From assembly GCF_016863475.1 (NCBI RefSeq), contig NZ_BOOY01000018.1, forward strand, positions 124,001-188,000: a stretch of 64,000 bases of DNA, read 5' to 3'. The first letter of the stretch is position 1, and every line of letters starts with the position of its first letter. A program made the translations under genes and the position numbers. Positions 1 to 64,000 of this stretch are shown in pieces. The notes below the pieces were generated by a model. It ran no database searches and had not been told where the DNA came from. It saw only the letters and a program-made list of their open reading frames with translations. Origin of the DNA: Spirilliplanes yamanashiensis (GTDB lineage Bacteria; Actinomycetota; Actinomycetes; Mycobacteriales; Micromonosporaceae).

Positions 1-1
1 C

Positions 2-1333
2 GCGTACGGCCGCGTGGCCGCCTACGGCCCGAACGTCCTCGGCGAGGACCACTGGGCCGTCAAGCAGGCCCGCGCGTACCTGGGCGAGGACCCGCCGACG
101 GTCCGCCTGGAGGTCCCCGACGGCGGCATCGAGGAGCTCCGCCGGGCGGCGGCGGGCCCGCCGCCGGTCACCGCCCAGACCGCAGGGGTACGACCGGACG
201 GGTCCCCACCGGTGCCCGGGCAGCGCACCCCACAGGCATCCCCGGCGGGAGGCTTCACCGGCCGGCTCGCCGGCGCCACGGCCACCGGCCCGGGCACGGC
301 AGCGCCCGGCGGCGGCCCGGCAGAGGGCGGCTTCCCCGGCGGCCCCGCCACGACCCTGGGTGGCCACCCGGCCGCGGGACCGGCGGGCAGTCTCGCCGGA
401 GCCCCGGCGGCGGGTTCTCCGGGCGGCGCGGCCACCGGCCTGCCCGCCGCGTTCCCGGGCAGCCCGGCCGCGGGCCCGGCGGGCCGCCCACCGGCCTTCA
501 CTCCGGGCGGCGCCGCGAACAGTCCCGCGGCAGCCCCGGGCAGCCCCGCCGCCGCCCCCATCGGCAGTCCTTTCGCAGGCTCACCCGGCACTCCCCCGGC
601 GGGACCCATCGGCAGGCCGGTCGCGGGTCCGTTCGGCAGCCCCGTCGCCGGCCCCCTGAGCAGCCCGGCCGCGGCCCACGCCGGTGCTCCGGTCGCGGGT
701 CCGATCGGCGGCCCGGCCGCCGGGTCCACCACCGGGTTCGGCGGCGGCGCGGGTCATCCGGCGGCAACAGCCGCCGGGACACAGCAGACACCGGCCACCA
801 CCCGCGAGCCCGGGCTCGGCACCCGGGACGGGATCGTGCGGCCGGACGGGCCCGGGCTGACGTCGCGGCCCATCCAGCTCGGGCAGCCCGCGCCCGTCTT
901 CCCGCCCGCGGCGAAGCGGCAGCGGCGGCCCGGGGCGGTCCTCGGTGGAGCGGTCGCGGCGGTGCTCGTGGTGGCGTTGCTGGTGTGGGTGGCCGTGCAG
1001 TTCTTGCAGTCCGACGGGGACGGGACGGCGCCGGTCGCCGGGCGGCCGCCGACGGACGTGCGGTTGTCCGACGAGGGGTCCGATGTGCGGGTGCTGTGGG
1101 CGGATCCTGCCGACGGGACCGTGCCGTTCATCGTCAGTTCGGGGCGGCTCGGGGCGCCGTTGACGGCGCGCGGTGAGACGCAGCCGGGGCGGCGCACGTA
1201 CCTGGTGCAGTATCTCGATCCGGACGCCGACTACTGCTTCACCGTCGGCGCGAAGTACAGCGACAGCGCCGTCGCCTACTCCCCCGAAGTCTGCACCAAC
1301 CGGGCGGCCGCGAACCCGAGGCGCAGCAACTGA
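2..1333 (+). CDS. Pro/Ala/Gly-rich single-pass membrane protein with C-terminal fibronectin III-like domain (5' end outside window)
   Basis: The frame is open to the window edge, so the gene probably begins upstream; a GTG at 14 is only the first start codon visible. After about 45 ordinary residues comes roughly 250 residues of low complexity built from GSPAAGP-, GGP- and AGAP-like units. A basic stretch (AAKRQRRP) then precedes one membrane segment at about residues 310-331 counted from the GTG. The last 100 residues resemble a fibronectin type III fold (DVRLSDEGSDVRVLWADP near its start, YLVQYLDPDADYCFTVGA near its end, two cysteines). The linker plus exported domain suggests a membrane-anchored surface or sensor protein. 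The missing N-terminus may hold the domain that defines it, for example a kinase, FHA or ATPase domain; I cannot tell. The DUF3159 gene follows 45 bases downstream on the same strand. Confidence 0.7.
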   Translation, partial: AYGRVAAYGPNVLGEDHWAVKQARAYLGEDPPTVRLEVPDGGIEELRRAAAGPPPVTAQTAGVRPDGSPPVPGQRTPQASPAGGFTGRLAGATATGPGTAAPGGGPAEGGFPGGPATTLGGHPAAGPAGSLAGAPAAGSPGGAATGLPAAFPGSPAAGPAGRPPAFTPGGAANSPAAAPGSPAAAPIGSPFAGSPGTPPAGPIGRPVAGPFGSPVAGPLSSPAAAHAGAPVAGPIGGPAAGSTTGFGGGAGHPAATAAGTQQTPATTREPGLGTRDGIVRPDGPGLTSRPIQLGQPAPVFPPAAKRQRRPGAVLGGAVAAVLVVALLVWVAVQFLQSDGDGTAPVAGRPPTDVRLSDEGSDVRVLWADPADGTVPFIVSSGRLGAPLTARGETQPGRRTYLVQYLDPDADYCFTVGAKYSDSAVAYSPEVCTNRAAANPRRSN

Positions 1334-1378
1334 CGCGGGGCGGCCGGAGGTTAGGCTGCCCTCAGCGGAGGTGGGTGC

Positions 1379-2038
1379 ATGGCGGGGCACGGCAGGGACG
1401 AGTCGCTGGCCGATCTGCTGGGCGGGCGGCGCGGGGCGGTCGACGCCAGTGTGCCGCCGGTGGCGTTCGCGGTGGGGTATCTGGCGGCGCCGGACCGGCT
1501 GTGGGTGGCCGTGGTGGCGGCGCTGGTGGCCGGGGTGGTCGTCGCCGGGTGGCGGTTGTTCCGGGGGCGGCGGCCGCGGGCGGTGGTGCTCGGGCTGCTC
1601 GGCACGGCCGTGGCGGCGATCGTGGTGTTGCGCACCGGGCGCGCGGAGGACTTCTTCCTGGTGCAGCTGGCCGCGAACGCGGCGAGCGCGCTGGTGTTCC
1701 TGGCCAGTGTGGCGGTGCGGTGGCCGCTGCTCGGGGTGATGCTGGGGCTGGCGCTCGGGCAGCGGGCGCGGTGGCGGCGCGACCCCGCCCTGCTGCGGGC
1801 GTACGACCGGGGCAGCCTGGTGTGGGCGGCGCAGTACGCGTTGCGGGTGGTGGTGTTCCTGCCGTTGTGGCTGGCCGGGCAGGTGGTGGCGCTGGCGGTG
1901 GCCCGGGTGGCCATGACGTGGCCGCTGGTGATCGCGACCCTGGCCGTGAGCTGGTGGGTGATCCGGCGCAGCCTGCCGGCCGGGCACCCCGGGGTGCGGC
2001 ACCCGCAGCCGGGCGAGGTCAGTCCCGCGACGGCGTGA
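1379..2038 (+). CDS. DUF3159 family membrane protein
   Basis: This is a 219-residue protein with five or more hydrophobic segments. Its N-terminus (ESLADLLGGRRGAVDASVPP) and overall layout match the actinobacterial DUF3159 family, whose function is unknown. The ATG follows a GGAGG eleven bases upstream. The segment RAEDFFLVQLAANAASALVF and the later YDRGSLVWAAQYALRV are typical conserved loops of the family. Its 3' end overlaps the convergent glycosyltransferase gene by 20 bases, so the two transcripts can pair at their ends. Integral membrane location is clear; the role is not. Confidence 0.85.
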   Translation: MAGHGRDESLADLLGGRRGAVDASVPPVAFAVGYLAAPDRLWVAVVAALVAGVVVAGWRLFRGRRPRAVVLGLLGTAVAAIVVLRTGRAEDFFLVQLAANAASALVFLASVAVRWPLLGVMLGLALGQRARWRRDPALLRAYDRGSLVWAAQYALRVVVFLPLWLAGQVVALAVARVAMTWPLVIATLAVSWWVIRRSLPAGHPGVRHPQPGEVSPATA

Positions 2039-3515
2039 CGTCCGCGGCGGGCACCGGTTCGGACGCCGGCGGCGGGCCGACCACGGCCGGCGGCGGGGAC
2101 GAGAAGCCCTCGCGCTGCATGGCGCCCCACACCGCCTGCTTGCCGCGCCACGCGCCCCACGCCCCGTACACCTGGTAGGCGGCGAGGATCTGCCGGTAGC
2201 CGAAGTTCTCGATGACGGCGGCGACCAGGCCGCGGGCGAGGTCGGCGGCGCGCGGGTAGCGGTGGAACGACACCTCCTCGATGAACAGGGCGGTCAGGCT
2301 GACGAGCAGGCCGTAGCCGTAGGCGACCAGGGCGAAGCGGATGGCGAAGTCGACGTTGATGGCGTCGATCCACAGGCCGAGCGGCAGCAGCACCAGCGCG
2401 CCCAGCTCGACGAACGGCGCGAGCAGCTCGAACAGCACGTAGTACGGCAGCGCGACCATGCCGATCCGGCCGTACCGGGGGTTGAGGATCATGCGGCGGT
2501 GCTTGGACAGGATCTCGGCGATGCCGCGGTGCCAGCGGCGGCGCTGGCGGCCGAGGACCCGCATCGTCGACGGGGCCTCGCTCCAGCTGACCGGTTCGGC
2601 GACGAAGACGACGCGGTAGTCCTCGCCGCGTTCGCGCAGGTAGTGGTGCAGCCGGACGACGAGCTCGGCGTCCTCGCCGATGGTGTCGTGGTCGAGGCCG
2701 CCGATGCGCACCAGCAGGTCGCGGCGGAACACGCCGAAGGCGCCGGAGATGACGACGAGCCCGCCGAGGCGCGACCAGCCGGTGCGGCCCATGAGGAACG
2801 CGCGCAGGTACTCGACGACCTGCACCCGCAGCAGCCAGCTGCGCGGCATCCGGACGTCGACGACGCGGCCGCCGACGACGGTGCAGCCGTTGGCGATGCG
2901 GATGACGCCGCCGCACGCCGCGACCCGCAGCGGGTCGTCACCGAACGGCTTGGCGACGCTGAGCAGCGCGTCCGGGTCGAGGACGGAGTCGGCGTCGACC
3001 ATGCAGACCAGCGGGTGCCGGGCGACGTTGAGGCCGACGTTGAGGGCGTCGGCCTTGCCGCCGTTCTCCTTGCGGACGACGACGAGGGTCTCGGGGTTGG
3101 CCCGGGCGACGTGCACGGACAGCACGCGGCCGCGGGTGGGCACCTCGGCGGGCACCACCTTGGGCACCTCGACGAGGTCGAACTGCTGCTGCAGCAGGGC
3201 GAACGTCTCGTCGGTGGAGCCGTCGTCGACGACGACGATCTCGTAGCGGGGGTAGCGCAGCGCCGTCATGGCCTGCACGGCGGCGATGATGCCGGGGCCC
3301 TCGTTGTAGGCGGGGACGATGACCGAGACCGGCAGGGTGAGCGGGCTGCGGAACATGTCGTCCGCGCCGGCGAACGTGGTGCGCCGCAGGTGCCGGAAGA
3401 ACTCCTGCCCGGCCAGCACGATGAGCACCAGGTAGCTGCTGTTGAGCAGCACGAAGTACACGAAGATCGCCACGTCGGTGATGCGCAGCAGGTCGCGCGT
3501 CCACTCCTCGATCAC
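2019..3515 (-). CDS. Processive family 2 glycosyltransferase, membrane-embedded
   Basis: This 498-residue GT-A glycosyltransferase resembles cellulose, hyaluronan or poly-GlcNAc synthases. One N-terminal membrane segment (about 12-36) is followed by the catalytic domain with SVIVPAYNEG, VVDDGS (about 95), a DxD-type VDADS (about 172), GED and the processive-enzyme QxxRW motif as QRRRW (about 325). Three or four further membrane segments follow, and a Pro-rich tail ends the protein. The start is the GTG at 3515, which overlaps the stop of the HEAT-repeat gene as GTGA, so translation is coupled. The expected role is polymerising and extruding a polysaccharide across the cytoplasmic membrane. 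Sugar and polymer cannot be read from sequence. Co-transcription with a CheY-like regulator suggests signal control. Confidence 0.9.
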   Translation of the reverse strand: MIEEWTRDLLRITDVAIFVYFVLLNSSYLVLIVLAGQEFFRHLRRTTFAGADDMFRSPLTLPVSVIVPAYNEGPGIIAAVQAMTALRYPRYEIVVVDDGSTDETFALLQQQFDLVEVPKVVPAEVPTRGRVLSVHVARANPETLVVVRKENGGKADALNVGLNVARHPLVCMVDADSVLDPDALLSVAKPFGDDPLRVAACGGVIRIANGCTVVGGRVVDVRMPRSWLLRVQVVEYLRAFLMGRTGWSRLGGLVVISGAFGVFRRDLLVRIGGLDHDTIGEDAELVVRLHHYLRERGEDYRVVFVAEPVSWSEAPSTMRVLGRQRRRWHRGIAEILSKHRRMILNPRYGRIGMVALPYYVLFELLAPFVELGALVLLPLGLWIDAINVDFAIRFALVAYGYGLLVSLTALFIEEVSFHRYPRAADLARGLVAAVIENFGYRQILAAYQVYGAWGAWRGKQAVWGAMQREGFSSPPPAVVGPPPASEPVPAADVTPSRD

Positions 3516-4597
3516 GGGCCCACCCCGGCCAGCACCGGCGCGGGGTCCGCGGTGCCGATCGCCAGCATGGCCAGCGCCTCGCGGGCGTGACCGCCCTCGG
3601 CGGGGTCGGCGGCGGCGACGCGCCGTTCCAGGGCGGCGCGGCCGGCGGGCCCGAGGCGGCGCAGGGCGTGCGCGGCCTCGTGCGCGACCCGGTAGGCCGG
3701 GTCGCCGAGCTGCGCCTCGAGGTCGGCGACGGCCGACTTGGCGCCCAGTTCGCCGAGGGCCTTGGCGGCGGCGGCGCGCAGGGCGGCGGGCCGGCCGGGC
3801 CGCAGCGCCTCGGCGAGCGGCGCGATCCCGGCGGGGGTGCCGAGCTTGCCGAGGGTGGCGGCGGCGGCGATGCGGACGTCGAGCTCGGGGTCGTCGCGCA
3901 GGACCCGGGCGACGCGGCCGGCGGTGCCGGTGGCGCCGAGCAGGCCGAGCGCGTCGAGGCAGACGGCGCGCACCCGGGCCTGCGGGTGGTCGAGCGCGGC
4001 GGACAGGGTGACCTCGACGTCGGGGCCGAGCTGCACGAGCGCGTCGGTGACGAGCAGCGCCGGGGTGGGGTCGGAGCGGTCGAGGCTGGCGAGCAGCCGC
4101 CAGGCCGCGCCGGGCTCGCCGATGCGGCCGAGCGCGCGGACGGCGACGATGCGCACCTCGGCGTGCCGGTCGGCGAGGAGGTCGCACAGGTCGCCGACGG
4201 CCTCGCGCAGTTCCAGGTCGCCGAGGGTCTGGGCGGCGCGGGCGCGGCGCACGGGGCTGCGGTCGCGCAGGGCGCGGCGGGCGCGCAGGCCGACGCCGCG
4301 GCGGGTGAACACGTCGACGAGGGCGCGGTGGGCCTCGCCGCGGACCTTGCCGAGCAGGGCGACGGCGGCGGGTTCGGCGGCCCGCCAGGCGTCCTCGCCG
4401 ATGGCGACGAGGTCGTCGGCGCCCTCCTCGCCGTTGTCGGCGACGAAGGCGAGCAGCTGCTTGCGCGGCGCGGCCGCCAGGGCGCTCTGCCGGCGGGCGC
4501 GGGCGGTGCGCACGACCCGCGCCGACACGATGGCGACCGACAGGACCGCGATGACCACCGCCAGCACCGCGATGGCGATCGTGAAGATCCTCAGCAT
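3512..4597 (-). CDS. Membrane-anchored HEAT-repeat protein
   Basis: This 361-residue protein has one N-terminal membrane segment (about 5-25) followed by a basic stretch and some seven alpha-helical HEAT/PBS-like repeats, for example VRIVAVRALGRIGEPGAAWR and VRIAAAATLGKLGTPAGIAP. Such repeats form protein-binding solenoids. The ATG at 4597 shares one base with the stop of the upstream response regulator (TGATG), and its own stop overlaps the glycosyltransferase GTG. The three genes are therefore one coupled unit. By inference it is an adaptor linking the soluble receiver protein to the membrane glycosyltransferase; nothing catalytic is visible. Confidence 0.85.
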   Translation of the reverse strand: MLRIFTIAIAVLAVVIAVLSVAIVSARVVRTARARRQSALAAAPRKQLLAFVADNGEEGADDLVAIGEDAWRAAEPAAVALLGKVRGEAHRALVDVFTRRGVGLRARRALRDRSPVRRARAAQTLGDLELREAVGDLCDLLADRHAEVRIVAVRALGRIGEPGAAWRLLASLDRSDPTPALLVTDALVQLGPDVEVTLSAALDHPQARVRAVCLDALGLLGATGTAGRVARVLRDDPELDVRIAAAATLGKLGTPAGIAPLAEALRPGRPAALRAAAAKALGELGAKSAVADLEAQLGDPAYRVAHEAAHALRRLGPAGRAALERRVAAADPAEGGHAREALAMLAIGTADPAPVLAGVGP

Positions 4598-4971
4598 CAG
4601 ATCCGGACCCGCCCCAGCGCCGCCTCCACACGGGCGAGCAGGTCGCGCGGGCTGAACGGCTTGACGATGTAGTCGGAGGCGCCGGCGGCGTACGCGGCCT
4701 CGAGGTCCTGCCGGCGGGCGCGGGCGGTGAGCATGATGATCGGTATCCCGGCGGTGGCCGGGGTGGCGCGCAGCTCGCGGCACACGTCGAGGCCGGACAT
4801 GCGGGGCATCCGGACGTCGAGCAGCGCGATGTCGGGCGGGGTGCGCCGGGCCTCCTGGACGGCGGTGAAGCCGTCGGCCGCGCAGGTGACCTCGACGCCC
4901 GCGCGGGTGAGCTTGTAGCTCACGAGGTGCCGGATGTCCGGGTCGTCCTCGGCCAGCAGCACGCGCGTCAT
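4597..4971 (-). CDS. Single-domain response regulator (CheY-like receiver)
   Basis: This 124-residue receiver domain has no output domain. The acidic pair is EDD near the N-terminus, the phospho-acceptor Asp lies in IALLDVRMP, the conserved Thr in IIMLTARAR, and the Lys in YIVKPFSP. It is first in the leftward operon with the HEAT-repeat protein and the glycosyltransferase, so it should act by protein contact, not DNA binding. The cognate kinase is unknown. The divergent kinase gene at 5086 is the obvious neighbour, but it lacks the phospho-donor His. ATG start; an AT-rich promoter-like stretch lies at 4991-5010. Confidence 0.9.
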   Translation of the reverse strand: MTRVLLAEDDPDIRHLVSYKLTRAGVEVTCAADGFTAVQEARRTPPDIALLDVRMPRMSGLDVCRELRATPATAGIPIIMLTARARRQDLEAAYAAGASDYIVKPFSPRDLLARVEAALGRVRI

Positions 4972-4990
4972 CCGTCACCCCTTCCGGCCG

Positions 4991-5010
4991 ATCCAATATA
5001 TCCGTTTTGC
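4991..5010. promoter_or_regulatory. AT-rich element in the divergent intergenic region
   Basis: Between the divergent response regulator (start 4971) and kinase gene lies the only AT-rich patch of the region. Read on the minus strand it is GCAAAACGGATATATTGG. An AACGGATAT core sits about 27 bases before the regulator ATG. A related AACCGGATATCG occurs at 10664-10673 before the other receiver operon. It is a candidate promoter element; no binding protein is identifiable. Confidence 0.35.
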
Positions 5011-5085
5011 GCGCGTCCTGGCCCCGCAACCGACATGCCACCAGCGGGTTCTCACCTCGCCCCCCGCGGGCTCGATGAAAGGGCC

Positions 5086-6741
5086 GTGAGGAGACCGCGG
5101 CGCGCCGGAGGGCGGCGGGCCGCCGCGCTGGCGGCGGCGGTCCTCACCGTGGGCGCCGCCGGCAGCGCCGGCGCCGCGGGCGCGCTGCACGCCGCCGAGC
5201 GGGCGGCCGCCACCGCGGCCCTCGACCTGCGCGCCGCCGCGGTCGGCCGCGCCCTGGACACCACCCTGGGCCGGTACGCCGACACGCTGCACGCCCTGAC
5301 GGCACTGGCCGCCGCCGCGCCCGCCGCCGGGGCCGACGCCCTGCTCGGGACCGCCGTCACCGCGCTCGCCGCCGGCCGGCTGCCCGGCGCCCACGAGGTG
5401 TACGTGCTGGGCCCCGACCGCTCCGTGCGCGCCGCCCGCCCCGTCGACGGCAGCACTCCCCCGCCGCCGCGCGCGCCGGCCGGGCCGCCCGAGGTGGCCG
5501 CCGCCCTCACCGCCGCCCGGGAGCTGGGCGGGCCCGTCGTCAGCGCCGCGCACGTGCTCGCCCGCGACCACGCCCTGCCGCCCGCCCGGCGGCAGAACGG
5601 CTTCGTGCTGACCGCCCCGGTGCCCAGCGGGACGGGCGGATCCGGCGGCTGGGTCGTCGTCACCGTCCGCGCGGGCGACCTGCTCGACGCCGCCCTGCGC
5701 GACGCCCGGGTCACCGGTGTGGCCGTGACGCTGTCCGGCGCGCACGGGGACGTCGCCGGGCCGGCCGGGGGCGCGGCGGGCGCCCGTACCGTCGCCGTGG
5801 GGCCCGCCGGTCAGGGCTGGCGGGCGCGGGTCAGCCCGGCCACCGACCTGCTCGGCCCCGCGCAGCGCTGGGCCGACACGCTCGCGCTGGCCGCCGGCGG
5901 CCTCGGCGCCCTGCTGCTGGCCGGGCTGACGCTGCGGCTGGCCGGTGGGCGCGACGCCGCGCGCCGCCGGGCCGCGGCGGCCGAGCGGGACGCGGCCGCC
6001 GCCCGGGCCGGGCTCGCGGCGCGGGAGCGCGAGCTGGCCGGGTTCGCCGCGGTCGCCGGCGAGGAACTCCAGGCGCCGCTGGGCGCCATAGCCGGCTACG
6101 GCGACCTGCTCACCGACGAGCACGCGGCGGACCTGGGCGCGGCGCGCGGCGTCGTCGACCGGATCGCCGCCGCCGCCCGGCGCGGCCTGGCGCTGGTCGA
6201 CGACCTGCTCGCGTGGTCCGGCACCGCCGACCCCGTCGTGCGGACCGAACCCGTCGACCTGGAACGGCTGGCCGCCGACGTGCTCGCCGAGCGGGTCGGC
6301 GGGGCGGGCGCGCGGCCGGTCGTCGACCTGGGCGAGCTGCCGGTCGTGCTGGGCGACGCCGAACTGCTGCGCCGCCTGCTGGACCACCTCGTCGGCAACG
6401 CGCTGCGCTACGTGCCGCCCGGCGCCGCCGCCCGCGTCGCGCTGCGCGCCCGCGAGCTGGCCGGCAACCGGTGGCGGGTCGAGGTCGCCGACCGCGGCAT
6501 CGGCGTGCCCGCCGACCGCCGCGAGGAGATCTTCGCGCCGTTCCGGCGCACCCCCGCCGCCGGCGGCTACCCGGGCACCGGCCTGGGCCTGGCCGTCGCG
6601 CGGCGCATCACCGAGCTGCACGGCGGCGCCATCGGCGTCGAGCCCAACCCGGGCGGCGGCAGCGTGTTCTGGTTCACCGTTCTCGGCGCGACCGGCGGCG
6701 ACCCCGCCGTCGCGCTGCTGGGTGCGGCCGAAGGGGCCTAA
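5086..6741 (+). CDS. Sensor histidine kinase-like protein lacking the phospho-accepting histidine
   Basis: This 551-residue membrane protein has a transmembrane segment near 12-35, an extracytoplasmic region of about 220 residues, a second segment near 265-285, a short coiled coil, a DHp-like helix and an intact HATPase_c domain. The ATPase motifs are present: the N box in LLDHLVGNALRYV, DRGIGVPADRREEIF and GTGLGLAVARR. The H-box, normally SHELQAPL, reads GEELQAPL: the codon at 6061-6063 is GAG, so residue 326 is Glu where His is expected. It may be a pseudokinase or an allosteric partner. I chose the GTG at 5086 because it places the membrane segment at the N-terminus; an in-frame ATG at 5035 is the alternative. 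A KASIII gene follows 60 bases downstream. Confidence 0.8.
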   Translation: MRRPRRAGGRRAAALAAAVLTVGAAGSAGAAGALHAAERAAATAALDLRAAAVGRALDTTLGRYADTLHALTALAAAAPAAGADALLGTAVTALAAGRLPGAHEVYVLGPDRSVRAARPVDGSTPPPPRAPAGPPEVAAALTAARELGGPVVSAAHVLARDHALPPARRQNGFVLTAPVPSGTGGSGGWVVVTVRAGDLLDAALRDARVTGVAVTLSGAHGDVAGPAGGAAGARTVAVGPAGQGWRARVSPATDLLGPAQRWADTLALAAGGLGALLLAGLTLRLAGGRDAARRRAAAAERDAAAARAGLAARERELAGFAAVAGEELQAPLGAIAGYGDLLTDEHAADLGAARGVVDRIAAAARRGLALVDDLLAWSGTADPVVRTEPVDLERLAADVLAERVGGAGARPVVDLGELPVVLGDAELLRRLLDHLVGNALRYVPPGAAARVALRARELAGNRWRVEVADRGIGVPADRREEIFAPFRRTPAAGGYPGTGLGLAVARRITELHGGAIGVEPNPGGGSVFWFTVLGATGGDPAVALLGAAEGA

Positions 6742-6801
6742 ACCCGGACGTCACCGTGCCGATGGTCGTCGGCGAGTGGGATTCACGATGAGGAGCGCAA
6801 C

Positions 6802-7866
6802 ATGCACATGTGGGCCGAAGAGGGCGCGACGTTCCTCGACAGCGTCGGCATCCTGGGGACCGGGTCGTACCTGCCGGAGCAGGAGGTCTCCAACGACGAG
6901 ATCGCCGAGCGGGTGCCCGGCGCCGACGCGGAGTGGATCTCCCGCAAGACGCTGATCGAGGCACGCCGGTTCGCCGCGCCGACCGAGGCGACGTCCGACC
7001 TCGCCGCCAAGGCGGCCACCGCCGCGCTGGAGCAGGCCCGCCTGTCCGCCGACCGGGTCGACTACCTGATCGTCTCGACGTCGACGGGCGACTCGCCGCA
7101 GCCGCCGACCTCCGCCCTGGTGCAGGAGATGATCGGCGCCCGGCGGGCGGCCTGCTTCGACATCAACGTCGTCTGCTCCGGCTTCGTGTTCGGCCTCGCG
7201 CTGGCCCGCAGCCTGGTCGTCACCGACCCGGGCGCGGTCGTGCTCGTGGTGGCCGCCGACACGTACTCGCGGATCCTCGACTTCGACGACCGGCGCACCA
7301 GCGTGCTGTTCGGCGACGGCGCGGGCGCCGCGGTCGTGGGCGCCGTCCCGGCGCCGTTCGGCGTGCTCGACGTCGAGCTGGTCACCCGCGGCGACGCGCA
7401 CCGGCTGATCCGGGTCGAGGCCGGCGGCAGCCGCCTGCCCGCCTCCGCCGAGACCGTCGCCAACGGCGGCCACTGGTTCCGGATGGACGGCCGCGGCGTG
7501 CGCGACTTCGTCATGGACGGGGTGCCGCCGATCCTGGCCGACCTCATCAAGCGCGCCGGGCTGACCGCCGAGGACGTCGACCACTTCGTCCCGCACCAGC
7601 CCAACGGCGTGATGCTTGGCGAGCTGGTCGAGGCGTGCGGCCTGAGCGGCGCGAACACCGTGCGGACGCTGGAGCGGTTCGGCAACGCCGGCAGCGCGTC
7701 GGTGCCGATCGGCCTGGACGAGGCGAACCGCGCCGGGCAGCTGCGCGACGGCGACCTGGTGCTGCTGGCCGGCTTCGGCGGCGGCATGAACGTCGGCGCG
7801 ACCCTGCTGCGCTGGTGGGCCGGGTACGGCGTGCGCCGCGACCGGCGCGGGCCGCAGGAGGACTGA
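6802..7866 (+). CDS. 3-oxoacyl-ACP synthase III (FabH/KASIII-like) family protein
   Basis: This 354-residue thiolase-fold enzyme has the full KASIII triad: Cys125 in INVVCSGF, His265 in VPHQPN and Asn295 in FGNAGSAS, with the C-terminal GFGGGMNVG loop. Such enzymes condense an acyl-CoA or acyl-ACP starter with malonyl-ACP, or transfer acyl groups, in the cytosol. The ATG has AGGAG at 6791-6795, six bases upstream. No acyl carrier protein or other fab genes lie beside it; it sits between two sensor kinases. It may therefore make a specialised lipid or acyl signal and not serve housekeeping fatty-acid initiation. That last step is inference from context only. Confidence 0.85.
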   Translation: MHMWAEEGATFLDSVGILGTGSYLPEQEVSNDEIAERVPGADAEWISRKTLIEARRFAAPTEATSDLAAKAATAALEQARLSADRVDYLIVSTSTGDSPQPPTSALVQEMIGARRAACFDINVVCSGFVFGLALARSLVVTDPGAVVLVVAADTYSRILDFDDRRTSVLFGDGAGAAVVGAVPAPFGVLDVELVTRGDAHRLIRVEAGGSRLPASAETVANGGHWFRMDGRGVRDFVMDGVPPILADLIKRAGLTAEDVDHFVPHQPNGVMLGELVEACGLSGANTVRTLERFGNAGSASVPIGLDEANRAGQLRDGDLVLLAGFGGGMNVGATLLRWWAGYGVRRDRRGPQED

Positions 7867-7867
7867 G

Positions 7868-9889
7868 TCAGGCGGCGACCCGGTCACCGGCCAGCGGCAG
7901 CCGGACGGTGACCGTGGTGCCGTCGTTCTCGGCCGAGGTCATCTCGATCGTGCCGTCGTGGTTCTCCACGATCGTCCGGACGATGGCCAGGCCGAGGCCG
8001 GTGCCCGGGATCGCCAGGTGGATGGCGTTGGTGGCGCGGAAGAAGCGGGAGAACAGCTGCCCCTGCTCCGCGTCCGGCACGCCCATGCCGGTGTCGGCGA
8101 CGCACAGCACCACCTCGCCGGCGTCGGCGCGGCCCGTCACGGTGACCGTGCCGCCGGGGGCGAACTTCACCGCGTTCGACAGCAGGCCCTCCACGACCCG
8201 GTCGAGCTGCTCCTTGTCGGCGTCCACGGGCAGCGGCCCGGCCAGGTCGACGGTCAGCGTCACGCCGGTCTTCGCCGCGGCCTCGGCCGCCTCCGCGGCC
8301 ACGGTGCCGGCGATGGCGGCCAGGTCGACGGTCTGCCGCCGGGTGCGGAAGGTGCCGGCCTCGATCCGGGACAGGATGAGCAGGTCCTCGATGAGCGCCC
8401 GCAGCCGGGTGGTGTTGCGCTTGATGACGTCGAGCATGCGGCCCTGCGCCGGGGTCACCTCGCCCGCGTCCTCGTCGCGCAGCATCTCCACGTAGCCGGC
8501 GATGCTGGTCAGCGGGGTGCGCAGCTCGTGCGAGACGGTCGACATGAAGTCGGTCTTGACGCTGTCCAGCTCCTTGAGCTGGGCGACGAGGCGCTGCTCC
8601 TGCTCGAACAGCCGGGCGTGGTGCAGGCCGCGGCCCAGGTCGCCGGCGACGGACTCGGCGAGGCGGATCTCCACCGGGCTCCAGCCGGGCCGGCCGGCGG
8701 CGCGCAGCAGGGTCAGCGCGCCGAGGCGGGTGTCGCCGTTGGTGACCGCGACGGTGAGCACCGGCCCCGCCCCGGCGGCCCGCCAGCCGGCGGCCTCGGG
8801 GTCCGGCACCGGGTCGCCCACGTCGACGGCGTTGACGTCGGTGGCGTCGGCGGTCAGCCACAGGTCGTGCTCGCCGAGCCAGGCGATGTCGGCGCAGGCC
8901 AGCGCGTCCAGGCTGCCGGCCGCGCCGGCGGCGGAGTGCCGGGTCACCATCTTCGGCGCGTCGGCCGCGGCGGCGATGCGCAGCACCGCGTGTTCGGCGC
9001 CGAGCGTGGCGACCAGGCCGGTGGCCGCCTCCTGCATGGCGCTGTCCACGGCCAGGTGCTGCCGCACCCGGGTGTTCAGCACCCGGATCTCGCCGCGCAG
9101 CCGGGCGATCTCCTCCTCCTCGCGGCGCACCCGGTCGGCCTGCTCGGCCAGGTTGTTGACCGCGGCGGCGACCGCCCGGATCTCCACCGGGCCGTCCCCG
9201 GTCGGGGCCCGCCGGCCGTACCGGCCGCGGCCCAGGTCGTCGAGCACCGTGACGAGGCGGCCGAGCGGGCCGGTGATCCGGCGCGTGGTCCGCACGGCCG
9301 TCAGCGCCGCGACGAGCGCCGCGGCGAGGGTCAGCGCGACCAGCGCCGCCGTGGTGCCGACGCCGAGGGTTTCGCTGCGGTCGCGCAGCCGGTCGGCCCG
9401 GTCGCCGAGCGCGGTGTCGAGCCCGGTGTTGGCCGACTCGAAGGCGAGAAACAGCGCGCTGCCCTGGTCGACGAACCGGGCCGCCTCGTCGCTGCGGGGC
9501 AGGACCTGCCGCTGCCGCTCCGCGACCGCCCACCAGGCCTCCGCCCGGTCCAGCTGGGCCTCGATGGCGACGCCCTCGCCGCCGGTCGCCATCCCGCGCA
9601 GGTCGTCCGCCGAGGTCTTGTAGTCGGCGTGCGCGGAGTAGTAGTTGCCCAGCAGCGTCGGGTCGCCCGACAGCAGGTAGCCGCGCAGGCCCCGCTGGCC
9701 GTCGGACATGGCGGCGCGCAGCTCGGCGTTCTGCAGCTGCAACGGCAGCACGTGGTCGGTGAGCTGCTCGACGGTCTGGTGCTGCACGAGCGCCGTGCCG
9801 GCTCCCGACAGGCCGGACACCACGATGAGCAGCGCCAGGACGGCGAAGGCGCGGGTGAGCAGCCGCGCGACGCTGGTGGGCGGACTCAC
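7868..9889 (-). CDS. Sensor histidine kinase with CHASE3-like, HAMP and GAF domains
   Basis: This 673-residue kinase has a membrane segment at about 9-31, a helical CHASE3-like extracytoplasmic domain (LRGYLLSGDPTLLGNYYSAH is typical), a second membrane segment near 190-212, a HAMP linker, a coiled coil, a GAF-like domain (about 300-445) and then HisKA with an intact phospho-acceptor (SHELRTPL, His454). HATPase_c follows with DTGMGVPDAEQGQLF and GTGLGLAIVR. The GTG at 9889 overlaps the stop of the preceding response regulator as GTGA. It should autophosphorylate and pass phosphate to one or both of the coupled receivers. It lies one base from the end of the convergent KASIII gene. Confidence 0.92.
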   Translation of the reverse strand: MSPPTSVARLLTRAFAVLALLIVVSGLSGAGTALVQHQTVEQLTDHVLPLQLQNAELRAAMSDGQRGLRGYLLSGDPTLLGNYYSAHADYKTSADDLRGMATGGEGVAIEAQLDRAEAWWAVAERQRQVLPRSDEAARFVDQGSALFLAFESANTGLDTALGDRADRLRDRSETLGVGTTAALVALTLAAALVAALTAVRTTRRITGPLGRLVTVLDDLGRGRYGRRAPTGDGPVEIRAVAAAVNNLAEQADRVRREEEEIARLRGEIRVLNTRVRQHLAVDSAMQEAATGLVATLGAEHAVLRIAAAADAPKMVTRHSAAGAAGSLDALACADIAWLGEHDLWLTADATDVNAVDVGDPVPDPEAAGWRAAGAGPVLTVAVTNGDTRLGALTLLRAAGRPGWSPVEIRLAESVAGDLGRGLHHARLFEQEQRLVAQLKELDSVKTDFMSTVSHELRTPLTSIAGYVEMLRDEDAGEVTPAQGRMLDVIKRNTTRLRALIEDLLILSRIEAGTFRTRRQTVDLAAIAGTVAAEAAEAAAKTGVTLTVDLAGPLPVDADKEQLDRVVEGLLSNAVKFAPGGTVTVTGRADAGEVVLCVADTGMGVPDAEQGQLFSRFFRATNAIHLAIPGTGLGLAIVRTIVENHDGTIEMTSAENDGTTVTVRLPLAGDRVAA

Positions 9890-10260
9890 GCCCTCGTCCG
9901 GGTCAGCAGCGCCTGGATGCGCGAGATCAGCTCCCGCGGGCTGAACGGCTTGGTCACGTAGTCGTCCGCCCCGGCGCTGAACCCTCCCTCCACGTCCTGC
10001 TCCTGGACCCGGGCGGTCAGCATGATGATCAGCATCCCGGCGGTGGCGGGGTCGGCGCGCAGCATCCGGCACACGTCGATGCCGGACAGGGCGGGCATGG
10101 ACACGTCGAGCACGGCCAGCGTGGGCCGGTGGGCGCGGGCCTGCTCCACGGCCTGCTGGCCGTCCTCGGCCGTGATGACCTCCAGGCCGGCCTGCTCCAG
10201 CTTGAACGCCACCAGGTCGCGGATGTCCGCGTCGTCGTCGGCGACCAGTACCACCGTCAC
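9886..10260 (-). CDS. Single-domain response regulator (CheY-like receiver)
   Basis: This 124-residue receiver has the acidic cluster DDDAD, the phospho-acceptor Asp in LAVLDVSMP, Thr in IIMLTARVQ and Lys in YVTKPFSP. It has no output domain. It is the middle gene of a three-gene unit: its GTG overlaps the stop of the upstream receiver gene and its stop overlaps the kinase GTG, both as GTGA. It is close in sequence to the receiver at 4597-4971, which suggests duplication of a signalling module. It is expected to be phosphorylated by the downstream kinase and to act by protein contact. Confidence 0.9.
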   Translation of the reverse strand: MTVVLVADDDADIRDLVAFKLEQAGLEVITAEDGQQAVEQARAHRPTLAVLDVSMPALSGIDVCRMLRADPATAGMLIIMLTARVQEQDVEGGFSAGADDYVTKPFSPRELISRIQALLTRTRA

Positions 10261-10634
10261 GGTTGTCTCCTGTCCGCGGTCGTGAACTGCTGGACGATCC
10301 GCGCCACGTCGGCCTTGCCGAACGGCTTCGGCAGGACGGCGTCGGCGTCCAGGTCGGTCAGGTCGTCCGGGTCGAGCACCGAGCAGAGCACGACGGGGCA
10401 GCGGGCGGTCCGCGGGTCGGCGCGCAGCCGGCGGACCACCTCCCGCCCGTCGATGTCGGGCAGCATCATGTCCACCAGCACGAGGTCCGGCGGGTCGGTG
10501 CGGGCGAGGTCCACCCCGCCGTGGCCGGTGGCCGCGCCGCTGACCCGGCAGCCGAGCCGGGTGAGCTGCTCGCGGAGGAGCTCGAGGAGGTCGCTCTCGT
10601 CCTCGATGACCACCGCGTGGAACAGAGCACTCAC
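10257..10634 (-). CDS. Single-domain response regulator, divergent receiver
   Basis: This 125-residue receiver domain opens the kinase operon. The acidic pair is ED in VVIEDESDLLE, the phospho-acceptor Asp is in LVLVDMMLPDIDG, the switch residue is Ser in VVLCSVLDP and the Lys is in VLPKPFG. Residues around the switch differ from the second receiver of the operon, so the two are not interchangeable copies. One may be a phosphate sink or feed a different partner. The start is the GTG at 10634, preceded by a strong GGAAGGGGGG. Confidence 0.88.
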   Translation of the reverse strand: MSALFHAVVIEDESDLLELLREQLTRLGCRVSGAATGHGGVDLARTDPPDLVLVDMMLPDIDGREVVRRLRADPRTARCPVVLCSVLDPDDLTDLDADAVLPKPFGKADVARIVQQFTTADRRQP

Positions 10635-10663
10635 CCCGCCCCCCTTCCGCTACTAAATCAGAC

Positions 10664-10673
10664 GATATCCGGT
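10664..10673 (-). promoter_or_regulatory. AACCGGATATC element before the receiver-kinase operon
   Basis: About 30 bases upstream of the GTG at 10634 the minus strand reads TAACCGGATATCGTCTG in an otherwise GC-rich setting. The core matches the element at 4991-5010 in sequence and in distance from the start codon. It is a candidate shared promoter or operator. Confidence 0.3.
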
Positions 10674-10776
10674 TAGTCGGATGAAGGCGGGTGCTCCGCT
10701 CGATCGCCGGTGCACGGGGGTCCCGGCGGGCGCAACGACACGGCAACCGTGCGCTCGCCGGTTCTGCATCCGCGCC

Positions 10777-10801
10777 CGGGTGTCCTGGACTCCGACACCC
10801 G
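10777..10801 (+). promoter_or_regulatory. Hairpin in the 5' region of the 77-residue gene
   Basis: Perfect 8-base arms CGGGTGTC and GACACCCG flank a 9-base loop. The hairpin ends 13 bases before the GGAGGA ribosome-binding site of the small gene at 10826. It could be an operator or an RNA hairpin; no function can be assigned. Confidence 0.35.
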
Positions 10802-10825
10802 AGCGACCACCGGTAGGAGGATCCG

Positions 10826-11059
10826 ATGTCCGTGCAGCTGTCCGAGGACTTCCGGACCGAGGCGCTGTTCGTCTCCGACGTGCAGTGCTCCCAGCAGCCC
10901 ACCCCCGAGCTGATCCGCGACGCGGTCGAGTCGGCCAGCGCCCGCCTCGGCGAGCGCGGCTGCGCCGCCCTGGTCGCCCAGGAGTTCGGCGAGCACCCCG
11001 ACACCGCCGTCGGCCGCATGCGCTGGGCACGGATGGCGATCCAGGCCGCGTACCGCTGA
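10826..11059 (+). CDS. Small conserved-looking hypothetical protein (77 aa)
   Basis: ATG with GGAGGA seven bases upstream. The 77-residue soluble protein is mixed acidic and basic, with a helical middle (PTPELIRDAVESASARLGER) and the tail GRMRWARMAIQAAYR. It contains two cysteines (VQCSQQ and RGCAAL). I do not recognise a family. Codon usage matches its neighbours, which supports a real gene. The gene has its own upstream region and is not coupled to either neighbour. Confidence 0.65.
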   Translation: MSVQLSEDFRTEALFVSDVQCSQQPTPELIRDAVESASARLGERGCAALVAQEFGEHPDTAVGRMRWARMAIQAAYR

Positions 11060-11236
11060 CGCGACAATCGTGACCGGCGGCGGTGAACTTTCCGCCTCGA
11101 CCGTCGGCTGATCATCGATCAACCGCCCGACCGGCCGCCGGCCCCCTCCGCGACCGAGGCGACACGTCCTGTCACGGGCGTACAGTTGCGCCGCTGCCGC
11201 ACCGGCAGTGATCTCCCGGCGGAGGAGGAGGCGCCC

Positions 11237-12055
11237 GTGGCCGAGCACCGGCTGCCCCCCGGCGACGACCGGCCCCGGCCGGCCGCGCCGTGGTTGGGCG
11301 ACGGCCGCCCGTCCGCCCGCCGCCCGCCCGCCGGCGCCCCGCCCGCCGCCGAGCCCGCCGCCTTCTCCGGGTACGACGAGGTGACCGCTCGGCGCGTCCC
11401 CGCCGCCGTGTGGGCGACCCTGCCCGACCCGGACCCCGATCCGGACCCCGCACCCGCCGCTGCCGGCGGGTGGGCCGGCGGGTGGCCCCGGCTGCCCGAG
11501 GACCCGCGCCGCCGGCTCGCCCTGGCCGCCGTCCTGGCCGTGGCCGTGCTCGTCGGCGGCCTCGGCTACCTCGCCGCCACCCGCGACGACGGCGGCGGCG
11601 TCATCCCCGCCCCCACCGGCGCGGCCGCGCTGCCGGCCGTCCCGCCCGACGTGCCGCCGCCCGCAGCCAGCTCCGAGCCGCCCGCGAGCGAGCCGCCGGC
11701 CGGCGGGGAGACCACCGCCCCGCCGACCACCCGGCCCACCACCAGGCCACCCACGAAGCCGCCGCCCACCACCCGGCCGCCGGAGAAGCGGGCGCCGAAG
11801 CGGATCGGGCCCGCCAACCTGCAGGGGTTCCAGGCGCTGCTCACCGCCCACTGCCGGGACAACGGCGACCAGGCCGCCGCCCTGTTCAACGGCGAGGGCC
11901 GGACCGCCGCCGACGGCACCTGGTTCTGCGTGCGGGCCGTCGCGTTCACCCGCATCGACCTCGACGAGGCGTGCCAGGACCGGTTCGGCCGGCGGGCGCA
12001 GGCGCGCGAGACCGTCCGCGGCGACGCCCGCTCCATCCGCTGCTTCGACTCCTAG
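11237..12055 (+). CDS. Hypothetical single-pass membrane protein with Pro/Thr-rich linker
   Basis: The GTG at 11237 follows GGAGGAGGAG at 11221-11230, which decides the start over an in-frame upstream codon. The 272-residue protein has a Pro-rich cytoplasmic part, one membrane segment (about 97-118, LALAAVLAVAVLVGGLGYL), a Pro/Thr-rich exported linker (PTTRPTTRPPTKPPPTTRPP) and a C-terminal domain of about 75 residues with four cysteines (AHCRDN, WFCVRA, EACQDR, IRCFDS) that could form two disulfides. It is probably an exported, membrane-anchored protein. The family is not recognised. Confidence 0.75.
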   Translation: MAEHRLPPGDDRPRPAAPWLGDGRPSARRPPAGAPPAAEPAAFSGYDEVTARRVPAAVWATLPDPDPDPDPAPAAAGGWAGGWPRLPEDPRRRLALAAVLAVAVLVGGLGYLAATRDDGGGVIPAPTGAAALPAVPPDVPPPAASSEPPASEPPAGGETTAPPTTRPTTRPPTKPPPTTRPPEKRAPKRIGPANLQGFQALLTAHCRDNGDQAAALFNGEGRTAADGTWFCVRAVAFTRIDLDEACQDRFGRRAQARETVRGDARSIRCFDS

Positions 12056-12076
12056 TCCGACTCCTGAACCGGGCCG

Positions 12077-12105
12077 TGGACCGCCGGTCCCGGGACCGCT
12101 ATGCT
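12077..12105 (+). promoter_or_regulatory. Putative promoter of the trp leader
   Basis: A TGGACC at 12077-12082 and TATGCT at 12100-12105 are separated by exactly 17 bases. The leader-peptide ATG begins 7 bases after the TATGCT, so transcription would start at or next to the ATG and the leader peptide would be read from a leaderless transcript, as is common in actinobacteria. Confidence 0.5.
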
Positions 12106-12112
12106 CCTCGCC

Positions 12113-12175
12113 ATGCGCGCATCAACCGGCCTGTGGTGGCCCGCCGACCCGGCGGCCCCAGCCCTGCGCGCGTAA
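12113..12175 (+). CDS. trpL: trp leader peptide with tandem Trp codons
   Basis: A 20-residue reading frame, MRASTGLWWPADPAAP..., ends in TAA at 12173. The two adjacent TGG codons at 12134-12139 are the hallmark of a trp attenuation peptide. It lies directly before a terminator-like hairpin and the fused anthranilate synthase gene. When charged tRNA-Trp is scarce, ribosome stalling at the Trp codons should alter folding of the downstream RNA. A trp attenuator of this kind is established for a fused trpEG gene in Streptomyces. An in-frame ATG at 12101 overlaps the proposed -10 element, so 12113 is preferred. Confidence 0.75.
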   Translation: MRASTGLWWPADPAAPALRA

Positions 12176-12190
12176 CACTCCCCCACCGCG

Positions 12191-12213
12191 CGGCCGCCTC
12201 AGCGAGGCGGCCG
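12191..12213 (+). terminator. trpL: Attenuator terminator hairpin of the trp leader
   Basis: Perfect 10-base arms CGGCCGCCTC and GAGGCGGCCG enclose a 3-base loop, followed by TCGTCGTCGTG. It lies 16 bases after the leader stop codon and about 70 bases before trpEG, where an attenuator terminator is expected. The arms are G+C-rich without a long U tract, as usual in this group. Confidence 0.7.
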
Positions 12214-12281
12214 TCGTCGTGTCCGGCGCTCCACCGCCCCGCTGCACCGGGGCCGTCCCGAGCACCCGAAGGACACCCACC

Positions 12282-14174
12282 ATGCAGCTCCTGCGCCGCC
12301 TCCTCGCCGCCGCCACCGCCGGCGGGGACGCCGAAGGTCCCGGGCCGTTCGCCGTCCTCGTGCGCGCGGGCGGCGTCGACGTCCTGGCCGGGGACGTCGT
12401 CACCGCGGACACCCTCGCCGCCATCCCCCTCGACGCCGACCGGCCCACCCTCGCCGTCGTGCCCTTCCGGCAGGTCGCCGAGCGCGGGTTCGCGTGCGTC
12501 GACGACGGCGCCCCGCTGGAGTGCCTGCGTGCCACCGCCACCGAGCGGCTGACCACCGCCGAGCTTCTCGCCGAGCTGCCCGACGCCGACCCGGGCCTCA
12601 CCGCGCGCGGCTTCGACGTCTCCGACGAGCGGTACGCCGCCACCGTCGCCGACGTGCTGCGCGACGAGATCGGCCGGGGCGAGGGCGCCAACTTCGTCGT
12701 GCACCGCACGTTCACCGCCACCACCGGCGGGCCGGTGCTGCCCGCCGCCCTGGCCACGCTGCGGCGGCTGCTCGCCGGCGAGCGCGGCGCCTACTGGACC
12801 TTCCTCGTGCACACCGGCGCGCGCACCCTGGTCGGCGCGACGCCCGAGCGGCACGTCAGCGTCGACGGCGGGCTGGCCATGATGAACCCGATCAGCGGCA
12901 CCTTCCGCGGCCCCGCCGACGACCGCGACGCGCTGCTGGCCTTCCTCGCCGACCGCAAGGAGGTCGACGAGCTGGCGATGGTGCTCGACGAGGAGCTGAA
13001 GATGATGGCCGTCGTCGCCGAGCACGGCGGGCAGGTCGTCGGCCCCTACCTCAAGCCGATGGCGAACCTCACCCACACCGAGTACCTGCTCGCCGGGCGC
13101 ACCACCCGCGACGTGCGCGACGTGCTGCGCGAGACCATGTTCGCGCCCACCGTCACGGGCAGCCCGATGGAGAACGCGTGCCGCGTCATCGCCCGGCACG
13201 AGCGGCGCGGCCGCCGCTACTACGCGGGCGTGCTGGCGCTGCTCGGCCACGACGCCGACGGCCGGCAGAGCCTGGACGCGCCCATCCTCATCCGCACCGC
13301 CGAGTTCACCCCCGACGGGGTGGTCCGGGTGCCCGTCGGCGCCACGCTGGTGCGCCACTCCACCCCCGAGGGCGAGGTCGCCGAGACGTACGCCAAGGCG
13401 GCCGGCATCCTGGCGGCGCTGGGCCTGCGCGCACCCGCGCCCGTGGCGCCGGTCGCCGCCGCCCCGGCCGAGGACCCCGAGGTGCTGCGCACCCTCGCCG
13501 GGCGCAACGAGCACCTGGCCCGGTTCTGGCTCGACCATCGGGTGCCGGGCGAGCTCACCGTCGCCGCGCTCGCCGGGCGCACCGCCGTCGTCGTCGACGC
13601 CGAGGACACGTTCACCGGCATGCTCGCCCACCAGCTGCGCGCGCTCGGGCTCACCGTGGACGTGCGGCCGTGGCACGCCCCCGGCGACCTCGACGCCGAC
13701 CTCGTCGTCGCCGGTCCCGGCCCCGGCGACCCGCGCGACCTGACCGATCCGAAGATGGCCGCCGTCGACCGGCTCGTCGGCGACCGGCTCGCCGCCGGGC
13801 GGCCGCTGCTCGCCGTGTGCCTCGGCCACCAGGTGCTCGCCGCCCGGCTCGGGCTGCGGCTGCACCGGCGCGCCGAGCCGTACCAGGGCGTCGCCCGCGA
13901 CATCGACCTGTTCGGCGCGGGCGCCCGGGTGGGGTTCTACTCCACGTTCACCGCGCAGGCCGGCGCCGACGCGGTGGACACCCCGTACGGCCGGGCGGAG
14001 CTGGCCCGCGACGGCCTGGCCGTGCACGCGCTGCGCGGCCCGGCGTTCGCCGGGGTGCAGTTCCACCCGGAGTCGGTGCTCAGCCGCGACGGGGTGGCGG
14101 TCCTGTCCCGGCTGCTGCCGGGCCTCTGCGGCGCGGGCGTCCCGCCGGTCGCCGCGGCCCCGGGTCCACGATGA
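12282..14174 (+). CDS. trpEG: Fused anthranilate synthase (TrpE-TrpG, PhzE-like)
   Basis: This 630-residue cytosolic enzyme joins a chorismate-binding domain (about 1-395) to a glutamine amidotransferase domain (about 430-620). Together they convert chorismate plus glutamine to anthranilate, or to 2-amino-2-deoxyisochorismate in the PhzE branch. Visible motifs are NPISGTFRG, the TVTGSPMENACR segment, the amidotransferase Cys in LAVCLGHQ and His/Glu in FHPES. The N-terminal region is short and I see no LLES-type Trp feedback motif, so control may rest mainly on the attenuator upstream. The ATG follows GAAGGA at 12268-12273. Which of the two reactions it performs cannot be settled from motifs, but the trp leader favours the tryptophan role. 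Confidence 0.88.
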   Translation: MQLLRRLLAAATAGGDAEGPGPFAVLVRAGGVDVLAGDVVTADTLAAIPLDADRPTLAVVPFRQVAERGFACVDDGAPLECLRATATERLTTAELLAELPDADPGLTARGFDVSDERYAATVADVLRDEIGRGEGANFVVHRTFTATTGGPVLPAALATLRRLLAGERGAYWTFLVHTGARTLVGATPERHVSVDGGLAMMNPISGTFRGPADDRDALLAFLADRKEVDELAMVLDEELKMMAVVAEHGGQVVGPYLKPMANLTHTEYLLAGRTTRDVRDVLRETMFAPTVTGSPMENACRVIARHERRGRRYYAGVLALLGHDADGRQSLDAPILIRTAEFTPDGVVRVPVGATLVRHSTPEGEVAETYAKAAGILAALGLRAPAPVAPVAAAPAEDPEVLRTLAGRNEHLARFWLDHRVPGELTVAALAGRTAVVVDAEDTFTGMLAHQLRALGLTVDVRPWHAPGDLDADLVVAGPGPGDPRDLTDPKMAAVDRLVGDRLAAGRPLLAVCLGHQVLAARLGLRLHRRAEPYQGVARDIDLFGAGARVGFYSTFTAQAGADAVDTPYGRAELARDGLAVHALRGPAFAGVQFHPESVLSRDGVAVLSRLLPGLCGAGVPPVAAAPGPR

Positions 14175-14339
14175 CCTCGACGATGATTAGGCCCCCGTTC
14201 AAGGGGTAGCCCGGTGTGCAGCCGGTGGTCCGGACGGGTTGAGAGCCCCCGGTCGGACCGCCGGCCCGCGAGCGGTGCGGGTCCACGATCCGTTGACGTG
14301 CCCGGCAGGGGGCGCCGCAAACCGCGTAGGGTCGACGGC

Positions 14340-14915
14340 ATGGAGGCCACCTTCTTCTTCGACCCCGCCTGCCCGTGGACGTGGCGCACGTCGCGCTGGC
14401 TGGTCGGCGTCGCGCCCGAGCGCGGCGTCGACGTGCAGTGGCGGGCGTTCAGCCTGTCCATCCTCAACGGCGACAACGTCCCGGAGCAGTACCGCCCGAT
14501 GATGGCGGCGTCCTCCCGGGCCCTGCGGCTCGTCGAGGCGCTGCGCGCCGACCGGCGCACCGCCGACATCGCCGCGTTCTACGCCGAGCTGGGCGCCCGC
14601 ACCCACGACGCCGGTGAGCCGCTGACCGACGAGGTCGTGCTGGCGTCCGCGGAGGCCGCCGGCGTCGCCGACCCCAAGACGATCCTCGACGACGCGAGCT
14701 GGGACGAGCAGGTCCGCGAGTCGCACGAGGCGGCGCTGGCCGCCGCGGGCCCCGACATCGGCTCGCCCGTGCTGACGCTGGCCGGGGTGGAGCGCGGCCT
14801 GCACGGCCCGATCCTCGGCACGGTGCCCGAGCGCGACGAGGCGCTGACCATCTTCGACGCGGTCGTGCCGCTGCTGCGCAGCCCGTCGTTCTTCGAGGTC
14901 AAGCGGGGCCGCTGA
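14340..14915 (+). CDS. Mycothiol-dependent nitroreductase, Rv2466c-like DsbA family protein
   Basis: This 191-residue thioredoxin-fold protein opens with FFFDPACPWTWRTSRWL; Cys11 is the single active-site cysteine (CPWT in place of CPxC). The following FSLSILN, EQYR, HDAGEPL, a cis-Pro segment (IGSPVLTLAG) and the FFEVKR ending match the mycobacterial Rv2466c family, which uses mycothiol to reduce disulfides and nitro compounds under oxidative stress. A TAGGGT at 14327-14332 lies 7 bases before the ATG, which suggests leaderless transcription. Monocistronic by spacing. Confidence 0.85.
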   Translation: MEATFFFDPACPWTWRTSRWLVGVAPERGVDVQWRAFSLSILNGDNVPEQYRPMMAASSRALRLVEALRADRRTADIAAFYAELGARTHDAGEPLTDEVVLASAEAAGVADPKTILDDASWDEQVRESHEAALAAAGPDIGSPVLTLAGVERGLHGPILGTVPERDEALTIFDAVVPLLRSPSFFEVKRGR

Positions 14916-14974
14916 GGCCGGTTTGGGGTCCTCTCCCGACGGGGTATGCGCACCCGCGACACGAGAGGAGCACC

Positions 14975-15250
14975 ATGACCGAGCCGCAGGTCACGCTCGA
15001 CCCGCACGGGGAGAGCCCGGTGGAGCAGAAGCTGCACGACGCCCTCGAGGACCAGCTCACCTCGGCGCTGCGCGCGGCCACCGACCGGGTCGCCGCGCAC
15101 TACTCCGGCGAGCCGGTGGACATCGTCTGCGCCAAGCTCCTGCACGAGACCCGCGCCGGGCTGCACCCCGACATCGCCGCGGCGTTCCAGCCCGACCGCG
15201 CCGAGCTGCTCCGCGTCGCCGAGGCGATCGCCGCAGGGCAGCACCGCTGA
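14975..15250 (+). CDS. Small hypothetical protein (91 aa)
   Basis: The ATG is preceded by GAGAGGAGC. The soluble 91-residue protein is mainly helical and acidic at the N-terminus, with ALEDQLTSALRAATDRVAAH and FQPDRAELLRVAEAIAAGQ. It has one cysteine and no signal sequence or recognisable motif. Normal codon usage supports a real gene. A strong hairpin at 15258-15287 ends the transcript. No function is assigned. Confidence 0.65.
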   Translation: MTEPQVTLDPHGESPVEQKLHDALEDQLTSALRAATDRVAAHYSGEPVDIVCAKLLHETRAGLHPDIAAAFQPDRAELLRVAEAIAAGQHR

Positions 15251-15257
15251 CCCGCCC

Positions 15258-15287
15258 GGCCGGGGCCCGTCACCGCGGGCCCCGGCC
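15258..15287. terminator. Bidirectional terminator hairpin between convergent genes
   Basis: Perfect 11-base arms GGCCGGGGCCC and GGGCCCCGGCC flank an 8-base loop. It lies between the stop of the 91-residue gene (15250) and the stop of the convergent large membrane protein gene (15294), so it can serve both strands. Confidence 0.75.
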
Positions 15288-15293
15288 GCACGG

Positions 15294-18200
15294 TCAGGTC
15301 ATCCGCGCCACCGCGCTGCGCACCCGGTGCAGGTCGCGCCGCCGGCGCTCCAGCGTCATCGCCAGGCCCACCAGCAGCAGCCCGCCCGCCGCGAGCGGGA
15401 TCCAGCGCGGCAGCAGGTCCCACACCCGCACCAGCTCGTGCAGGGCCACCAGCGTCAGCACCGCGCCGCCGGCCACGACCGGCGCCTGCCGGCGGGTCGC
15501 CGCGCCGAGCACCAGCACCGCCAGCGCGCCCGCCCCGAGCAGCAGCCGGCGCAGCGGCGCGTCCGGCGCGGCGAACACCGCGGCCAGGCTGGGCAGCAGG
15601 GCCGCCGCCAGCGCCGGCCCCCACGCGGTCCAGCTCGACAGCCGGGGGTACGCGCGCAGCGCCAGCCACCCGGCCAGCAGCCCCACCGCCGCCGCGGGCA
15701 GCGTGTACGCCTCCGGCGTCGTCACCCCGCCCGACCCGGCGACGATCCACCAGCCCAGCAGCTCCGCCCCGGCCGCCGCGACGACGAGCACCCGGCGCGG
15801 GTTCGCGGCCTCCCCCGGCCACAGCGCCCGCAGCCCCAGCACCACACCCCACAGCACGCAGACGGCCGCGGCGGCGTTCGCCGACCCGGCGCACAGCAGC
15901 AGCGCCAGCACCGCGGTGACGTGCGCGGACGCCTGCACCGCCGCCGACTCCCCCGGCCGGCGCGACCGCAGGGCCGCCCCGAGCGCCAGCGCGAGCGCCG
16001 CCACCGCCAGCACCCCGAACGCCGCACCGGCCGGGGTGAGCCCCGCCGCCCGCCCGGCGGCCAGCGCAAATCCCCCGGCCGCGCCGACCGCCCCCAGCCA
16101 CCCGGCGACCCGGGCCGACCCGGTCCGCCCGGCCGCCCCGCACGCCGCGGCGACCGCCGCCGTCGCGCCGAGCGCCACCAGCGTGGCCGGGCGGGCCGCG
16201 AACGCCCCCGCCAGCCCCGCCCCGGCGAACCCCGCCGACACCGCCCCGCACGCGGCCACGTCCGCGCCGGTGCGCCGCCGCACCGCCGTGCCCAGCAGCC
16301 CGCCGAGCCCGGCCGCGACCGCCGCGGCGACCCGCACCGGCCAGGGCGCACCGGCGGCGCCCACGGCCACCAGCGCGGCGGCCCCCGCGACCGGCGGCAC
16401 GGCCGACAGCAGCACCGCTCGGTTCCGCCCGATCAGCACGGCGACCGCGAGCGCGGCGACGCCGAGGGCCCCGGCCACCGCGCCCGCGGGCGCCGGCAGG
16501 GTCACCGGGCCGTCCCACACGCGGCCGAGCTGCTCGTAGGGCGCGACCAGCACGGCGGCCAGCCCGGGCAGCGCGGCGACGACCAGCCACAGGCCGGGCA
16601 GCGCGCCGGCGGCCGCCGCGAGGGCGGCGCGGCCCGGCCCGGCGGCGCGGACCGTCACGGCGACGGCCAGCACGGCGGCCGCCGCATACAGCACGGACGG
16701 GTCGCCGGCGGGCAGCGCCCAGGCGGGCGCGATGACGGCCGCACCGGCCGCGGCGGCGAGCGCGGGGAGGCGCAGCGCCGCCAGGCGCGGGGCCGACAGG
16801 CGCGGGGCCGACAGGCGCGGGGCCGACAGGCGCGGGGCGGTCGCGGCGCGGGAGGTCGCGGCGCGGGTCGTCCAGGCCAGCGCGACCAGCGCGGCCAGGG
16901 CGGCGAGCGCGGCGCGGGCCACCCAGTGGTCCGGCGCGCCCGCGGCCGCCGCGGCCGATGCGGCGGTGGCGGGCAGCACGAGCAGCCCGGCACCGGCGGT
17001 GACGGCGGCGACCACGGCCCCGGGCCGGCGGTGGGCCAGGGCGAGGGCCGTCAGGCCCGTCGCCAGCAGGGTGGCCAGGACCGCGGCGAGGACCGCCGGG
17101 CGGCCGGCGCCGACCAGCAGAGCCACCAGCAGCGGGGCGGCCGCGACGGCCGCGCGGCGGGTCGCCGTCGCGGGGGCGGTGGCGCGGGCGGCGAGCAGCA
17201 GGGCGGTCGAGGCCGCCGCGAGCAGCAGGGCGGGCGCGACCCACCACGGCAGGTGCAGGCCGGCCGTCAGGCCGAGGGACAGCAGGGCGGCGCCGGCGAG
17301 GGCGGTGTCGCGCCGGGCGGGCCGGGGCAGGAGCACGAGCAGGCCGGCGAGCAGCAGCAGGACGGTCACCGGCAGCGGCCAGCTGTCCGCGTTGCCGGGG
17401 CGCGCCGACCAGCCCGCCGCCCACGCCGGCCGGGACGCCTCGACCGTGGCGGCCACGGCGGCCAGGGTGCCGGCCAGGGCGCCCAGCCCGGGCAGGCCGA
17501 GCACCAGGAACGCCCCGGCGCGGGGGCCGACCCGCACGCCGGCGGGCAGCAGCCGACCGCCGGCCGCGACGGCCGCGGCGAGGGCGGCGGCGACGGCGGC
17601 GACCAGCGCGGGCGTGCCGGTGACGTCGAGCAGCAGCAGCGGGCGGGCGGCGGCGACGCCGGTCGCGGCGACGACCAGGCCCGCGGCGGCGGCGACGGCG
17701 GGGGTGCGCCGGGAGACGAGGGCGCCGGCCAGGGCGAGCGCGGCGGCGCCGACCAGGGCCAGCCCGGCGGTGACGGCGGTGCCGGTGCGGGACGCGAACG
17801 CCGAGGCGGCGAGCGCGAGCAGGCCCGCCGCGGCGAGCCAGGCGGCGCCGAGGCCCCAGGCGGCCCACCGCACCGGGCGGCGGGTCAGCACGACGACGCC
17901 CAGGTTGAGGGCGGCCACGCCGGTCAGCGTCCACGCCCAGCCGACCGGGCCCGCCCCGGCGGCGGCCACGGCCAGCGGCAGCACCGGCTGCACCGCGGCC
18001 AGGGCGGCGAAGCGGGGGCCGGTCAGCCCGGTGAGGCGGGCGTACCCGGCGGCGGTCAGCGCGGTGACGGCGAAGACGCCCGCGGCGTACCGGGCCGCGG
18101 AGCCGCCCGCGACGCCGAACAGGTTGACGTACCAGGCGGCGTACCCGTCGAGCAGCACCAGCAGCAGGCCGACGGCGGCGATGGTCTCGGCGGTGGCGGT

Positions 18201-18695
18201 GAGGCCGCGGCGCAGGGCGAGCAGCGGCGCGCCGAGCGCGAGCGCGGTGAACGCGGCGAGCAGCAGCGCCCGCCCGCCGACGCCGAAGGTATTCCAGGCG
18301 ACCGCGGTGAAGACGACGGCGGCGACGCCGAGCAGCAGCCCGCCGAGCAGGAACAGCACGTTCTGCACGGTGCGGGTGGACGCCTCGGGCCGCGGCGCGG
18401 CGGTGACGGCGGCGACGGCGGCCGGGACCGGGAGCGGCGCGGGCGCGGGCGCGGCGGGGGCGAGCCGGGACTGGATCCGGGCGACCGCCTCGGTGCGGCG
18501 CCGCCACGCGTCGGTGACGGCGCGGTCGGCGGACTGCCAGGCGCGGCGGGCGGTGGCGGCCCGCTCGGTGAGCACGGGGATCTCCAGGTCGAGGCGGATC
18601 ACCTCGGCCGCGTCCGGGTCGGGGCCGCGCCCGCAGCGGGAGCAGCCCGACACGTCGTCGGCGGGGGCACGGCAGGCCGGGCACGGGTACGTCAT
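15294..18695 (-). CDS. Giant polytopic membrane protein, SCO7613 C-terminal domain type
   Basis: This protein of 1133 residues begins with a zinc-ribbon-like segment, CPACRAPADDVSGCSRCGRG (about residues 4-23), then a helical stretch and about thirty hydrophobic segments rich in Ala, Leu and Val. The layout matches large actinobacterial membrane proteins with the SCO7613 C-terminal domain, function unknown. The ATG at 18695 is preceded directly by an in-frame GTG at 18698, which is better spaced from GGAAGGA; either may be used. A 15-base tandem repeat at 16783-16838 encodes an RLSAP pentapeptide repeat. A palindrome at 18742-18756 lies in its promoter region. Confidence 0.82.
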   Translation of the reverse strand: MTYPCPACRAPADDVSGCSRCGRGPDPDAAEVIRLDLEIPVLTERAATARRAWQSADRAVTDAWRRRTEAVARIQSRLAPAAPAPAPLPVPAAVAAVTAAPRPEASTRTVQNVLFLLGGLLLGVAAVVFTAVAWNTFGVGGRALLLAAFTALALGAPLLALRRGLTATAETIAAVGLLLVLLDGYAAWYVNLFGVAGGSAARYAAGVFAVTALTAAGYARLTGLTGPRFAALAAVQPVLPLAVAAAGAGPVGWAWTLTGVAALNLGVVVLTRRPVRWAAWGLGAAWLAAAGLLALAASAFASRTGTAVTAGLALVGAAALALAGALVSRRTPAVAAAAGLVVAATGVAAARPLLLLDVTGTPALVAAVAAALAAAVAAGGRLLPAGVRVGPRAGAFLVLGLPGLGALAGTLAAVAATVEASRPAWAAGWSARPGNADSWPLPVTVLLLLAGLLVLLPRPARRDTALAGAALLSLGLTAGLHLPWWVAPALLLAAASTALLLAARATAPATATRRAAVAAAPLLVALLVGAGRPAVLAAVLATLLATGLTALALAHRRPGAVVAAVTAGAGLLVLPATAASAAAAAGAPDHWVARAALAALAALVALAWTTRAATSRAATAPRLSAPRLSAPRLSAPRLAALRLPALAAAAGAAVIAPAWALPAGDPSVLYAAAAVLAVAVTVRAAGPGRAALAAAAGALPGLWLVVAALPGLAAVLVAPYEQLGRVWDGPVTLPAPAGAVAGALGVAALAVAVLIGRNRAVLLSAVPPVAGAAALVAVGAAGAPWPVRVAAAVAAGLGGLLGTAVRRRTGADVAACGAVSAGFAGAGLAGAFAARPATLVALGATAAVAAACGAAGRTGSARVAGWLGAVGAAGGFALAAGRAAGLTPAGAAFGVLAVAALALALGAALRSRRPGESAAVQASAHVTAVLALLLCAGSANAAAAVCVLWGVVLGLRALWPGEAANPRRVLVVAAAGAELLGWWIVAGSGGVTTPEAYTLPAAAVGLLAGWLALRAYPRLSSWTAWGPALAAALLPSLAAVFAAPDAPLRRLLLGAGALAVLVLGAATRRQAPVVAGGAVLTLVALHELVRVWDLLPRWIPLAAGGLLLVGLAMTLERRRRDLHRVRSAVARMT
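16783..16838. repeat. 15-base in-frame tandem repeat (3.7 copies)
   Basis: The unit AGGCGCGGGGCCGAC is repeated exactly three times at 16783-16827, followed by a partial copy. On the coding (minus) strand it gives RLSAP repeats in a loop between membrane segments. Copy number is likely to vary between strains by slippage. Confidence 0.9.
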
Positions 18696-18741
18696 CACGG
18701 CACAGATCCTTCCGGGCCCGGCCGCCGCGGGGACTGAGTCG

Positions 18742-18756
18742 GGGTACTCAGTACCC
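18742..18756. promoter_or_regulatory. Palindromic operator candidate GGGTACT-C-AGTACCC
   Basis: This is a perfect inverted repeat with 7-base arms and a 1-base centre. Related half-sites flank it (GTACTCAACC at 18757 and ACTGAGTC at 18733). It lies about 47 bases before the start of the large membrane protein gene, in the only gap of the leftward strand here, so it is probably an operator for that gene. The binding protein is unknown. Confidence 0.5.
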
Positions 18757-18760
18757 GTAC

Positions 18761-19171
18761 TCAACCGCCGGCGGCGGACCACCCGGACCAGCGGTGGACG
18801 TCGACGGCGAGCACCGGCCCGGGCGGCGGCGCGGCCGCGTACTGCGGGTAGCGGGCGGTGAGCGCGGCCAGCGCCCGGCGGCCCTCGGCGGAGCCGGCGG
18901 CGACGACCCGGGCGGTCCCGTCGGCGCGCACCCACCAGAGGGCCGTCCAGTCCTCGGTGTAGTGGTCGGCGAGCAGCGCCACCCGGGGTTCGGCGGCCAC
19001 GTTGGCGAGGCGGCGCAGGGCGGTGTGCCGCTTGGGTTTGGCGTCGACGGCGCTCCACACGGTGTCGCCGTCGACGGCGAAGACCAGCGGCACCAGGTGC
19101 GGCGAGCCGTCCGCCGCGACGGTGGCGAGCCGCGCCACCCGGGCGGCCGCGAACAGCTCCCGCCAGCTCAT
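18761..19171 (-). CDS. PPOX-class F420-dependent oxidoreductase, TIGR03668-like
   Basis: This 136-residue split beta-barrel flavin/deazaflavin-binding protein has ARLATVAADGSPHLVPLVFA at the N-terminus, then KRHTALRRLANVAAEPRVAL, DHYTEDWTALWWVRADGTAR and YPQYAA. All are characteristic of the actinobacterial PPOX family thought to use F420. The ATG at 19171 overlaps the stop of the upstream LLM-class gene as ATGA, so the two are made together. The substrate is unknown. Confidence 0.88.
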   Translation of the reverse strand: MSWRELFAAARVARLATVAADGSPHLVPLVFAVDGDTVWSAVDAKPKRHTALRRLANVAAEPRVALLADHYTEDWTALWWVRADGTARVVAAGSAEGRRALAALTARYPQYAAAPPPGPVLAVDVHRWSGWSAAGG

Positions 19172-19995
19172 TCGCCGTGCAGGTCGGCGATGGCGCGTTC
19201 CCACCGCTCCAGCGTCGCCTCGACGACGCTCCACGGCCCGGACGGCAGCCAGGCCGACGCCCGGCGCACCCCGGCGGCGCGCAGCCGGTCGAGCACCCGC
19301 GGGTCGGCGGGCACGCCGATGAACTGCACGTCGAGCGGCCGGTCGGCGCGGGCGAGCAGCTCGGGCACCCGGTCGAGGTGCCGCGGCGACCAGGTGGGGA
19401 ACCAGCCGTCGCCGTAGTCGAGGACCCGGTCGAACACGGTCGGCCCGTCGCCGCCGACCAGGATCGGCGGGTGCGGCCGCTGCGCGGGCTTCGGCCACGA
19501 CCAGATGCGCTCGAACGAGTGGAACTCGCCGGTGTACGACGCCTCGTCCTGCGTCCAGATGGCCTGCATGGCCCGGACCCGGTCGCGCAGCAGCGCCATC
19601 CGGGTGCGCGGGTCGGTGCCGTGGTTGCGCATCTCCTCGCGGTTCCAGCCGGCGCCGACGCCGAACTCCAGGCGCCCGCCGGACAGGTGGTCGACGCTGG
19701 CGACCGCCTTCGCGGTGACGATCGGGTCGCGCTCGACGACGAGGCAGACGCCGCTGCCGACGCGCAGCCGGCGGGTCGCCTCGGCCGCCGCCGTCAGCGC
19801 CACGAACAGGTCGTAGCAGTGGTAGTAGCGGCGGGGCAGCTCCGGGCCGCCGGTCCACGGGCTCTCCCGGCTCGCCGGGATGTGGGTGTGCTCGGCGAAG
19901 AACAGGGCGTCCTGGCAGCGCTCCTCGACCCGGGCGGCCAGCTCGCCGGGGCGCACGCCGTCGTGGGTGGGGAAGTAGCCGACTCCGAACTGCAT
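19168..19995 (-). CDS. LLM-class F420-dependent oxidoreductase
   Basis: This 275-residue luciferase-like TIM-barrel protein begins MQFGVGYFPTHDGV and carries FFAEHTHIP, the LRVGSGVCLV strand, VASVDHLSGGRLEFGVGAGW and PPILVGGDGPTVFDRVLDYG, all typical of F420-dependent LLM oxidoreductases. It is translationally coupled to the PPOX-family gene at 18761, an arrangement that suggests the two act on related substrates or share cofactor supply. The natural substrate cannot be inferred. Confidence 0.9.
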   Translation of the reverse strand: MQFGVGYFPTHDGVRPGELAARVEERCQDALFFAEHTHIPASRESPWTGGPELPRRYYHCYDLFVALTAAAEATRRLRVGSGVCLVVERDPIVTAKAVASVDHLSGGRLEFGVGAGWNREEMRNHGTDPRTRMALLRDRVRAMQAIWTQDEASYTGEFHSFERIWSWPKPAQRPHPPILVGGDGPTVFDRVLDYGDGWFPTWSPRHLDRVPELLARADRPLDVQFIGVPADPRVLDRLRAAGVRRASAWLPSGPWSVVEATLERWERAIADLHGE

Positions 19996-20005
19996 GCGGA
20001 CGAGG

Positions 20006-20497
20006 CTAGCGGCGGGCCGACGCGGGCAGCCCGGCGCGCTCGTGGACGGCCGCGACCGCGTTGGCCAGGGCCCGGCGCAGGTAGCGCCGCCACACCGGCG
20101 CGGCCAGCACCCGGAAGGCGAGCGCCCGGCCGGGCCGGGGGCGGAACGCCAGCGTCCAGGTGATCTCGGTGCCGCCGTGCGGGGTGGTGTGCAGCTCCCA
20201 GCAGCCGCGGGCGCCGGTGACCAGCCGCCCGGTCAGCCCCGGCAGGCCCGTCACGTCGTACGCGAACTCGCGGGTGGCGTCGATCTCGGTCAGCCGCTCG
20301 ACGACGGCGCCGCCGCCGGCGAGGTCGAGGGTGCGCACGTCGCCGACGCGGCCCCACGTGCCGTCGACGCGGCGGATCGGCGGCAGCGGGCCAGGGCCGG
20401 CGAGGACGGTGACGGGGTCGAGGCCGAGGACGGCGTCGAAGGCGCGGCGGCGGTCAGCGGCGGCGTGCTGGTCGACGGTGACGCAGACGAGGGACAC
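20006..20497 (-). CDS. SRPBCC (START-like) family protein
   Basis: This 163-residue helix-grip protein has a ligand-pocket pattern: an N-terminal strand (VSLVCVTVDQHAAADRRRAF), IRRVDGTWGRVGDVRTLDLA, REFAYDVTG, and a long C-terminal helix (RRYLRRALANAVAAVHERA). Family members bind hydrophobic ligands, and some are cyclases or hydrolases. The GTG at 20497 follows AGGA six bases upstream. It ends 10 bases from the start of the LLM gene on the same strand, so it may lead that operon. Confidence 0.8.
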   Translation of the reverse strand: MSLVCVTVDQHAAADRRRAFDAVLGLDPVTVLAGPGPLPPIRRVDGTWGRVGDVRTLDLAGGGAVVERLTEIDATREFAYDVTGLPGLTGRLVTGARGCWELHTTPHGGTEITWTLAFRPRPGRALAFRVLAAPVWRRYLRRALANAVAAVHERAGLPASARR

Positions 20498-20538
20498 GGT
20501 GGTTCCTGACGATCGTGACGACGGTGCGACCGATCGTA

Positions 20539-20558
20539 GTGTTTCGCCTGTGTTTCTC
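20539..20558. promoter_or_regulatory. Paired direct repeat GTGTTTCKC, 11-base period
   Basis: GTGTTTCGC at 20539-20547 and GTGTTTCTC at 20550-20558 start exactly 11 bases apart, one helical turn, in the divergent gap between the SRPBCC gene (start 20497) and the gene at 20677. This geometry fits a tandem site for a dimeric regulator. The half-site TGTTTC also occurs in parS, but the parS inverted repeat is absent. Confidence 0.4.
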
Positions 20559-20676
20559 GCCACCACAGAAGTCATCCGGAACGGCCCCCGCGCCCGTACT
20601 ACCGGGCGGCGCCACCGGCGCCGGGGTGGGAGGGCGTCGAGGTGTCCAGGATGACGGTGTTCGCGGCGAGGACCGC

Positions 20677-21315
20677 GTGACCGCCGCGCGGCCGTGCCGG
20701 CCCACCGGGCGGCGGCCGCGGCCCGGCTACCGGTCGAGCCGCCTGGTGCGTTACCGGCGGGTGCGGCTCACCGCGGACGTGAGCGGCGGCGCGCCGCCGC
20801 CCGGGCGCCCGTTCCCCGGCGGGCTGGGCGCGCACCCCGCCCCGGCCCGGACCGCGCCGGAGGCGTGGACGTCCGGGCGGCACCGCACCGGCGCGGCGGC
20901 GCCCGAGCGCGGCGAGCGGGGCGGGCTGATCGCGTTCGCCCTGGTGGTGCTCGTGCTGCTGGCCGCGTCGCTGGTCGGCGGGGTGTACCTGTGGCGGCGG
21001 CACAACGACCCGCCCGTGGCGTCCCCGGCCGCGTGCGCGGTGGCCGCGGAGACCCTCGCGCAGGGCCGCGCCCTGACCGCCGACCCCGGCGCCGCCGGGG
21101 TGTGGCGGGCCGACCGCGAGGCCGCGCACCTGCACATCCAGGAGCCCTACCTGTACGACCAGGTCGGCCGGTACGCCTGGTACGCGACCCGCATCGCCAC
21201 CGGCGAGGCGCACCCGCCCACCGCCGAGGAGCTGGCGGCGGTGGAACGGGCGCTGCCCGCGCACTGCCGGGCGGAGCTGACCGTGACGTGGCCGCCCGCC
21301 CCGTCCGCGCCCTGA
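20677..21315 (+). CDS. Hypothetical single-pass membrane protein
   Basis: This 212-residue protein has a basic, Pro-rich N-terminus, one membrane segment (about 87-108, GLIAFALVVLVLLAASLVGGV) and an exported C-terminal domain of about 100 residues with two cysteines (AACAVA and AHCRAE). The domain is partly helical: LHIQEPYLYDQVGRYAWYAT, PTAEELAAVERALPAHC. The GTG at 20677 has GAGGA a few bases upstream; earlier in-frame starts are possible but extend into the repeat region. The family is not recognised. It converges on the glucosidase gene. Confidence 0.65.
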   Translation: MTAARPCRPTGRRPRPGYRSSRLVRYRRVRLTADVSGGAPPPGRPFPGGLGAHPAPARTAPEAWTSGRHRTGAAAPERGERGGLIAFALVVLVLLAASLVGGVYLWRRHNDPPVASPAACAVAAETLAQGRALTADPGAAGVWRADREAAHLHIQEPYLYDQVGRYAWYATRIATGEAHPPTAEELAAVERALPAHCRAELTVTWPPAPSAP

Positions 21316-21316
21316 C

Positions 21317-24010
<2,694 letters not shown>

Positions 24011-24080
24011 TAAGAGGCCCGGTCCCGCATCATCAGGATTGTGTCCACGTCGTGTTACGACCGCCGTCTCCGCTCCCCTA

Positions 24081-24102
24081 TTTCCCCGCTAACGTGGGGA
24101 AA
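24081..24102 (+). promoter_or_regulatory. Hairpin sequestering the ribosome-binding site of the debranching-enzyme gene
   Basis: Perfect 7-base arms TTTCCCC (24081-24087) and GGGGAAA (24096-24102) flank an 8-base loop. The right arm is the only Shine-Dalgarno-like sequence before the GTG at 24106. Folding would hide it; as DNA, the same palindrome could be an operator shared by the divergent genes. Confidence 0.45.
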
Positions 24103-24105
24103 GCG

Positions 24106-26022
24106 GTGATACCGATCTCTTTCGGCCCGCAGGTGTGCGGCGATCCCGCCGCCGGGGGCGCCCGCGAGTGGCTGCTGCCGGACGGCCTGGGCGGCTACGC
24201 GATGGGCACCGTCAGCGGGCTGCGCACCCGCCGCTACCACGGCCTGCTGGTCGTCGCCGGCGCCACGCCCGCGTCCCGCCGGCTGGCGCTGGCCGCCCTC
24301 GACGCGACGCTCACGCTGCCGTCCGGGGCCACGGTGCGCCTGGGCACGCACGAGTGGGCGTCCGGGGCCGTCGAACCCCGCGGCCACGAGCTGCTGTCCG
24401 GCTTCACCCTGGCCGACGGGCTGCCCCGCTGGCGCTGGCGCGTCGGCGACACGGTCGTCGAGCGGGAGCTGGCCATGACGCACGGGCGCCCCGCGGTCGC
24501 CGTCGTGCACCGCCTGGTCGCCGGCGGCCCCGTCGGCCTCACGCTGGAGGCGCTGTGCACGTGGCGCGACGCGCACGGCGAACGCACCGCCGCCGGCCCG
24601 CCGCCCACCGTCGAACCGGCCGCCGACGGCTGCGTCGTCGCCGGGGCGTACCGCCTGACCGGCCCGGGCGTCCGCCCGGCCGGCCGGTGGTGGCGCGGCG
24701 TGCACCACCGGGAGGAGGCCGCGCGGGGCCTCAACCCCGGCGAGGACCTGTGGCACGCGGGCAGCTTCCACACCACCCTCACCGCCCCCGGCGACGCGGC
24801 CCAGGTGACCGCGTGGGCCGGCGACGCCACCGCCCTGGCCGACCGCCCCGCCCCGCCCGTGGAGGTCGTCGCCGCCGCCCGCCGCCGCCACCGCGCCGTG
24901 GTGGCGGCCGCCCGCCCGGCCGACGACCTGACCGCGAGCCTCGCCCTGGCCGCCGACGCGTTCGTGGTGCGCACCCCGGCCGGCCCGGACGTGGTGGCCG
25001 GCTACCCGTGGTTCGGCGCCTGGTCGCGCGACACGATGATCAGCTACGAGGGCCTGTTCCTCGCCACCGGGCGCGCGGACGCCGGGGCGGACCTGCTGCG
25101 CTCCTACGCCGCCACCCTGTCCGAGGGCATGCTCGCCAACACCGCCGACACCGGCGCGGTCGAGTACAACACCGTCGACGGCACGCTGTGGTTCCTGCAC
25201 GCGGTCGGGCGCCACGTCGCCGCCACCGGCGACACCGGCCTGGCCGCGGACCTGCTGCCCGGCCTGCGCGCCGTCGTCGGCGCCCACCTGGCCGGCACCC
25301 GCTACGGCATCCGCGCCGACCCCGCCGACGGGCTGCTCACCCAGGGCGCCGACGGGGAGGCTCTGACCTGGATGGACGCCCGCGTCGACGGCGTGCCCGT
25401 CACCCAGCGGCGCGGCAAGCCCGTCGAGGTCAACGCCCTGTGGGTCAACGCCCTGGCCGTGGTCGCCGACCTGGCCGCCCGCACCCGCGGCGACGCCGGC
25501 CCGGCCGCCCGCGCCCACGAGGCCGCCGTCGCCGGCTTCCGGCGCCGCTTCCCCGCGCCCCACGGCCTGCTGTACGACGTGGTCGACGGCCCCGGCGGCG
25601 ACGACCCGGCGCTGCGCCCCAACCAGCTGCTCGCCTGGTCGCTGCCGCACGCCCCGCTGCGCCCCGAACCGGAGGCCCTGCGCCGTGTCGCCGGCGCCCT
25701 GCTCACCCCCGTCGGCCTGCGCAGCCTCGCCCCCGCCGAGCGCGGGTTCACCGGCCGGCACCGCGGCACCGGCGCCGCCCGGGACGCCGCGTACCACCAG
25801 GGCACCGTCTGGCCGTGGCTGGCGGGCCCGTACCGCGACGCGGCCCGCCGGTGCGGCCTGACCGACGACGAGGCGCCCGCGGCCACCGCCGCCCACCTGG
25901 CCGAGTGGGGCCTCGGCTCGGTCTCCGAGACCGCCGACGGCGACCCGCCGCACGCCGCCACCGGCTGCCCGTTCCAGGCCTGGTCGGTGGCCGAGGCGCT
26001 GCGCACCCTGCGGACGGGCTGA
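24106..26022 (+). CDS. Amylo-alpha-1,6-glucosidase (glycogen debranching enzyme family)
   Basis: The protein has about 638 residues. An N-terminal glycogen-debranching domain (AREWLLPDGLGGYAMGTVSG, TRRYHGLLV) is followed by a (alpha/alpha)6 catalytic barrel with AGYPWFGAWSRDTMISYEGL, LANTADTGAVEYNTVDGTLW, LLTQGADGEALTWMDARVDG and YHQGTVWPWLAGPY. The Asp and Glu residues in WSRDT and the TWMDA segment are the likely catalytic region. It should hydrolyse alpha-1,6 branches of glycogen-like glucans in the cytosol. The GTG at 24106 matches the usual IxFG N-terminus; GTG 24094 and a start at 24052 are alternatives. It diverges from the GH63-like gene. Confidence 0.88.
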   Translation: MIPISFGPQVCGDPAAGGAREWLLPDGLGGYAMGTVSGLRTRRYHGLLVVAGATPASRRLALAALDATLTLPSGATVRLGTHEWASGAVEPRGHELLSGFTLADGLPRWRWRVGDTVVERELAMTHGRPAVAVVHRLVAGGPVGLTLEALCTWRDAHGERTAAGPPPTVEPAADGCVVAGAYRLTGPGVRPAGRWWRGVHHREEAARGLNPGEDLWHAGSFHTTLTAPGDAAQVTAWAGDATALADRPAPPVEVVAAARRRHRAVVAAARPADDLTASLALAADAFVVRTPAGPDVVAGYPWFGAWSRDTMISYEGLFLATGRADAGADLLRSYAATLSEGMLANTADTGAVEYNTVDGTLWFLHAVGRHVAATGDTGLAADLLPGLRAVVGAHLAGTRYGIRADPADGLLTQGADGEALTWMDARVDGVPVTQRRGKPVEVNALWVNALAVVADLAARTRGDAGPAARAHEAAVAGFRRRFPAPHGLLYDVVDGPGGDDPALRPNQLLAWSLPHAPLRPEPEALRRVAGALLTPVGLRSLAPAERGFTGRHRGTGAARDAAYHQGTVWPWLAGPYRDAARRCGLTDDEAPAATAAHLAEWGLGSVSETADGDPPHAATGCPFQAWSVAEALRTLRTG

Positions 26023-26037
26023 CGCGGCGGCGGCCCG

Positions 26038-26709
26038 TCAGGTCAGCCAGCCGGGGCGGATCAGGCCCGCCTCGTACGCGGTGACGACCAGCTGGGCGCG
26101 GTCGCGGGCGGCGAGCTTGACCATCGTGCGGCTCACGTGGGTCTTCGCCGTCGCCGGGCTGATGAGCAGCCGGGTGGCGATCTCGTCGTTCGACAGGCCC
26201 TCGCCCACCAGCGCGAGAACCTCGCGTTCGCGGTCGGTGAGCTGGTCGAGGGCCGGGGGCGGCGCGGCCGCGCGGCCCGGGTTCGCGGCGGCGAAGCGGG
26301 TGATCACGCGGCGGGTGGCGCCCGGGCTCAGCAGGGCGTCGCCGGCCGCGACGGCGCGCACGCCGCGGAGCAGGTCGACCGGCTCGGTGTCCTTGACCAG
26401 GAAGCCGGACGCGCCGACGCGCAGCGCCTCGAAGACGTACTCGTCCAGCTCGAAGGTGGTCAGGATGAGCACCCGGGTGGCGGCCAGCGCCGGGTCGGCG
26501 GCGATGCGGCGGGTGGCCTCCAGGCCGTCGACGCCGGGCATCCGGATGTCCATCAGGACCACGTCGGGGCGGTGGTCGGCGGCGAGGCGGGCCGCCGCCA
26601 GGCCGTCCGCGGCCTCGGCGACCACGGCGATGTCGGGCTCGGCGTCCAGCAGGGCGCGGAAGCCCGCCCGGACGAGGGCCTGGTCGTCGGCCAGCAGGAC
26701 GGTGATCAC
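26038..26709 (-). CDS. NarL/LuxR-family response regulator
   Basis: This 223-residue regulator has a receiver domain (DD near residue 8, phospho-acceptor Asp in VVLMDIRMPGVDG, Thr in LILTTFEL, Lys in FLVKDTEP) followed by a LuxR-type helix-turn-helix (LTDREREVLALVGEGLSNDE, ISPATAKTHVSRTMVKL). It should bind DNA when phosphorylated by the partner kinase encoded immediately upstream. The GTG at 26709 overlaps that gene's stop as GTGA. The regulon is unknown. Confidence 0.93.
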   Translation of the reverse strand: MITVLLADDQALVRAGFRALLDAEPDIAVVAEAADGLAAARLAADHRPDVVLMDIRMPGVDGLEATRRIAADPALAATRVLILTTFELDEYVFEALRVGASGFLVKDTEPVDLLRGVRAVAAGDALLSPGATRRVITRFAAANPGRAAAPPPALDQLTDREREVLALVGEGLSNDEIATRLLISPATAKTHVSRTMVKLAARDRAQLVVTAYEAGLIRPGWLT

Positions 26710-27884
26710 GGCGTACCCCCGGTGGGCAGGACCGCGGCGACGCGGAAGCCGCCCGCGGTGTCCGGGCCCGCGGACAGCGTGCCGCCCAGCGACTCGGCGC
26801 GGGCGCGCATGCCGGCGATGCCGTTGCCGGTGGGGTCGGCGTCGTCGGCCGGCGGGCCGTCGTTGGCGACCGTGACGGTGAGGTCGGCGGGGCCGTAGGC
26901 CACGGTGACGACCGCGCGGGCGTCCGCCGGGCCGTGCCGGCGGACGTTGGTCAGGGCCTCCTGCACGATCCGGTACGCCGCGCGGTCCACCTCCGGCGGC
27001 ACCGGGCGGGCGGCGCCCGCGACGCGGGTGTCCACGGCGATGCCGGCGTCGGCGGTCAGGTCGGTGAGCCGGTCGAGGCCCGGGGCGGGCTGGCGCGGCG
27101 CGGCCTCGGCGGCCTCGTCGTCGGTGCGCAGCACGCCGAGCACGCCGCGGACCTCGGCGAGCGCCTCCGCGCTGGCCGCCCGGATCGCCGTCAGGGCCTC
27201 GCGGGCCTGCTCGGGGCGGCTGTCCATCAGGTGCAGGCCCACGTTGGCCTGCACGCTGATCAGCGACAGGTGGTGGCCGAGGACGTCGTGCAGCTCGCGC
27301 GCCATCCGCAGCCGCTCCTCCGACGCCTGCCGGCGCTGCCGCTCGGCGCGGGCCCGCTGCTGCTCGGCGTGCGCCTTCGCCATCTCCGCGTAGTGCTCGC
27401 CGCGGACCTTCGCCGCGCCGCCCAGCAGCACGGTCAGCACCAGCGCCACGCCGGTGAGGACGGCCTCGCGCGGCTCGGGGCGCACCGCCGCCGGCACGCC
27501 GGGCAGCACCAGCGGCAGGACCAGCCAGGACAGGTACGCGCCGGCCGCGATCGCCACGGCGGCCGGGGTGCGCCGCCCGGTGCGCACCGCGTGGAACAGC
27601 GCCACCACCCCCGCCACCGCGAACGTCCAGCGCGGCGCGGCGGTCAACGCGTACGCCACGGTCGCGGCGGCCGCGACGGCCAGCACCGCGATCGGCGCGC
27701 GCCGCCGCACCAGCAGGGCGGCCGGGCCGGCCAGCAGCAGCGGGTACGCGAGCACGCCCAGGTCGACCGGCGGCGCACCGGCGCGGGCCGCGGCGCGCGC
27801 ACCGAGCACGTGGAATAGGGCGGCGGCGACCGCGGCTCCCCCGCCGTGCCAGCCGCGCCGCCGGCGCTCCGGCAGGTGTCTCAC
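26706..27884 (-). CDS. NarL-partner sensor histidine kinase (HisKA_3 type)
   Basis: This 392-residue kinase has a hydrophobic N-terminal half with four or five membrane segments, a coiled coil rich in Gln, Arg and Glu, the HisKA_3 motif RMARELHDVLGHHLSLISVQ (His in ELHDVLGH) and a HATPase_c domain (AYRIVQEALTNVRRHG, VTVANDG, GNGIAGMRARAESLGG). With the downstream LuxR-type regulator it forms a standard actinobacterial two-component pair. The start at GTG 27884 places a basic N-terminus before the first membrane segment. Confidence 0.92.
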   Translation of the reverse strand: MRHLPERRRRGWHGGGAAVAAALFHVLGARAAARAGAPPVDLGVLAYPLLLAGPAALLVRRRAPIAVLAVAAAATVAYALTAAPRWTFAVAGVVALFHAVRTGRRTPAAVAIAAGAYLSWLVLPLVLPGVPAAVRPEPREAVLTGVALVLTVLLGGAAKVRGEHYAEMAKAHAEQQRARAERQRRQASEERLRMARELHDVLGHHLSLISVQANVGLHLMDSRPEQAREALTAIRAASAEALAEVRGVLGVLRTDDEAAEAAPRQPAPGLDRLTDLTADAGIAVDTRVAGAARPVPPEVDRAAYRIVQEALTNVRRHGPADARAVVTVAYGPADLTVTVANDGPPADDADPTGNGIAGMRARAESLGGTLSAGPDTAGGFRVAAVLPTGGTP

Positions 27885-27920
27885 CCGGTCGACGCTACGG
27901 CACCCGCGCCGCCCCGGCGT

Positions 27921-27965
27921 CGGCGTCGCGGCGGGGGTCCGCGTACTCCCCGCGGGGTAGGCGGC
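27921..27965. promoter_or_regulatory. Palindrome TACTCCCCGCGGGGTA before the kinase-regulator operon
   Basis: Upstream of the kinase GTG (27884) a 10-base palindrome CCCCGCGGGG is flanked by TACT and TA. It shares the TACT/AGTA ends with the operator candidate at 18742-18756 and lies in the gap between the divergent kinase and DUF1707 genes. Candidate operator only. Confidence 0.3.
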
Positions 27966-28073
27966 GGCCCCGGCTGCGCCCGGCGGGGTACGGCGGGCGC
28001 CTCCGCCGGGCCGACGCCGGGCGGCCGCGCGGCCGCCACGCTGGAGTGACCACCAGGCAGGGAGGAACCGACC

Positions 28074-28523
28074 GTGACCACCGCACCGACCAGCCGCCTG
28101 CGCGCCTCCGACGCGGAGCGCGAGCAGCTCGCCACGATCGTCCGGGCCGCCATGACCGAGGGCCGGCTCACCCTCGAGGAGGGCGAGGAGCGCCTCGCCG
28201 CCGTGTACGCCGCCACCTACCGCGACCAGTTCGCCCCGCTCACCGCCGACCTGCCCGACGGGGGCCGGCGGGCCCTGCTCGACACGCCCGAGGCCCGCGC
28301 CGAGCTGGGGCGGCACGTGCGCCGGCACACCGCGTTCGTCGTCGCGGCGGCCATGGTGCTCACCGGGCTGTGGGTGCTGTCGGGGGCGCACTTCTTCTGG
28401 CCGGCGATCCCGCTGACGTTCCTGGTCATCGGCCTGGCGCGGCACCGGCGCTGGGCGCGGCACGGCCACGGGCAGCCGTGGGGGCACCGGTCGTACGCCG
28501 GGGGGCCGTACCACCACCGGTGA
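28074..28523 (+). CDS. DUF1707 (SHOCT-like) domain protein with two membrane segments
   Basis: The 149-residue protein starts with a DUF1707 domain: LRASDAEREQLATIVRAAMT, then EGRLTLEEGEERLAAVYAAT. Two hydrophobic segments (about 87-125) and a His/Arg-rich tail follow. DUF1707 is common in actinobacterial membrane and PspC-like proteins; its role is unknown. The GTG at 28074 follows GGAGGA by seven bases. It is divergent from the NarL-type two-component operon, which often controls such genes; that link is inference. Confidence 0.85.
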   Translation: MTTAPTSRLRASDAEREQLATIVRAAMTEGRLTLEEGEERLAAVYAATYRDQFAPLTADLPDGGRRALLDTPEARAELGRHVRRHTAFVVAAAMVLTGLWVLSGAHFFWPAIPLTFLVIGLARHRRWARHGHGQPWGHRSYAGGPYHHR

Positions 28524-28624
28524 CCATCGCCACTCCACAGTGGACGGCGCGGTCGTTGAACCGCCCTCCCCGCTCTGCCAAGGTTCTCACGTTCGCCGGC
28601 AGACCAGGGAGGGTGGCCGCACCG

Positions 28625-29434
28625 ATGATGGGCCCGTCGCACGCGTTGTCGGGGGCGACCGTCTGGCTGGCGGGCAGCTGGGCACTCGACCACTTCGCCG
28701 GGTACGGGCAGACGCCGCTCGCCATCGCCGCCGGCACCGCCATGTGCGCCGGCGGCGCCCTGTTCCCCGACCTGGACCTGTCCGGCAAGGTGACCCGCAA
28801 CCAGGGCGGCGCCACGGTCGCCCGCACGTTCGGGGTGTTCTCGCTGTTCGCCGCCGAGGTGATCGAGAAGATCTCGCTGGGCATCTACACGGCGACGCGC
28901 ACCCGCCGCGACCCGCGCCGCGACAACGGCCACCGCACGTTCACCCACACCATCCCGTTCACCGTGCTGGTGGGCTGGGGCACCACCGCGCTGTGCGGGG
29001 CGTTCGGCAAGTGGGCGGTGCTCGGCATCGTCTTCCTCATGGTGGGCCTGGCGCTGCGCGGGCTGTTCGACCGGTGGGCGGAGCGGGCCGGTTGGGTCGT
29101 CGTCACGCTGGTCAGCGCGGGCGCCGCCTCCTACGTGTGGGCCAACCTGCCCGGCGAGCGCGGCTACCCCATGCTCGGGCTGGCCGTCGGGGTGGGCTGC
29201 TTCGTGCACCTGCTCGGCGACATGATCACCCGCAACGGCGTGCCGATCCTGTGGCCCATCCCGGTCGGGCGGCGCATGTGGCGCATGATCGCGGTGCCCA
29301 GCGGCATGGCGGTCAAGGTGGGCGGCACGGTCGAGGTGGTGGTGCTGCGCGGCGCGTTCACGGTGATCAGCGTGCTCGCGGCGGGCGGCCTGCTCATGCG
29401 CCCGCTGTTGCGCCGCTTCGACATCGAGATCTGA
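28625..29434 (+). CDS. YdjM-like metal-dependent hydrolase, membrane protein
   Basis: This 269-residue protein begins MMGPSHALSGATVWLAGSWA; the early His, the Asp pair in GGALFPDLDLSGKVTR, the His in RTFTHTIPF and HLLGDMITRNGVPILWP form the conserved metal-ligand set of the YdjM/LexA-induced membrane hydrolase family. Five or so membrane segments are visible. The ATG at 28625 (or 28628) is preferred over GTG 28613, which would leave no room between GGGAGG and start. A TTGAAC at 28556 and AAGGTT at 28580 may be its promoter. Confidence 0.85.
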   Translation: MMGPSHALSGATVWLAGSWALDHFAGYGQTPLAIAAGTAMCAGGALFPDLDLSGKVTRNQGGATVARTFGVFSLFAAEVIEKISLGIYTATRTRRDPRRDNGHRTFTHTIPFTVLVGWGTTALCGAFGKWAVLGIVFLMVGLALRGLFDRWAERAGWVVVTLVSAGAASYVWANLPGERGYPMLGLAVGVGCFVHLLGDMITRNGVPILWPIPVGRRMWRMIAVPSGMAVKVGGTVEVVVLRGAFTVISVLAAGGLLMRPLLRRFDIEI

Positions 29435-29436
29435 CC

Positions 29437-31068
29437 TCACGCGTCCGCGTAGCACCGCACCACGGACACGTCGAGCGGGAAGCGCACCGGCGTGTCACCG
29501 AACAGCAGCTCGGCGGCCCGCTGCGCGCTGCGCTCCACCGCCGCCGTCACCGCCGCGGCCTCGTCCGCCGGGCAGTGCACCACCACCTCGTCGTGCACGA
29601 AGAACACCAGCCGCGCCCGCATGCCCGCCAGCTCGGTGCGCAGCGTGGCGAGCAGCACCAGCGCCCACTCCGCCGCCGTCGCCTGGATGACGAAGTTGCG
29701 GGTGAACCGGCCGCGGGCCCGCCCCGACGCCCCGCCCTGGTAGTCCTCGGTGGGGCCGTCGCCGTCGTCCTCGCGCACCGCCGCGTGCGCGGGCGGGCAG
29801 GTGCGGCCCAGCCACGAGCGGACCAGCCCGCCCGCCTCGCCCGTGCGGGCGGCCGCCTCGACGTACTCGAACGCCGTCGGGTAGCTGCGCCGCAGCGTGT
29901 TCAGGGCGGGCACGGCGGCGCCGCCGGTCTGGCCGTACATGGCGCCGAGCAGCGCCACCTTCGCCTTCGCCCGGTCGCCGCCGAACGCCTGCTGGGCCAG
30001 CGCCGCGTAGAGGTCGCCGGCGCCGCCCGCCGCCGCGAGCCGGGCGTCGCCCGACACCGCCGCCAGCACCCGCGGCTCCAGCTGGCCCGCGTCGGCGACG
30101 ACGAACCGCCAGCCCTCGTCGGCCACCACGGCGCGCCGCACCACCTTGGGCACCTGCAGCGCCCCGCCGCCCCGGGTGGCCCACCGGCCGGACACCACGC
30201 CGCCCGGCACGTACTCCGGGCGGAAGCGGCCGTCGCGCACCCACGCGTCGCGCCACGTCCAGCCGTGCGCCGTCCAGATGCGGTACAGCTCCTTGTACTC
30301 CAGCAGCGGCGCCACGGCCGGGTGGTCGACGCCGCGCAGCACCCAGGCCCGGGTGTTCGGCACCTCGACGCCGGCCCGCGCGAACGCCCGCAGCACCTCG
30401 GCCGGCGAGTCGGGGTGCAGCCCGCGGGTGCCGAACGCCGCGTTGACCTCGGCGGTCAGCTCGGCCAGCCGGCGCGGCGGCCCGACCGGCTGCGGCGGCC
30501 CGAGCAGCTCGACGAGCAGCTGATCGTGGATGTCGGCCCGCCACGGCAGGCCCTCGTGGCCCATCTCGGCGCCGATCAGCGCCCCGGCCGACTCGGCGGC
30601 CACCAGCAGCCGGAACCGGCCCGGGTGCTCGGTGGCGGCGATGCGCGCCCGCTGGTCGGAATACACGGCGGCGAGCGCGTCGAGCGGGTCGGCGCCCAGC
30701 TCGGCGGGGGCGGCGGGCGCGGGCTCGAACAGCGCCGTCTGCGCGTGCCCGGGCGGCTCGGCGTGCCGCGGCGGCGGGTCGGGCGGCACCGGCGCGCCGG
30801 TGAGCCGGGCGTACGCGGCCGGCAGCGCCCGCGGCTCGCCCCAGCGCCCCGCGTAGCCCGACAGCAACGCCTCGGTCAGCTCGGCGTCGTGGCAGCGGCC
30901 GAGCCGGGCCCCGGCGCGCAGCAGCGGCGGGTAGTCGGCGGCGGCGGACGCGAGCAGCCAGCGCACCCCGGCCCCGTCGGCCGCGGTCACGGCGGCGGCG
31001 TGGGCGGCGGTCTCGGGGCCGGGCGGCTCGACCGGCCGCATGCGCCCCGCCACCAGCCCCATCATCAC
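29437..31068 (-). CDS. PolA-like bifunctional 3'-5' exonuclease/DNA polymerase
   Basis: This 543-residue family A polymerase lacks the 5'-nuclease domain of housekeeping Pol I. The polymerase motifs are divergent but readable: motif A as VVADAGQLEPRVLA (in place of DYSQIELR), motif B as DRAKAKVALLGAMYGQTGG and motif C as VFFVHDEVVVH. The N-terminal exonuclease-like region has no clear DEDD acids. It matches the short actinobacterial PolA paralogue annotated as bifunctional exonuclease/polymerase, presumably for repair. GTG, ATG and ATG at 31068, 31065 and 31062 are equivalent start choices. It converges on the hydrolase gene. Confidence 0.85.
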   Translation of the reverse strand: MMMGLVAGRMRPVEPPGPETAAHAAAVTAADGAGVRWLLASAAADYPPLLRAGARLGRCHDAELTEALLSGYAGRWGEPRALPAAYARLTGAPVPPDPPPRHAEPPGHAQTALFEPAPAAPAELGADPLDALAAVYSDQRARIAATEHPGRFRLLVAAESAGALIGAEMGHEGLPWRADIHDQLLVELLGPPQPVGPPRRLAELTAEVNAAFGTRGLHPDSPAEVLRAFARAGVEVPNTRAWVLRGVDHPAVAPLLEYKELYRIWTAHGWTWRDAWVRDGRFRPEYVPGGVVSGRWATRGGGALQVPKVVRRAVVADEGWRFVVADAGQLEPRVLAAVSGDARLAAAGGAGDLYAALAQQAFGGDRAKAKVALLGAMYGQTGGAAVPALNTLRRSYPTAFEYVEAAARTGEAGGLVRSWLGRTCPPAHAAVREDDGDGPTEDYQGGASGRARGRFTRNFVIQATAAEWALVLLATLRTELAGMRARLVFFVHDEVVVHCPADEAAAVTAAVERSAQRAAELLFGDTPVRFPLDVSVVRCYADA

Positions 31069-31139
31069 GCCGCCATTCTGCCGCCCCGGTACGACAAACC
31101 CGGTTGAACACCGCCCGCCGGTCCGCCACCGTGGGCGGG

Positions 31140-31940
31140 GTGATCGACGCGGAGATCCTGGAGTTCTACCGGCGCGGGCTGGAGGGCGACCGGCTCACCG
31201 CCGGCACCGGCCTGCTGGAGTTCCTGCGCACCGTCGACGTGCTGGAGCGGGTGCTGCCCGCGGCGCCGGCGGACGTCCTCGACGTGGGCGGCGCCACCGG
31301 CCGGTACGCGGCGGTGCTGGCGGCGGCGGGCCACCGGGTGCACGTGGTCGACCCGGTGCCGGAGCACGTAGCCGCGGCGGCGGCGCGGCCCGGCGTGACG
31401 GCGGCCGTGGGCGACGCCCGCGACCTGCCCGCGGCGACCGGCTCGTACGACGCGGTGCTGCTGCTCGGCCCCCTCTACCACCTCACCGCCCGCGCCGACC
31501 GGGTGCGCGCCTGGCGGGAGGCGGCCCGCGCGCTGCGCCCGAGCGGGGTCGCCGCCGGCGCGACGATCAGCCGGTTCGCGCCGCTGCTCGACGGCTTCGC
31601 GAAGGGGTACCACGCCGACCCGCGCTTCCGGGACATCGTCGACGCGGGGCTCGGCAGCGGCGTGCACCGCGGCCCCGCCGACGAGCCGCGCTACTTCACC
31701 ACCGCGTACCTGCACCACCCGGACGAGCCCGCGGCCGAGCCGGTCGAGGCGGGCCTGCGCGCCCCGCGGGTCGTCGCCGTCGAGGGTCCGCTGTGGCTGC
31801 TCGGCGGCCGGCTGGACGAGATCCTCGCCGACCCCGGCCGGCGGGCCACCGCGCTGGACCTGCTGCGCCGCGTCGAGGACGAGCCCAGCCTGCTGGGCGC
31901 CTCGTCGCACCACCTGACGGTGGCGCGGGCGGCTACTTGA
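31140..31940 (+). CDS. Class I SAM-dependent methyltransferase
   Basis: This 266-residue Rossmann-fold methyltransferase has motif I as VLDVGGATGRYAAVLAAAGH, an acidic end of strand 2 (VHVVDPVPEH), DARDLPAATGSYDAVLLLGP and the YHLTARADRVRAWREAARAL helix. It belongs to the small-molecule Methyltransf_11 group; the substrate is unknown. I chose GTG 31140, which starts at IDAEILEFYRRGLE; GTG 31131 and TTG 31104 are in-frame alternatives. Its last eight bases overlap the convergent permease gene. Confidence 0.82.
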   Translation: MIDAEILEFYRRGLEGDRLTAGTGLLEFLRTVDVLERVLPAAPADVLDVGGATGRYAAVLAAAGHRVHVVDPVPEHVAAAAARPGVTAAVGDARDLPAATGSYDAVLLLGPLYHLTARADRVRAWREAARALRPSGVAAGATISRFAPLLDGFAKGYHADPRFRDIVDAGLGSGVHRGPADEPRYFTTAYLHHPDEPAAEPVEAGLRAPRVVAVEGPLWLLGGRLDEILADPGRRATALDLLRRVEDEPSLLGASSHHLTVARAAT

Positions 31941-32862
31941 CCGCGCCCGCCGTCAGCCCGGCCTGGATCTGCCGCTGGAAGAACGCGTACACGACGATCA
32001 TCGGGATGATCGACATGGTGAGCGCGGCGAACAGGGCCGCCCAGTTCGCCTGGTAACCGGCCGAGACGCTGATCGCCGCGATGCCCTGGGTCAGCACCCA
32101 CTTCGAGTCGGCGCCCGCGCCCTGCATGATCGCCACCGGCAGCAGGTACTGGTTCCACTGGCCGACGATGTTGAAGATCGTGATGCTGACCAGGCCGGAC
32201 CGCGCCATCGGCACCATGATCTGGAAGAACGTGCGGGTGTGGGAGGCGCCGTCGACCGTGGCGGCCTCCTCGATCTCGCGCGGCAGCGTCTTGAAGAACG
32301 CGGCGAGGAAGAACACCGTGAACGGCAGCGAGTACGCGATGTAGACCAGGATCAGGCCGGTGAACGTGTTCAGCAGGTTCATCGAGCGCAGGATCAGGAA
32401 CAGCGGCGGCAGCGCCATGAACGTGGGGAACGCCAGCCCCGAGACGAACAGGTAGTAGATGAAGCGGTTGCCCCAGAATTTGTACCGGGCCAGCACGTAG
32501 GCGGCCATGGCGCCGAACAGCATCGTGCCGGCGGTGCTGACCAGCACCACGAACACGGAGTTCAGGAAGTACCGGCCGACGTTGGCCTCGTTCCACGCCG
32601 TGGCGTAGCTGTCGAGGGCGAACGAGCCGGGCAGCGCGAACGGCTGGCCGAGGAAGATCTCGGTGTTGGTCTTGAACGAGGCCAGCACGACCCAGATGAG
32701 CGGCCCGACGGTGGCGACCGCCCACAGCACGAGGGCCAGGTGCGCGGCGCCGGTGAACGCGCCGACCTCGCGCTTGACGTCCGGCCTGCCGCCGCGCTTG
32801 GCGGCCGGGGCGGGGGCGACCGGGGGGCCGGCGGGGGTGTCCGTGCTGGCGACGTCGGTCAT
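31933..32862 (-). CDS. ngcG: Sugar ABC transporter permease (NgcG-like, MalG family)
   Basis: This 309-residue inner-membrane permease has six membrane segments and a Pro-rich cytoplasmic N-terminus. The EAA loop reads PREIEEAATVDGASHTRTFF, the contact site for the ATPase. It is the last gene of the leftward importer block. Its ATG shares one base with the stop of the partner permease (TGATG). With the partner and the NgcE-like binding protein it forms a set matching the GlcNAc/diacetylchitobiose importer NgcEFG. No ATPase gene is present, which fits use of a shared MsiK-type ATPase encoded elsewhere. The symbol is by inference from the cluster. Confidence 0.82.
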   Translation of the reverse strand: MTDVASTDTPAGPPVAPAPAAKRGGRPDVKREVGAFTGAAHLALVLWAVATVGPLIWVVLASFKTNTEIFLGQPFALPGSFALDSYATAWNEANVGRYFLNSVFVVLVSTAGTMLFGAMAAYVLARYKFWGNRFIYYLFVSGLAFPTFMALPPLFLILRSMNLLNTFTGLILVYIAYSLPFTVFFLAAFFKTLPREIEEAATVDGASHTRTFFQIMVPMARSGLVSITIFNIVGQWNQYLLPVAIMQGAGADSKWVLTQGIAAISVSAGYQANWAALFAALTMSIIPMIVVYAFFQRQIQAGLTAGAVK

Positions 32863-33767
32863 CACATCTCCACCGTGTCGCGCCGGGTGACCCGCAGGGT
32901 CAGGGCGGCGAAGGTCAGCGTCAGGAAGAACAGCACGACGCCGATGGCCGACGCGTAGCCGTACTGGGAGTAGTCGAAGATGTTCCGGTAGATCAGCATG
33001 CCGAGGACCATCGTCGCGCCGTCGGGGCCGCCGCGGTCCACCGTCATGATGTTGACGAGGGCGAACGCGTCGAACGCGGCGATGCCCAGGTAGACCCAGG
33101 CGACCTGGACGGTGTTCCACAGCAGCGGGATCGTCACGCGGAAGAACAGCGTGACCCGGGTGGCGCCGTCGAGCGCGGCCGCCTCGTAGATCTCCTGCGG
33201 GACCGAGCCCATGCCGGCGGAGAACAGCACCACGTAGAAGCCGACGGCCTGCCAGATGAGCACCGCGAGGATCGACCACAGCGCCCAGCGCTGGTCGGCC
33301 AGGAACAGGATCGGGTCGTCGCCGCCGTTGAGCAGGCCGTTGATGAGGCCGCTGCCGTCCGGCGAGTAGACCCGGCCGAAGATGACGGCCACCAGGGCGA
33401 GGGCCAGCAGCTGCGGGAAGAAGAAGACGACCCGGTAGAACTTGGAGCCCCACACGCCGCGTTGCATGCCGCCCTTGGCGCCGCCGCCCACGTTGAGCAG
33501 GAAGGCGAAGACCAGGGCGATGGCGATGGTGATGAGCGGCAGGAAGATCAGCAGCACGGCGTGGTTGCGCAGCGCCTGCCAGAACTGGCTGTCGTCCCAG
33601 AGCCGCACGAAGTTGTCGAGGCCGACGTACGTGGCCGCGCCGAAGCCGCGGAAGCTGGTGAACGACAGCTGGAACGTCTGCACGTACGCCGCGACGACGA
33701 ACGTGCCGTAGAGGGCCACCGGCACGGCAAGGAAACCGATGATGAAGGGATACTTGCCGTGCCGCAT
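32862..33767 (-). CDS. ngcF: Sugar ABC transporter permease (NgcF-like, MalF family)
   Basis: This 301-residue permease has six membrane segments and the EAA loop as PQEIYEAAALDGATRVTLFF. The ATG at 33767 lies 26 bases after the stop of the NgcE-like binding protein gene and its stop overlaps the start of the second permease. It forms the heterodimeric channel with the product at 31933. Periplasmic-side specificity should come from the NgcE-like lipoprotein. Confidence 0.83.
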   Translation of the reverse strand: MRHGKYPFIIGFLAVPVALYGTFVVAAYVQTFQLSFTSFRGFGAATYVGLDNFVRLWDDSQFWQALRNHAVLLIFLPLITIAIALVFAFLLNVGGGAKGGMQRGVWGSKFYRVVFFFPQLLALALVAVIFGRVYSPDGSGLINGLLNGGDDPILFLADQRWALWSILAVLIWQAVGFYVVLFSAGMGSVPQEIYEAAALDGATRVTLFFRVTIPLLWNTVQVAWVYLGIAAFDAFALVNIMTVDRGGPDGATMVLGMLIYRNIFDYSQYGYASAIGVVLFFLTLTFAALTLRVTRRDTVEM

Positions 33768-33793
33768 GGCGCTCGTCCGTCCTTACCTGTGGA

Positions 33794-35230
33794 TCAGCGG
33801 GTGAACTTCTGGATGGAGGAGTCGGCCTTGACGGCGTCGGCGGCCTTCTGCATCCGGTCACAGAACTTCTGGGCGTCACCACCCGAGAACATCAGCTCGT
33901 TCGTCGCGGCGCGGGCCTCGTCGTCGAGCTTCTTGTACCAGGTGTCGAAGCGGTAGCTGAAGTAGTCCGCGCCGGCCGCCTTCAGCATCGTGTCACTGCT
34001 GGTGAGGCCGGGCGAGATCGTCAGGCCGTCGGTCGCGCCCTTGACCACCGTGAGGACCTTGGTGGCCTTGGTGAAGCCCTGGGCGCCCGCCTTCGACAGC
34101 ATGTGACGCAGGTACTCCATGCCGCCGCGCGGGTTCTTGCCCTTGGCCGCGACGAAGTAGATCTCGCCCGCGGCCGCGTAGATGGCGGTCTGCGGCATGG
34201 CGTCGGAGCCGGTGACGCTCGGCACCGGCATGACGGCGTACTCGAAGCCGGCCGGGGTGTCCTTGGCCTGCTCGTTCTCCAGCCAGGAGCCGGACGGGTA
34301 GATCGCGACCTTGTCCTGGTTCTGCTGGAGCTGGACCTCGGTGTGCTTGAGGCCCAGGTGCGCCTTGTTGCCGTACTTGGCGCCGATCTCGCCCCAGGCC
34401 TGCGCGGCCTGCTTCACCGCGGGGGCCTGCCACGCGCCGTCGGCCAGGTTGTCGATGTTCTTCAGGACGTCCGGGCCGCCGATCTTGGCGGCGCTGGTGA
34501 GGATCACCAGGTACTGGTAGTAGGACGCGTTCGCGCCGGCGTACGAGTACGGCAGGATGCCCTTGCCCTTGATCTGGTCGAGCAGCGCGGTGAACTCGGC
34601 CCACGTCTTCGGCGCGGTCCAGTTGTTCGCCGCGAACAGCTTCGAGTTGTACCAGAGGCCGAAGACGGTGAACGCGTAGTTCAGGGCGTACGGCTTGCCG
34701 TTGAACTGGCCCTGCTCCACCGTGCCGGGCACCAGGGTGTCCTTGACGGTCGAGCCGGCGATGTCGACCGACGGGGCGGCGAACAGCTCGGTCAGGTCCT
34801 GCGCCTGGCCGGCCTGGACGAGCGCGCCCATGTCCATCAGCTTCGAGCCCGAGTTGTTGATCATGTCCGGCGGGTCGCCGGCGTTCACCCGGGGCTGGAT
34901 GACGGTGGCGATCTCCTCGGTCTGCGAGAAGGTCACCTTCGACTCGGGGAACAGCTTGTTGTACGACGGGATGTGCACGTCCGTCGCGTACTTGGTGCCG
35001 AGGCCGCCGTTGAAGATCACGACCTCGAGCGGGGCCTTCGGGTCCACGCCGAGCGGGTTGGTGTCGCTCTTCTCCCCCGACGGCGTGTCGGTGTTCGCAC
35101 CCTCGTCGCCGCCGCTGGCGCAGGCGTTGAGCAGGCCCATGGCGGGCGTGGCGAGCAGGCCGGCCATCGCGGCACGGCGCAGAACGGTACGGCGGTCCAG
35201 CTCGGTGCCGGTGCCGGGGATTTCGGCCAT
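33794..35230 (-). CDS. ngcE: NgcE-like GlcNAc/diacetylchitobiose-binding lipoprotein, Tat-type signal
   Basis: The 478-residue solute-binding protein has a twin-arginine signal (DRRTVLRRAAMAGLLATPAM) ending in a lipobox (LLNAC, about residues 34-38), so it should be exported folded and lipid-anchored. The segments DPPDMINNSGSKLMDMGALV, VEQGQFNGKPYALNYAFTVF, YSYAGANASYYQYLV and YPSGSWLENEQAKDTPAGFE match NgcE, the GlcNAc and chitobiose receptor of Streptomyces. The ATG at 35230 with AGGAGA five bases upstream is preferred over TTG 35233. The second permease of the preceding set ends 28 bases upstream. Confidence 0.85.
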   Translation of the reverse strand: MAEIPGTGTELDRRTVLRRAAMAGLLATPAMGLLNACASGGDEGANTDTPSGEKSDTNPLGVDPKAPLEVVIFNGGLGTKYATDVHIPSYNKLFPESKVTFSQTEEIATVIQPRVNAGDPPDMINNSGSKLMDMGALVQAGQAQDLTELFAAPSVDIAGSTVKDTLVPGTVEQGQFNGKPYALNYAFTVFGLWYNSKLFAANNWTAPKTWAEFTALLDQIKGKGILPYSYAGANASYYQYLVILTSAAKIGGPDVLKNIDNLADGAWQAPAVKQAAQAWGEIGAKYGNKAHLGLKHTEVQLQQNQDKVAIYPSGSWLENEQAKDTPAGFEYAVMPVPSVTGSDAMPQTAIYAAAGEIYFVAAKGKNPRGGMEYLRHMLSKAGAQGFTKATKVLTVVKGATDGLTISPGLTSSDTMLKAAGADYFSYRFDTWYKKLDDEARAATNELMFSGGDAQKFCDRMQKAADAVKADSSIQKFTR

Positions 35231-35258
35231 CAACGTCTCCTAGAAGGTGTCGAGCGCG

Positions 35259-36140
35259 TCAGCCCTTGACGGCGCCGGCCGTCATGCCTGTCGCGATGTT
35301 GCGCTGGATGAGCAGGAAGAACACCACCACCGGGAGGGAGGTGATGATCGCGCCAGCCATGAGGGGACCCCACGCGGTGCCCCGATTCGTCTGATTCTGC
35401 AGCAGCCACGCCATCAGGTTCTGCTTTTCCGGACTGTTGAACGTGTTGATGATGATGAACTCGTTCCACGCCTGGATGAAGCCGTAGATGGAGGTCGCAA
35501 CCAAACCGGGACCCGTCAGCGGCAGGATGATCCGCCAGAACGTCTGCCACCGGTTGCAGCCGTCGACCAGGGCCGCCTCGTCGAGCTCGCGCGGGATGCC
35601 GGCGATGAAGCCGCGCAGCGTCCACACGGTGTACGGCAGGATCAGCACCAGGTAGACGATGCCGACACCGATGAGGCTGTTGGTCAGCTGGACCTTCTGC
35701 ATCATCAGGAACAGCGGGATGAGCAGCGCGACCAGCGGGACGAGCTGGACGGCCAGGATGATCAGGATCAGCGCCTTGCGCCCGTAGAACGAGAACCGGG
35801 CGATGGCCAGGGCGGCGAGGAAGCCCACCACGAGCGCGCCGAACACCGCGAAGACGGTGACGAGCATGCCGTTGATGAGGTCGTCGACGAAGTACGGGGC
35901 GTTGAAGGCCGAGATGAAGTTGTCGAAGGTCGGGGCCTCCGGGAAGAACGACGGCTCGAACTGCAGCACCTCGGGCGCCGGCTTGAACGCCGTGTTGAGG
36001 ACCCAGTAGACCGGGAAGATCATGACCACGGCGAAGATCACGCCGAAGGTGTTCGCGACGACCGTGCCGAGGCCGCTGCGGCCGACGGTGACGGTGCCCT
36101 GCTCGTCAGCGCTGGGCTTGCGGCCCTTCTTGCCGGCCAT
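35259..36140 (-). CDS. dasC: Sugar ABC transporter permease (DasC-like, MalG family)
   Basis: This 293-residue permease has six membrane segments after a short basic N-terminus. The EAA loop reads PRELDEAALVDGCNRWQTFW and the protein ends MTAGAVKG, much like the other MalG-type permease in this block (LTAGAVK). The ATG at 36140 shares one base with the stop of the partner permease. It follows the DasA-like binding protein and DasB-like permease, giving an order like that of the chitobiose importer DasABC. The symbol is inferred from the binding protein. Confidence 0.82.
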   Translation of the reverse strand: MAGKKGRKPSADEQGTVTVGRSGLGTVVANTFGVIFAVVMIFPVYWVLNTAFKPAPEVLQFEPSFFPEAPTFDNFISAFNAPYFVDDLINGMLVTVFAVFGALVVGFLAALAIARFSFYGRKALILIILAVQLVPLVALLIPLFLMMQKVQLTNSLIGVGIVYLVLILPYTVWTLRGFIAGIPRELDEAALVDGCNRWQTFWRIILPLTGPGLVATSIYGFIQAWNEFIIINTFNSPEKQNLMAWLLQNQTNRGTAWGPLMAGAIITSLPVVVFFLLIQRNIATGMTAGAVKG

Positions 36141-37129
36141 CAGTCGACCTCTCCGATCTTGAACATCTGGCGGATGTAGAACACGGTCACGCCGAGCATG
36201 AGCAGCACCGTGATGACCGCGATGGCGGAGCCGAGGCTGTACTTCGACTGGCCGAACGCCTGGATGAAGGAGTACGTGCCCAGCGTCTGGTACTCGGGCT
36301 CGACCTTGCTGTCCCGCAGCACCCAGACCTGCGTGAACAGGCCGAAGTTCCAGATCACGGACAGCGTGGTGACGATCGTGATGAGCGGCTTGAGGATCGG
36401 CAGCGTGATCCTGCGCAGGGCCTGCCAGGGCGAGGCGCCGTCGACGACGGCCGCCTCCAGCAGCTCCTTGGGCACCTGCGTGAGGCCGGCGTTCAGGGTG
36501 ATCGCGAGGAACGGGATGCCGGCCCAGATGACCAGCGTCGTGATGACGATCCAGCCCTGGGTCGGGTCGGCGAACCAGCTGTGCCCCTGGTAGTCGAGGC
36601 CGATCTGCGCCAGCAGGTAGTTGAAGACACCGAAGTCGGTGTCGACCATCCACTTGAAGATCTGCGCCTGGACGAGCTGCGGCACGGCCCAGACGAACAT
36701 CATGGCGACGACCATCGCGAGCCGGACGGGCCGGGCGACCCGGCGCATCAGCAGGGCGACGGCGAGGCCGAACACGACCGACAGCACGACGGACACCACG
36801 GTGAAGGTGGCGGTGCGCCGCACGACGTCCCAGAAGAACGGGTCGGTCAGCACGTTGGTGTAGTTGTCGAGGCCCACCCACGGCGGGGTGACGCCGGTGA
36901 GCAGCTGGCGCAGGCGCATGTCCTGGAACGACAGCTGCATCATGCGGAACATCGGGTAGCCGAGCAGCGCGGCCAGGATCAGCAGCGCGGGCGCGGCCAG
37001 CAGCAGCGGAGTCCGAGCGCTGTCATTCTTCCGGCGCTTGGGCTTGACCGCGCCGCGTTGAGGCAAACGCTGGTGGCCGCCAGACGGTCGGTGCTGTCTG
37101 GGAGTCGCCGGGGAGTCGACGGCGTACAT
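36140..37129 (-). CDS. dasB: Sugar ABC transporter permease (DasB-like, MalF family)
   Basis: This 329-residue permease has a basic cytoplasmic N-terminus, six membrane segments and the EAA loop as PKELLEAAVVDGASPWQALR. The ATG at 37129 follows AAGGAAGGA by about five bases; a longer frame to 37180 lacks a ribosome-binding site. A 15-base-arm hairpin lies between it and the binding-protein gene, so less permease than binding protein may be made. Confidence 0.83.
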   Translation of the reverse strand: MYAVDSPATPRQHRPSGGHQRLPQRGAVKPKRRKNDSARTPLLLAAPALLILAALLGYPMFRMMQLSFQDMRLRQLLTGVTPPWVGLDNYTNVLTDPFFWDVVRRTATFTVVSVVLSVVFGLAVALLMRRVARPVRLAMVVAMMFVWAVPQLVQAQIFKWMVDTDFGVFNYLLAQIGLDYQGHSWFADPTQGWIVITTLVIWAGIPFLAITLNAGLTQVPKELLEAAVVDGASPWQALRRITLPILKPLITIVTTLSVIWNFGLFTQVWVLRDSKVEPEYQTLGTYSFIQAFGQSKYSLGSAIAVITVLLMLGVTVFYIRQMFKIGEVD

Positions 37130-37185
37130 CGGATCCTTCCTTTCCAGGAGGGGCTGAGCCGAGAAGGGGGGGTTCGGCACCTGGT

Positions 37186-37220
37186 GCGCCGCCCGGCCGG
37201 GGAGCCCGGCCGGGCGGCGC
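37186..37220 (-). terminator. Intercistronic hairpin between binding-protein and permease genes
   Basis: Perfect 15-base arms GCGCCGCCCGGCCGG and CCGGCCGGGCGGCGC enclose a 5-base loop, 8 bases after the DasA-like stop codon. There is no U tract. Such elements commonly stabilise the binding-protein mRNA or partly terminate before the permease genes. Confidence 0.7.
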
Positions 37221-37227
37221 GAACGCG

Positions 37228-38526
37228 TCAGGAGGCGTTCAGGATGGTGTTGATCTGCTCGTCACCCCATGCGGTGGCTTCCTGCACCGTCTTCTTGCCG
37301 GTGAGGATGTCGCGCAGCATGGTCTGCGGAACGGTCTGCTTCTCGACGTCGGCCCACTTGGCCGAGTTCGGCGGGAACCAGCTGTTCTTGGCGGCCTGCG
37401 CGGTCGCCTCCATGCCCTCGACCGCAGCGGCCTTGTCCAGCAGGGCGGTGGAGTTCGGCAGCGCGTTGGCCGCGATCAGGCCCTCCATCGACTTGGTGTC
37501 GGTGAACGCCTTGACCCACTTGGCGGCGAGCGCCTGGTTGGCCGACTTCTGCGTCACGCCGAGGTTCGAGCCGCCCAGGAACGACGGGACCTCGGGCATC
37601 GGGGCGAGCGCCAGCTTGCCCTTGACCTTGGTGGGAACGAGCTCCGACTCGGGGTCGTTCGGGTCCTTGCGGATCTCCTCCGCGGAGCCCTTCTCCCAGC
37701 CGTTGCCGTAGAACATCGCGGCCTGGCCCTGCGCGAAGATCGCGGCCTGGTCGTTCTCGTCCTTGGCCGGGTCAGCCTTCGAGTACGCCTTGTGAAGGTC
37801 GACCCAGTCCTGCAGGCCCTGCTGGAACGCCGGCTGCGACATCTGGCCGACCCACTTGTCGCCTTCCTTGACGGCGATCTTGCCACCGCTGCGCTGGCCG
37901 AAGGAGAAGGCCATGAACCAGTTGGTGGGGATGTAGAACGCGCCGAACTTCGAGTCCTTGTTGTCGGACTCGAGCTTGTCGGCCGCCGTCTTCAGCTCGG
38001 CGAGGGTCTTCGGGACCTCGACCTTGGACTTCTCGAAGAGGTCCGTGCGGTAGATGAGGACCCGGGCGCCCGCGTAGTACGGCACGCAGAAGGTCTTGCC
38101 GTCGAGCTCGCAGGCGCCGGACAGACCGGTCAGCCAGGTGCTCGAGTTCTCGAACTCGTCCTTCTTGAGCTCGGCGAACGCGCCGGCGTCCACGTACTTC
38201 GCGAACTCGGTGTTACCGAGCTCGACGACGTCCGGGACCTCGGCGCCGGCCAGGGTGGCGTCCAGCTTGGTGAGGTGGTTCGCCCACTGCTGGTACTCGA
38301 CCTTGACGTCCGCGCCGGTCTCCGCCTTGAAGCGGGCGTTGGCGTCGTCGACGACCTTCTTCCAGCCCGACTCCGCGTCGACCATCAGCCAGACCTTGAT
38401 GGTCTTGCCGGCGCCGTCGACCTTGCCCTCGGTCGACGGAGCGGTGGTGCCGCCGCTGTCACCGCAGGCGGCAGCACCCAGCAGCGTGGCCGCCAGGGCG
38501 GCAGCGATCGCAATTCTGCGCTTCAC
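37228..38526 (-). CDS. dasA: DasA-like chitobiose-binding lipoprotein
   Basis: The 432-residue solute-binding protein has a Sec signal with a lipobox (LLGAAACG, Cys about residue 21). IKVWLMVDAESGWKKVVDDA, YQQWANHLTKLDATLAG, PDVVELGNTEFAKYVDAGA, KTFCVPYYAGARVLIYRTDL and the C-terminal KNSWFPPNSAKWADVEKQTV closely follow the Streptomyces chitobiose receptor DasA as I remember it. The GTG at 38526 follows GAGAGGAA by six bases. It is the first transport gene after the RpiR-family regulator, 157 bases downstream. Chitobiose specificity is inferred by similarity. Confidence 0.83.
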   Translation of the reverse strand: MKRRIAIAAALAATLLGAAACGDSGGTTAPSTEGKVDGAGKTIKVWLMVDAESGWKKVVDDANARFKAETGADVKVEYQQWANHLTKLDATLAGAEVPDVVELGNTEFAKYVDAGAFAELKKDEFENSSTWLTGLSGACELDGKTFCVPYYAGARVLIYRTDLFEKSKVEVPKTLAELKTAADKLESDNKDSKFGAFYIPTNWFMAFSFGQRSGGKIAVKEGDKWVGQMSQPAFQQGLQDWVDLHKAYSKADPAKDENDQAAIFAQGQAAMFYGNGWEKGSAEEIRKDPNDPESELVPTKVKGKLALAPMPEVPSFLGGSNLGVTQKSANQALAAKWVKAFTDTKSMEGLIAANALPNSTALLDKAAAVEGMEATAQAAKNSWFPPNSAKWADVEKQTVPQTMLRDILTGKKTVQEATAWGDEQINTILNAS

Positions 38527-38539
38527 GCTTCGTTCCTCT

Positions 38540-38550
38540 CTGAAATTCAG
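38540..38550. promoter_or_regulatory. Inverted repeat CTGAA-A-TTCAG before the DasA-like gene
   Basis: Perfect 5-base arms around one base lie just upstream of the ribosome-binding site of the gene starting at 38526, in a locally AT-rich patch. It is a candidate operator for the RpiR-family regulator encoded next door. No DasR-type site is seen here. Confidence 0.35.
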
Positions 38551-38603
38551 TACTTCGCAGGTTGTTACGAGGGGGTGGTGCGCCGGCGCCCCGAGGGGTG
38601 GGG

Positions 38604-38617
38604 ACACCGGCCGGTGT
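38604..38617. promoter_or_regulatory. Perfect 14-base palindrome ACACCGGCCGGTGT
   Basis: It lies in the 157-base gap between the RpiR-type regulator gene and the DasA-like gene, about 80 bases before the latter's start. It could be an operator or part of a processing hairpin; a second short hairpin (CCGCCGC...GCGGCGG) lies near 38640-38656. Confidence 0.35.
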
Positions 38618-38683
38618 TTCAAGCGGCCTGTCGACCGCGCCGCCGCGAGCGGCGGTGGTACGGGGTGGTGCGTCGGCGCCGGG

Positions 38684-39664
38684 TCATACCGGCGTCCCGT
38701 CCTTGACGGCCTTGTGACCGTGGACGGCTTGGGCGGTGCGCTGGAACGCGGCGTGCGAACGTTCGTGGGTTCGCTGGGCCACGGCCACGTAGAGCAGATC
38801 GAGGACGACCAGCTGCGGGTGCCGCGCGGAGAGCGCGTCGGGCCGGTAGGTGGTCGCCTGGGTGGCGGTGAGCAGGACGATGTCGGCCAGCTCCGCCAAG
38901 GGTGAGCGCGGGAAGCTGGTCAGGGCGATCGTGGTGGCGCCGTGGCTGCCGGCCTCGGCGAGCAGCTCGATCGTCTCGCCGGTGGCGCCGCTGTGCGAGA
39001 TGCCGAGCGCGACGTCGCCGGCGCGCGACAGCGCCGCGCTGGCGAGGCCGTTGTGCACGTCGCTCCACGACCAGGCCGGCACCCCGATGCGGTGCAGGCT
39101 GAACTGCATCTCCTCGCCGACCAGCGCGCTGCCGCTGGCGCCGAAGATGTTGACCCGCGACGCGCCGGCGATGGCGACGGCCGCCCGCTCCACCTCGGCG
39201 AGGTCGAGCAGCTGGGCGGTGTCGTGCATGGCCTGCGTGTCGGCCGCCATGATCTGGCCGAGCACCCGCTCGAGCGGGTCGCCGGGCTGGATCTCGCGGC
39301 CGATGTCGACCGTCCAGCCGGCGGAGCGCGAGCGGCCGGTCTCCGCGGCGATGCCGAGGCGCAGGTCGGCGTAGCCGTCGAAGCCGAGGGCGCGGCAGAA
39401 CCGGGTCACGGTCGCCGGTGACGTCCCGCTGCGCTCGGCGAGCTCGACGATCGTGGCGCGGGACGCGGCGGCCGGGTCGGACAGCACGTGCTCGGCCACC
39501 CGCTGCAGGGCGCCGGTGAACTCCGGCAGCAGCGTGCGGACCCGCAGGAGGACCCCGTCGGAGCTGGTGAACAGGGGGCCGGGGAGCTGGTCACGCACAT
39601 GGTCACGCACACCGACGTCGGCGACCGCCATCGCGGCGGTGCCGTCCATCTCGTGCTCGACCAT
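38684..39664 (-). CDS. MurR/RpiR-family transcriptional regulator with SIS domain
   Basis: This 326-residue regulator has an N-terminal HTH_6 domain (LQRVAEHVLSDPAAASRATI, VELAERSGTSPATVTRFCRA) and a C-terminal SIS sugar-phosphate-binding domain (ASRVNIFGASGSALVGEEMQ, ALGISHSGATGETIELLAEA). Such proteins sense phosphosugars, for example GlcNAc-6-P or MurNAc-6-P. It heads the leftward block of two chitin-sugar importers and is the obvious local regulator, in place of DasR. The ATG at 39664 is supported by a TTGACA and TAAGAA upstream. Confidence 0.9.
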   Translation of the reverse strand: MVEHEMDGTAAMAVADVGVRDHVRDQLPGPLFTSSDGVLLRVRTLLPEFTGALQRVAEHVLSDPAAASRATIVELAERSGTSPATVTRFCRALGFDGYADLRLGIAAETGRSRSAGWTVDIGREIQPGDPLERVLGQIMAADTQAMHDTAQLLDLAEVERAAVAIAGASRVNIFGASGSALVGEEMQFSLHRIGVPAWSWSDVHNGLASAALSRAGDVALGISHSGATGETIELLAEAGSHGATTIALTSFPRSPLAELADIVLLTATQATTYRPDALSARHPQLVVLDLLYVAVAQRTHERSHAAFQRTAQAVHGHKAVKDGTPV

Positions 39665-39707
39665 GGGCCGCCCTTTCAGGAAGGAGTGTTAACTGTTGCG
39701 GTAAAAG

Positions 39708-39734
39708 TTCTTACTGAGACCCCCCTCCTGTCAA
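39708..39734 (-). promoter_or_regulatory. Putative promoter of the RpiR-type regulator with overlapping inverted repeat
   Basis: On the minus strand a consensus TTGACA (39734-39729) is followed after 15 bases by TAAGAA (39713-39708). The -10 region overlaps the imperfect palindrome GTAAAAGTTCTTAC (39701-39714), a likely autoregulatory site. This whole gap is unusually AT-rich for the window. Confidence 0.5.
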
Positions 39735-39893
39735 GACTGTGGGCGAAGTTTTCAAACCGTTACCTTCTGTGTCGATGACGGTCGTGTTTCGGGCAGCCGA
39801 CATTGACGCTCGTTGGTCCGACTTTGCGCGGAAGAATAGCTTCGCCGCCGGTGTCCTGATTGGACCCGGTAAAGGATGGGGCGAACGCTGGAT

Positions 39894-39907
39894 GTGACGG
39901 CCGTCAC
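39894..39907. promoter_or_regulatory. CRP-like site GTGACGGCCGTCAC
   Basis: This perfect 14-base palindrome fits TGTGA-N6-TCAC, the CRP-family consensus, and the GTG-N6-GNCAC form described for actinobacterial CRP. It lies in the 280-base gap upstream of the RpiR-type gene and just beyond the end of murD2. Catabolite control of the importer block is a possible reading, though it is about 160 bases from the proposed promoter. Confidence 0.45.
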
Positions 39908-39920
39908 GGTCACCGATGTC

Positions 39921-39934
39921 CGGCCGTACGGCCG
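39921..39934. terminator. Palindrome CGGCCGTACGGCCG after murD2
   Basis: A perfect 14-base palindrome begins 11 bases beyond the murD2 stop codon. As RNA it forms a short G+C-rich hairpin and may end the murD2 transcript. The rest of the gap 39665-39944 holds only the CRP-like site and the regulator promoter; no gene is visible. Confidence 0.4.
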
Positions 39935-39944
39935 ATGCGCAGCG

Positions 39945-41258
39945 TCAGGCGGTGGCGCGCACGGCCTCGGCGAAGACCTCGGAACGGTGCTCGAAGTTGC
40001 GGAAGCGGCCGTAGCTCGGGGCGGCCGGCGACAGCAGCACCACCCCGCCGGGCGGGGTCACCGCGCGCGCCAGCGACACGGCCTCCACCAGGTCGCCGGC
40101 CAGCTCGGTGCGCACCCCGGGCAGCCCGTCCAGCTCGCGCAGGATGCGCTCGCCGCTGTCCGGGATGCCCAGCACGGTCAGCTCGCGGCCGGCCAGCCCG
40201 GCGCGCAGCGGCGCGTAGTCCAGGCCGCGGTCCGTGCCGCCGACGATCAGGGTCGTCGGCCGCCCCTCGTACGCCTCCACCGCCAGCACCGCCGAGTACG
40301 GGCTCGTCGACAGCGTGTCGTCGACGAACGTCAGCCCCGACGGGTCGGCGATCTCGGTCAGCCGGTGCGGCAGCGGCCGGTACTCCGCCACCGCCGCGGC
40401 GACCTCGGGCGCGGCCGGGTCGACGCCCAGGCCCTCCAGCACGGCCAGCGCCACGGCCAGGTTGCGCTCGTTGTGCCGCCCGGCGAGCCGCAGCGCCGCC
40501 CGGTCGAACAGCGGGCTGCCGTCGCGCAGCACCCGGCCGTCCGCGACGGTGAACCGGGCCGTCGCGTCCACCGGCGGCCGGCCCTGCGCGTCGCGCACCC
40601 CGCCCAGCTCGGCGGCGAGGCGCTCGTCGGAGCCGTTGACCACGATCAGGCCCGGGCCGTGCGCCAGCAGGTTCAGCTTGTCGCGGTAGTACTCGCGCTC
40701 GCCGCCGTGGGCGTCCAGGTGCTCCGGGAACAGCGACGTCACCACCGCCACGGCGGGCGAGTCCGTCAGGTCGGCGCACTGGTAGCTCGACAGCTCCAGC
40801 ACGTACGCCGGCGCGTCCGGCAGGTCCAGCAGCGGCACGCCGATGTTGCCGCCGTACGCGTTGGGCCGGCCGGCGCCCGTGAGCAGGTGGCTGATGAGGC
40901 TCGACGTGGTGCTCTTGCCCTTGCTGCCGGTGACGCCCACCGTCCGGCCGGCGTGGTCGGCCAGCCACAGCGCGCTGCCGCCGGTGACCGGGACGCCGCG
41001 CTCCCGCAGCTCGCGCACCCACGGGTGGGTGTTGGGCACCCCGGGCGACCGCACGACCACGTCGGCGGCGAGCAGCCGGGCCCGGGCGGCCTCGCCGCCG
41101 GACAGCTCCACGCCCGCGAACTGCCCGGCGTCGGCGGTGTCGGCCACGGCGGCGAGGGCGGCGGGGCCGGCGGCGCGCACCGCGGCGACCGCGGCCTGGC
41201 CCTCCCGGCCGGTCCCCCACACGACGACGGAACGACCGCGCAGGTCAGCGAGGCGCAC
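39945..41258 (-). CDS. murD2: UDP-N-acetylmuramoyl-L-alanine:L-glutamate ligase (MurD2)
   Basis: This 437-residue Mur ligase has an N-terminal Rossmann segment (SVVVWGTGREGQAAVAAVRA), the ATP-binding loop VGVTGSKGKSTTSSLISHLL, YVLELSSYQCADL, PEHLDAHGG, the HNERNLAVALAV hinge and a C-terminal domain with FVDDTLSTSP and IVGGTDRG. It adds a glutamate to UDP-MurNAc-L-Ala in the cytosol. I call it MurD2 (L-Glu) and not MurD (D-Glu) because it is divergent from a clear murL epimerase gene; in Xanthomonas and some actinobacteria the two work in sequence. The GTG at 41258 follows GAAGGAG by seven bases. Confidence 0.85.
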   Translation of the reverse strand: MRLADLRGRSVVVWGTGREGQAAVAAVRAAGPAALAAVADTADAGQFAGVELSGGEAARARLLAADVVVRSPGVPNTHPWVRELRERGVPVTGGSALWLADHAGRTVGVTGSKGKSTTSSLISHLLTGAGRPNAYGGNIGVPLLDLPDAPAYVLELSSYQCADLTDSPAVAVVTSLFPEHLDAHGGEREYYRDKLNLLAHGPGLIVVNGSDERLAAELGGVRDAQGRPPVDATARFTVADGRVLRDGSPLFDRAALRLAGRHNERNLAVALAVLEGLGVDPAAPEVAAAVAEYRPLPHRLTEIADPSGLTFVDDTLSTSPYSAVLAVEAYEGRPTTLIVGGTDRGLDYAPLRAGLAGRELTVLGIPDSGERILRELDGLPGVRTELAGDLVEAVSLARAVTPPGGVVLLSPAAPSYGRFRNFEHRSEVFAEAVRATA

Positions 41259-41327
41259 TCGGGTCTCCTTCGGGCTGTCGGCCGGCCGGACTAGTATGGC
41301 CGCCGGTCCCGAAGCGAGGAGGAACGG

Positions 41328-42671
41328 GTGGAGCGGGAGCAGATCCTGTCCCTGGACACGCTGCACTTCCCGGCCTCCGCGTTCGACCCGGTGACCGGGG
41401 TGGCCACGTTCGACTACCGGCTCACCGGCCCCGGCGGGCTGGCCCTCGACTTCCGCGAGACGGTCGAGCTGCCCGTGCCGGCCACGGCGCCGTCCGCGGC
41501 GGTGCTCGACCGGGTCCGCCGGGTGCTCGAGCTGCTGCACGTCGTCGCCGGGGTGAGCTACTACAAGACCGCCGCCCCGCGCCGGGTGGTCGCGCCCCGG
41601 CCGGTGCCCGCGGCGGCCGCCGCCCTGTTCACCGCGGTCTACACCCACGGCCTCGCCGAGTACGCGTACCGCAACGACCTGCCGCACGTGCTGGCCCTCA
41701 CCGTCGAGACGCCCGGCGAGGCGCCCGCCGCCGATCCGGTGGCCGTCGGCACCCGGCCACTGTCGGCCGTCGGCGGCGGCAAGGACTCCATCGTCAGCCT
41801 GGAGCTGATGCGCGGCGCCGGGCTCGACCCGGTGCCGTTCTCGGTCAACCCCAACCCCGTCATCGAACGGGTCGGCGCGGCGTCCGGGCTGCCCGCGCTC
41901 GCGGCCCGGCGGCGGCTCGACCCGCGGCTGTTCGAGGTGAACGCGGCCGGCGCCCGCAACGGGCACATCCCCGTCACCGCCATCAACTCGCTCATCGCGA
42001 TCGCCACCGCCACCCTGCACGGCCTCGGCCCGGTCGTGATGTCCAACGAGCGCTCCGCGTCCGACCCGAACCTGGTGTGGCACGGCCACGAGGTCAACCA
42101 CCAGTGGTCGAAGGGCGTCGACGCCGAGGGGCTGCTGCGCGCCGCCGTCACCGCCCACGCCGGCCTGGCCGAGCCGTACTTCTCGCTGCTGCGGCCCCTG
42201 TCCGAGCTGCACATCGCCCAGCTGTACGCCCGCTGGCCCGCCTACGACGGCGTGGTGACCAGCTGCAACGCCGCGTTCAAGCTGTCCGGGGCGAGCGAAC
42301 GCTGGTGCGGGCACTGCCCGAAGTGCCGGTTCGTGTTCCTGGCCATGGCCCCGGCGATGCCGCGCGAGCGGGTCGTCGCCATCTTCGGCGCCGACCTGCT
42401 GGACGACCCGGCCCAGCTCCCCGGCTACCGCGAGCTGCTCGGCGTCGACGGGCACAAGCCGTTCGAGTGCGTCGGCGAGGTCGAGGAGTGCGTGGTCGCC
42501 CTCGGCATGCTGCTCGAGCGGCCGGAGTGGCGCGACGCGGCCGTCGTGGCGGCGCTGCGCGACGAAGTGCCGCAGGCGGCGTGGTCGTCGGCGGCGTCGC
42601 GGGCCGCGATGCTGACCCCGGTCGACGCGGGCTTCGTGCCGCCGGCGTACGCCAAGCTGCTGCCCGCCTGA
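41328..42671 (+). CDS. murL: UDP-N-acetyl-muramoyl-L-alanyl-L-glutamate epimerase (MurL)
   Basis: This 447-residue cytosolic enzyme inverts the terminal L-Glu of UDP-MurNAc-L-Ala-L-Glu to D-Glu, using ATP. The PP-loop-like LSAVGGGKDSIVSLELMR (about 144-161), VMSNERSASDPNLVWHGHEV NHQW region, CNAAFKLSG and the cysteine cluster WCGHCPKCRFVF are the recognisable family features. The GTG at 41328 follows GAGGAGG. It lies 69 bases from murD2 on the opposite strand, so the two share a divergent promoter region. Together they bypass glutamate racemase plus classical MurD. Confidence 0.88.
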   Translation: MEREQILSLDTLHFPASAFDPVTGVATFDYRLTGPGGLALDFRETVELPVPATAPSAAVLDRVRRVLELLHVVAGVSYYKTAAPRRVVAPRPVPAAAAALFTAVYTHGLAEYAYRNDLPHVLALTVETPGEAPAADPVAVGTRPLSAVGGGKDSIVSLELMRGAGLDPVPFSVNPNPVIERVGAASGLPALAARRRLDPRLFEVNAAGARNGHIPVTAINSLIAIATATLHGLGPVVMSNERSASDPNLVWHGHEVNHQWSKGVDAEGLLRAAVTAHAGLAEPYFSLLRPLSELHIAQLYARWPAYDGVVTSCNAAFKLSGASERWCGHCPKCRFVFLAMAPAMPRERVVAIFGADLLDDPAQLPGYRELLGVDGHKPFECVGEVEECVVALGMLLERPEWRDAAVVAALRDEVPQAAWSSAASRAAMLTPVDAGFVPPAYAKLLPA

Positions 42672-42685
42672 CCCGCCCGGGCACC

Positions 42686-42720
42686 GGCCGTCCGGCCGAG
42701 CCCGCCCCGGCCGGACGGCC
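42686..42720 (+). terminator. Terminator hairpin after murL
   Basis: Perfect 12-base arms GGCCGTCCGGCC and GGCCGGACGGCC are separated by 11 bases and start 14 bases after the murL stop codon. It probably ends the murL transcript before the subtilase gene. Confidence 0.75.
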
Positions 42721-42828
42721 ACCGCGCTGACGGTGACCGTCCGTGACTGCCTGCCGGATCACCGGTGCCTGACATGACGCTGCGTTACCTACAGTCATGG
42801 GACCCCCTCCCCCAGGAAGGCCCGTGGC

Positions 42829-44262
<1,434 letters not shown>

Positions 44263-44287
44263 CCCGACCCGACCCGACCCCGACCCC

Positions 44288-44332
44288 GGCACGGCCCCGC
44301 GGCGCGCTGCTACAGCGCCGCGGGGTCGTGCC
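44288..44332. terminator. Long bidirectional hairpin between convergent genes
   Basis: Arms beginning GGCACGGCCCCGCGGCGC and ending GCGCCGCGGGGTCGTGCC pair over about 20 bases with one mismatch and one bulge. It overlaps the stop codon and last codons of the reductase gene (minus strand) and follows the subtilase stop by 25 bases. A short CCCGA pentamer run (44263-44286) precedes it. Confidence 0.75.
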
Positions 44333-46088
44333 GGATCCGCGCCGGGTCGATGCCCAGCAACGACTCCAGGATCGCCCGCGTCGCCGCCACCATCACCGGC
44401 GGCCCCGCCAGCCGCACGTCCGCCCCCGACCACTCCCCGTACGCCGCCACCGCGTCCGTGACCAGCCCCGACGGGTACGGCCCCGGGTCGCCGTCCGACA
44501 CCACCGGCACCACCGTCGCCCGGCGGCACGACCGGGCGATCGCGTCCAGCTCCGCCACGTCGTACAGGTCGGCCAGGGTGCGCACCCCCCAGAACAGCGT
44601 CGCCGGCCGCGGGTCGCCCGTCACCGCCAGCTCCGTCAGCAACGCCTTGAACGGCGCCACGCCCGTGTCCCCCGCGATCATCAGCAGCGCCCGCGACGAG
44701 TCCGCGTCCAGCACCATCTCGCCCGCCGCCGGGCGCAGCCGCACCCGGTCGCCGACCCGGGTGCCGTACACCAGGGCGCCGCTGACCGTCGTCGCCGCCT
44801 TCGCCCGCACGTGCAGCTCCAGCACGTTGTCCAGCCGGGGCGCGCCCGCCAGCGAGTACGGCCGCCACACCTGCGGGTGCCCCGCGACCTCGATCCGGGT
44901 GTACTGCCCCGGCAGGAACCGGTACGGCAGGTACGGCCGCACCCGCAGCACCGCCAGGTCGTCCGCCCGGCGCTCGTGCTGCACCACCCGCGCCGACCAC
45001 ACCGCCGGCTCGTACCCGGCCGCCGCCGCCCCGTCGGCCAGCCAGTGCTGCACCAGCCGCCACGTCGAGCGCACCGCCGTGTCGTACTCCCGGGTCCAGC
45101 CGGCGCCCACCGCGGACCGCAGCGCCTCCGCGAGCGCCGCCCCGGCGAGCTGCGCCTGCTGCGGGCCGACGCCCCACTCCCGCAGCACCCCGCCGAGCTG
45201 CCCGCACCCGGCGGCGACCGCGCGCGGGTCGTCCAGGTTCGCGACCAGCCAGCCGAGGGCGGCGCGCAGCTGGTCGCGCTGGCTCTCGGGACCACCGGCG
45301 AGCGGCACGAGCAGCGCCGGCTGCGCCTGGGCGAGCACGTCGCGCAGCCGGGCGGCGACCTCGTCGGGCGGGCCGGCCTCGGCCAGGCAGCGCAGCAGCA
45401 CGGCCTTCAGCTCCCGCAGCACGACGTCGCCGTCGGGGTGCTCCCCGGGGTGGTCGCCGCCGACGGGCGGCAGGCCGGGATGGTGCCCGGCGCCGGGCAC
45501 CGGCAGGTGCCCGATCCCGGGCAGTCCGGGCGGCAGCCCGGGCACAACCGCCTGCCCCGGCGGCGGGGTCGTGCCGGGCGGCGGGGTCGTGCCGGGCGGT
45601 GCGGTCTGGCCCGGCGGCACGGTCGAACCCGGGGGCATGGTCGTGCCGGGTGGCGGGGTCTGGCCTGGCGGCACGGTCGAGCCGGGCGGTGCGGTCGAGC
45701 CGGGCGGTGCGGTCTGACCCGGCGGCGCGGTCTGGCCCGGCGGCGCGGTCTGGCCCGGCGGCGCGGTCTGACCCGGCAGTGGGGCCTGGCCCGGCGGCGC
45801 CGGCTGGCCCGCGATCGGGCCGGGACCCCCGCCCGGCGGAGCCGGGGTCGTGCCCGGCGGGGCGGTCGGGCTGCCCGGCCGCCCGAGGACCGGCTGCTGC
45901 CCGGCGGGCACCCGTCCCCCGCCGCCGGCCGGGTCGCCCGGCGCGGTCGTGGCGCCCTCCGCCGGCGTGCCCGCCGCGGGCCGGCCGGCGGCCGCGGCGG
46001 CCTCGGCGGTCAGGCGGGCGCGGATCGACCGGAGCAGGGCGATCAGGTGTTGCTGCCCCGAACCCGGACCAATGGTCGACACGTCCAC
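44310..46088 (-). CDS. Globin-like/FAD-NAD(P) reductase fusion with collagen-like linker and no proximal heme His
   Basis: The protein has 592 residues. A short helical N-terminus is followed by a Pro/Gly-rich linker with APPGQT hexapeptide repeats (about 96-180), a globin-like helical domain (about 219-352) and a ferredoxin-reductase module with RPYSLAG (FAD) and MIAGDTGVAPFKALL (NAD). The layout is that of a flavohemoglobin. But the F-helix position that should hold the heme His reads LGGVLREWGV (Leu301), and the CD-corner Phe also appears lost, so heme binding is doubtful. The start is GTG 46088. It may be a reductase that kept the globin fold as a sensor or docking domain. Confidence 0.8.
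   Translation of the reverse strand: MDVSTIGPGSGQQHLIALLRSIRARLTAEAAAAAGRPAAGTPAEGATTAPGDPAGGGGRVPAGQQPVLGRPGSPTAPPGTTPAPPGGGPGPIAGQPAPPGQAPLPGQTAPPGQTAPPGQTAPPGQTAPPGSTAPPGSTVPPGQTPPPGTTMPPGSTVPPGQTAPPGTTPPPGTTPPPGQAVVPGLPPGLPGIGHLPVPGAGHHPGLPPVGGDHPGEHPDGDVVLRELKAVLLRCLAEAGPPDEVAARLRDVLAQAQPALLVPLAGGPESQRDQLRAALGWLVANLDDPRAVAAGCGQLGGVLREWGVGPQQAQLAGAALAEALRSAVGAGWTREYDTAVRSTWRLVQHWLADGAAAAGYEPAVWSARVVQHERRADDLAVLRVRPYLPYRFLPGQYTRIEVAGHPQVWRPYSLAGAPRLDNVLELHVRAKAATTVSGALVYGTRVGDRVRLRPAAGEMVLDADSSRALLMIAGDTGVAPFKALLTELAVTGDPRPATLFWGVRTLADLYDVAELDAIARSCRRATVVPVVSDGDPGPYPSGLVTDAVAAYGEWSGADVRLAGPPVMVAATRAILESLLGIDPARIRHDPAAL
45549..45803. repeat. 18-base in-frame repeats encoding APPGQT/TPPPGT hexapeptides
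   Basis: About fourteen degenerate 18-base units encode a collagen-like Pro-Pro-Gly linker in the globin-reductase gene. Several central units are identical at the DNA level, so length polymorphism is likely. Confidence 0.8.
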
Positions 46089-46136
46089 CCCCGGGGATCA
46101 ACCTACCGCCGCCACGTACCCGCCGGTATGACGCGC

Positions 46137-46955
46137 CTAACTGTCCGCGAGGTCGTCGTCGCGGCCGAGTTCCCAGAAGGCGACGGCCGCGGCGGCGGCG
46201 ACGTTGAGGGAGTCGACGCCGCGGCGCATGGGGATGGCGACGCGGACGTCGCTGGCGGCCAGGGCGTGCCGGGACAGGCCGGGGCCCTCGGCGCCGAGCA
46301 GCAGGGCGGCGCGGGCGCGCTGCGCCGCGGTGAGGCGCTGCAGCGGGACGGCGCCGGCCGCGGGGGTCATCGCGAGGACGGTGAAGCCGGCGGCGCGGAC
46401 CCGGTCGAGGCCGCCGGGCCAGGGGTCCAGGGTGGCGTACGGGACGGCGAACACCTCGCCCATGCTGACGCGCACGCTGCGCCGGTACAGCGGGTCGGCG
46501 CAGGACGGCGACAGGAGCACCCCGTCGACGCCGAGGGCGGCGGCGCCGCGGAAGACGGCGCCGAGGTTGGTGTGGTTGTTGACGTCCTCCAGGACGGCGA
46601 CGCGGCGGGCGGTGGCGAGCAGCTCGTCGGCGGTGCGGGGCGGCAGGCGGTGGAACGAGGCGAGCACGCCGCGGTGCACGTGGAAGCCGGTGGCCTGTTC
46701 GAGGACGTCCTGGGTGGCGGCGTAGACGGGCGCGCCGGCGGGCAGGTCGGCGATCTGGTCGACCCGCTTGGCGTCGACCAGGTACGACCGGGGCGGGTAG
46801 CCGGCGCGCAGGGCGCGGCGCAGCACCAGCTCGCCCTCGGCGATGAACAGCCCGTGCGGCGGCTCCCATCTGGTGCGCAGCTCCACGTCGGTGAGGGCGC
46901 GGTAGTCGGCGATCCGGTCGTCGGCGGGGTCGGTGATGAGCTGCACGTCGGGCAC
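46137..46955 (-). CDS. SpoU/TrmH-family RNA 2'-O-methyltransferase
   Basis: The 272-residue protein has an N-terminal substrate-binding domain (FIAEGELVLRRALRAGYPPR) and a C-terminal SPOUT knot. Knot motifs are RVAVLEDVNNHTNLGAVFRG (motif 1, Asn and Arg), ALLLGAEGPGLS (motif 2) and IPMRRGVDSLNVAAAAAV (motif 3). It methylates the 2'-OH of a ribose in rRNA or tRNA with SAM. The target cannot be told from sequence. GTG start at 46955; divergent from the quinone reductase gene. Confidence 0.9.
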   Translation of the reverse strand: MPDVQLITDPADDRIADYRALTDVELRTRWEPPHGLFIAEGELVLRRALRAGYPPRSYLVDAKRVDQIADLPAGAPVYAATQDVLEQATGFHVHRGVLASFHRLPPRTADELLATARRVAVLEDVNNHTNLGAVFRGAAALGVDGVLLSPSCADPLYRRSVRVSMGEVFAVPYATLDPWPGGLDRVRAAGFTVLAMTPAAGAVPLQRLTAAQRARAALLLGAEGPGLSRHALAASDVRVAIPMRRGVDSLNVAAAAAVAFWELGRDDDLADS

Positions 46956-47012
46956 GCGCCCATTCTGGCCGCGGCGCGTGCCAGGATCGCGGGAAGGGTC
47001 GAGGGAGGACGC

Positions 47013-48038
47013 ATGCGCGCGATCGTGTACGACGCCACGGGCGGTCCGGAGGTGCTGCGGCTGGTGGACCGCCCGGTGCCGGAGCCGGGCCCGGGCGAGG
47101 TGCGGGTGCGGCTGGTCGTGTCGGGGGTGAACCCGACGGACTGGAAGTCGCGCAGCGGGGCGACGAGCGGCCCGTTGGCGTACCCGGAGCAGACGCCGCA
47201 CCACGACGGCGCGGGGGTGATCGACGCGGTCGGCCCCGGCGCGGCGGGGTTCGCGGTCGGCGACCGGGTGTGGACGTTCCTGGCGGCGGCGTCGCGGGCG
47301 GGCGGCACGGCGGCGGAGTTCGCGGTGCTGCCGGTGAACCGGGTGGCGCCGCTGGCGGACGGGGCGTCGTTCGACGTGGGCGCGTCGCTGGGGGTGCCGG
47401 CGATCACGGCGCACCGGGCGCTGACGGTGGCCGAGGACGGCCCGGCGCGGCTGGCCCCGGGGGCGCTGGCGGGCCGGACGGTGCTGGTGGCGGGCGGCGC
47501 GGGCGCGGTGGGGCACGCGGCGATCCAGCTGGCCCGGTGGGCGGGCGGCACGGTGATCGCGACGGTGAGCGGCCCGGCGAAGGCGGCGCTGGCGACGGCG
47601 GCGGGCGCGCACCACGTGGTGAACTACCGCGAGGGCGACCCGGCGGCGGCGATCCGGGCGCTGGCCCCGGACGGCGTGGACGTCGTCGCCGAGGTGGCCC
47701 TGGCGGCGAACCTGGCGCTGGACCTGGCGGTGATCCGGTCGCGGGCGACGATCGCCAGCTACGCCGACAACGGCGGCGCGTCGCTGACGCTGGAGGTGCG
47801 GCCGAACCTGGTGCTGAACACGCGCCTGCAGTTCCTGCTGCTGTACACGGTGGGCGAGGCGGCGCTCGCGGCGGCGGCCGAGGACATCGGGGCGGCGCTG
47901 GCCGACGGCGCGCTGCCGGTGGGCGAGGAGCACGGGCTGCCGCTGGTGCGGTTCGGCCTGGAGGCCACGGCGGAGGCGCAGCGCGCGGTGGAGGCGGGCG
48001 CGGTCGGCAAGGTGCTGGTGGACGTGGCGCCGGCCTGA
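47013..48038 (+). CDS. Zinc-independent quinone oxidoreductase / MDR-family NADPH oxidoreductase
   Basis: This 341-residue medium-chain dehydrogenase has a GroES-like N-terminal domain (YDATGGPEVLRLVDRPVPEP, VSGVNPTDWKSRSG) and a Rossmann domain with VLVAGGAGAVGHAAIQLARW (AxxGxxG loop) and HHVVNYREGD. It lacks the Cys/His ligands of zinc alcohol dehydrogenases, so it belongs to the quinone reductase branch and reduces quinones or enones with NADPH. The ATG follows GGGAGGA. Monocistronic. Confidence 0.88.
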   Translation: MRAIVYDATGGPEVLRLVDRPVPEPGPGEVRVRLVVSGVNPTDWKSRSGATSGPLAYPEQTPHHDGAGVIDAVGPGAAGFAVGDRVWTFLAAASRAGGTAAEFAVLPVNRVAPLADGASFDVGASLGVPAITAHRALTVAEDGPARLAPGALAGRTVLVAGGAGAVGHAAIQLARWAGGTVIATVSGPAKAALATAAGAHHVVNYREGDPAAAIRALAPDGVDVVAEVALAANLALDLAVIRSRATIASYADNGGASLTLEVRPNLVLNTRLQFLLLYTVGEAALAAAAEDIGAALADGALPVGEEHGLPLVRFGLEATAEAQRAVEAGAVGKVLVDVAPA

Positions 48039-48107
48039 GCGGGGGCCGGACGGGCTGCGACCCCGCCGCCTCGAGGGCAGGACGGGGCCGCGGCGGCTCG
48101 GGGTGCG

Positions 48108-48785
48108 TCAGGCGGACGGGATGAGCCGTCCGCCGGTCCAGGCGAGGCCCATGCCCGCGGCGAGCAGGAGCAGGGCGCCGACGGTGGGCAGCGGGTCGAC
48201 GGCGAAGGTGCCGGCGCCGACGCTGACCGCGGCGATCATCAGCAGGATGCCGTCGGCGGGGTTGAGCAGTTTGGACCGCAGGACGGCCCAGCCGAGCAGC
48301 AGCCAGCCGCTGCCGGCGACCATGGCGGCGGTGACGCCGAGCGGTCCGATCCGGTCGGCGGGGACGGTGCCGCCGGCCAGCGCGGTGTCGGGCGGCAGCG
48401 CCATGAGCGGCAGCAGCATGATGGTGCCGAGGAAGCCGAGCAGCAGCCCGGCGACGGCGGGGCGGCGGGTGCGGGTGCCGGCGAGCAGGGCGGCGATCGC
48501 CACCATGGCGACGAGCGACAGCCAGGCCGCGGCGAGCACGGCGTAGAACTGCTCGGGGCGGCTGACGTCGCCGAAGGTGGTCCACCCGTACGCGACGGCG
48601 GCGACGGGCAGGGCCCAGAGGGCGTTGCGGGCGAACCTGCGCACCGACCAGATCCAGACGGCCTCGCGCACCGGCAGGACGTCGGCGCGGTGGTCGGTCC
48701 CGGCGGCGCCGACCCAGGCCGGGGCGACGCGCAGCGGTCGGCGCGGGTGGTGGCCGGCGTGCCGCCGGTCGGCTGCTGACGTCAT
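48108..48785 (-). CDS. Hypothetical polytopic membrane protein
   Basis: This 225-residue protein has a His/Arg-rich cytoplasmic N-terminus and six hydrophobic segments starting near residue 57 (ALWALPVAAVAYGWTTFG). The loop SRPEQFYAVLAAAWLSLV is well preserved in character but I do not recognise a family. The ATG at 48785 is preceded by AAAGAGG about eight bases upstream; a longer frame to 48827 has no such site. No operon partner: 102 bases separate it from the lipoprotein gene stop upstream. Confidence 0.72.
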   Translation of the reverse strand: MTSAADRRHAGHHPRRPLRVAPAWVGAAGTDHRADVLPVREAVWIWSVRRFARNALWALPVAAVAYGWTTFGDVSRPEQFYAVLAAAWLSLVAMVAIAALLAGTRTRRPAVAGLLLGFLGTIMLLPLMALPPDTALAGGTVPADRIGPLGVTAAMVAGSGWLLLGWAVLRSKLLNPADGILLMIAAVSVGAGTFAVDPLPTVGALLLLAAGMGLAWTGGRLIPSA

Positions 48786-48887
48786 TGTCGCTGCCTCTTT
48801 CGCTCCGGCCGAGCGGGCGGGGGCCACCGATCGGGCGCTCTGCCCCTCAGGATCACATCGGGCCGGGCGGTGCGCGGGCTTTTCCGG

Positions 48888-49751
48888 TTATTTGCCCCGC
48901 GGGGGCAGGCCGCAGCGGGCGCGCAGCATGGTGTCGAGGGTCAGCTTGTCGTTCTCGGTGACGGTGACCTGAGTGGGCACGTCCTCGCCGCCGAGGACGA
49001 GCCGGACGGGGAACTCGTACGGCTTCTTGACCTCGGCGACGGCGTGCGGGTCGCAGTCGAGCGCGTCGGCGCGCAGGCCGAACGCGACGGTGGGCGCCCC
49101 GGCGGCGAGGTCGCCGAGCCGGTCGGGCCGGAGCGTGTAGAGCACGTTGCCGCCGAGCTCGGCGACGGTGACGGGGTCCGGGCCGGCGCCGGACGCGCGG
49201 GTGACGACGAGCGAGCCGCGCAGGGCGCCGTCGGGTGTGGACGTCCACGGCCCGAAGGTGAGCGCGACGCTGCGCGCGGCGCGGGCGGCGAGGCAGTCCT
49301 GGCGCAGCAGCCGGTCGAGGCGTTCGCTGGGGTGCGGGAGGTCGAGGGTGACCCGGCGGGTGGGGCCGCCCTCGCGGGCGACGTCCACGATGGCCTGCGA
49401 CGGGGCGGCTGCGGGCGACTCGCCGGCGCAGGCGGTGCCGGTGCCGTACGGGACGGGCACGTCGACGCGCAGGCCGCCGACGGGCAGCAGCGCCTCCTTG
49501 TCGACGACGCCGGCCCCGGTGAACGACGGCAGGACGAGCTGCACGCGGGTGACGCGCAGCGGCACGGTGTCGTCGTTGTGCAGGGCGACCGCGAGGTTGC
49601 GGGCGACCTCGTCGGTGCGCCACTGCTCGGCGGTGGCGTGCAGCTTGGGGGCGGGCGGGGCGGGCTCGGCGGGCCCGGCGCAGGCCCCGGCGAGCAGCAG
49701 CACGGCGACGGTCGCGGCGGGGTGCCACGACCGTCGCCGTGCGGGGCTCAC
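48888..49751 (-). CDS. Hypothetical lipoprotein
   Basis: This 287-residue protein has a Sec signal ending in a lipobox (LLLAGAC, Cys about residue 24) and an all-beta-looking exported domain with four further cysteines (ACAGES, QDCLAA, DCDPHA, RARCGL), probably two disulfides. The GTG at 49751 overlaps the stop of the SPFH gene as GTGA, so it is translated with that protein and is likely to act at the same membrane site. The family is not recognised. Confidence 0.78.
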   Translation of the reverse strand: MSPARRRSWHPAATVAVLLLAGACAGPAEPAPPAPKLHATAEQWRTDEVARNLAVALHNDDTVPLRVTRVQLVLPSFTGAGVVDKEALLPVGGLRVDVPVPYGTGTACAGESPAAAPSQAIVDVAREGGPTRRVTLDLPHPSERLDRLLRQDCLAARAARSVALTFGPWTSTPDGALRGSLVVTRASGAGPDPVTVAELGGNVLYTLRPDRLGDLAAGAPTVAFGLRADALDCDPHAVAEVKKPYEFPVRLVLGGEDVPTQVTVTENDKLTLDTMLRARCGLPPRGK

Positions 49752-50875
49752 GCCTGCTCGCGCCGGTACGCCGACAGGTCCTGCGTGAGGTCGTCGGCGG
49801 TCACCGGCTCGGGGGCGGGCAGGCCGCGCTGGCCGTTGCCGGGCGGGGCGACGGTGGGCGCGGGGGCGACCTGCTCCTCGGCCTTGCGGACCTCGGCGTT
49901 GATCCGCTGGGCCTCGGCGGCGGCGGCCTCGGCGGCGGCGACCGCCTCGCGCTCGACGGCGCCGGCGTCCACGTCGGACGACGGCGCGTCGCCGACCATG
50001 TTGGCGAGGCCGCCGAGGGCGCCGCCCATGCCCTCCAGCGCGCGGGTCAGCTCGGTCGGCACGATCCAGACCTTGTTCGCGGTGCCGTTGGCGATCTGCG
50101 GCAGGGCCTGCAGGTACTGGTACGCCAGCACCTTCTGGCTGGGGTTGGCCTGGTGGATGGCGTCGAAGACGGTGCGGATGGCCTTCGCCTGGCCCTCGGC
50201 CTGCAGGATGCGGGCCTGCCGGTCACCGTCGGCGCGCAGCACCGCGGCCTGCTTCTCGCCCTCGGCGGACAGGATCTGCGACTGCTTGTGGCCCTCGGCG
50301 TTGAGGATCGCGGCGCGGCGGTCGCGCTCGGCGCGCATCTGCTTCTCCATGGAGTCGCGGATGGACGGCGGCGGCTCGATCGCCTTGATCTCGACGCGGG
50401 TCACCTTGATGCCCCACCGGCCGGTGGTCTCGTCGAGGACGCCGGACAGGTGCTTGTTGATCTCCTCGCGGCTGGTCAGGGCGCGCTCGAGGTCGAGCGA
50501 GCCGATGACGTTGCGCAGCGTGGTGACGGTGAGCTGCTCGATGGCCTGGAGGAAGTTGGCGATCTCGTAGGTGGCCCGCACCGGGTCGACGACCTTGAAG
50601 TAGAGCACCGTATCGATGGACACGACGAGGTTGTCGGAGGTGATGACCGGCTGCGGCGGGAAGCTGACGACCTGCTCGCGCATGTCCACCTTGGTGCGCA
50701 CGGCGTCGACGAACGGCACCAGGATGTTGAGGCCGGGCGTCAGGGTCTTCTTGTAGCGGCCGAGCCGCTCGACCACGTCCATGCGCTGCTGCGGCACGAT
50801 GCGGACGGCTCTGACGAGCGTGATGACGACGATCAGGGCGATCGCCAGGACGACGATGCCGACGGCGGCTTCCAT
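49748..50875 (-). CDS. SPFH/Band 7 (stomatin, slipin-like) membrane protein
   Basis: This 375-residue protein has one N-terminal membrane segment (about 5-25), the SPFH domain (IVPQQRMDVVERLGRYKKTL, PGLNILVPFVDAVRTKVDMR, SIDTVLYFKVVDPVRATYEI) and a long Ala/Glu-rich coiled coil (RRAAILNAEGHKQSQILSAE). Such proteins form ring oligomers that organise membrane microdomains and control proteases. The ATG at 50875 lies 4 bases from the stop of the NfeD gene, the classic NfeD-SPFH pairing. An acidic coiled tail and Pro-rich end follow. Confidence 0.93.
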   Translation of the reverse strand: MEAAVGIVVLAIALIVVITLVRAVRIVPQQRMDVVERLGRYKKTLTPGLNILVPFVDAVRTKVDMREQVVSFPPQPVITSDNLVVSIDTVLYFKVVDPVRATYEIANFLQAIEQLTVTTLRNVIGSLDLERALTSREEINKHLSGVLDETTGRWGIKVTRVEIKAIEPPPSIRDSMEKQMRAERDRRAAILNAEGHKQSQILSAEGEKQAAVLRADGDRQARILQAEGQAKAIRTVFDAIHQANPSQKVLAYQYLQALPQIANGTANKVWIVPTELTRALEGMGGALGGLANMVGDAPSSDVDAGAVEREAVAAAEAAAAEAQRINAEVRKAEEQVAPAPTVAPPGNGQRGLPAPEPVTADDLTQDLSAYRREQA

Positions 50876-50879
50876 CTTG

Positions 50880-51353
50880 TTATGCCTCGTTTCCTGAAGT
50901 GCTGCTGCCGCCCGGGAGGCCCTCACGCCAGACCAGCGCGGTGGCGCCCCGGACCTTGATGACCCGGACGTGCTCGCCGGGTGCGTAGACCTCGGTGCCG
51001 TCGAAGGAGCGGGCGGTCCACACCTCGCCGTCGATCTTGACCATGCCGTGGTCGGCGTCGACCTGGTCCAGGACGAGGGCCTCGGAGCCCTCGATGGCGG
51101 CGAGGCCGAACGGCGTGTCGCCGCCGGTGAGCTCGTCCTGGCGGTGCCGCCGGATGACCGGGCGCACCACGGCGACGCTGAGCGCGGAGACGACGGCGAA
51201 GACGATCGCCTGGACGGCCACCGGCGCGCCGAGCCCGGCCGCGGCGGCCGCGGCGAACGCGCCGGCCGCGAACATGACGAGGAACAGCGTCGTGGTGAAT
51301 ATCTCGGCGACGACGAGGACGACCCCTAGTACGACCCACAGCAGCGGTTCCAC
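50880..51353 (-). CDS. NfeD-family membrane protein
   Basis: This 157-residue protein has three membrane segments (PLLWVVLGVVLVVAEIFTTT and following) and a C-terminal OB-fold (LDQVDADHGMVKIDGEVWTA, VYAPGEHVRVIKVRGATALV). It is the short NfeD form that partners SPFH proteins; the SPFH gene follows at once. The start is the GTG at 51353, just before the first membrane segment. It leads a three-gene operon: NfeD, SPFH, lipoprotein. Confidence 0.88.
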   Translation of the reverse strand: MEPLLWVVLGVVLVVAEIFTTTLFLVMFAAGAFAAAAAAGLGAPVAVQAIVFAVVSALSVAVVRPVIRRHRQDELTGGDTPFGLAAIEGSEALVLDQVDADHGMVKIDGEVWTARSFDGTEVYAPGEHVRVIKVRGATALVWREGLPGGSSTSGNEA

Positions 51354-51459
51354 GTCTCGATCGTGGCACGCCCGCGCACGCCCGGCCAGCGCCTGGCGAG
51401 CCGTCATGGAACCGACATACACCCGGCACGTTCCGCCCGCCATGTCACTCCGAAGAATT

Positions 51460-51480
51460 CAGACATACGGGTTATATTGG
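51460..51480 (+). promoter_or_regulatory. Promoter-like AT-rich element before the serine hydrolase gene
   Basis: ACATACGGGTTATATTGG is the only AT-rich patch in the divergent gap between the NfeD operon and the serine hydrolase gene. TATATT could serve as a -10 element for the rightward gene. Candidate only. Confidence 0.3.
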
Positions 51481-51548
51481 CCCACCGAACGAGCCCCCTG
51501 CGCGCTGCGAGAGTCCCCGTGAGCCCGCACCACCGGAAGGACCTGCCC

Positions 51549-52871
51549 GTGGTGTCCCTGCTGCCGGAAACCGGCCGAACCGTCGACGCGGTCGTCACCC
51601 GCGCCCAGTCGGCGGGGCGCGCGCCGTCGCTCGTCCTCGCCGTGGTGCGCGACCGCGCCATCGCCCACTTCACCGGCGCCGGCGAACAGCCCCGGCCCGA
51701 CCCGAAGACCCAGTACCGGATCGGCTCGATCACCAAGACGATGACCGCCGCCATGGTGCTCCAGCTGCGCGACGAGGGCGCCTTCGGCCTCGACGACCTG
51801 CTGTACCGGCACCTGCCCGGCACCCCGATCGGCGGCGTCACCCTGCGCCAGCTGCTCGGCCACGTCTCCGGCCTGCAGCGCGAGCCCGACGGCCAGTGGT
51901 GGGAGCGGCGCGCCGGCGGCGACGTCGACACCCTGCTGCGCGAGCTGTCCTTCGACAAGCTGGCCGGCACGCCGTGGCGCGCCTACCACTACTCCAACCT
52001 GGCGTACGGGCTGCTCGGCGCCATCCTCACCAAGGTCACCGGCGACACCTGGGCCGACCTGGTGGGCAAGCGCGTGCTCGACCCGCTCGGGCTCAAGCGC
52101 ACCACGTACCACCCCGTCGAGCCGTACGCCCGCGGCTACGTCGTGCACCCGCTGCACCAGACGCTGCACGAGGAGCCCCGCCTCGACGCGGGCGCCATGG
52201 CCCCGGCCGGGCAGCTCTGGTCCACGGTCACCGACATGGCCAAGTGGGCCGCGTTCCTGGCCGACCCGGCGCCCGCCGTGCTGTCGCGCGACACCCTCGA
52301 CGAGATGTGCGCCCCGGTCGTCATCACCGACCCCGAGTCGTGGACCGCCGGGCACGGCCTCGGCCCGGAGCTGTACCGCTCCGGCGAGCGCGTCTTCGTC
52401 GGCCACGGCGGCTCCATGCCGGGCTACGTCGCCCAGGTCGCCGTGCACCGCCCGACCCGCACCGGCGTGGTGGCCTTCGCCAACTCGTACGGCCTGCACG
52501 GCCGGACCCTGCGCGACACCGTGCTGGAGGCGCTGACGGCGGTGCTGGACGGCGAGCCCACCACGGCCGCCCCGTGGCGCCCGGCGTCCCGGCTGCCCGA
52601 CGGCGAGGCCGCCGAGCTGTGCGGGCGCTGGTGGTGGATGGGCCGCGAGTACGAGGTCGTCATCGACGGCGACGACATCGTCTTCGACTGCCTCACCGTG
52701 CCCGGCACGGCCCCGTGGCGCTTCAGCCGCGAGGAGCGCAACCGCTGGCGCGGCCGCTCCGGCTTCAACCTGGGCGAGATCCTCGACGTGCGCCGCGACG
52801 GCACCGGCACCCCGGTGGAGCTGGACATCGCCACGTTCCGCTTCCGCCGGGACCCGGAGCACCTGGCCTGA
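51549..52871 (+). CDS. Serine hydrolase, beta-lactamase/D-alanyl-D-alanine carboxypeptidase (class C-like) family
   Basis: The 440-residue protein has the penicillin-recognition fold: SxxK as SITK in YRIGSITKTMTAAMVLQL, the YxN as YSN in YHYSNLAYGLLG and the HxG as GHGGSMPGY. A C-terminal lipocalin-like beta domain (about 340-440) is typical of DUF3471-type esterases. There is no signal peptide, so it is probably a cytosolic esterase or peptidase and not a resistance enzyme. GTG 51549 with GGAAGGA seven bases upstream is preferred; GTG 51552 is equivalent. Confidence 0.88.
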   Translation: MVSLLPETGRTVDAVVTRAQSAGRAPSLVLAVVRDRAIAHFTGAGEQPRPDPKTQYRIGSITKTMTAAMVLQLRDEGAFGLDDLLYRHLPGTPIGGVTLRQLLGHVSGLQREPDGQWWERRAGGDVDTLLRELSFDKLAGTPWRAYHYSNLAYGLLGAILTKVTGDTWADLVGKRVLDPLGLKRTTYHPVEPYARGYVVHPLHQTLHEEPRLDAGAMAPAGQLWSTVTDMAKWAAFLADPAPAVLSRDTLDEMCAPVVITDPESWTAGHGLGPELYRSGERVFVGHGGSMPGYVAQVAVHRPTRTGVVAFANSYGLHGRTLRDTVLEALTAVLDGEPTTAAPWRPASRLPDGEAAELCGRWWWMGREYEVVIDGDDIVFDCLTVPGTAPWRFSREERNRWRGRSGFNLGEILDVRRDGTGTPVELDIATFRFRRDPEHLA

Positions 52872-52877
52872 CCGGCC

Positions 52878-52898
52878 ACTGACATCTAACATGTCAGT
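52878..52898. promoter_or_regulatory. GntR autoregulatory operator with embedded -10 element
   Basis: Perfect 8-base arms ACTGACAT and ATGTCAGT flank CTAAC and touch the GTG start codon of the GntR gene at 52899. TAACAT (52887-52892) inside the repeat fits a -10 element 6 bases before the start codon. The transcript would then be leaderless and blocked when the repressor is bound. Confidence 0.65.
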
Positions 52899-53519
52899 GT
52901 GACCATCGAGCCGGTGCGGCGCACGCTGCTGCGGGAGAGCGCCTACGAGGCCATCCGCGACGCCATCGTGCGCGGCGACCTGCCCGCCGGGGCCAGCGTC
53001 GGCGCGGCCGAGCTGGCCGGGCGGCTCGGGCTGTCGCGGGCGCCGGTGCGCGAGGCGCTCGCCCGGCTCGCCGGGGAGGGGCTCGTCGAGTCCAAGCCGC
53101 AGAGCTTCACCCGGGTCACCCCCGTCGACGAGCGCGACGTGCGCGACGCCGCGGCCGTGGTGTGCGCGATGCACGAGCTGGCCGTCGGCGCGGCCGTGCC
53201 GCTGCTGACCGCCGCCGACCTCGACGAGATGCGCGCGGCCAACGAGCGGTTCGCCGCGGCGGCCGACGTGGACGCGGCGCTGCGGGCCGACGACGAGCTG
53301 CACGACGTGCCGGTGCGGGTGTGCGGCAACCGGGCCGTCGCCGCGACCGTCGCGCGGTACACGCCGCTGATCCGGCGGCTGGAGCGGCAGCGGTTCGCGG
53401 CGGGGGCGCACGCGTCCACCGCGCTGCACGCCGACCTCATCGCCGCCTGCGCCGCCGGGGACGCCGCCGCGGCCGTGCGGGTCACGCGCCAGATCTGGCA
53501 GTCCCTGACCACCCCCTGA
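52899..53519 (+). CDS. GntR-family transcriptional regulator (FadR/FCD subfamily)
   Basis: This 206-residue regulator has an N-terminal winged helix ([40 protein letters not shown]) and a helical FCD ligand domain ([32 protein letters not shown]). The His/Asp metal-ligand set typical of FCD domains is partly visible. It lies 13 bases upstream of the ACC deaminase gene, so it probably senses that enzyme's substrate or product. A perfect inverted repeat covers its start, which suggests autoregulation of the two-gene operon. Confidence 0.9.
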
Positions 53520-53532
53520 CCGGAGGCACCCC

Positions 53533-54549
53533 ATGTCGATCGCGTCGTTCGAGCGGTACCCGCTGCTGTTCGGCCCCTCCCCCGTCCACCGGCTCGACCG
53601 GCTCACCGCGCACCTCGGCGGGGCCGCGCTGTGGGCCAAGCGGGAGGACTGCAACTCCGGCATCGCGTACGGCGGCAACAAGACCCGCAAGCTGGAGTAC
53701 CTGGTCGCCGACGCGCTGGCGCAGGGCTGCGACACGCTGGTGTCCATCGGCGGCGTGCAGTCCAACCACACCCGGCAGGTGGCCGCCGTGGCGGCGCGGG
53801 CCGGGCTGAAGTGCGTGCTGCTGCAGGAGAGCTGGGTCGACTGGCCCGACTCGGTCTACGACAAGGTCGGCAACATCCTGATCAGCCGGCTCGCCGGGGC
53901 CGACGTGCGGCTGGTGCGGGCGGAGTTCGGCATCGGCTTCAAGGAGAGCTGGGAGCGGGCGCTGCGTGAGATCGAGCAGGCGGGCGGGCGGCCGTACGCG
54001 ATCCCGGCCGGCGCGTCCGACCACCGGCTGGGCGGGCTCGGCTTCGCGAACTGGGCGTACGAGCTGGCCGAGCAGGAGCGGCAGCTCGACGTCTTCTTCG
54101 ACACGATCGTCGTGTGCTCGGTGACGGGCAGCACCCAGGCCGGCATGATCGCCGGGTTCGCGGCGCTCGCCGACGCGGGCGGCCGGCCCCGGCGGGTGCT
54201 CGGCATCGACGCGTCCGCCAAGCCCGCGCAGACCCGCGACCAGGTGGCCCGCATCGCCCGCGGCACCGCCGCGCTGATCGGCGTCGGGCGCGACCTGCGC
54301 GACGACGAGATCCTGCTGGACGAGCGCTACCACGGCGGGGTGTACGGCATCCCCGACACGGCGACGCTGGACGCGATGAAGCTGGCCGCCCGCACCGAGG
54401 GCATGGTCACCGACCCGGTGTACGAGGGCAAGTCGATGGCGGCCCTGATCGACCTGGTCGGCACCGGCGAGATCGGCCGCGACTCCACCGTGCTGTACGC
54501 CCACCTCGGCGGGCAGCCGGCGCTGAACGCGTACAGCGCGCTGTTCTAG
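53533..54549 (+). CDS. acdS: 1-aminocyclopropane-1-carboxylate (ACC) deaminase
   Basis: This 338-residue PLP fold-type II enzyme cleaves ACC, the ethylene precursor of plants, to 2-oxobutyrate and ammonia. The PLP Lys is K50 in [14 protein letters not shown] and the catalytic Ser is S77 in [11 protein letters not shown]. Tyr297-Glu298 in [10 protein letters not shown] and the Leu in VLYAHLGG are the residues that separate true ACC deaminase from D-cysteine desulfhydrase. The ATG follows CCGGAGG. It is co-directional with the GntR gene. Its stop overlaps the convergent DUF3097 stop by three bases. Confidence 0.9.
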
Positions 54550-55364
54550 TCGCCGAAGTCGACCGTGACGAAGTCGATGAGCCGCTCCATCGCCCCGATC
54601 AGCGGGGTCTCCACGTCCTTGTAGCTCGACACGGCGGCCAGCACCCGGCGCCACATCTCCTGCGGGTCGCTCACCCCGAGGGCGGCGCACACGCCCTCCT
54701 TCCACGGCTGCCCGCGCGGCACGTCCGGCCACGCCCGGATGCCCAGCCGCGCGGGCTTCACGGCCTGCCACACGTCCACGTACGGGTGGCCGGTGACCAG
54801 CACGTACGGCGACGTGACGGCGGCGACGACGCGGCTCTCCTTCGAGCCGGGCACCAGGTGGTCGACGAGCACGCCGAGGCGGCGGTGCGGGGCGGGCCCG
54901 AACTCGCGCACCTCGTCGGCGAGGTGGTCGATGCCGGACAGCGGCTCCACGACGACACCCTCGACGCGCAGGTCGTCGCCCCAGATGCGCTCGACCAGGG
55001 CGGCGTCGTGCACGCCCTCCACCCAGATGCGGCTGGCCTTGGCGACCTGGGCGCGGACCCCGTCGACCGCCACGGACCCGGACGCGGTGACCCGGCGCTG
55101 CGCGACCGCGGCCGCGCGCGGCGGCCGGCGCAGCGTCACCGGGCGGCCCTCCAGCAGGAACGCGGCCGGGCTCAGCGGGAAGTTGCGCCGGCGGCCGTGC
55201 CGGTCCTCCAGCACGACCGCGCCGAGCTCGAAGCCCACCACCGCGCCGCAGAAGCCGCTGTCGGCGTCCTCGACGACGAGGTCCGGCTCCGCGTCCACCT
55301 CGGGCACCGTCCTGCGCTTGCGCCAGTTGCCGGCGAGCACGTCCTCCCCATACATGAATCGCAC
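54546..55364 (-). CDS. DUF3097 family protein
   Basis: The protein of about 272 residues matches the actinobacterial DUF3097 family: [76 protein letters not shown] and [20 protein letters not shown]. The [16 protein letters not shown] part recalls TOPRIM-like folds, so a nucleic-acid role has been considered; the function is unknown. GTG 55364 fits the usual length before the YGxDVL motif; ATG 55355 is the alternative. Divergent from the gene at 55465. Confidence 0.85.
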
Positions 55365-55464
55365 GTTACGTTCGTGTTCCGCCGCGCGGGGGGAGACACG
55401 CGGCGGCGGCTCCACGGCGGTCGAGGCGGGACAACGGCTGCGGACAGCACGTACCCTGGCTGCC

Positions 55465-56253
55465 ATGTCCCCCGCAGCAGGTGCGGCGACCGCCGTCGCA
55501 CGCCGGTCGACCCGCTTCGTGGCCTGGGTGCGCGCCTGGCGCGCCGGCGTGGTCCCGTTCGACGAGGTGACCGACGAGATCACCAACGGCGAGGAGCACC
55601 TGGCCTCCGACGTGCCCGGCACATGGCGCGACGTCCCGCTGCGGGAGGCGCTGCCGATCTTCGCCAAGCTGCACCCGGACGACATCCGCCTGGTCCTGCC
55701 CGCCCCCGGCGACCCGCGCGGCCTGCCCGGCCCGGGCCCGCTGACCGGCGCGGCGCTGCTCACCGGCGAGGCCGTCGTGACCGGCGCCTTCGGCCTGGTC
55801 CCCGAGGTCTGCCGGCACACCTCCGGCTCCGGTGTGGAGTTCGAGACGGTGCTGTGGCGGGTGCACCCGATCGAGCAGACCGGCTTCAACCGCGGCTTCC
55901 AGGTCTCCCCCGCCGAGGCGGAGGCCGAGCTGACCACCGCCCTGGCCGAGGCCACCACCCAGCTCACCCGGCTCGACGTGGCGCACTGGCGGCCCGAGCT
56001 GGCCGGCGCGCTGGCCCAGCTGCGCCGCCCCGACAGCACGGCGAACCTGCCGCCGGGCTTCGACCCGCGGTCGCGGCGGCTGTTCGCCCGCGCCAGCGTC
56101 CTCGACCAGGTGCTGGCCCTGGCCGAGCACACCGCGCCCGGCGGCGCGGTGAACGGCTACGAGGCGCAGCAGCGCGACACCGCCCTGCGGCCGCTGACGG
56201 CGGCCTGCCGCCGCGCCCTGGTGGCGGCCTGCAACGCCCCGCTCAGCGCCTAG
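55465..56253 (+). CDS. Hypothetical protein, conserved in type among actinobacteria
   Basis: This 262-residue soluble protein has no signal or membrane segment. It opens with FVAWVRAWRAGVVPFDEVTD and has LRLVLPAPGDPRGLPGPG-like and EAVVTGAFGLVPEVCRHTSG segments followed by a helical C-terminus ending in VNGYEAQQRDTALRPLTAAC. I recognise it only as the gene commonly found next to DUF3097 genes. A TACCCT at 55452-55457 lies 7 bases before the ATG, which suggests a leaderless transcript. Its stop overlaps the convergent acyltransferase gene. Confidence 0.75.
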   Translation: MSPAAGAATAVARRSTRFVAWVRAWRAGVVPFDEVTDEITNGEEHLASDVPGTWRDVPLREALPIFAKLHPDDIRLVLPAPGDPRGLPGPGPLTGAALLTGEAVVTGAFGLVPEVCRHTSGSGVEFETVLWRVHPIEQTGFNRGFQVSPAEAEAELTTALAEATTQLTRLDVAHWRPELAGALAQLRRPDSTANLPPGFDPRSRRLFARASVLDQVLALAEHTAPGGAVNGYEAQQRDTALRPLTAACRRALVAACNAPLSA

Positions 56254-57515
56254 GACACCCGCGCGTCGGAGCCGTGCCGCTCCGGGGCACCGGCGGGCGT
56301 GCGGGGCCGGGGTGCGCCCGGGTCGCGGGCCGGGCGCTGGGCCGGCGGGCGCACGCTCGCCGGGCGGTGGTCGGCCGGGCGGGGCGCCACGTCGCGGCGC
56401 GGGCGGCCCGGCTCCAGGGCCGGTTCGGCCGCGTTGGCCGCCGCGATCGAGCGGCGCAGGCCGTCGCGCAGCAGCGGCATCAGCGGGCGTTCGACGTACC
56501 GGTGCACCAGCCAGGCCAGGGCCGCCACCAGCACCAGCGTCAGCGCGATCAGCACCCACATCGGCAGGCCGGTGCCGTAGTGGCCGTACCGGATGGCGCT
56601 GAAGCCGACCCGCTGGTGCAGCAGGTAGAACGGGTACGTCACCGCGCCCGCCACGGTGAGCCAGCCCCACCGGATGCGGTCGGTCCAGCCCAGGGCGACG
56701 GCCAGGATCACGGCGAACGAGGCGGTCACCACCAGGTAGCCCGGCCAGGCGGGGACGGGGAAGCCGGCGTGCACGGCCGCCATCCGGTCGGCGACCCGGT
56801 CGAGGCTGACGAGCCAGCTCATGCCGACGATGCCGTACAGCAGCGGGGTCGCGCCGAAGCGGTGGATCAGGTACATCGCGATGCCGGCGACGAAGTACGG
56901 GGCGTACTCCGGCACCACCACGAGGGTCACCACCGGCAGCGCCCACGCCGGGGCCAGCACGGCCAGGGTCAACCAGACGGCGCAGAACAGCACGGCCCGC
57001 CGGTACGTCAGCCCGGTCCACACCACGACGGCGAACAGCAGGTAGAAGCGCAGCTCGACGAACAGCGTCCAGTAGACGGTGTCGACCGACGGCACCCCCA
57101 TCGGCTGCTGGAGCATCGTGGCGTTGACGGCGATGCCGGCCCAGTCGGGCAGCCCCTCGACGGGCACGCCCCCGGTGACCGGCAGCAGCAGCACCACGGC
57201 CACGGTGATCGCCAGGCAGGCCCAGTACGCCGGGTACAGCCGGCTCACCCGGGACGTGAAGTAGGCGCCGAGCGGGCGGCCCCAGCAGCTCATGCAGATG
57301 ACGAAGCCGCTGATGAGGAAGAACAGCTCCACGCCGAGGAAGCCGTAGACGGCCACCCGCGACGCCGTCGGCAGGAAGTGCTGCGGCGGGCTCACCCCGT
57401 CGAGGCGCCACGCCACCGCGTAGTGGTAGACGGCGACGGCGAGCGCGGCGACCAGCCGCAGCCCGTCGAGCGCCGCGAGCCGGGCCGGCGGTCGTGACTG
57501 ATCGTTTCGGGGCAC
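56250..57515 (-). CDS. Acyltransferase 3 family membrane protein
   Basis: This 421-residue integral membrane O-acyltransferase has about ten membrane segments. The conserved LAALDGLRLVAALAVAVYHY (His in the first segment), FFLISGFVICMS, FTSRVSRLYPAYWAC (RxxR), YWTLFVELRFYLLF (active-site Glu) and a final AWLVHRYVERPL are present. A Pro/Arg-rich cytoplasmic tail of about 70 residues is extra. It transfers acetyl or other acyl groups to a cell-surface or secreted carbohydrate; the acceptor is unknown. GTG start at 57515. Confidence 0.9.
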   Translation of the reverse strand: MPRNDQSRPPARLAALDGLRLVAALAVAVYHYAVAWRLDGVSPPQHFLPTASRVAVYGFLGVELFFLISGFVICMSCWGRPLGAYFTSRVSRLYPAYWACLAITVAVVLLLPVTGGVPVEGLPDWAGIAVNATMLQQPMGVPSVDTVYWTLFVELRFYLLFAVVVWTGLTYRRAVLFCAVWLTLAVLAPAWALPVVTLVVVPEYAPYFVAGIAMYLIHRFGATPLLYGIVGMSWLVSLDRVADRMAAVHAGFPVPAWPGYLVVTASFAVILAVALGWTDRIRWGWLTVAGAVTYPFYLLHQRVGFSAIRYGHYGTGLPMWVLIALTLVLVAALAWLVHRYVERPLMPLLRDGLRRSIAAANAAEPALEPGRPRRDVAPRPADHRPASVRPPAQRPARDPGAPRPRTPAGAPERHGSDARVS

Positions 57516-57571
57516 GGGGCGCCACCCTAGCGGCCGATTGCTACGGGCGGCGACCTGTGCAGGTCACGGAA

Positions 57572-58351
57572 CTACAGCTCGGGGATGAGGTCCGCCACCG
57601 AGTTCACGACCCGTGACGGACGGTAGGGGTAGCGGTCCGCCTCGGCCTGCGTGCTGATGCCGGTGAGGACGAGGATGGTCTCCAGCCCCGCCTCCAGCCC
57701 GCACAGCACGTCGGTGTCCATCCGGTCGCCGATCATCGCGGTCGACTCGGAGTGCGCCTTGATGGTGTTCAGCGCCGAGCGCATCATCATCGGGTTCGGC
57801 TTGCCGACGAAGTACGGCTTGACGCCGGTGGCCTTGGAGATCATCGCGGCGACGCTGCCCGCCGCCGGCAGGTCGCCGTCCACGGAGGGCCCGGTGGGGT
57901 CGGGGTTGGTGCAGATGAACCGGGCGCCGCCGTTGATCAGCCGGATCGCCTTCGTGATCGCTTCGAACGAGTAGGTGCGGGTCTCGCCGAGCACCACGTA
58001 GTCCGGGGCGAAGTCGGTGAGCACGTAACCGACGGCGTGCATGGCCGTGGTGAGGCCGGCCTCACCGATCACGTACGCGGTGCCGCCCGGGCGCTGGTCG
58101 GCCAGGAACTGGGCGGTGGCCAGCCCGGAGGTCCAGATCGCCGACTCGGGCACGTCGAAGCCCATCCGGGCGAGCCGGGCCTGCAGGTCGCGCGGGGTGT
58201 AGATCGAGTTGTTGGTGAGGATGAGGAACGGCTTGCCGGACTGCTTCATCCGGTTGACGAACTCGGGCGCGCCGCGCACGGGCTGGCCCTCGTGCACGAG
58301 CACGCCGTCCATGTCGGTCAGCCAGCTCTCGATGACCTTCCGGTCCTTCAT
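57572..58351 (-). CDS. HAD-IIA family phosphatase (NagD-like)
   Basis: This 259-residue cytosolic phosphatase has motif I as WLTDMDGVLVHEG (nucleophile Asp), motif II as LILTNNS, and motif III/IV as VGKPNPMMM and MIGDRMDTDVLCGLEAGLET, with the IIA-type cap between motifs II and III. NagD-like enzymes hydrolyse sugar phosphates or nucleotides. The ATG follows GAGGAA by five bases and the gene lies 8 bases after hemH on the same strand, so they are probably co-transcribed. Confidence 0.9.
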   Translation of the reverse strand: MKDRKVIESWLTDMDGVLVHEGQPVRGAPEFVNRMKQSGKPFLILTNNSIYTPRDLQARLARMGFDVPESAIWTSGLATAQFLADQRPGGTAYVIGEAGLTTAMHAVGYVLTDFAPDYVVLGETRTYSFEAITKAIRLINGGARFICTNPDPTGPSVDGDLPAAGSVAAMISKATGVKPYFVGKPNPMMMRSALNTIKAHSESTAMIGDRMDTDVLCGLEAGLETILVLTGISTQAEADRYPYRPSRVVNSVADLIPEL

Positions 58352-58359
58352 CGGGTTCC

Positions 58360-59385
58360 TCAGCTCTTGTGGCGGCGCGGGGCAGGGCAGCAGTCCAGTG
58401 GGCAGACGTCCCAGTGCGGCAGCGTACCGAGGGTCTCGCGGGCCGCCCCGGCCAGCCGCTCCTGCACCAGCTCGCGGACCATCGCGACGAACCGCGGGTC
58501 GGTGCCCGGGGTGGCGGCGCGCGCGTAGCCGAGGCCGAGGTCGCGGGCGGTGTCGGCGGCCTCGTTGTCGAGGTCCCACAGCACCTCGAGGTGGTCGGAG
58601 ACGAACCCGATGGGGCTGACCACGACGTCGGTGACGCCCTTGTCGGCGAGCACGGCCAGGTGGTCGTTGACGTCGGGCTCCAGCCACGGCACCTGCGGCG
58701 GGCCGGAGCGGCTCTGCCAGACCAGGTCCCAGGCGAGGTCGGGCGCGGCGGCGGCGTGCACGAGCCGGGCCGTCTCGTCGAGCTGGGTGGTGTAGCGGCC
58801 GCCGTCCGGGCCGGCGGTCTCCGCCATGGAGACCGGGATGGAGTGGGCGGTGAACACCAGCCGGGTGGTGGCGCGGCGGGCCGGGTCGAGGCCGGCCAGC
58901 GCGGCGCGCACGGCGTCGGCGTGCGGCCGGACGAAGCCGGAGTGGTCGTGGAACTGGCGCAGCTTGGTGATGGCGGGCGCGCCGGGGCCGACCGCGGCGC
59001 GGGCCCGGTCGATGTCCTCCCAGTACTGCCGGCAGGACGAGTAGCCGCCGAACGCGCTGGTGGCGAACGCCAGCGCGGAGGTCACACCGTCGTCGCGCAT
59101 CCGGGCGACGGTGTCCTCCAGCATCGGCTGCCAGTTGCGGTTGCCCCAGTAGGCGGGCAGGTCGACGCCGTGCGCGCCGAACTCGGCCGTCACCGCGTCG
59201 AGCAGGTCGCGGCACTGCTGATTGATCGGCGAGACGCCGCCGAAGTGGTGGTAGTGCTCCGCCACCTCGGCGAGGCGTTCCTCCGGGATGCCCCGGCCGC
59301 GGGTGACGTTGCGCAGGAACGGCATCACGTCGTCGGGGCCCTCGGGGCCGCCGAACGACAGCAGGAGGAACGCGTCGTAGGCCAC
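58360..59385 (-). CDS. hemH: Ferrochelatase (coproporphyrin ferrochelatase, CpfC/HemH)
   Basis: This 341-residue cytosolic enzyme inserts Fe2+ into coproporphyrin III in the actinobacterial heme pathway. Family segments are LLLSFGGPEGPDDVMPFLRN, HYHHFGGVSPINQQC, YWGNRNWQPMLED, LVFTAHSIPVSMAE (active-site His) and VSPIGFVSDHLEVLWDLDNE (active-site Glu). The YSSCRQYWED cysteine plus the C-terminal CPLDCC cluster are the [2Fe-2S] ligands seen in mycobacterial ferrochelatase. It follows fabI by 91 bases on the same strand. GTG start. Confidence 0.93.
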   Translation of the reverse strand: MAYDAFLLLSFGGPEGPDDVMPFLRNVTRGRGIPEERLAEVAEHYHHFGGVSPINQQCRDLLDAVTAEFGAHGVDLPAYWGNRNWQPMLEDTVARMRDDGVTSALAFATSAFGGYSSCRQYWEDIDRARAAVGPGAPAITKLRQFHDHSGFVRPHADAVRAALAGLDPARRATTRLVFTAHSIPVSMAETAGPDGGRYTTQLDETARLVHAAAAPDLAWDLVWQSRSGPPQVPWLEPDVNDHLAVLADKGVTDVVVSPIGFVSDHLEVLWDLDNEAADTARDLGLGYARAATPGTDPRFVAMVRELVQERLAGAARETLGTLPHWDVCPLDCCPAPRRHKS

Positions 59386-59476
59386 CCGACCAGTCTGCCC
59401 GCCCGGGGACGCCGACGCCGCGCGGCCCGGCCGCGCGCGTCGAACGTCACCCTGCGTCGATCCGGTGCCTGGGCCG

Positions 59477-60244
59477 TCAGGCGCCGACCGCGTGGAACCC
59501 GCCGTCGACGTGGACGATCTCGCCCGTGGTCGCCGGGAACCAGTCGGACAGCAGCGCCAGGCAGGCCCGCGCCGCCGACTCCTGGTCGGACAGGTCCCAG
59601 CCGAGCGGGGCGCGCTGGACCCACGCGTCCTCGAACTGCTCGAAGCCGGGGATGCTCTTGGCGGCCATCGTGCGCAGCGGGCCCGCCGACACCAGGTTGC
59701 TGCGGATGCCGTGCTTGCCCAGGTGCAGCGCGAGGTAGCGCGACGCCGACTCCAGGCCCGCCTTGGCGACGCCCATCCAGTCGTACACCGGCCAGGCCAG
59801 CTGCGCGTCGAACGTCAGGCCGACCACCGCGCCGCCGCGGCCCATCAGCGGCAGGCAGGCGGTGGCGAGGGACTTGTACGAGTACGTCGACACGTGCAGC
59901 GCCGTCGCCACGTCCTCCCACGGCGCGTCCAGGAAGCCGCCGCCCAGGCAGCTCTGCGGCGCGAAGCCGACGGAGTGCACGACGCCGTCGAGGCCGTCGA
60001 CGTGCTCGCGCACCTTGTCGGCGAGCCCGGCGAGCTGCTCGGGGTTCGTCACGTCCAGCTCGATCACCGGGGCCGGCTCGGGCAGCCGCTTGGCGATGCG
60101 CTCGACGAGCGACAGCCGGCCGAAGCCGGTCAGCACGACCTGGGCGCCGTTCTCCTGGGCGAGCTTCGCCACGGAGAAGGCGATCGAGGCGTCGGTGATG
60201 ACGCCGGTGACGAGCAGCCGCTTACCGGCCAGCAGACCAGACAC
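59477..60244 (-). CDS. fabI: Enoyl-ACP reductase (FabI/InhA-like)
   Basis: This 255-residue NAD(H)-dependent short-chain reductase does the last step of each fatty-acid elongation cycle. LLAGKRLLVTGVITDASIAF carries the FabI-type GxxxxxSIA nucleotide loop; the catalytic Tyr and Lys are in VYDWMGVAKAGLESASRYLA, and FDAQLAWPVYDW and AGPLRTMAAKSIPGF are close to mycobacterial InhA, target of isoniazid and triclosan. The GTG at 60244 follows AGGAGA. It lies 22 bases after fabG, the usual fabG-fabI pair of actinobacteria. Confidence 0.94.
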   Translation of the reverse strand: MSGLLAGKRLLVTGVITDASIAFSVAKLAQENGAQVVLTGFGRLSLVERIAKRLPEPAPVIELDVTNPEQLAGLADKVREHVDGLDGVVHSVGFAPQSCLGGGFLDAPWEDVATALHVSTYSYKSLATACLPLMGRGGAVVGLTFDAQLAWPVYDWMGVAKAGLESASRYLALHLGKHGIRSNLVSAGPLRTMAAKSIPGFEQFEDAWVQRAPLGWDLSDQESAARACLALLSDWFPATTGEIVHVDGGFHAVGA

Positions 60245-60266
60245 GCATCTCTCCTGATGTACGGGC

Positions 60267-61010
<744 letters not shown>

Positions 61011-61108
61011 TTAGGCCCTACCTGCGGGTAAGCCGAAACCGGGCCCGCGCCGCGCCGGAGGCCCGCCCTGACGCGCCACGGCGGCCCGGCGGGAGTAAGG
61101 TGTGCCAC

Positions 61109-61180
61109 GGCCCTGAGAGACGACGACTGTGGGAGGTGATCGCTGTGCGAGATAGCGATCCTCCGAGTCGTCGCCGGGCC
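61109..61180 (+). promoter_or_regulatory. Long structured RNA element enclosing a very strong ribosome-binding site
   Basis: Three stacked helices can form: GGCCC (61109-61113) with GGGCC (61176-61180); CGACGACT (61121-61128) with AGTCGTCG (61166-61173); and GGAG plus GATCGCT (61132-61144) with AGCGATCCTCC (61154-61164), around a GTGCGAGAT loop. That is about 24 base pairs. GGAGGTGATC at 61132-61141 is a perfect 10-base complement of the 16S rRNA 3' end, and a GTG start codon lies in the loop. A TAAGGT at 61096-61101 could be the -10 element. This fits a riboregulator, uORF or small RNA. Confidence 0.55.
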
Positions 61181-61198
61181 GGCCGTCCGCCCCGCTGA
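61145..61198 (+). CDS. Candidate upstream ORF (17 aa) inside the structured RNA
   Basis: GTG CGA GAT AGC ... TGA encodes MRDSDPPSRRRAGRPPR. The GTG lies three bases after GGAGGTGATC, counted from its end, and its codons 4-7 form the right arm of the hairpin, so translating ribosomes would unfold it. Very basic, Arg/Pro-rich. It could be a leader peptide for the tiny membrane ORF at 61370, or not translated at all. Confidence 0.35.
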   Translation: MRDSDPPSRRRAGRPPR

Positions 61199-61369
61199 CG
61201 CACCGCGCGCTCAGCTCCGCCGACGCTCGCCCCGCCCCCAGCCACCCGCCGGGCCACCGTGCCCGCGCGTCTGCCGTCGTGTGCGCCGCGACGACCGCTG
61301 GGGCCGCCCGGCCGCGACTCCCCACCCGTGTGCGCCGTCATCGTCCGCCACGACGGAAAGCCGCCGATC

Positions 61370-61453
61370 ATGCACCGTTACGTCGCTCCGCTCGGTTTCA
61401 CCATCGCCGCCGCCTGGGTGGTCGTCCTGTTCGTGCTGGCCGCCAAGCCGTGA
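61370..61453 (+). CDS. Tiny single-pass membrane protein (27 aa)
   Basis: ATG CAC CGT TAC begins a 27-residue peptide, MHRYVAPLGFTIAAAWV..., that is one membrane helix (about residues 7-24) ending in AAKP. It resembles small membrane proteins of unknown function in size and layout. An in-frame upstream start at 61259 would give 64 residues, but the extra part looks like non-coding sequence. GGAAAG at 61354-61359 is a usable ribosome-binding site. It converges on the VWA gene. Confidence 0.45.
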   Translation: MHRYVAPLGFTIAAAWVVVLFVLAAKP

Positions 61454-61468
61454 CCGGCGGCGGCCGGC

Positions 61469-62419
61469 TCACGGCAGGCGCGAGCTCCACGCCAGGCTGA
61501 GGCCCGCCGCGAGCAGGCCCAGCAGCAGGCCCGTGCCCGCGTACCACTGGGTGACCTCGCGGGGCTCCACCCGGTGGCCGATCGACGAGCCCATGTCCTC
61601 GTACACCTGCTTGAGCTCCGTCACCGACGCCGCCTCGTAGAAGAAGCCCTTCGTCGTCTCCGCCAGCTGCTCCAACGACGCCCGGTCGACCGGGACGCGC
61701 TGCATCGCGCCGCGGATGTCGACCATGCCCGCGTCGGTGCCGAACGCGATCGTCGACACCGGCACGTTGGCCGCCGACGCGGCCGCGCCGGCGTCCTCGA
61801 CGGACCGGCCGGACGTGCGGTAGCCGTCGGACAGCAGCACGATGCGCGCGGGCGGCAGCTCGTTCGCGCCGTCCGACGGCACCGACCGGATCGCCTCCAG
61901 CGAGGTGAACACGGCCTCGCCGGTGGCGGTCGCCTCGGCCAGGGTCAGCCCGTCGATCGCCGCGGTCACCGCCGCCCGGTCCTTGGTCGGGGCGACCAGC
62001 ACGTTCGCCGACTTCGCGAACGACACCAGGCCGAGGTTGTAGTCGGCCGGCAGCTCGGCGACGAACTGCTTCGCGGCCTCCTGGGCGGCCTCGATCCGGT
62101 TCGGCGCGACGTCGTCGGCCTGCATGGACAGCGACACGTCGATCGCCAGGATGACGGTGGCGCGCTCCAGCGGCTGCTCGGTGTCGACCGACGGGCGGGC
62201 CATCGCCCCGGACAGCGCGAACAGCGCCAGCAGCAGCGCCGCCGCGGACGCGTGCCGGCGCCAGCCGAGGCCCTTGGGCGCGAGCGTGCGCAGCATGTCC
62301 ACGTTGGTGAAGCGGATGGCGTACTGGCGCTTGCGGAACTGCCGCCACACGTACACGGCGGCGACGGCGAGCACCGGCAGGACGGAGAGCAGCCACCACG
62401 GTTGCAGGAAACGGATCAT
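61469..62419 (-). CDS. VWA-domain membrane protein (BatA/YeiN-like)
   Basis: The 316-residue protein has two N-terminal membrane segments (WWLLSVLPVLAVAAVYVW and ALLLALFALSGA), a von Willebrand A domain with the MIDAS motif as LAIDVSLSMQADD (DxSxS), TGEAVF and IVLLSDGYRTSG, and a C-terminal membrane segment (about 290-310). It belongs to the MoxR/DUF58/VWA chaperone system that matures or inserts metal ions into partner complexes. Its ATG overlaps the DUF58 stop as ATGA. Confidence 0.9.
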   Translation of the reverse strand: MIRFLQPWWLLSVLPVLAVAAVYVWRQFRKRQYAIRFTNVDMLRTLAPKGLGWRRHASAAALLLALFALSGAMARPSVDTEQPLERATVILAIDVSLSMQADDVAPNRIEAAQEAAKQFVAELPADYNLGLVSFAKSANVLVAPTKDRAAVTAAIDGLTLAEATATGEAVFTSLEAIRSVPSDGANELPPARIVLLSDGYRTSGRSVEDAGAAASAANVPVSTIAFGTDAGMVDIRGAMQRVPVDRASLEQLAETTKGFFYEAASVTELKQVYEDMGSSIGHRVEPREVTQWYAGTGLLLGLLAAGLSLAWSSRLP

Positions 62420-63414
62420 CGCGTGGTTCCTCGCGTGCGGGCGTGCCGCTGGGCGGCGACGAAGCGGACCATGTCGAGCAGCCAGTCGGAGTCGGTGCGC
62501 AGGCGCAGGTGGGCGGCGCCGGCGGCGCGCAGGGCGTGCGCGATCGCGGCGCGCTGCTGCCCGGCGGCCTCGGCGTAGCGGGCGCGCAGCTTCGCGTCCG
62601 TGCGCACCTCGTGCAGGACGCCGGTCTCCGGGTCGGCGAGGGTGAGCACCCCGACGTCGGGCAGCTCCAGCTCGCGCGGGTCGACGACCTCGACGGCGAG
62701 CACGTCGTGCCGGACCCCGAGCTTGCGCACCGGCCGCGCCCAGCCCTCGACGGGCGCCAGGAAGTCGGAGATGACGACGGCGACGCCGCGCCGGCGGGGC
62801 GGCCGGTTGAGCATGTCGACCAGCGCGCCGAGGTCGGTGCGGCCGGGCCGGATCTCGGTGCGGGCGATGGCGCGCAGCAGGCCCTGGGCCTCCTTGCGGC
62901 CGGGCCGGGCGGGCAGCCGGGTGACGTGCGGCGCGGCCGGCTCGGCGCCGCGCCTGCCGGGCAGGCCGGCGCCGGTGCCGACGACCGCGCCGATGCGGTT
63001 GCCGCCGCGCACGGTGAGGTGGGCGATCGCGGTGGCCGCGGCGACGACCAGGTCGCGCTTGAGCCAGCGGGCCGTGCCGAAGTCGAGGCTCGCCGACAGG
63101 TCGACCGCCATCCACGTCTCCAGCTCCCGGTCGGCGACGGTGCGGCGCACGTGCGGGGCGGTGGTGCGGGCGGTGACCGGCCAGTCCATCCGGCGCACGT
63201 CGTCGCCGGGCCGGTACTCGCGGGACTCCCCCGGTTCGCTGCCCGGGCCGGGCAGCAGGCCCACGTAGTCGCCCTGCAGCAGGCCGTCGAGTTTGCGGGT
63301 GACCAGCAGCTGGAGCCGGGTCAGCACGGCCTCGGCCCGGCCGGCGCCCACGCCCTCGTCGGCCTCGAGGGCGCTCGCCAGGCCGGCGCGTCCGGCGTGC
63401 CGGTCGGCCATCAC
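62416..63414 (-). CDS. DUF58 domain protein
   Basis: This 332-residue protein has the DUF58 core SREYRPGDDVRRMDWPVTAR and a VWA-like fold (LETWMAVDLSASLDFG, VAVVISDFLAP). It has no membrane segment. It sits between moxR and the VWA gene; GTG 63414 overlaps the moxR stop (ATG 63411 is an alternative start) and the stop overlaps the VWA start. Members of this system act as assembly partners of the MoxR ATPase. Confidence 0.9.
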   Translation of the reverse strand: MMADRHAGRAGLASALEADEGVGAGRAEAVLTRLQLLVTRKLDGLLQGDYVGLLPGPGSEPGESREYRPGDDVRRMDWPVTARTTAPHVRRTVADRELETWMAVDLSASLDFGTARWLKRDLVVAAATAIAHLTVRGGNRIGAVVGTGAGLPGRRGAEPAAPHVTRLPARPGRKEAQGLLRAIARTEIRPGRTDLGALVDMLNRPPRRRGVAVVISDFLAPVEGWARPVRKLGVRHDVLAVEVVDPRELELPDVGVLTLADPETGVLHEVRTDAKLRARYAEAAGQQRAAIAHALRAAGAAHLRLRTDSDWLLDMVRFVAAQRHARTRGTTR

Positions 63415-64000
63415 GCGTGTCCGGGCCAGGCGTGCGGCTCGCCCAGCGGCGGGCCGCCGGAGACGGGGGCGGCGCCGTTGACGACGCCGTTGGCGGCGGC
63501 GGCGCCCTGCCGCGGCGCGACCGACGGCATGGGCACGGCCGACATGATGCGGCCGACGATGTGGTCGGCCGGGATGTCGTCGGCCAGCGCGTCGTAGCTG
63601 AGCACGAGCCGGTGGCGCAGCACGTCCGCGGCGATGTCCTGCACGTCCTGCGGCAGCGCGTAGTCGCGGCCGCGCAGCAGGGCCAGCGCCCGGGTGGCCC
63701 GCACGATGCCGAGCGACGCGCGCGGGCTGGCGCCGTACTGGATGAGCTGGGCGACGTCGGGCAGGTTGTGCTGCGCCGGCGCGCGGGTGGCCAGCACGAG
63801 GCGCACCGTGTAGTCGACGAGCGCGTTGTGCACGAACACCTGGTCGGCCTTGCGCTGCAGGGCGAGCAGGTCGTGCGGGGTGAACACCACGGACGGCTCG
63901 GGCGCGCTGACGCCCATCCGGTAGACGATCTCGCGCTCCTCCGCGTCCGTCGGGTAGCCCACGACGATCTTCATGAGGAACCGGTCGCGCTGCGCCTCGG
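63411..64000 (-). CDS. MoxR-family AAA ATPase (5' end outside window)
   Basis: Only the C-terminal part of about 196 residues is present; the frame stays open to the window edge with EAQRDRFLMKIVVGYP, the sensor 1/arginine-finger region of MoxR proteins (usually LPEAQLDRF). LPDVAQLIQYGASPRASLGI and ALPQDVQDIAADVLRHRLVL complete the family lid domain. An Ala/Gly/Pro-rich tail ends the protein. It powers the DUF58/VWA partners encoded just downstream. Confidence 0.9.
   Translation of the reverse strand, partial: EAQRDRFLMKIVVGYPTDAEEREIVYRMGVSAPEPSVVFTPHDLLALQRKADQVFVHNALVDYTVRLVLATRAPAQHNLPDVAQLIQYGASPRASLGIVRATRALALLRGRDYALPQDVQDIAADVLRHRLVLSYDALADDIPADHIVGRIMSAVPMPSVAPRQGAAAANGVVNGAAPVSGGPPLGEPHAWPGHA

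Follow-up and report, generated by a model that had tools for sequence, protein, structure and literature searches.

The locus described here raises the question of how Spirilliplanes yamanashiensis, a member of the Micromonosporaceae, obtains the D-glutamate of its peptidoglycan. It lies in a stretch of 64,000 nucleotides of contig NZ_BOOY01000018.1 (positions 124,001 to 188,000 of the forward strand; hereafter, "the window") and consists of a Mur ligase gene, murD2, and a divergent gene for a MurL epimerase. The initial annotation, made from the letters alone, had proposed that L-Glu is added first and then epimerised on the nucleotide, with glutamate racemase bypassed. Our analysis supports this reading at the sequence level through the gene content of the genome, the exclusion between MurL and the racemase MurI, and the specificity residues of the ligase. 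Taken as a whole, the best explanation is that, in this organism, peptidoglycan very probably receives its D-Glu from the MurD2/MurL pair alone. The gene content, the family assignment, the specificity residues and the match in fold and motifs are supported by calculation, and from these we infer the activity of both proteins as well as the adenylation, the zinc and the acid/base residues of this MurL. The pathway itself is known, having been confirmed in vitro for orthologues from Micromonospora sp. and S. tropica according to the available part of a review (PMC8788868), and the locus is an unexceptional and well-supported case, with both the pathway and the group already in print. What looks new is the placement of the MurL fold, by which MurL looks like a distant cousin of tRNA-modifying and anti-phage enzymes.

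The divergent arrangement of ligase and epimerase around a common region of 69 bases, as first described, was confirmed for both open reading frames and for the gap between them. The features on which the argument draws are as follows.

39945-41258, minus strand: murD2, 437 aa, GTG start, AAGGAG upstream
41259-41327: intergenic region between murD2 and murL, 69 bp, common to both genes
41292-41297, towards murL: TAGTAT, a -10-like element
41328-42671, plus strand: murL, 447 aa, GTG start, GAGGAGG upstream
41772-41789, plus strand: MurL residues 149-154, GGGKDS, predicted PP-loop-type ATP site, matching SGGxDS of QueC/QatC
42264-42326, plus strand: MurL residues 313-333, C(x)13CxxCxxC (C313, C327, C330, C333), matching the zinc motif of QueC/QatC
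42468-42470, plus strand: MurL C381 in HKPFECVGE, the fifth of the invariant cysteines, separate from the zinc-type motif and a candidate for the acid/base role

Each protein was compared with the model of its family. MurD2 scores 283 bits against the murD model TIGR01087, above its cut-off of 211.95. MurL matches NF041275, a model named MurL_Xanthmoales, along nearly all of the profile (positions 8-441 of 447, residues 10-443 of the protein) with 415.6 bits, below the cut-off of 700 bits, and its relatives from Micromonospora sp. ATCC 39149 and Salinispora mooreana score 405.7 and 401.1 against the same model. Homology to the Xanthomonas MurD2/MurL system, represented by X. oryzae XOO_1320/XOO_1319 in the available part of the review (PMC8788868) and by X. 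sacchari in our comparison, extends over the full length of the X. sacchari pair, with 42% identity for MurL and 37% for MurD2. The pair of Micromonospora sp. ATCC 39149, which is divergent too, shows 70% identity for MurL and 70% for MurD2. When solved structures were searched with the MurL sequence, nothing meaningful was found (one chance match, E 1.4), and the window MurL had no Pfam match at E <= 10, PF06508 (QueC) included, in a search whose HMMER filters drop most weak matches. Weak Pfam and NCBIfam matches of other MurLs (HD, 0.099; Phn-HD, 0.042; DUF6395, 0.0088; WbuX, 0.14) were set aside, and no MurL was found in viral contigs.

If the pair supplies the D-Glu, the remainder of the genome is of interest. 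The assembly comprises 6.5 Mb in 59 contigs and is 99.96% complete. The initial annotation had suggested checking whether the dcw cluster contains another murD and whether there is a murI elsewhere in the genome, and neither was found: MurI has no match at E <= 0.001, and the sole MurD above the family cut-off is the MurD2 of the window. The dcw cluster (L010) reads ftsI-like, murE, murF, mraY, then ftsW, murG, murC and ftsQ, the ftsI, ftsW and ftsQ assignments resting on matches below their cut-offs. In E. coli, murD sits between mraY and ftsW; here, the slot holds instead two opposite-strand genes, one for a histidine kinase and one for a response regulator. A MurD search of the dcw stretch revealed no murD, matching only murC, murE, murF and, at chance level, two further pieces (E 0.23 and 0.86). 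A search of the genome with the MurD2 protein, which found itself alone, was discounted as too insensitive because MurC, MurE and MurF were also missed. No D-amino-acid aminotransferase (Dat) exceeded its cut-off in the genome, an absence that says little, since among 14 control genomes the Dat model exceeded its cut-off in just one.

The same pattern extends to related genomes. Among 150 genomes of the same GTDB family, 79 had MurL and 70 had MurI above cut-off, none had both, and the one with neither (G062), a genome of 77% completeness, has a MurD of the canonical type. Sub-cut-off MurI matches (E <= 0.001) were present in 6 of the 79 MurL genomes. Five of these score 20-26 bits; the sixth, at 90.7 bits in G149, may be a MurI in the light of the control scores given below. 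In this genome, MurL adjoins the end of a contig and MurD2 is on a different one. Across the wider phylum, MurL was matched in 27 of 396 genomes, two of them from Micromonosporaceae, and the 25 MurL genomes outside the family included none with MurI above cut-off and three with 20-26-bit matches. The MurI cut-off is somewhat strict and can miss real relatives, as two of six MurL-free controls had sub-cut-off scores of 118.5 and 106.7 bits, the other four being above cut-off. Both states can occur in a single genus (genus code g40), where G039 has MurL with a co-directional MurD2, and G061 has MurI and a canonical-residue MurD, with other Mur-ligase matches flanking. Two genomes (G348 and G212) had no MurD at E 1e-40; in these, a MurD-like neighbour of MurL was detected by tblastn at 27% and 41% identity, respectively.

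The residues that govern glutamate specificity can be read directly from the ligase. E179, L316, R344 and P414 of MurD2 align with D182, K319, K348 and A414 of E. coli MurD, and the combination D, K, K, A at these four positions is found in E. coli and in 12 canonical-type rows (11 from MurI genomes and one from G062), with K at 319 and K at 348 in 12 of 12. Among 87 MurD2 rows, which include the same genome repeated via two loci, L or I stands at position 319 in 86 and R at position 348 in 85, the remainder being gaps (two rows at 348); position 182 is more variable, with E in 74 rows, D in 12 and C in one. The published L-Glu residues, Glu and Arg at 197/358 of X. oryzae MurD2, are present as E179 and R344; in X. 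sacchari they fall at 206/367, a constant +9 from the published numbering. X. sacchari MurD2 has the same Glu/Arg/Pro specificity residues as the window MurD2, with differences at E. coli position 416 (Y in the window, F in X. sacchari) and position 319 (L and I, respectively). In the available part of the review (PMC8788868), the double change E197D/R358K shifts the specificity of X. oryzae MurD2 to D-Glu, and E. coli MurD accepts L-Glu when it has the K319T change; D182E/K348R, on the other hand, brings no L-Glu acceptance to E. coli MurD, and the S. mutans MurD has a natural Arg, yet uses D-Glu. These published swaps show that the two published specificity residues alone are not enough to set L-Glu use. 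The 319/348 pair is the more constant marker, given its near-uniformity and the variation at position 182, and loss of K319 together with K348R provides a usable sequence marker separating MurL-linked from canonical ligases in genomes.

These observations can be weighed against a different account, in which the ligase is an ordinary D-Glu-adding MurD that has moved from the dcw cluster, some unrecognised racemase or aminotransferase supplies the D-Glu, and MurL does something else. Such an account would fit the score with which the ligase passes the general murD model, and it could draw on two weak D-amino-acid-aminotransferase matches in the genome (45.7 and 43.7 bits, against a cut-off of 277). 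However, the ligase has E179/L316/R344 and not D/K/K, MurL and above-cut-off MurI are mutually exclusive in the 150 family genomes, and MurI is unmatched in this genome, all of which makes this account very improbable. The idea that MurL is a free glutamate racemase was also dropped, since the available part of the review reports X. oryzae MurL to be without such activity (PMC8788868).

How MurL might carry out the epimerisation is suggested by its predicted fold. An AlphaFold model built from 45 sequences (pLDDT 85.9, pTM 0.89) was compared with solved structures, and the best match was QatC of the qatABCD anti-phage defence system (Z 17.2, 4.5 Å, 318 residues). The preQ0 synthase QueC (2pg3) aligned with Z 12.2 and rmsd 3.6 Å over 197 of its 221 residues, indicating that the predicted model contains the QueC core fold, and the QueC-like Cap9 had Z 11.8, with the next rows at 9.1 and below. 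Foldseek alone gave E 3e-5 for QatC and E 5e-3 for QueC. Independently of the model, and from sequence profiles alone, hhalign of 104 MurL rows (four fragmentary phylum loci, L142, L155, L156 and L157, being excluded) with 14 QueC rows produced a collinear alignment over 173 columns (score 41.2, probability 62.7, P 7.2e-5), in which GGGKDS is paired with SGGQDS, and C313, C327, C330 and C333 with the QueC zinc cysteines. The score lies above 200 of 200 scrambled controls, namely 100 column shuffles (maximum 24.8) and 100 reversed profiles (maximum 20.1), and above that of a MurD profile (16.2). GGxDS is present in 104 of 104 MurL rows, with the first Ser of SGGxDS replaced by Gly in 103, and the four cysteines of the zinc-type motif are kept in all 104; metal binding is putative in MurL, and the same four-cysteine arrangement binds Zn in QatC, according to the available part of a structural report (PMC13279940). 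In total, 34 residues are invariant in the 104 rows, including G150, G151, D153, S154 and the five cysteines.

The likeness has clear limits. MurL shares with QueC and QatC a PP-loop core (in the predicted model), GGxDS and C(x)nCxxCxxC, but its sequence identity to them is 11-14%, its substrate is different, and YPDC, the canonical QueC substrate motif according to the available part of a survey (PMC13329287), is absent from its sequence. Together with the missing PF06508 match, the lack of YPDC makes MurL a remote QueC relative and not a PF06508 member; as such a relative, it should activate a carboxylate as QueC does, to judge from the sequence and the model. The whole-chain alignment with QatC spans 8-393. 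Folded on its own, the N-terminal domain matched only a designed fold (best Z 7.6), in addition to weak matches that were mostly RNase H-like or to reverse transcriptases, and since QatC was not among the matches listed, the N-terminal extension is not put forward here as an established link to QatC.

One could argue instead that MurL and QueC have in common only the generic Rossmann-like HUP fold, and that the likeness of their ATP loops and cysteines is convergent. The low identity, the lack of a PF06508 match and the presence of several other PP-loop enzymes at Z 6-9 are all compatible with this view. It accounts less well for the gap between these enzymes and QatC, QueC and Cap9, or for a collinear alignment that pairs both the ATP loop and all four cysteines and whose score exceeds every one of the 200 controls, and we regard convergence as improbable. 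Remote homology, with MurL as an epimerase branch of the QueC/QatC superfamily, is the likely interpretation. In the open-access literature searched, no paper naming both QueC and MurL was found among the matches listed, and a search for MurL with peptidoglycan and PP-loop returned a single match, due to "Mur_ligase"; in a QueC-family survey from 2026, the available main text mentions neither MurL, nor an epimerase, nor peptidoglycan. With MurL placed beside QueC and QatC, an ATP site and a probable metal site can be named for it, residues can be chosen for mutation, and its chemistry, so far unexplained, can be tested directly. For QatC, the available part of the structural report (PMC13279940) calls the reaction unresolved, and MurL offers it a relative with a known reaction.

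For the X. oryzae MurL, the available part of the review reports that ATP and Mg are required, that AMP is formed and that conversion proceeds from L to D only, and it describes a proposal by the discoverers in which the alpha-carboxylate is adenylated, the residue epimerised and the adenylate hydrolysed (PMC8788868). By analogy with this orthologue, the MurL of the window would invert Glu on the nucleotide, spending ATP and releasing AMP. ATP held at the GGGKDS PP-loop would adenylate the alpha-carboxylate of the terminal L-Glu, as in QueC-like enzymes, and adenylation would acidify the alpha-proton of Glu. Conserved residues would then take this proton and return one on the other face, the candidates being invariant C381, H213, H258 or K262; hydrolysis of the acyl-AMP would yield D-Glu, and the fold would be held by zinc on the four cysteines. 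In cofactor-independent racemases such as MurI, proton transfer relies on cysteines, which makes C381, invariant in 104 of 104 MurL rows and located outside the zinc-type motif, a fair first acid/base candidate. What our analysis would add to the scheme is a probable structural basis and site for the adenylation that others proposed.

A variant of the same explanation would have the adenylate close to an oxazolone (azlactone) between C1 of Glu and the carbonyl oxygen of L-Ala, with the ring epimerising before it is hydrolysed. Activated N-acyl amino acids are prone to oxazolone formation, which counts in favour of this route. The AMP release described in the available part of the review (PMC8788868) is consistent with it. 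However, our results are equally compatible with direct deprotonation of the acyl-adenylate, and we hold the oxazolone route as tentative and rather unlikely.

MurL also occurs on mobile DNA, namely on three Pseudonocardia plasmids that were typed as mobilizable. Their MurLs are 44% identical to that of the window and keep GGxDS and all five conserved cysteines; at 40 residues that are invariant in the other 101 MurL rows, the plasmid proteins differ at 2, 5 and 2. On all three plasmids, murL and a gene encoding an nSTAND1-WD40 protein, some 1,300 codons long, overlap tail to tail by 61-67 bp, and no MurD2 relative was detected by tblastn at E <= 1 within about 25 kb around (about 12 kb on each side). 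PADLOC returned no match for the window MurL, for the plasmid MurLs or for two of the three nSTAND1-WD40 neighbours. It is conceivable, if doubtful, that MurL is both an epimerase branch of QueC/QatC and a protein drafted, like QatC and Cap9, into conflict systems on mobile DNA; the conflict-system half of this reading is speculative.

The layout of the pair had been contrasted in the initial annotation with a co-directional pair in Xanthomonas, and the pair is indeed co-directional in X. sacchari, where murL comes first, the two genes overlap by 20 bp, and both follow a gene for a bifunctional aspartate kinase/diaminopimelate decarboxylase. We rejected divergence as a novelty, however, for it is the commonest layout in the family: of 79 MurL genomes, 51 have a divergent pair and 4 a co-directional one led by murL, whereas in 24 there is no MurD2 in the flank examined. 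A MurD was located in 8 of these 24, on another contig or more than 2 Mb away in seven, the eighth being G149 with its contig end. The named loci closest to the window by MurL similarity (best 80 of 378, overlapping with the unnamed family sample) are from Actinoplanes, Micromonospora and relatives; 76 of the 80 are divergent and 4 are without MurD2 in the flank. Outside the family there are 25 MurL genomes; 24 have a co-directional pair with murL first, and in the other the locus is interrupted by its contig. Rows from divergent genera nest inside co-directional rows in the MurL tree (modest support, 81-84), a quick tree with long branches joined, of which we use this nesting alone; for this reason, the divergent layout is probably the derived state.

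Within the common region, the strand of murL has TANNNT in 75 of the 75 intergenic regions compared, with the exact TAGTAT in 66, versus 3 of 75 on the opposite strand. A consensus scan of 41100-41500 found no sigma-70 promoter pair. The window has 30 bp and a ribosome site between TAGTAT and the murL start, whereas in Micromonospora the aligned start lies a few bases after TAGTAT, so that its murL mRNA may be leaderless.

The pathway switches inside a single genus (code g40), in which genome G039 differs from G061: MurL and a co-directional MurD2 are found in G039, whereas G061 has MurI and a canonical-type MurD. Co-directional MurL/MurD2 also occur in actinobacterial lineages with genomes of ~1.6-2.1 Mb; genomes of the phylum with this arrangement include G173, G315, G389 and G538 (families f16 and f53).

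In E. coli, murD lies between mraY and ftsW, whereas the dcw cluster of the source genome has a two-gene regulatory pair in that interval instead:

Contig C20 of source genome G000, dcw locus L010, 8922-11559, opposite strand: histidine kinase and LuxR-type response regulator, in the mraY-ftsW interval

Downstream of murD2 lies a further gene set, whose regulator has a relative in 13 of the 80 named loci (the best 80 of 378):

Window 36140-39664, (-) strand: RpiR/SIS-type regulator, then an ABC-type sugar uptake gene set

Between the divergent genes, a TAGTAT-like element (window 41292-41297) points to murL and is conserved in the corresponding spacer of 74 named relatives. Because this element stops a few bases 5' of the aligned murL start in Micromonospora, its position suggests that the murL mRNA may be leaderless there. 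The interval between the divergent genes is ~1.7-1.9 kb long in two Micromonospora loci (L079 and L099), and therefore something sits between murD2 and murL there.

MurL homologues are also carried on Pseudonocardia plasmids, without MurD2 in the vicinity:

L126-L128 (plasmids NZ_CP052772.1, NZ_CP011869.1 and NZ_CP010991.1): MurL homologue at about 11983-13392 in each locus

These homologues retain the GGxDS motif and the five cysteines, and on all three plasmids (3/3) the gene overlaps tail-to-tail with an nSTAND1-WD40 gene of ~1,300 codons.
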